Shown here: positions 1-10,270 of the stretch, in pieces
How positions within the stretch are numbered: the stretch's first letter is position 1
Layout: every line of letters begins with the position of its first letter
From: Sulfurimonas sp.
GTDB taxonomy: Bacteria > Campylobacterota > Campylobacteria > Campylobacterales > Sulfurimonadaceae
Assembly: GCA_015663215.1 (NCBI GenBank)
Contig: DQSP01000055.1
Span: 1-10,270 of the forward strand
Reading direction: 5' to 3'
Length of the DNA stretch: 10,270 bases
The notes under the pieces: model-generated
What the model was told of the DNA's origin: nothing
What the model saw: only the letters and a program-made list of their open reading frames with translations
Databases searched by the model: none
Made by a program: the position numbers and the translations under genes

Positions 1-717
1 AACCTTGGTATTGGCTTCGAACCGATAACAATGAGCGCCTCAGTTGTTGATCCTTTGGGCAATAGAAATCAGCTACGTTTAGAGTTTACAAAAGATCCCA
101 CACAGGTACCACCAGGTAGTCAGTATACAGTTAATGCAACTACTCAAACATTGGATGGTGCTACTATTTATAGCACACAAGTTGCAAGAGTAGAGTTCGA
201 TGCTGCAGGAGCACTCTCTTTAAACACTTTAACAAGTATAGACAATAATGGAGCTGCTGTCGCAATAGAGTTGGGGAGAGGTTTTGATGGGGTTGTTTCA
301 ATAGATATTCCTCTTGTTTCTGCCTCAAGTATAGCAGATGGGACAATTGGCGGAGACTTAGTAGGCTACTCTATTAATAGAAATGCAGAAGTAATCGCTA
401 CTTTTACAAATGGTGAGCAGAGTAGTGTTGGAAAAATTGCTGTTTTTCATTTTCAAAATGAACAAGGTTTGAACCGTGTTAATGGTACACGCTTTAGTGC
501 AAGTCCAAATAGTGGAGTTGCACTGTTTCGTCAAGATGCTAATGGAAATAATATTAATGGTACAGAAGTTGTAAACTTTAGTCTTGAGGGTTCTAACATT
601 GAACTGAGTTACGGACTTACAGAGCTTATTATTTTACAAAGAGCCTATGATGCGAATTCAAAATCAATTACTACTGCTGATGAAATGATGCAAAAAGCAT
701 TAAATATGGGTGCTTAG
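1..717 (+). CDS. flgE: Flagellar hook protein, FlgE family (C-terminal part, 5' end outside window)
   Basis: The reading frame is open from base 1, so the ATG at 31 is an internal Met and the gene begins upstream of the window; 238 codons are visible. The protein is an extracellular component of the flagellar hook or a hook-like structure. The visible part has a FlgE D1/D2-type beta region (SASVVDPLGNRNQLRLEF, then GGDLVGYSINRNAEVIATFTNG) and ends in the conserved C-terminal coiled-coil segment of rod/hook proteins (SNIELSYGLTELIILQRAYDAN, then the last twenty residues). The next gene shows the same order of motifs with divergent residues, so the two are tandem paralogues. Two hook-type genes are common in Campylobacterota (C. 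jejuni and H. pylori each have two). Which of this pair is the main hook subunit cannot be settled from a fragment. It ends normally in TAG, so it is truncated by the window and not a pseudogene. Confidence 0.9.
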   Translation, partial: NLGIGFEPITMSASVVDPLGNRNQLRLEFTKDPTQVPPGSQYTVNATTQTLDGATIYSTQVARVEFDAAGALSLNTLTSIDNNGAAVAIELGRGFDGVVSIDIPLVSASSIADGTIGGDLVGYSINRNAEVIATFTNGEQSSVGKIAVFHFQNEQGLNRVNGTRFSASPNSGVALFRQDANGNNINGTEVVNFSLEGSNIELSYGLTELIILQRAYDANSKSITTADEMMQKALNMGA

Positions 718-732
718 AATTTTTTGTAAAAG

Positions 733-750
733 TTGGCACACTAAATGCTA
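733..750 (+). promoter_or_regulatory. Sigma-54 (RpoN) promoter of the second hook gene
   Basis: TTGGCACACTAAATGCTA matches the -24/-12 consensus (TGGCAC-N5-TTGC). The GG at 735-736 and the GC at 747-748 are separated by exactly 10 bases, as RpoN requires. Transcription would start near 760 and give a leader of about 44 nt. Hook genes are known RpoN targets in Campylobacter and Helicobacter, so both context and sequence agree. A promoter here lets the second hook gene be expressed independently of the first. Confidence 0.85.
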
Positions 751-766
751 TATATTCTTTAACTAA

Positions 767-787
767 TACTCTCTTTTTTTGGGAGTA
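767..787 (+). promoter_or_regulatory. Leader hairpin with a T7 loop before flgE
   Basis: TACTCTC (767-773) can pair with GGGAGTA (781-787) around a loop of seven T, giving a 7-bp stem with one G-U pair. It lies inside the predicted sigma-54 leader and ends 4 bases before the AAAGGA ribosome binding site at 792-797. It might affect mRNA stability or ribosome access. The fold was read by eye and its function is unknown. Confidence 0.35.
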
Positions 788-803
788 ACATAAAGGATAT
801 ATT

Positions 804-2963
804 ATGTTAAAATCTTTATTCTCTGGTGTATCAGGCTTGCAGTCATCTCAAGTAGCAATGGACATCGAATCAAATAATATTGCAAATGTTAATACAGTGG
901 GTTATAAATACTCCCGTGCAAACTTCTCAGACTTACTTGCACAAACAAAAGCTATCGCAACTGCTCCTCAGGGACAACTTGGTGGTAAAAATCCAGTTCA
1001 AATTGGACTTGGTTCTACTGTAAGTTCAGCAACTCGTATCTTTTCTCAAGGAAGTATTCAAAACTCTGATAAAAATACAGATGTTGCTATTCAAGGGGAT
1101 GGTTTTTTTATCATCTCAGGTGACAATGGAAATACCTATAAGTATACTCGTGCTGGTGACTTTAAGTTTGATGCAGGTGGAAACTTTGTTGACAATAACG
1201 GTTTCATCGCTCAAGGTTGGTTAAGAGATCCAGTAACAGGAAAAGTAGACTCTACAGCTCCTATTACAAGTATAAATATACCTCCTGGTCTTACAACCCC
1301 AGCTTCCCCAACAGGCGAAGTAGTTCTAAAAGCAAATCTTAACTCAGGTCCGCTTATAGAGAGTTTTTCTCCAGCATATGCAGTAGCTACGGGTACACCA
1401 CCAAGTGTCACAACTCCTGGAACTCCTGATGCTATTGATTCAAGGGGTAACCCAATTCCTTCTGGTAACCTAGGGGTAATGTTTAATGAAACTGGAGAAG
1501 CTTTCTCTCTACAAAAAGATCAAGGAGTGTGGGCCTCATTCATCAGTGCGAGTCTTGCTGGTACTGTTGATGTAGCAGCAAGTACAGGTGCCAATGATGA
1601 ACTTGATATCACTTTTACACTTAGTGATGGTTCAACGCAGCAAATAACAACAAGTGGAGCAACAGGAACTGAAACAGCAACAGAAAATGCTAATCGTTAT
1701 ATCTCAGCTATCAATGCTCAGTCAGCTAATACAGGCGTAACAGCAACATTAAATCTGACTTCAGGTAACCCTAGAATAGATTTAACAAATACAAATAGTA
1801 GTGCTACTGCTTCAAAAAATATTAACTTTACAACAGGTGCAAATGATAATAGTGGACTGGTTGCTTCAAATATAGTAACCGCTTACAGATATCAGTATGA
1901 CCCTGCGGCAGCTGCAACAGGGGCAGGAGCAGATAAGACATTTACTACTATGTCTGACCTTCGTTATGCACTGGAGAGACAGGCACAGGCACAGGTAGAT
2001 GTTAATGGAAATAATATTGTTGAGAGTAATATTGAGATTACAGTCAATGAAGAAGGTAAATTTGTTATTAAAAATCCTGGTGGGGCAGCTGATGATTATG
2101 ATATTAATCTAGCAATTACAGCATACACAGATACAGGTGTAACAGAAAATATACGTTTTACACGAAATATGGAAGCTTTAAATTCAGTACTTCCTGCAGG
2201 TAGTGGTGGACAGGCTTTCTCACAAAGTTTTAACGCTGCAACTCATTCAAGTTCTATAGATATATTTGACTCTTTAGGTTCTAAACATACTATACGAATG
2301 GAGTTTAGAAAAACTGCACTTGATATAGCAACGGGAAGTACATGGGATATAAGTATTACAGTACCTGCACCTGCAACCATTGATACTACTGCCCCTTTTG
2401 ATGAAAAAAAAGGAAGTATTCGTTTTAATAGCGATGGCTCTTTAGCAACATACAATCCACCAAATATCTCTTTTAGTGGAAACAATGGTTCTTCCCCAAA
2501 TCAACAAGTGGGTTTCTCTTTTGGTACAGCTAATGCATTTGATGGTATGACATCTTTTGATAGTCGTTCTTCGACTTCTGGAATCTCTCAAGATGGTTTT
2601 ACAGGTGGAGATCTCATAGGTATAAGAATTGATCAGTCTGGTACATTAGTAGGTTCATTCTCAAATGGTCGTTCTTTTGGATTAGCACAAATTGGTATGG
2701 CAAAATTTACAAACAACGAAGGTCTCTCTGCTGAGGGTGGAAATGTTTATAACCAAACAGCAAACTCTGGTGACCCAATCATCGGTACAGCAGCATCAGC
2801 AGGACGTGGATTTATCCAGTCATCTGCTCTTGAAGCATCAAATGTTGACCTCTCACGAGCTCTAACACAACTCATCATCATTCAGCGTGGTTTCCAAGCA
2901 AATGGTAAAACAATTACAACTTCAGATCAACTTCTACAGACACTTATCGGTCTGAAAAACTAG
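804..2963 (+). CDS. flgE: Flagellar hook protein FlgE (full length, 719 aa)
   Basis: This is the structural subunit of the flagellar hook, exported by the flagellar type III system and polymerised outside the cell. The N-terminal rod/hook domain is at residues 7-35 (SGVSGLQSSQVAMDIESNNI, then NTVGYK), followed by the D1 motif GDGFFIISGDNGNTYKYTRAGDF (98-120, read in two parts). A long Thr/Ser/Asn/Ala-rich variable outer region spans about 180-470. The conserved D1 return follows (SSIDIFDSLGSKHTIRMEF, 483-501; GGDLIGIRIDQSG, 601-613) and then the C-terminal helix (EASNVDLSRALTQLIIIQR, 677-695). No signal peptide and no cysteine are seen, as expected for a type III substrate. The length is close to the long Helicobacter hook protein (about 718 aa), well above the roughly 400 aa of enteric FlgE. 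AAAGGA lies 6 bases before the ATG. A sigma-54 promoter precedes it. It is paralogous to the gene at 1-717. Confidence 0.95.
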   Translation: MLKSLFSGVSGLQSSQVAMDIESNNIANVNTVGYKYSRANFSDLLAQTKAIATAPQGQLGGKNPVQIGLGSTVSSATRIFSQGSIQNSDKNTDVAIQGDGFFIISGDNGNTYKYTRAGDFKFDAGGNFVDNNGFIAQGWLRDPVTGKVDSTAPITSINIPPGLTTPASPTGEVVLKANLNSGPLIESFSPAYAVATGTPPSVTTPGTPDAIDSRGNPIPSGNLGVMFNETGEAFSLQKDQGVWASFISASLAGTVDVAASTGANDELDITFTLSDGSTQQITTSGATGTETATENANRYISAINAQSANTGVTATLNLTSGNPRIDLTNTNSSATASKNINFTTGANDNSGLVASNIVTAYRYQYDPAAAATGAGADKTFTTMSDLRYALERQAQAQVDVNGNNIVESNIEITVNEEGKFVIKNPGGAADDYDINLAITAYTDTGVTENIRFTRNMEALNSVLPAGSGGQAFSQSFNAATHSSSIDIFDSLGSKHTIRMEFRKTALDIATGSTWDISITVPAPATIDTTAPFDEKKGSIRFNSDGSLATYNPPNISFSGNNGSSPNQQVGFSFGTANAFDGMTSFDSRSSTSGISQDGFTGGDLIGIRIDQSGTLVGSFSNGRSFGLAQIGMAKFTNNEGLSAEGGNVYNQTANSGDPIIGTAASAGRGFIQSSALEASNVDLSRALTQLIIIQRGFQANGKTITTSDQLLQTLIGLKN

Positions 2964-2976
2964 ATTAATTCTATTT

Positions 2977-2985
2977 TGATATAAT
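2977..2985 (+). promoter_or_regulatory. Extended -10 promoter for the purT operon
   Basis: TGATATAAT is a perfect extended -10 element (TGn-TATAAT at 2980-2985), 14 bases after the hook gene stop. No convincing -35 box is present, which is usual for vegetative promoters of Campylobacterota. The transcript would start near 2992 and have a leader of about 24 nt. The element overlaps the left arm of an inverted repeat (2983-3009). Confidence 0.7.
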
Positions 2986-3009
2986 TCTTTCATATAAAAT
3001 GAAGGAATT
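2983..3009 (+). repeat. Inverted repeat over the purT promoter and ribosome binding site
   Basis: AATTCTTTCAT (2983-2993) and ATGAAGGAATT (2999-3009) can form an 11-bp stem (one G-U) with the 5-base loop ATAAA. The right arm contains the purT Shine-Dalgarno AAGGA (3002-3006), and the left arm overlaps the last bases of the -10 box. No T-run follows, so it is a poor intrinsic terminator. Only RNA that reads through from flgE would contain both arms; RNA started near 2992 would not. Confidence 0.6.
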
Positions 3010-3015
3010 ATACTC

Positions 3016-4182
3016 ATGCAATTCTCTGCACCTCTCAAATCAAACTCAAAAAAAGTAATGTTACTCGGTTCAGGAGAACTTGGAAAAGAAGTGGCTATCG
3101 AAGCTCAGCGACTCGGACTTGAAATCATCGCAGTTGACCGTTACCAGAATGCTCCTGCTCATAATGTTGCACACCGCTCATATGTGGTAAATATGCAAGA
3201 TAAAGATGCACTTCTTGAAATCATCTATCGTGAAAAACCTGACTATATTTTACCTGAGATAGAAGCTATTAGCATCGATGCTCTTTTTGCAGCAGAAGAT
3301 AAGGGTTACAATGTTATCCCTAATGCAAACGCAGTGAGTAAGACTATGAATAGAAAAAATATTCGTACATTTGCTGCAGAGGTACTTGACCTTAAAACTG
3401 GTCCTTACGAGTTTGTTACGACTGAGGAAGGTTTATTAGAAGCGAGTAAACGCATGGGGTATCCTTGTGTTATCAAGCCTGTTATGAGTTCATCTGGTCA
3501 TGGTCAGAGTATCTGTAAAAGTGAAGAAGATGTTCCTGCTTCATGGGAAATAGCTAAAGAAGCTCGTGGTGATGCGAGTGAGTTAATCGTTGAGGCTTTT
3601 GTAGATTTTGATTATGAGATAACTATGTTAACAGTACGAAATGGAAGTGAAACTGTTTTTTGTGAGCCTATCGGGCATGAACAACGCGATGGGGACTATG
3701 TGTTTTCATGGCAACCAGCTCAGATGAGCGATATCGCAAAAGAAAAAGCTGAAGCAATGGCTAAAACTATAACTGATGGTTTAGGTGGTCGTGGTCTTTT
3801 TGGTGTTGAGCTTTTCATTAAAGGTGATGAGGTTTATTTCTCTGAAGTTTCTCCTCGTCCACATGATACAGGAATGGTTACTCTTATAACGCAGTCTCAG
3901 AGTGAGTTTGCTCTTCATCTTCGCGCTGTTCTTGGATTACCACTCGGTTTTACTTTTTATGGTTCAGGCGCTTCAGCTGCTTACAAAACAGAGATGGCAC
4001 ACTCAAATGCACCTGTGATAGATGTAGATGAGTCACTCTTCTCAGATAACTCTTTTGTAAGAGTCTTCTCAAAACCAGAAGCACATAAAGGACGTCGTTT
4101 AGCTGTTGCTTTAGTGTACGATGAAGTTGAGTCAGCAGTAGAACAAGCTAGAGAATTAATCCAAAAAATTAAAGACAACTAA
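3016..4182 (+). CDS. purT: Formate-dependent phosphoribosylglycinamide formyltransferase (GAR transformylase 2)
   Basis: PurT makes formyl-GAR from GAR, formate and ATP by way of formyl phosphate. This is the third step of de novo purine synthesis and needs no formyl-tetrahydrofolate. The protein is a cytoplasmic ATP-grasp enzyme of 388 aa (E. coli 392). Visible motifs are the N-terminal dinucleotide-like loop GSGELG (18-23), [16 protein letters not shown] (40-55), PEIEAI (80-85), the ATP-grasp loop [11 protein letters not shown] (155-165), and the metal-binding acidic residues E265 (FGVE) and E277 ([12 protein letters not shown]). These agree closely with the E. coli enzyme over the whole length, so no truncation or frameshift is suspected. 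AAGGA lies 9 bases before the ATG, inside a possible hairpin. It is the first gene of a three-gene operon; the next gene starts one base after its stop. Use of formate fits an organism with a formate-rich anaerobic or microaerobic metabolism (inference). Confidence 0.96.
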
Positions 4183-4183
4183 G

Positions 4184-5107
4184 ATGCAAATAGTTTTACT
4201 TGATGCCTTAACTTTTGAAGGCACAGACCTTAGTGCATTTGATGCTTTAGGTGATGTAGAAGTATTTGCTACTACTGCACCTGAACAAACACAGCAAAGA
4301 ATAACAAACGCAGAGGTGATAGTTACTAACAAAGTTGTTATCACTAAAGAGTTTATGCAGGGTGCAAAAAACCTAAAACTTATCTGTATAGCTGCAACTG
4401 GTATGAACAATGTAGACCTAGACGCAGCAAAAGAGTTAAATATAGAAGTGAAAAATGTTGCTGGTTACTCAACTGATTCAGTCATTCAACATACTTTTTC
4501 AATGCTTTTTTATCTTCTTGGAAGCTCTCGTTATTATGATGAGAGTGTTAAAGATGGCTCTTACTCAAGAAGTCCTATTTTTACAGATGTAAGCCGTCCT
4601 TTTTCGGAGATAAAAGGGAAAAAGTGGGGAATAATCGGTCTTGGAAGTATAGGTCGCGGTGTAGCCAATATCGCCAAAGTATTTGGGGCGGAAGTGTTTT
4701 ACTACTCAACAAGTGGTTTAAACCGTACTGAGGATTTCCAAAGAACAACTTTAGATGATATGCTTAGTACTTGTGATATCATTACTATTCATGCTCCCTT
4801 AAATGACAAAACGAACAATCTTTTAGACTATGAACAGTTGTTAACTTGTAGAGAGGGAGCGACTATACTCAACCTAGGGCGCGGTGGTATCATAAATGAA
4901 GATGCAGTCGTTCGCATAATAGATGAGAAAAATATCTCTTTTGGTTTAGATGTATTAACAAAAGAACCTATGCTAGAAAATCATGCACTTTTGAGTGTAA
5001 AAAATAAAGAAAGACTCTATATTACACCACATATCGCTTGGACTTCTTTAGAGGCAAGAGATAAGCTTATCGCGGGTGTGGTAGAAAATATAAAAGCTAC
5101 ACTCTAG
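4184..5107 (+). CDS. D-2-hydroxyacid dehydrogenase, NAD-dependent (glycerate dehydrogenase-like)
   Basis: This is a cytoplasmic oxidoreductase of the D-isomer-specific 2-hydroxyacid dehydrogenase family, 307 aa, a normal length. The N-terminal part (1-100) and C-terminal part form the substrate domain around the Rossmann domain. The NAD loop is GLGSIG (152-157). The catalytic triad of the family is present: R233 in NLGRGGIINEDAV, E261 in TKEPM, and H283 in TPHIAW. An acidic residue after the Rossmann second strand is not obvious (YYSTSG, 173-178), so the NAD versus NADP preference is uncertain. The TPHIAWTSLEAR ending resembles hydroxypyruvate reductase/glycerate dehydrogenase (HprA) more than SerA or PdxB, and the ACT domain of SerA is absent. 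The substrate cannot be fixed from sequence; glycerate/hydroxypyruvate or D-lactate are candidates. It begins one base after the purT stop with no clear Shine-Dalgarno, so translation is probably coupled to purT. Confidence 0.88.
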   Translation: MQIVLLDALTFEGTDLSAFDALGDVEVFATTAPEQTQQRITNAEVIVTNKVVITKEFMQGAKNLKLICIAATGMNNVDLDAAKELNIEVKNVAGYSTDSVIQHTFSMLFYLLGSSRYYDESVKDGSYSRSPIFTDVSRPFSEIKGKKWGIIGLGSIGRGVANIAKVFGAEVFYYSTSGLNRTEDFQRTTLDDMLSTCDIITIHAPLNDKTNNLLDYEQLLTCREGATILNLGRGGIINEDAVVRIIDEKNISFGLDVLTKEPMLENHALLSVKNKERLYITPHIAWTSLEARDKLIAGVVENIKATL

Positions 5108-5114
5108 GCATATT

Positions 5115-5519
5115 ATGGCAGAAATAGCACTTTTTATTTCTGCATTTCTCGCAGCAACTATTCTCCCTTTTTCTTCGGAAGCTGCGTTTTATTTAGCCAT
5201 CACAAACGAGATGCCCATTTTAAATGCAATGCTAAGTGCCTCCAGTGGAAATATCTTAGCCATAATCCTAAACTACTATCTCGGATTTTTTCTTTATGAA
5301 AAAACAAAAAATAAACTCTTCTCCTCTAAACTTGGAAAAAAATCATTTCTTCTAGGACATAAGTATGGTCAGTATGCTTTAGTGCTATCATGGATGCCAC
5401 TTATCGGTGATCCACTCACACTTGTTGCAGGGTTAGTGCGTTTGAATTTTCTTAGGTTTGTTATTATTGTGAGTACTCTTCGTGTATTACGGTACTATTT
5501 ATTAACACTTATAATATAA
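5115..5519 (+). CDS. yqaA: Small inner-membrane protein, YqaA family (DedA/VTT-like)
   Basis: This 134-aa hydrophobic protein is of the YqaA type (E. coli YqaA has about 142 aa), related to DedA/VTT proteins, some of which move phospholipids between membrane leaflets; the function of YqaA itself is not settled. Visible family marks are FLAATILPFSSEAA (11-24), a re-entrant-like segment with a Pro and an acidic residue, then ASSGN (42-46), and LSWMPLIGDPLTLVAG (91-106), which matches the YqaA signature LSWMPxxGD. About four membrane segments are expected: 3-30, 35-60, 84-108 and 110-134. A basic loop lies at 61-84 (KTKNK, KLGKK). It starts 7 bases after the dehydrogenase stop with only a weak AGG nearby, so it is the last gene of the purT operon. 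There is no obvious functional link to its two neighbours. Confidence 0.85.
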   Translation: MAEIALFISAFLAATILPFSSEAAFYLAITNEMPILNAMLSASSGNILAIILNYYLGFFLYEKTKNKLFSSKLGKKSFLLGHKYGQYALVLSWMPLIGDPLTLVAGLVRLNFLRFVIIVSTLRVLRYYLLTLII

Positions 5520-5529
5520 CTGTTTTGTC

Positions 5530-5546
5530 TTTAGCTATATGCTAAA
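5530..5546. terminator. Weak bidirectional hairpin between convergent genes
   Basis: TTTAGC (5530-5535) and GCTAAA (5541-5546) form a 6-bp stem around TATAT in the 15-base gap between the YqaA gene and the reverse-strand gene, overlapping the stop of the latter. Neither side has a strong T-run after the stem, so this is at best a weak terminator serving both directions. Confidence 0.3.
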
Positions 5547-7655
5547 CAACCAATAATCTCTTGGTTTCCTTTTCGCTTGTTCCTCAGAGAGATGTATTTT
5601 CTTTTTTGACTTTTTTACATAGCATGAGATGATGAGATCTATCTCTGTATCAAGACCAAAAAGGTTAGTATATTGGATAATAAGCTGTTGCACTTTTTCA
5701 AATGCAGCCTGATCCATGAAGATATCTGCAGATCTACTATAGGATAAACGTAAAATGTCACCTATCTTATTACATCTAGATGGAAGTTTTAGTAGGCTAC
5801 CAAAGGTATCTTTTACGGCTTCTATTTTACCTTGTAAAGCATATTTTTCACTCTTGAGTATAAGTTGTGTCCATTGTTGTTCAAGTAAAATTGCTAAATC
5901 ACTTGTTTGTACTGTAGGGTTCACATCGATAAGTGCATAGCAATCAAAAAGATTATTTTGATTGTATAAATCATAAAATTCTTTCATATCATCACAGGCT
6001 ACGTAAAGGTTATCTACTAAGTCCTGATGTTTTGGACTATCAGAAATTTTTTCAATGAGTACTTCTGCTAAGCTTATATTTCCAACTTGAATAAGTTCAT
6101 TTACTTGAACTACACTCTCTTCTAGTTCATTATTGAGCATCTGATAGTGCTGTGTCTCTGCAAATATTTTATTCTCTTTTATAAGCTTAGGAATTTTATG
6201 AAACTCTTTTTTTTCAACAGCTTTTATAAAATGGAGAAATTCTTTATTTTTGTATAAAATAAGTTTAATAAGTGGTCTCTTTGAAGCTACAGACATATAC
6301 TCAGAAAGAAGTATTCTCGCTGATTCAAGATCGTGTAAGAGTACTTTTTTTTGTGCTTCTAGAAATTTTTGCTGCCAAATTTTTTCCATACTTTTATACT
6401 CAATAGTATATTGTAAGGCTGGATATTTAGTAGCTATTGAATATGCTAAATTGAATCGCTGTTCATGAAATATAGTTTGAAACTTAAGGTAGTGTTTAAA
6501 TGCTTCGTATATAAGATAAATTTCATCTTGTTTATGCTTGAGAACTAAAAATGGATTTGTGATTTCTTTTGCAGAACTTACATCGTTCTTTATAAGGTAG
6601 AAAATTGCTTGTTCTAGTTTATGCTGATATTTGTTCTTGAGTCTAGTGTGCTCAGCAGAATATTTAAGCATTGGTGCCGCAACAAGTAGTTTAAATGCTT
6701 GTATGAGTCTATCTTTTTCAATGAGTGTTTTGAGTGTATTGATATTGGTGAGTTCTGTGTGAAGAATGGTTGCATCTTTCAAAACTACAAGGATGGATTC
6801 ATCATCTTTACGGAGTATTTTTTCAATTTTATTTTCAAATGTAAGGTACTGCTTCTCAACAATTTTGAGATTTCTAATATCTACAAGTGTAACAAAATTT
6901 TTATCTGAACTAACAAGTGCATATGCTTGATTTGGCATAAGAACAATGTTTTTTATTTTTAGAAAAGGCATGTTTAGTTTACGTGTGATATGTGTTTCTT
7001 GTAAAGATATAACCTCTAAAACACCATCATTATTCCCACATAGAAGCGTTGATTCATTCACAAAGCAGAGTGCCTCAATTTTTGCTTTTGACCTATTGAT
7101 AACAATAGTGTCCTCTCGAGAATACATATTTATAATATATACAGCACCGCCATAGCCACTACAAGCAATAAGAGTTTTATAAAAACTTACGGCACTTACA
7201 TAGTTATTGGTAATTTTAAATTTTTGTTCACCAGGCATGTAATAAGGAAAAGAGCATAAACGTGCAAGCTGATGTTTACTATTGTATCTGTATTGTAAAA
7301 CACGTCCTTGTGTTGTCCCTACAATTAGATATTTAGAAGACAAATCAAAAGCTATAAGGGTAATTTTTTCATTTTCTAAATGAATAGTTTTAAATATTTT
7401 ATCATGTTTTAGTGCATAGATATAAATATCATGACTATTCGTAATAGCCATAAAATTACCATCTTGACTAAATTCTGTAGCTATTGTACTTGCATTGATC
7501 TCTGGAGGAAGTTTATTCGAGAGTGTCTTATATTTATCCCCTTCTAAAACCCTTACTCCGCTAGTAGTTGTGGAAAAGATAATTGTATTATTTTGTAAAG
7601 CAGCGATTGATATAACAGGAGAATATGCTTTAAAACATTTAGTTGAATGTTGCAG
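5535..7655 (-). CDS. Uncharacterised WD40-like beta-propeller plus 42-residue-repeat alpha-solenoid protein (CTG start, 706 aa)
   Basis: I do not recognise a named family. Residues 8-313 hold seven WD40-like blades, each about 40 residues (near 8-46, 54-92, 97-135, 150-186, 191-228, 231-271, 275-313). They are degenerate: true WD dipeptides are mostly replaced by endings such as GGAVYIIN, GVLEVISL and VTLVDIRN. From about 311 to 688 the protein is helical and repetitive with a 42-residue period (see the repeat entry). A basic tail ends in KPRDYWLFSI. No signal peptide or membrane segment is seen, so it is probably cytoplasmic. The first ATG (7451) would leave out blade 1 and most of blade 2. 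The frame stays open upstream to a stop at 7737-7739 with no ATG, GTG or TTG. CTG at 7653-7655, 6 bases after AAAAGGA, gives a complete seven-blade propeller. Propeller-solenoid proteins usually act as scaffolds; any such role here is inference. It is monocistronic and convergent with the purT operon. Confidence 0.8.
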   Translation of the reverse strand: MQHSTKCFKAYSPVISIAALQNNTIIFSTTTSGVRVLEGDKYKTLSNKLPPEINASTIATEFSQDGNFMAITNSHDIYIYALKHDKIFKTIHLENEKITLIAFDLSSKYLIVGTTQGRVLQYRYNSKHQLARLCSFPYYMPGEQKFKITNNYVSAVSFYKTLIACSGYGGAVYIINMYSREDTIVINRSKAKIEALCFVNESTLLCGNNDGVLEVISLQETHITRKLNMPFLKIKNIVLMPNQAYALVSSDKNFVTLVDIRNLKIVEKQYLTFENKIEKILRKDDESILVVLKDATILHTELTNINTLKTLIEKDRLIQAFKLLVAAPMLKYSAEHTRLKNKYQHKLEQAIFYLIKNDVSSAKEITNPFLVLKHKQDEIYLIYEAFKHYLKFQTIFHEQRFNLAYSIATKYPALQYTIEYKSMEKIWQQKFLEAQKKVLLHDLESARILLSEYMSVASKRPLIKLILYKNKEFLHFIKAVEKKEFHKIPKLIKENKIFAETQHYQMLNNELEESVVQVNELIQVGNISLAEVLIEKISDSPKHQDLVDNLYVACDDMKEFYDLYNQNNLFDCYALIDVNPTVQTSDLAILLEQQWTQLILKSEKYALQGKIEAVKDTFGSLLKLPSRCNKIGDILRLSYSRSADIFMDQAAFEKVQQLIIQYTNLFGLDTEIDLIISCYVKKSKKKIHLSEEQAKRKPRDYWLFSI
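5592..6725 (-). repeat. Nine-unit 42-residue (126-nt) helical protein repeat
   Basis: Within the reverse-strand protein a hydrophobic anchor, usually after a D/G/N/Q-rich turn and followed three residues later by a small residue, recurs at residues 317 (DRLIQA), 359 (NDVSSA), 401 (QRFNLA), 443 (HDLESA), 485 (KEFHKI), 527 (GNISLA), 569 (NNLFDC), 611 (GKIEAV) and 652 (AAFEKV). The first seven intervals are exactly 42 residues and the last is 41. Each unit has an A-helix, a loop often containing Pro, and one or two further helices. The DNA itself is not repetitive, so the repeat is old. It resembles TPR/SEL1/ARM-type solenoids in plan, but I cannot assign a family. Confidence 0.75.
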
Positions 7656-7661
7656 AATAAT

Positions 7662-7668
7662 TCCTTTT
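7662..7668 (-). promoter_or_regulatory. Ribosome binding site that decides the CTG start
   Basis: On the reverse strand AAAAGGA occupies 7668-7662, followed by six bases (ATTATT) and then CTG at 7655. This is the only good Shine-Dalgarno between the upstream stop codon and the first ATG at 7451, and the spacing is ideal. Confidence 0.65.
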
Positions 7669-7677
7669 AAGTGTTTA

Positions 7678-7691
7678 ATTATATCATTATA
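7678..7691 (-). promoter_or_regulatory. Promoter of the propeller-solenoid gene
   Basis: On the reverse strand TATAAT (7691-7686) is followed at once by TGATATAAT (7686-7678), an extended -10 identical to that of purT. Starts near 7679 or 7671 would give leaders of only about 16-24 nt that still include the AAAAGGA at 7668-7662. This agrees with translation beginning at the CTG and not 200 bases further on. Confidence 0.6.
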
Positions 7692-7749
7692 AGATAAGTT
7701 TATGAATAATAAATGAAGAGTTTGCTTCCCCTTGAATTAAATGTAATTA

Positions 7750-7758
7750 TGTTATTAT
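7750..7758 (+). promoter_or_regulatory. Extended -10 promoter for sdhAB
   Basis: TGTTATTAT (TGn at 7750-7752, hexamer TATTAT at 7753-7758) lies 26 bases before the sdhA ATG. It is divergent from the promoter at 7678-7691, and the two genes share a control region of about 130 bases. No clear -35 box or operator palindrome is visible. Confidence 0.5.
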
Positions 7759-7784
7759 AAGAGATAGAGGAATAGGTAGTAAAT

Positions 7785-9302
7785 ATGAAAAATAGATATG
7801 ATGTTTTAGTGGTAGGAGCAGGCGGAGCAGGCTTAACAGCTGCACTCAATGCTAAAGAGAGTGGTGCAAATGTAATAGTGCTGACAAAAGAGTACCCAAC
7901 TAGAAGTCAAACATGTATGGCACAAGGTGGTATAAACGCAGCACTTGGAAATGCTGGTGAAGATAGTGTAGAAGATCATATTGCTAATACGCTTAAGTCA
8001 GCTCATGGAGAAGCAGATCCTGAAGCTATCAGTTTTATGTGTGAAAGTGCTCCAAAAGCTATAGAGTGGTTAGATAGCATTGGTGTCTGTTTCTCTCGGA
8101 CTGAAGATGCAAAAGTGGCACAACGTGCTTTGGGTGGAGCGAGTGCCTCTCGGGCTTGTTATGCACAAGACTACACAGGTCTAAAAATACTACACACTGT
8201 TTACGACAGATGTTTAGAAGCAGACATTGAGATACAAAATGAAAAGTATCTGCTAGAAATTTTAAAAAACAGTAGTGATGGCGTTTGTGGCGCAAAAATC
8301 TTAGACATAAGAAGTGGTGAGGTAGAAATTTACGAAGCAAACGCAGTAATACTTGCAAGTGGTGGTTATAGTCGGATTTACGATAAAAACTCTACAAACT
8401 CTACAGCTTCAACGGGTGATGGCATAGCAACAGCTGCCAGAGCAGGAGCAGAGCTTATAGATATGGAGTTTGTACAGTTTCATCCAACAGGACTTAAGAG
8501 TTGTAGTATCCTCATAAGTGAGTCAGCACGTGGAGAGGGCGGTTACATCCTTAACTCTAAAGGTGAACGTTTTACAAAAGAGTTAGCCCCTCGTGATGTA
8601 TTAAGTAGGGCAATAGATGCGGAGATAAAAAAAGGTGAAGAGGTCTTTTTAGACATAAGACATTTAGGTGAAAAACTCATAAATGAAGGGCTTCCACAAG
8701 AAAGAAAGTTAGCAAAACTGTATGAAAATGTAGACCCAGTTTATGAGCTTATGCCTATAAAACCAGTTGCACATTACACAATGGGTGGCATAAAAGTTGA
8801 CCGACAATCTGCAACTTCACTTAAAGGACTTTTTGCTTGTGGTGAGTGTGCAAACCATAGAGTCCATGGCGCAAACCGTTTAGGAGGTAATTCACTTTTA
8901 GAGATAGTAGTTTTTGGGAAAGTTGCAGGAGAAAATGCAGCTTTATATGCAAAACAAAACGGACAAACAGAGTGTTTAGAGGTAGATACTAGCTCGGTGA
9001 TAGATGAGATAAAAGGGTATGAAAATGTACTTGATTTTTATGCTAAACGCGAACACTTAGGCGATCTTTTTTATAAAAATGTAGGAATTGTACGAACAAA
9101 ACAAGAGCTAGAGTTTGCACTGCGAGAAGTACAAGATATAAAAGCTAACATATCTAAGTTGGGAGTTAGTGATACTTCTAAAGTTTACAATACTAATCTT
9201 GTAGAGTTTATAGAATTTAAAAACTCTTTGGATGTTTGTGAGGTGGTTGTTAAGAGTGCCTTAGCGAGAGAAGTGAGCTGTGGTGCTCACTATATAGTTT
9301 AG
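7785..9302 (+). CDS. sdhA: Fumarate reductase/succinate dehydrogenase-type flavoprotein subunit, short form
   Basis: This 505-aa flavoprotein belongs to the SdhA/FrdA/NadB family, which interconverts succinate and fumarate (or oxidises aspartate in NadB). The FAD-binding loop is GAGGAG (11-16), followed by the AQGGINAAL segment (46-54). The active-site set of SdhA/FrdA is complete: H233 (HPTG), R249 (ARGEGG), R270 (APRD), H330 (AHYTMGGI) and R365 (HGANRLGGNSLLE). The His that binds FAD covalently in SdhA/FrdA (S-H-T) is replaced by Q42 in RSQTCMAQGG, so FAD is probably held non-covalently. The protein stops just after the SALARE...GAHY motif and lacks the last 70-80 residues of enteric SdhA (588 aa). 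NadB is the main alternative, but the iron-sulfur partner gene three bases downstream and the LFACGECANHRVHGANRLGG stretch favour SdhA. AGAGGAA lies 12 bases before the ATG, a rather long spacing. No twin-arginine signal is present, so it should be cytoplasmic. Confidence 0.88.
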   Translation: MKNRYDVLVVGAGGAGLTAALNAKESGANVIVLTKEYPTRSQTCMAQGGINAALGNAGEDSVEDHIANTLKSAHGEADPEAISFMCESAPKAIEWLDSIGVCFSRTEDAKVAQRALGGASASRACYAQDYTGLKILHTVYDRCLEADIEIQNEKYLLEILKNSSDGVCGAKILDIRSGEVEIYEANAVILASGGYSRIYDKNSTNSTASTGDGIATAARAGAELIDMEFVQFHPTGLKSCSILISESARGEGGYILNSKGERFTKELAPRDVLSRAIDAEIKKGEEVFLDIRHLGEKLINEGLPQERKLAKLYENVDPVYELMPIKPVAHYTMGGIKVDRQSATSLKGLFACGECANHRVHGANRLGGNSLLEIVVFGKVAGENAALYAKQNGQTECLEVDTSSVIDEIKGYENVLDFYAKREHLGDLFYKNVGIVRTKQELEFALREVQDIKANISKLGVSDTSKVYNTNLVEFIEFKNSLDVCEVVVKSALAREVSCGAHYIV

Positions 9303-9320
9303 TATATGGTGGATAGCATA

Positions 9321-10025
9321 ATGAAAATAAGTGTAAAAAAAGAAAATGGATTTGTTGAGTATGAAAGCTCTTTAGTAGATGCTACACTTTTAGAAGTTTT
9401 AAATGACATTAAACAAACTAAAGATAACTCATTGGCGTTTAGTAGTGGCTGTCGTAGTAGCGTATGTGGCTCTTGTTCTATGCGAGTAAATGAGGTCGAA
9501 GTTCTAGCATGTTCATACAAAATTCAAGATGGCGACAGAGTGGAACCTCTTAAAAATATGGAAGTAGTTCGTGATCTTGTGGTGGATATGGACAAGGCAT
9601 ATAGCTTTAACAAAAAGGCAAAAGCATGGCTCTCAAAACTAGCACTAAACAATGCACTAGATGCAAGTGATGCAAAAATTAACGAAGTGCAAAGTGACTG
9701 TATACTCTGTAGTTCTTGCTATAGTGCTTGTCCTGTTTATGCTGTAAATGGAGACTTTTTAGGACCATTTGCACTCACTCGCATTTGGAAATATGCAAGT
9801 GATAAGCGAGAAGATGATGTGCAAACAAAGATGAGTGATGTGCAAACAAATGGTATCTGGGATTGTACTCTATGTGACAACTGTACAGTTGTCTGTCCTC
9901 AAAATATTTCAAGTAAAGCAGATATAGAGATGCTGAGAATGAAGTCTGCACAGTTTGGCTTTATGGACCCAAATTTTGGCTCATTTGATGGTGGATTTGG
10001 TTTTGATGGGAGTCCTAGTTTTTAA
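9321..10025 (+). CDS. sdhB: Fumarate reductase/succinate dehydrogenase-type iron-sulfur subunit with three predicted Fe-S clusters
   Basis: This subunit passes electrons between the flavoprotein encoded just upstream and a further partner. Residues 1-90 are a plant-type ferredoxin domain with [2Fe-2S] ligands C44, C49, C52 and C64 (CRSSVCGSC...LAC). The C-terminal half has two full CxxCxxCxxxCP motifs: C127/C130/C133/C137 and C182/C185/C188/C192. Classical SdhB/FrdB lacks the Cys equivalent to C185 and carries a [3Fe-4S] cluster there; here two [4Fe-4S] clusters are predicted. The protein ends in a Gly/Phe-rich tail (FGSFDGGFGFDGSPSF). I chose the ATG at 9321 (234 aa) because MKISVKK fits the usual SdhB beginning and GGTGGA lies 7 bases before it. 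An ATG at 9306 would add five residues but has no ribosome binding site. A 15-base direct repeat lies in the linker between the two cluster motifs. No membrane-anchor gene follows. Confidence 0.9.
   Translation: MKISVKKENGFVEYESSLVDATLLEVLNDIKQTKDNSLAFSSGCRSSVCGSCSMRVNEVEVLACSYKIQDGDRVEPLKNMEVVRDLVVDMDKAYSFNKKAKAWLSKLALNNALDASDAKINEVQSDCILCSSCYSACPVYAVNGDFLGPFALTRIWKYASDKREDDVQTKMSDVQTNGIWDCTLCDNCTVVCPQNISSKADIEMLRMKSAQFGFMDPNFGSFDGGFGFDGSPSF
9815..9850 (+). repeat. 15-base direct repeat inside sdhB (21-base period)
   Basis: TGATGTGCAAACAAA occurs at 9815-9829 and again at 9836-9850, exactly 21 bases (7 codons) apart and in frame. The protein reads DVQTKMSDVQTN at residues 166-177, just before the last cysteine cluster. 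It looks like a small in-frame tandem duplication in a surface linker. Confidence 0.7.
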
Positions 10026-10050
10026 AACAGTGATACTAACTAACAAGATA

Positions 10051-10059
10051 TGTTATAAT
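10051..10059 (+). promoter_or_regulatory. Extended -10 promoter for the yajQ-family gene
   Basis: TGTTATAAT (TATAAT at 10054-10059) lies 29 bases before the ATG at 10089, in the 63-base gap after sdhB. AGGAA at 10076-10080 is the ribosome binding site. The promoter suggests that this gene is transcribed separately from sdhAB, and that the sdh operon ends with sdhB. Confidence 0.65.
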
Positions 10060-10088
10060 AATTAAAAATAATTTTAGGAAACAAAAAA

Positions 10089-10270
10089 ATGGCAAAAGAA
10101 CACTCATTTGATATAACTGCAAAGATAGATATGCAGAACTTTAAAAACGCGATAAATTTAGTAGACAGAGAAGTCTCAAACCGTTATGACTTCAAAGGTA
10201 CGACTTACGAAGTAACTTTTAATGAAAAAGCAAAAACTTTAGTTGTTATAGCTTCATCTGACAATAAACT
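10089..10270 (+). CDS. yajQ: YajQ family (UPF0234) nucleotide-binding protein, 3' end outside window
   Basis: Sixty full codons are visible before the window ends. The start MAKEHSFDITAKIDMQNFKN, then AINLVDREVSNRYDFKGT and VTFNEKAKTLVVIASSDNKL, matches the conserved N-terminus of YajQ proteins (SFDI..EVDMQEV.NAV....E...RFDFRG). The family has about 160 residues in two ferredoxin-like folds. A Xanthomonas member binds cyclic di-GMP; other members bind nucleic acid or nucleotides, and the role in this group is unknown. AGGAA lies 8 bases before the ATG, behind an extended -10 promoter. Confidence 0.92.
   Translation, partial: MAKEHSFDITAKIDMQNFKNAINLVDREVSNRYDFKGTTYEVTFNEKAKTLVVIASSDNK

Follow-up and report, generated by a model that had tools for sequence, protein, structure and literature searches.

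What kind of protein repeats a helical pattern at intervals of 42 residues, and what such a protein might do in a bacterium, are the questions raised by a gene on the minus strand of a Sulfurimonas sp. contig. This contig, 10,270 nucleotides long and analysed in its entirety (hereafter the window), belongs to a draft genome of 1.7 Mb that is 73% complete. The sequence-only reading had marked positions 5592–6725 as a strict, nine-unit helical repeat in an uncharacterised protein. That interval covers the solenoid described below; the β-propeller that precedes it was absent from that reading (Table 1).

The open frame of the gene extends from 7736 back to the stop at 5535. Its first ATG, GTG or TTG in frame is the ATG at 7451, which under standard start codons yields a protein of 638 residues, the form held in the protein database as the entry for the window's own protein (P0001). 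A reading of 706 residues is better because the relatives start at an aligned residue and because AAGGA lies six bases before a CTG at 7655, probably the start codon; the 638-residue form would then be truncated. The residue aligned with this position is mostly M among the relatives listed, with few L or V, and two of the nearest relatives (L171 and L172) have TTG there. The source genome contains three copies of the family: that in the window, C85 (35% identity) and C29 (19%). This number raised the possibility of a stray contaminant contig, which we rejected because the assembly contains only one close copy of PurT, which is encoded in the window and was the single marker of this check (the nearest other PurT-like copy is 33% identical).

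Table 1 Features of the propeller–solenoid gene and its predicted protein (residues numbered from the CTG at 7655).
Feature	Residues	Position in window	Strand	Basis
Whole gene, 706 codons and stop (CTG 7655–7653 to stop 5537–5535)		5535..7655	minus	
AAGGA (7666–7662), six-base spacer and CTG as proposed start codon		7653..7666	minus	sequence
Predicted WD40-type β-propeller, seven blades, 28 strands	4–301	6753..7646	minus	structure model
Predicted capping helix joining propeller to solenoid	305–313	6717..6743	minus	structure model
Helical unit A1	317–358	6582..6707	minus	anchors, model, unit profile scores
Helical unit B1, K375 nearly invariant	359–400	6456..6581	minus	alignment, model, unit scores
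Helical unit A2, most conserved unit	401–442	6330..6455	minus	model, diverse alignment
Helical unit B2, K459 invariant	443–484	6204..6329	minus	model, diverse alignment
Helical unit A3, first helix from 487	485–526	6078..6203	minus	model, unit scores
Helical unit B3, least conserved unit	527–568	5952..6077	minus	model, unit scores, identities
Helical unit A4	569–610	5826..5951	minus	model, unit scores
Helical unit B4, R627 invariant (89-sequence alignment)	611–651	5703..5825	minus	alignment, model
Ninth helical unit, A by position	652–683	5607..5702	minus	model, unit scores
C-terminal tail, nearly invariant W702	684–706	5538..5606	minus	alignment, model

The full protein was modelled with AlphaFold2 using an alignment of 89 rows, composed of the window protein and 88 of the 104 homologues found in a first search (P0001, five shorter proteins and ten close relatives were dropped, the last by thinning). 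The model (mean pLDDT 91.3, pTM 0.80) consists of 28 strands, a short helix and nine helical units. The strands are predicted to form a ring of seven four-stranded blades, as in WD40 β-propellers. The 638-residue form matched 18 Pfam families at E ≤ 10 (15 below 1e-3), nearly all of them WD40 or propeller models, with ANAPC4_WD40 as the sole family above its curated cut-off (23.3 versus 22.9 bits). Among PDB sequences, the propeller matched designed propellers with an E-value of 3.2e-24 and natural WD40 chains with 4e-12 at best, and the VIA-align matches listed for the full model span the propeller only. NCBIfam contained no family for the 638-residue protein at E ≤ 10 and gave one match, far below threshold, across five relatives. 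The PADLOC model HEAT-ARM_XIII matched the window protein (E = 7.1e-5) and paralogue B (3.3e-10), with no match in the family member L065; these matches fall in the propeller part, and assignment to a defence system was rejected. The window protein differs from WD40 proteins such as G-beta, WDR5, WDR61/Ski8 and the prokaryotic PkwA in that its propeller is fused to a solenoid; we know of no such solenoid in these four.

Nine anchors had been placed in the C-terminal part by the sequence-only reading, at residues 317, 359, 401, 443, 485, 527, 569, 611 and 652, with a spacing of 42 (seven times) and then 41. All nine were recovered in the minus-strand frame, provided that residues are counted from the CTG at 7655, and each opens a predicted helical unit: the modelled units start at the same residues, with 487 in place of 485, and so lie at most two residues from the anchors. 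The proposal of a true solenoid of nine stacked units is thus borne out by the structure prediction. Two helices are listed for four of the nine modelled units and three helical segments for the other five (those starting at 401, 487, 569, 359 and 443), the third segment being either a short extra one or part of a kinked second helix. First helices are 8–15 residues long, and second regions about 22–25 (14 in the last unit). Modelled alone, the solenoid has largely identical helices (pLDDT 91.8, pTM 0.59), the lower pTM leaving its overall curvature less certain than its local fold.

The claim of a strict 42-residue repeat stands for the structure and fails for the sequence. The spacing of 42 residues is a real structural period, but the sequence repeat proper is 84 residues long and corresponds to a pair of units, A and B. 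In the window protein, the best lag was 84, at 7.8 SD (300 shuffles), whereas lag 42 reached 1.8 SD under a plain shuffle and p = 0.68 when the shuffling preserved the pattern of hydrophobic and polar residues (2,000 shuffles). Likewise, in the C-terminal lag spectrum of the 89-sequence profile, lag 84 lies 7.2 SD from the median, compared with 2.4 for lag 42 and 2.1 for lag 126. When the columns of this profile were permuted 1,000 times, the top value at any lag was −0.904, which lag 84 exceeds by far (−0.513) and lag 42 barely (−0.902), the permutation being a mild control for lag 42 because it destroys helix periodicity too. Among 23 diverse members of the family, lag 84 was the best lag in 16 and one of the top three in 19, the remaining members being L056 and L064 (best lag 85 in both), L065 (87) and L045 (127). 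The shuffles and column permutations rule out a chance origin of the 84-residue periodicity.

Comparison of the units with each other gave a consistent picture. With the last unit counted as A, the 89-sequence profile scored A–A pairs at −0.90 and B–B pairs at −0.80 versus −1.44 for A–B (random offsets −1.79, SD 0.27), and the diverse alignment scored them at −0.24 and −0.24 versus −0.63 (random offsets −0.84, SD 0.11). Leaving the last unit out, as calculated from rounded scores, gave −0.59 and 0.07 for A–A and −1.53 and −0.66 for A–B in the 89-sequence and diverse alignments, respectively. A single 42-residue sequence repeat was rejected on the lag statistics and on like units scoring above unlike ones. 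The consensus over the first eight units is y..AY.Lie.yPFLkeT..YkkLE..W.k.l.kA.kLL..G. for A and.ekAkelL.PF..ip.Kk..I..Llk.a..h..F..Ah..kn for B. The ninth unit bears a poor likeness to either type and is slightly nearer B (−1.37 against A1–A4 and −1.07 against B1–B4; −0.70 and −0.49 in the diverse set), and was rejected as a true A half-unit. The solenoid is therefore composed of four copies of an 84-residue A+B super-repeat followed by a divergent ninth unit.

The sequence-only reading had also set the repeat apart from standard TPR and SEL1 repeats, and we agree: no Pfam family matched the window solenoid at E ≤ 1, so that neither the 34-residue TPR nor SEL1 was retained. Sel1 and ARM families are both absent among the best 25 of the 49 Pfam families found for the solenoids of the 23 members. 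In these solenoids, TPR_19 matched two (best E 0.0075), TPR_6 and TPR_4 one each (0.0064 and 0.013), and Xpo1, which we take to be a HEAT-type family, one (0.0035). Matches that fit poorly, to YfdX in seven solenoids (best E 3.9e-5) and to NFRKB_winged and SIX1_SD in two each (about 6e-4), were taken to reflect helical composition. Searched against solved chains, the solenoid profile found only the kinesin-light-chain-like 4y6c below 1e-3, a weak match with an E-value of 2.9e-4 for the whole protein and 1 for its best single stretch.

That match bears on the suggestion that, apart from ARM, helical repeats of 42 residues would be unheard of. They are not: TPR-like 42-residue repeats (42PR), for example in kinesin light chain, are already described (PMC5642895). 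The window solenoid resembles 42PR in its tandem helical units of 42 residues, and its L...G..eeA..lL-like core aligns with 4y6c in the 42-residue register. Unlike in 42PR, adjacent units are non-equivalent, the A+B pair being the unit of sequence, and the second region is sometimes predicted to be kinked or to carry a short extra segment. To our knowledge, kinesin light chain has no propeller. The period of ARM repeats is likewise about 42 residues, and each of their units contains three helices; here, three helical segments are listed in five units, but only two helices in the remaining four. The matches listed in fold searches favour TPR proteins weakly and include none recognised as ARM, an absence that proves nothing in such searches. 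We regard the units as nearest, if weakly so, to the 42PR repeats, with ARM as a possible alternative. None of the functional readings discussed below depends on the class of the solenoid, and their odds are unaffected by it.

The 104 homologues of the first search come, where named, from Sulfurimonas, Epsilonproteobacteria and Campylobacterota, and once from a hydrothermal vent metagenome. A second query, the solenoid of a Nautiliaceae member, found 159 proteins, the named ones from Lebetimonas, Nautilia and Caminibacter; both searches scored only candidates sharing most words with the query and within a length range (up to about 726 residues for the solenoid query). WD40-type Pfam labels are present on 117 of the 120 proteins listed for this query, and the other three (P0134, P0195 and P0207) are 294–449 residues long, one being labelled partial. 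Judged by the organism names of the loci, the family occurs in Nautiliaceae, Hydrogenimonas, Sulfuricurvum and the tcs-49 lineage. Of 397 genomes sampled from the class, 144 (40 of 68 genera) were matched by the full-length profile and 121 (28 genera; one to four matches each, some of them fragments) by the solenoid-only profile. We read the larger count as being partly due to WD40 alone; the two sets are not nested, three genomes (G041, G166 and G226) being in the solenoid-only list alone.

Within Sulfurimonas, 59 of the 60 genomes searched match the window protein, and 30 of the 31 matching Sulfurimonas genomes in the class sample have two or three matches. A tree of 141 proteins (those longer than 650 residues, plus members from the loci longer than 500) contains several paralogous groups and assigns the window copy to a set of 31 whose remaining members are 30 protein-database rows; the tree was made by a quick method that flagged long branches, and some long-branch joins are doubtful. 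Of 94 distinct family open reading frames, 86 encode 690–740 residues, and a few are cut by contig ends. Outside the Campylobacterota, ten cyanobacterial or planctomycete loci match essentially the propeller, and the solenoid is without a match in four of the genomes that contain them. The Campylobacterota solenoid profile, with its 121 genomes in its own class as a positive control, matched none of 199 genomes of a planctomycete's phylum, so that descent from planctomycete proteins found no support with this one profile. The family is undescribed in the literature covered, that on Sulfurimonas, Sulfuricurvum, Helicobacter/Wolinella WD40 proteins and protocoatomers (preprints and many subscription journals lay outside its scope). 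Homologue and literature searches thus bear out the initial view of an uncharacterised family of Campylobacterota proteins. The analysis adds this gene family, almost always present in the genus of the window, and a two-unit helical repeat of 84 residues that lacks a Pfam match in the window protein.

In most cases, WD40 propellers and solenoids of the TPR or ARM kind serve to bind proteins. We consider it fairly probable that the protein is a cytosolic, two-armed scaffold or adaptor, present as several paralogues per cell. The N-terminal propeller would form a disc, most likely docking one partner, and the C-terminal solenoid would form a long arm holding another, so that two partners are brought together; the paralogues of one cell would differ in the partners they serve. 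Binding by both arms, and with it the scaffold role, is what we infer from the domains; a cytosolic location appears likely, and inspection by eye reveals no hydrophobic signal sequence. This reading is the best supported because both modules mostly bind proteins and co-occur (in 117 of the 120 proteins listed), the length is nearly constant and the paralogues have multiplied. An enzyme-like role, assessed through Pfam and NCBIfam, is a possible alternative. Whatever the function, it is not universal in the class, since 276 of the 397 sampled genomes have no solenoid match.

Candidate partners were sought among the neighbours of 94 family genes (from 99, after removal of five identical copies), at loci that were hand-picked rather than random; the names rest on Pfam matches of one to four representatives per cluster and our reading of them. 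Upstream lie an ilvA-like gene in 29 cases (26 within 20 bases), polA on the opposite strand in 15, a polysaccharide deacetylase gene in 10 and a PAS protein gene in three. Downstream lie a Ppx/GppA-type gene in 21, a mobA-like gene on the opposite strand in 13, dprA in 10, a convergent fliI-like gene in nine and an ilvB-like gene in eight. The window copy adjoins genes for a VTT-domain protein and a fumarate-reductase-type flavoprotein, which differ from the neighbours of both near relatives: L171 adjoins a gene that looks transporter-like by eye and one of the CobB/CobQ type, and L172 a GGDEF/EAL gene (upstream, same strand) and a phosphomannomutase-type gene. Neighbour order recurs inside a lineage and changes between lineages (ilvA, ilvB, Ppx/GppA, dprA, polA, mobA, fliI, ispG), so that no partner is indicated consistently or universally.

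Some of these neighbours would suit a signalling adaptor, one arm holding a signalling protein and the other its target. Such an adaptor might, for example, serve a Ppx/GppA-type phosphatase, in the stringent response or with polyphosphate, or take part in PAS redox or energy sensing. The Ppx/GppA-type gene is the commonest tightly spaced downstream neighbour, in all 21 cases on the same strand and within 5 bases or overlapping, and all four neighbours tested match Pfam Ppx-GppA. The three upstream PAS proteins belong to genes from three families, with nominal overlaps of 1–16 bases, and two of them also contain a response-regulator receiver domain; the GGDEF/EAL gene of L172 points the same way. 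However, the 21 cases are not independent, because most stem from one genus (13 in Sulfuricurvum records, the others including Hydrogenimonas, tcs-49 and further Campylobacterota). The window copy has no Ppx/GppA or PAS neighbour, L171 has none of these genes, and the gene downstream of Sulfurimonas paralogue B is ilvB-like. Other close neighbours, the 26 ilvA-like genes upstream and the 10 dprA genes downstream, argue equally for something else. We regard signalling as an unlikely role.

The order of domains invites a further comparison. Vesicle coats in eukaryotes are built from proteins with a propeller at the N-terminus and a stack of helix pairs C-terminal to it, the membrane-coat architecture. 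Beyond the eukaryotes, a 2010 survey reported this architecture from the PVC superphylum only (PMC2799638). The survey also states that most proteomes have proteins with both domains in any order. A 2019 review reports both domains as present but unfused in many prokaryotes and mentions building blocks in Asgard archaea (PMC6449795). Surveys later than 2010 may already list more bacterial propeller–solenoid cases. Our model shows exactly this defining order, so that the window protein, like protocoatomer, IFT-A and PVC membrane-coat-like proteins, would combine an N-terminal propeller and a C-terminal α-solenoid in a single chain. It differs from these in its one propeller and its short, sequence-regular solenoid of 84-residue repeats, for which no sequence homology was detected, and in belonging to Campylobacterota, not PVC.

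A bacterial protein of the protocoatomer type, the propeller, solenoid and paralogues of which would assemble into a lattice lining the membrane from inside, in the manner of eukaryotic coats and IFT-A, is a reading that we weighed and hold to be improbable. The lowest Foldseek E-values for the full model belong to the IFT-A chains 9a2d_C (5.6e-13) and 8bbg_A (1.1e-12), with alignments of 901 and 813 columns, gaps included, that exceed the propeller alone, and the divergent paralogues within one cell recall paralogous coat subunits. On the other hand, these E-values come largely from the propeller, WDR5 and other propeller-only chains being within a factor of about four of them, and TM-scores of 0.16–0.20 with an rmsd of 45–63 mean that the overall shapes differ. 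The solenoid alone had no Foldseek match at E ≤ 0.001, its profile found no coat protein among its five matches to solved chains at E ≤ 10, and it matched none of the 199 genomes of the planctomycete's phylum. No link to membranes, vesicles or a GTPase was found, no GTPase gene being among the named neighbour clusters, and the survey itself allows convergence (PMC2799638). That propeller–solenoid paralogues build a true coat-like lattice outside the PVC group, whether they invented the protocoatomer principle independently or are remotely related to it, we consider very improbable; if they do, coat-like assembly would be found in small bacteria that are amenable to genetics and have no endomembrane system. 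The protocoatomer hypothesis leans on the near-exclusivity of the propeller-then-solenoid order to eukaryotes (PMC2799638, PMC6449795). A conserved Campylobacterota family with this order suggests that bacteria in which compartments are not known evolve or retain the architecture. The family also offers a small system in which to ask whether the domain order by itself favours scaffolding at membranes.

Finally, the family might consist of lineage-specific repeat proteins that share no single conserved molecular role, its paralogues drifting and keeping the shared architecture alone, as mean pairwise identities of 22% in the propeller and 25% in the solenoid (23 diverse members), changing neighbours and patchy presence would allow, but this too is doubtful given the near-constant length, the presence in 59 of 60 Sulfurimonas genomes, the invariance of Y405, E424 and K459 and the 33% identity of unit A2 versus 20–28% in the other units. 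Those three residues are the only ones invariant across the diverse members. In the 89-sequence alignment, the lead of A2 (44%) over A4, B4 and B2 (41–43%) is narrow. The conserved positions K375, K459 and R627 recur at an equal place in the B units, and the conservation is therefore probably in part structural.

The family gene of the window, which encodes a β-propeller followed by the solenoid, appears to start at a CTG codon. A gene caller restricted to ATG, GTG and TTG yields a protein that is 68 residues too short (7451–7655, minus strand), and the protein-database entry for this protein (P0001) is the truncated form of 638 residues.

The draft genome that includes the window (G000) carries three copies of the family, on the contig of the window (C231), on C85 (locus L073) and on C29 (locus L074), compared with the usual two matches per genome in Sulfurimonas. 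Profile searches of the sampled genomes of the class found no family match in one genome of the genus (G252) or in four genomes of another genus within the taxonomic family (G191, G288, G305 and G360). In G235, the match (C1:1104108–1105258) is split over two adjoining frames, perhaps because the copy has decayed or the sequence contains an error from sequencing.

In three families, the start of the family gene is overlapped by a gene for a PAS protein (see table). A response-regulator receiver domain is present in two of these three proteins, and the region C-terminal to the PAS domain has no Pfam match at E ≤ 1e-4. The tandem family genes of Sulfuricurvum are flanked by ilvA-like and Ppx/GppA-type genes. 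In the window itself, the VTT match of the small DedA-like product falls slightly under the Pfam cut-off of 33.9 bits.

Genes near or belonging to the family, and other genes of the window
Feature	Location	Strand	Remark
PAS protein gene	L064:5476-6609		
PAS protein gene	L065:5738-7027		
PAS protein gene	L072:6997-7827		
Tandem family genes	L092:6001-10291		Sulfuricurvum
Tandem family genes	L093:3061-7357		Sulfuricurvum
ORF with FlgE/F/G-type C-terminal domain	window 31-717	plus	precedes FlgE-type gene
FlgE-type flagellar hook protein gene	window 804-2963	plus	
Small VTT-domain (DedA-like) protein	window 5115-5519	plus	Pfam score 31.5 bits
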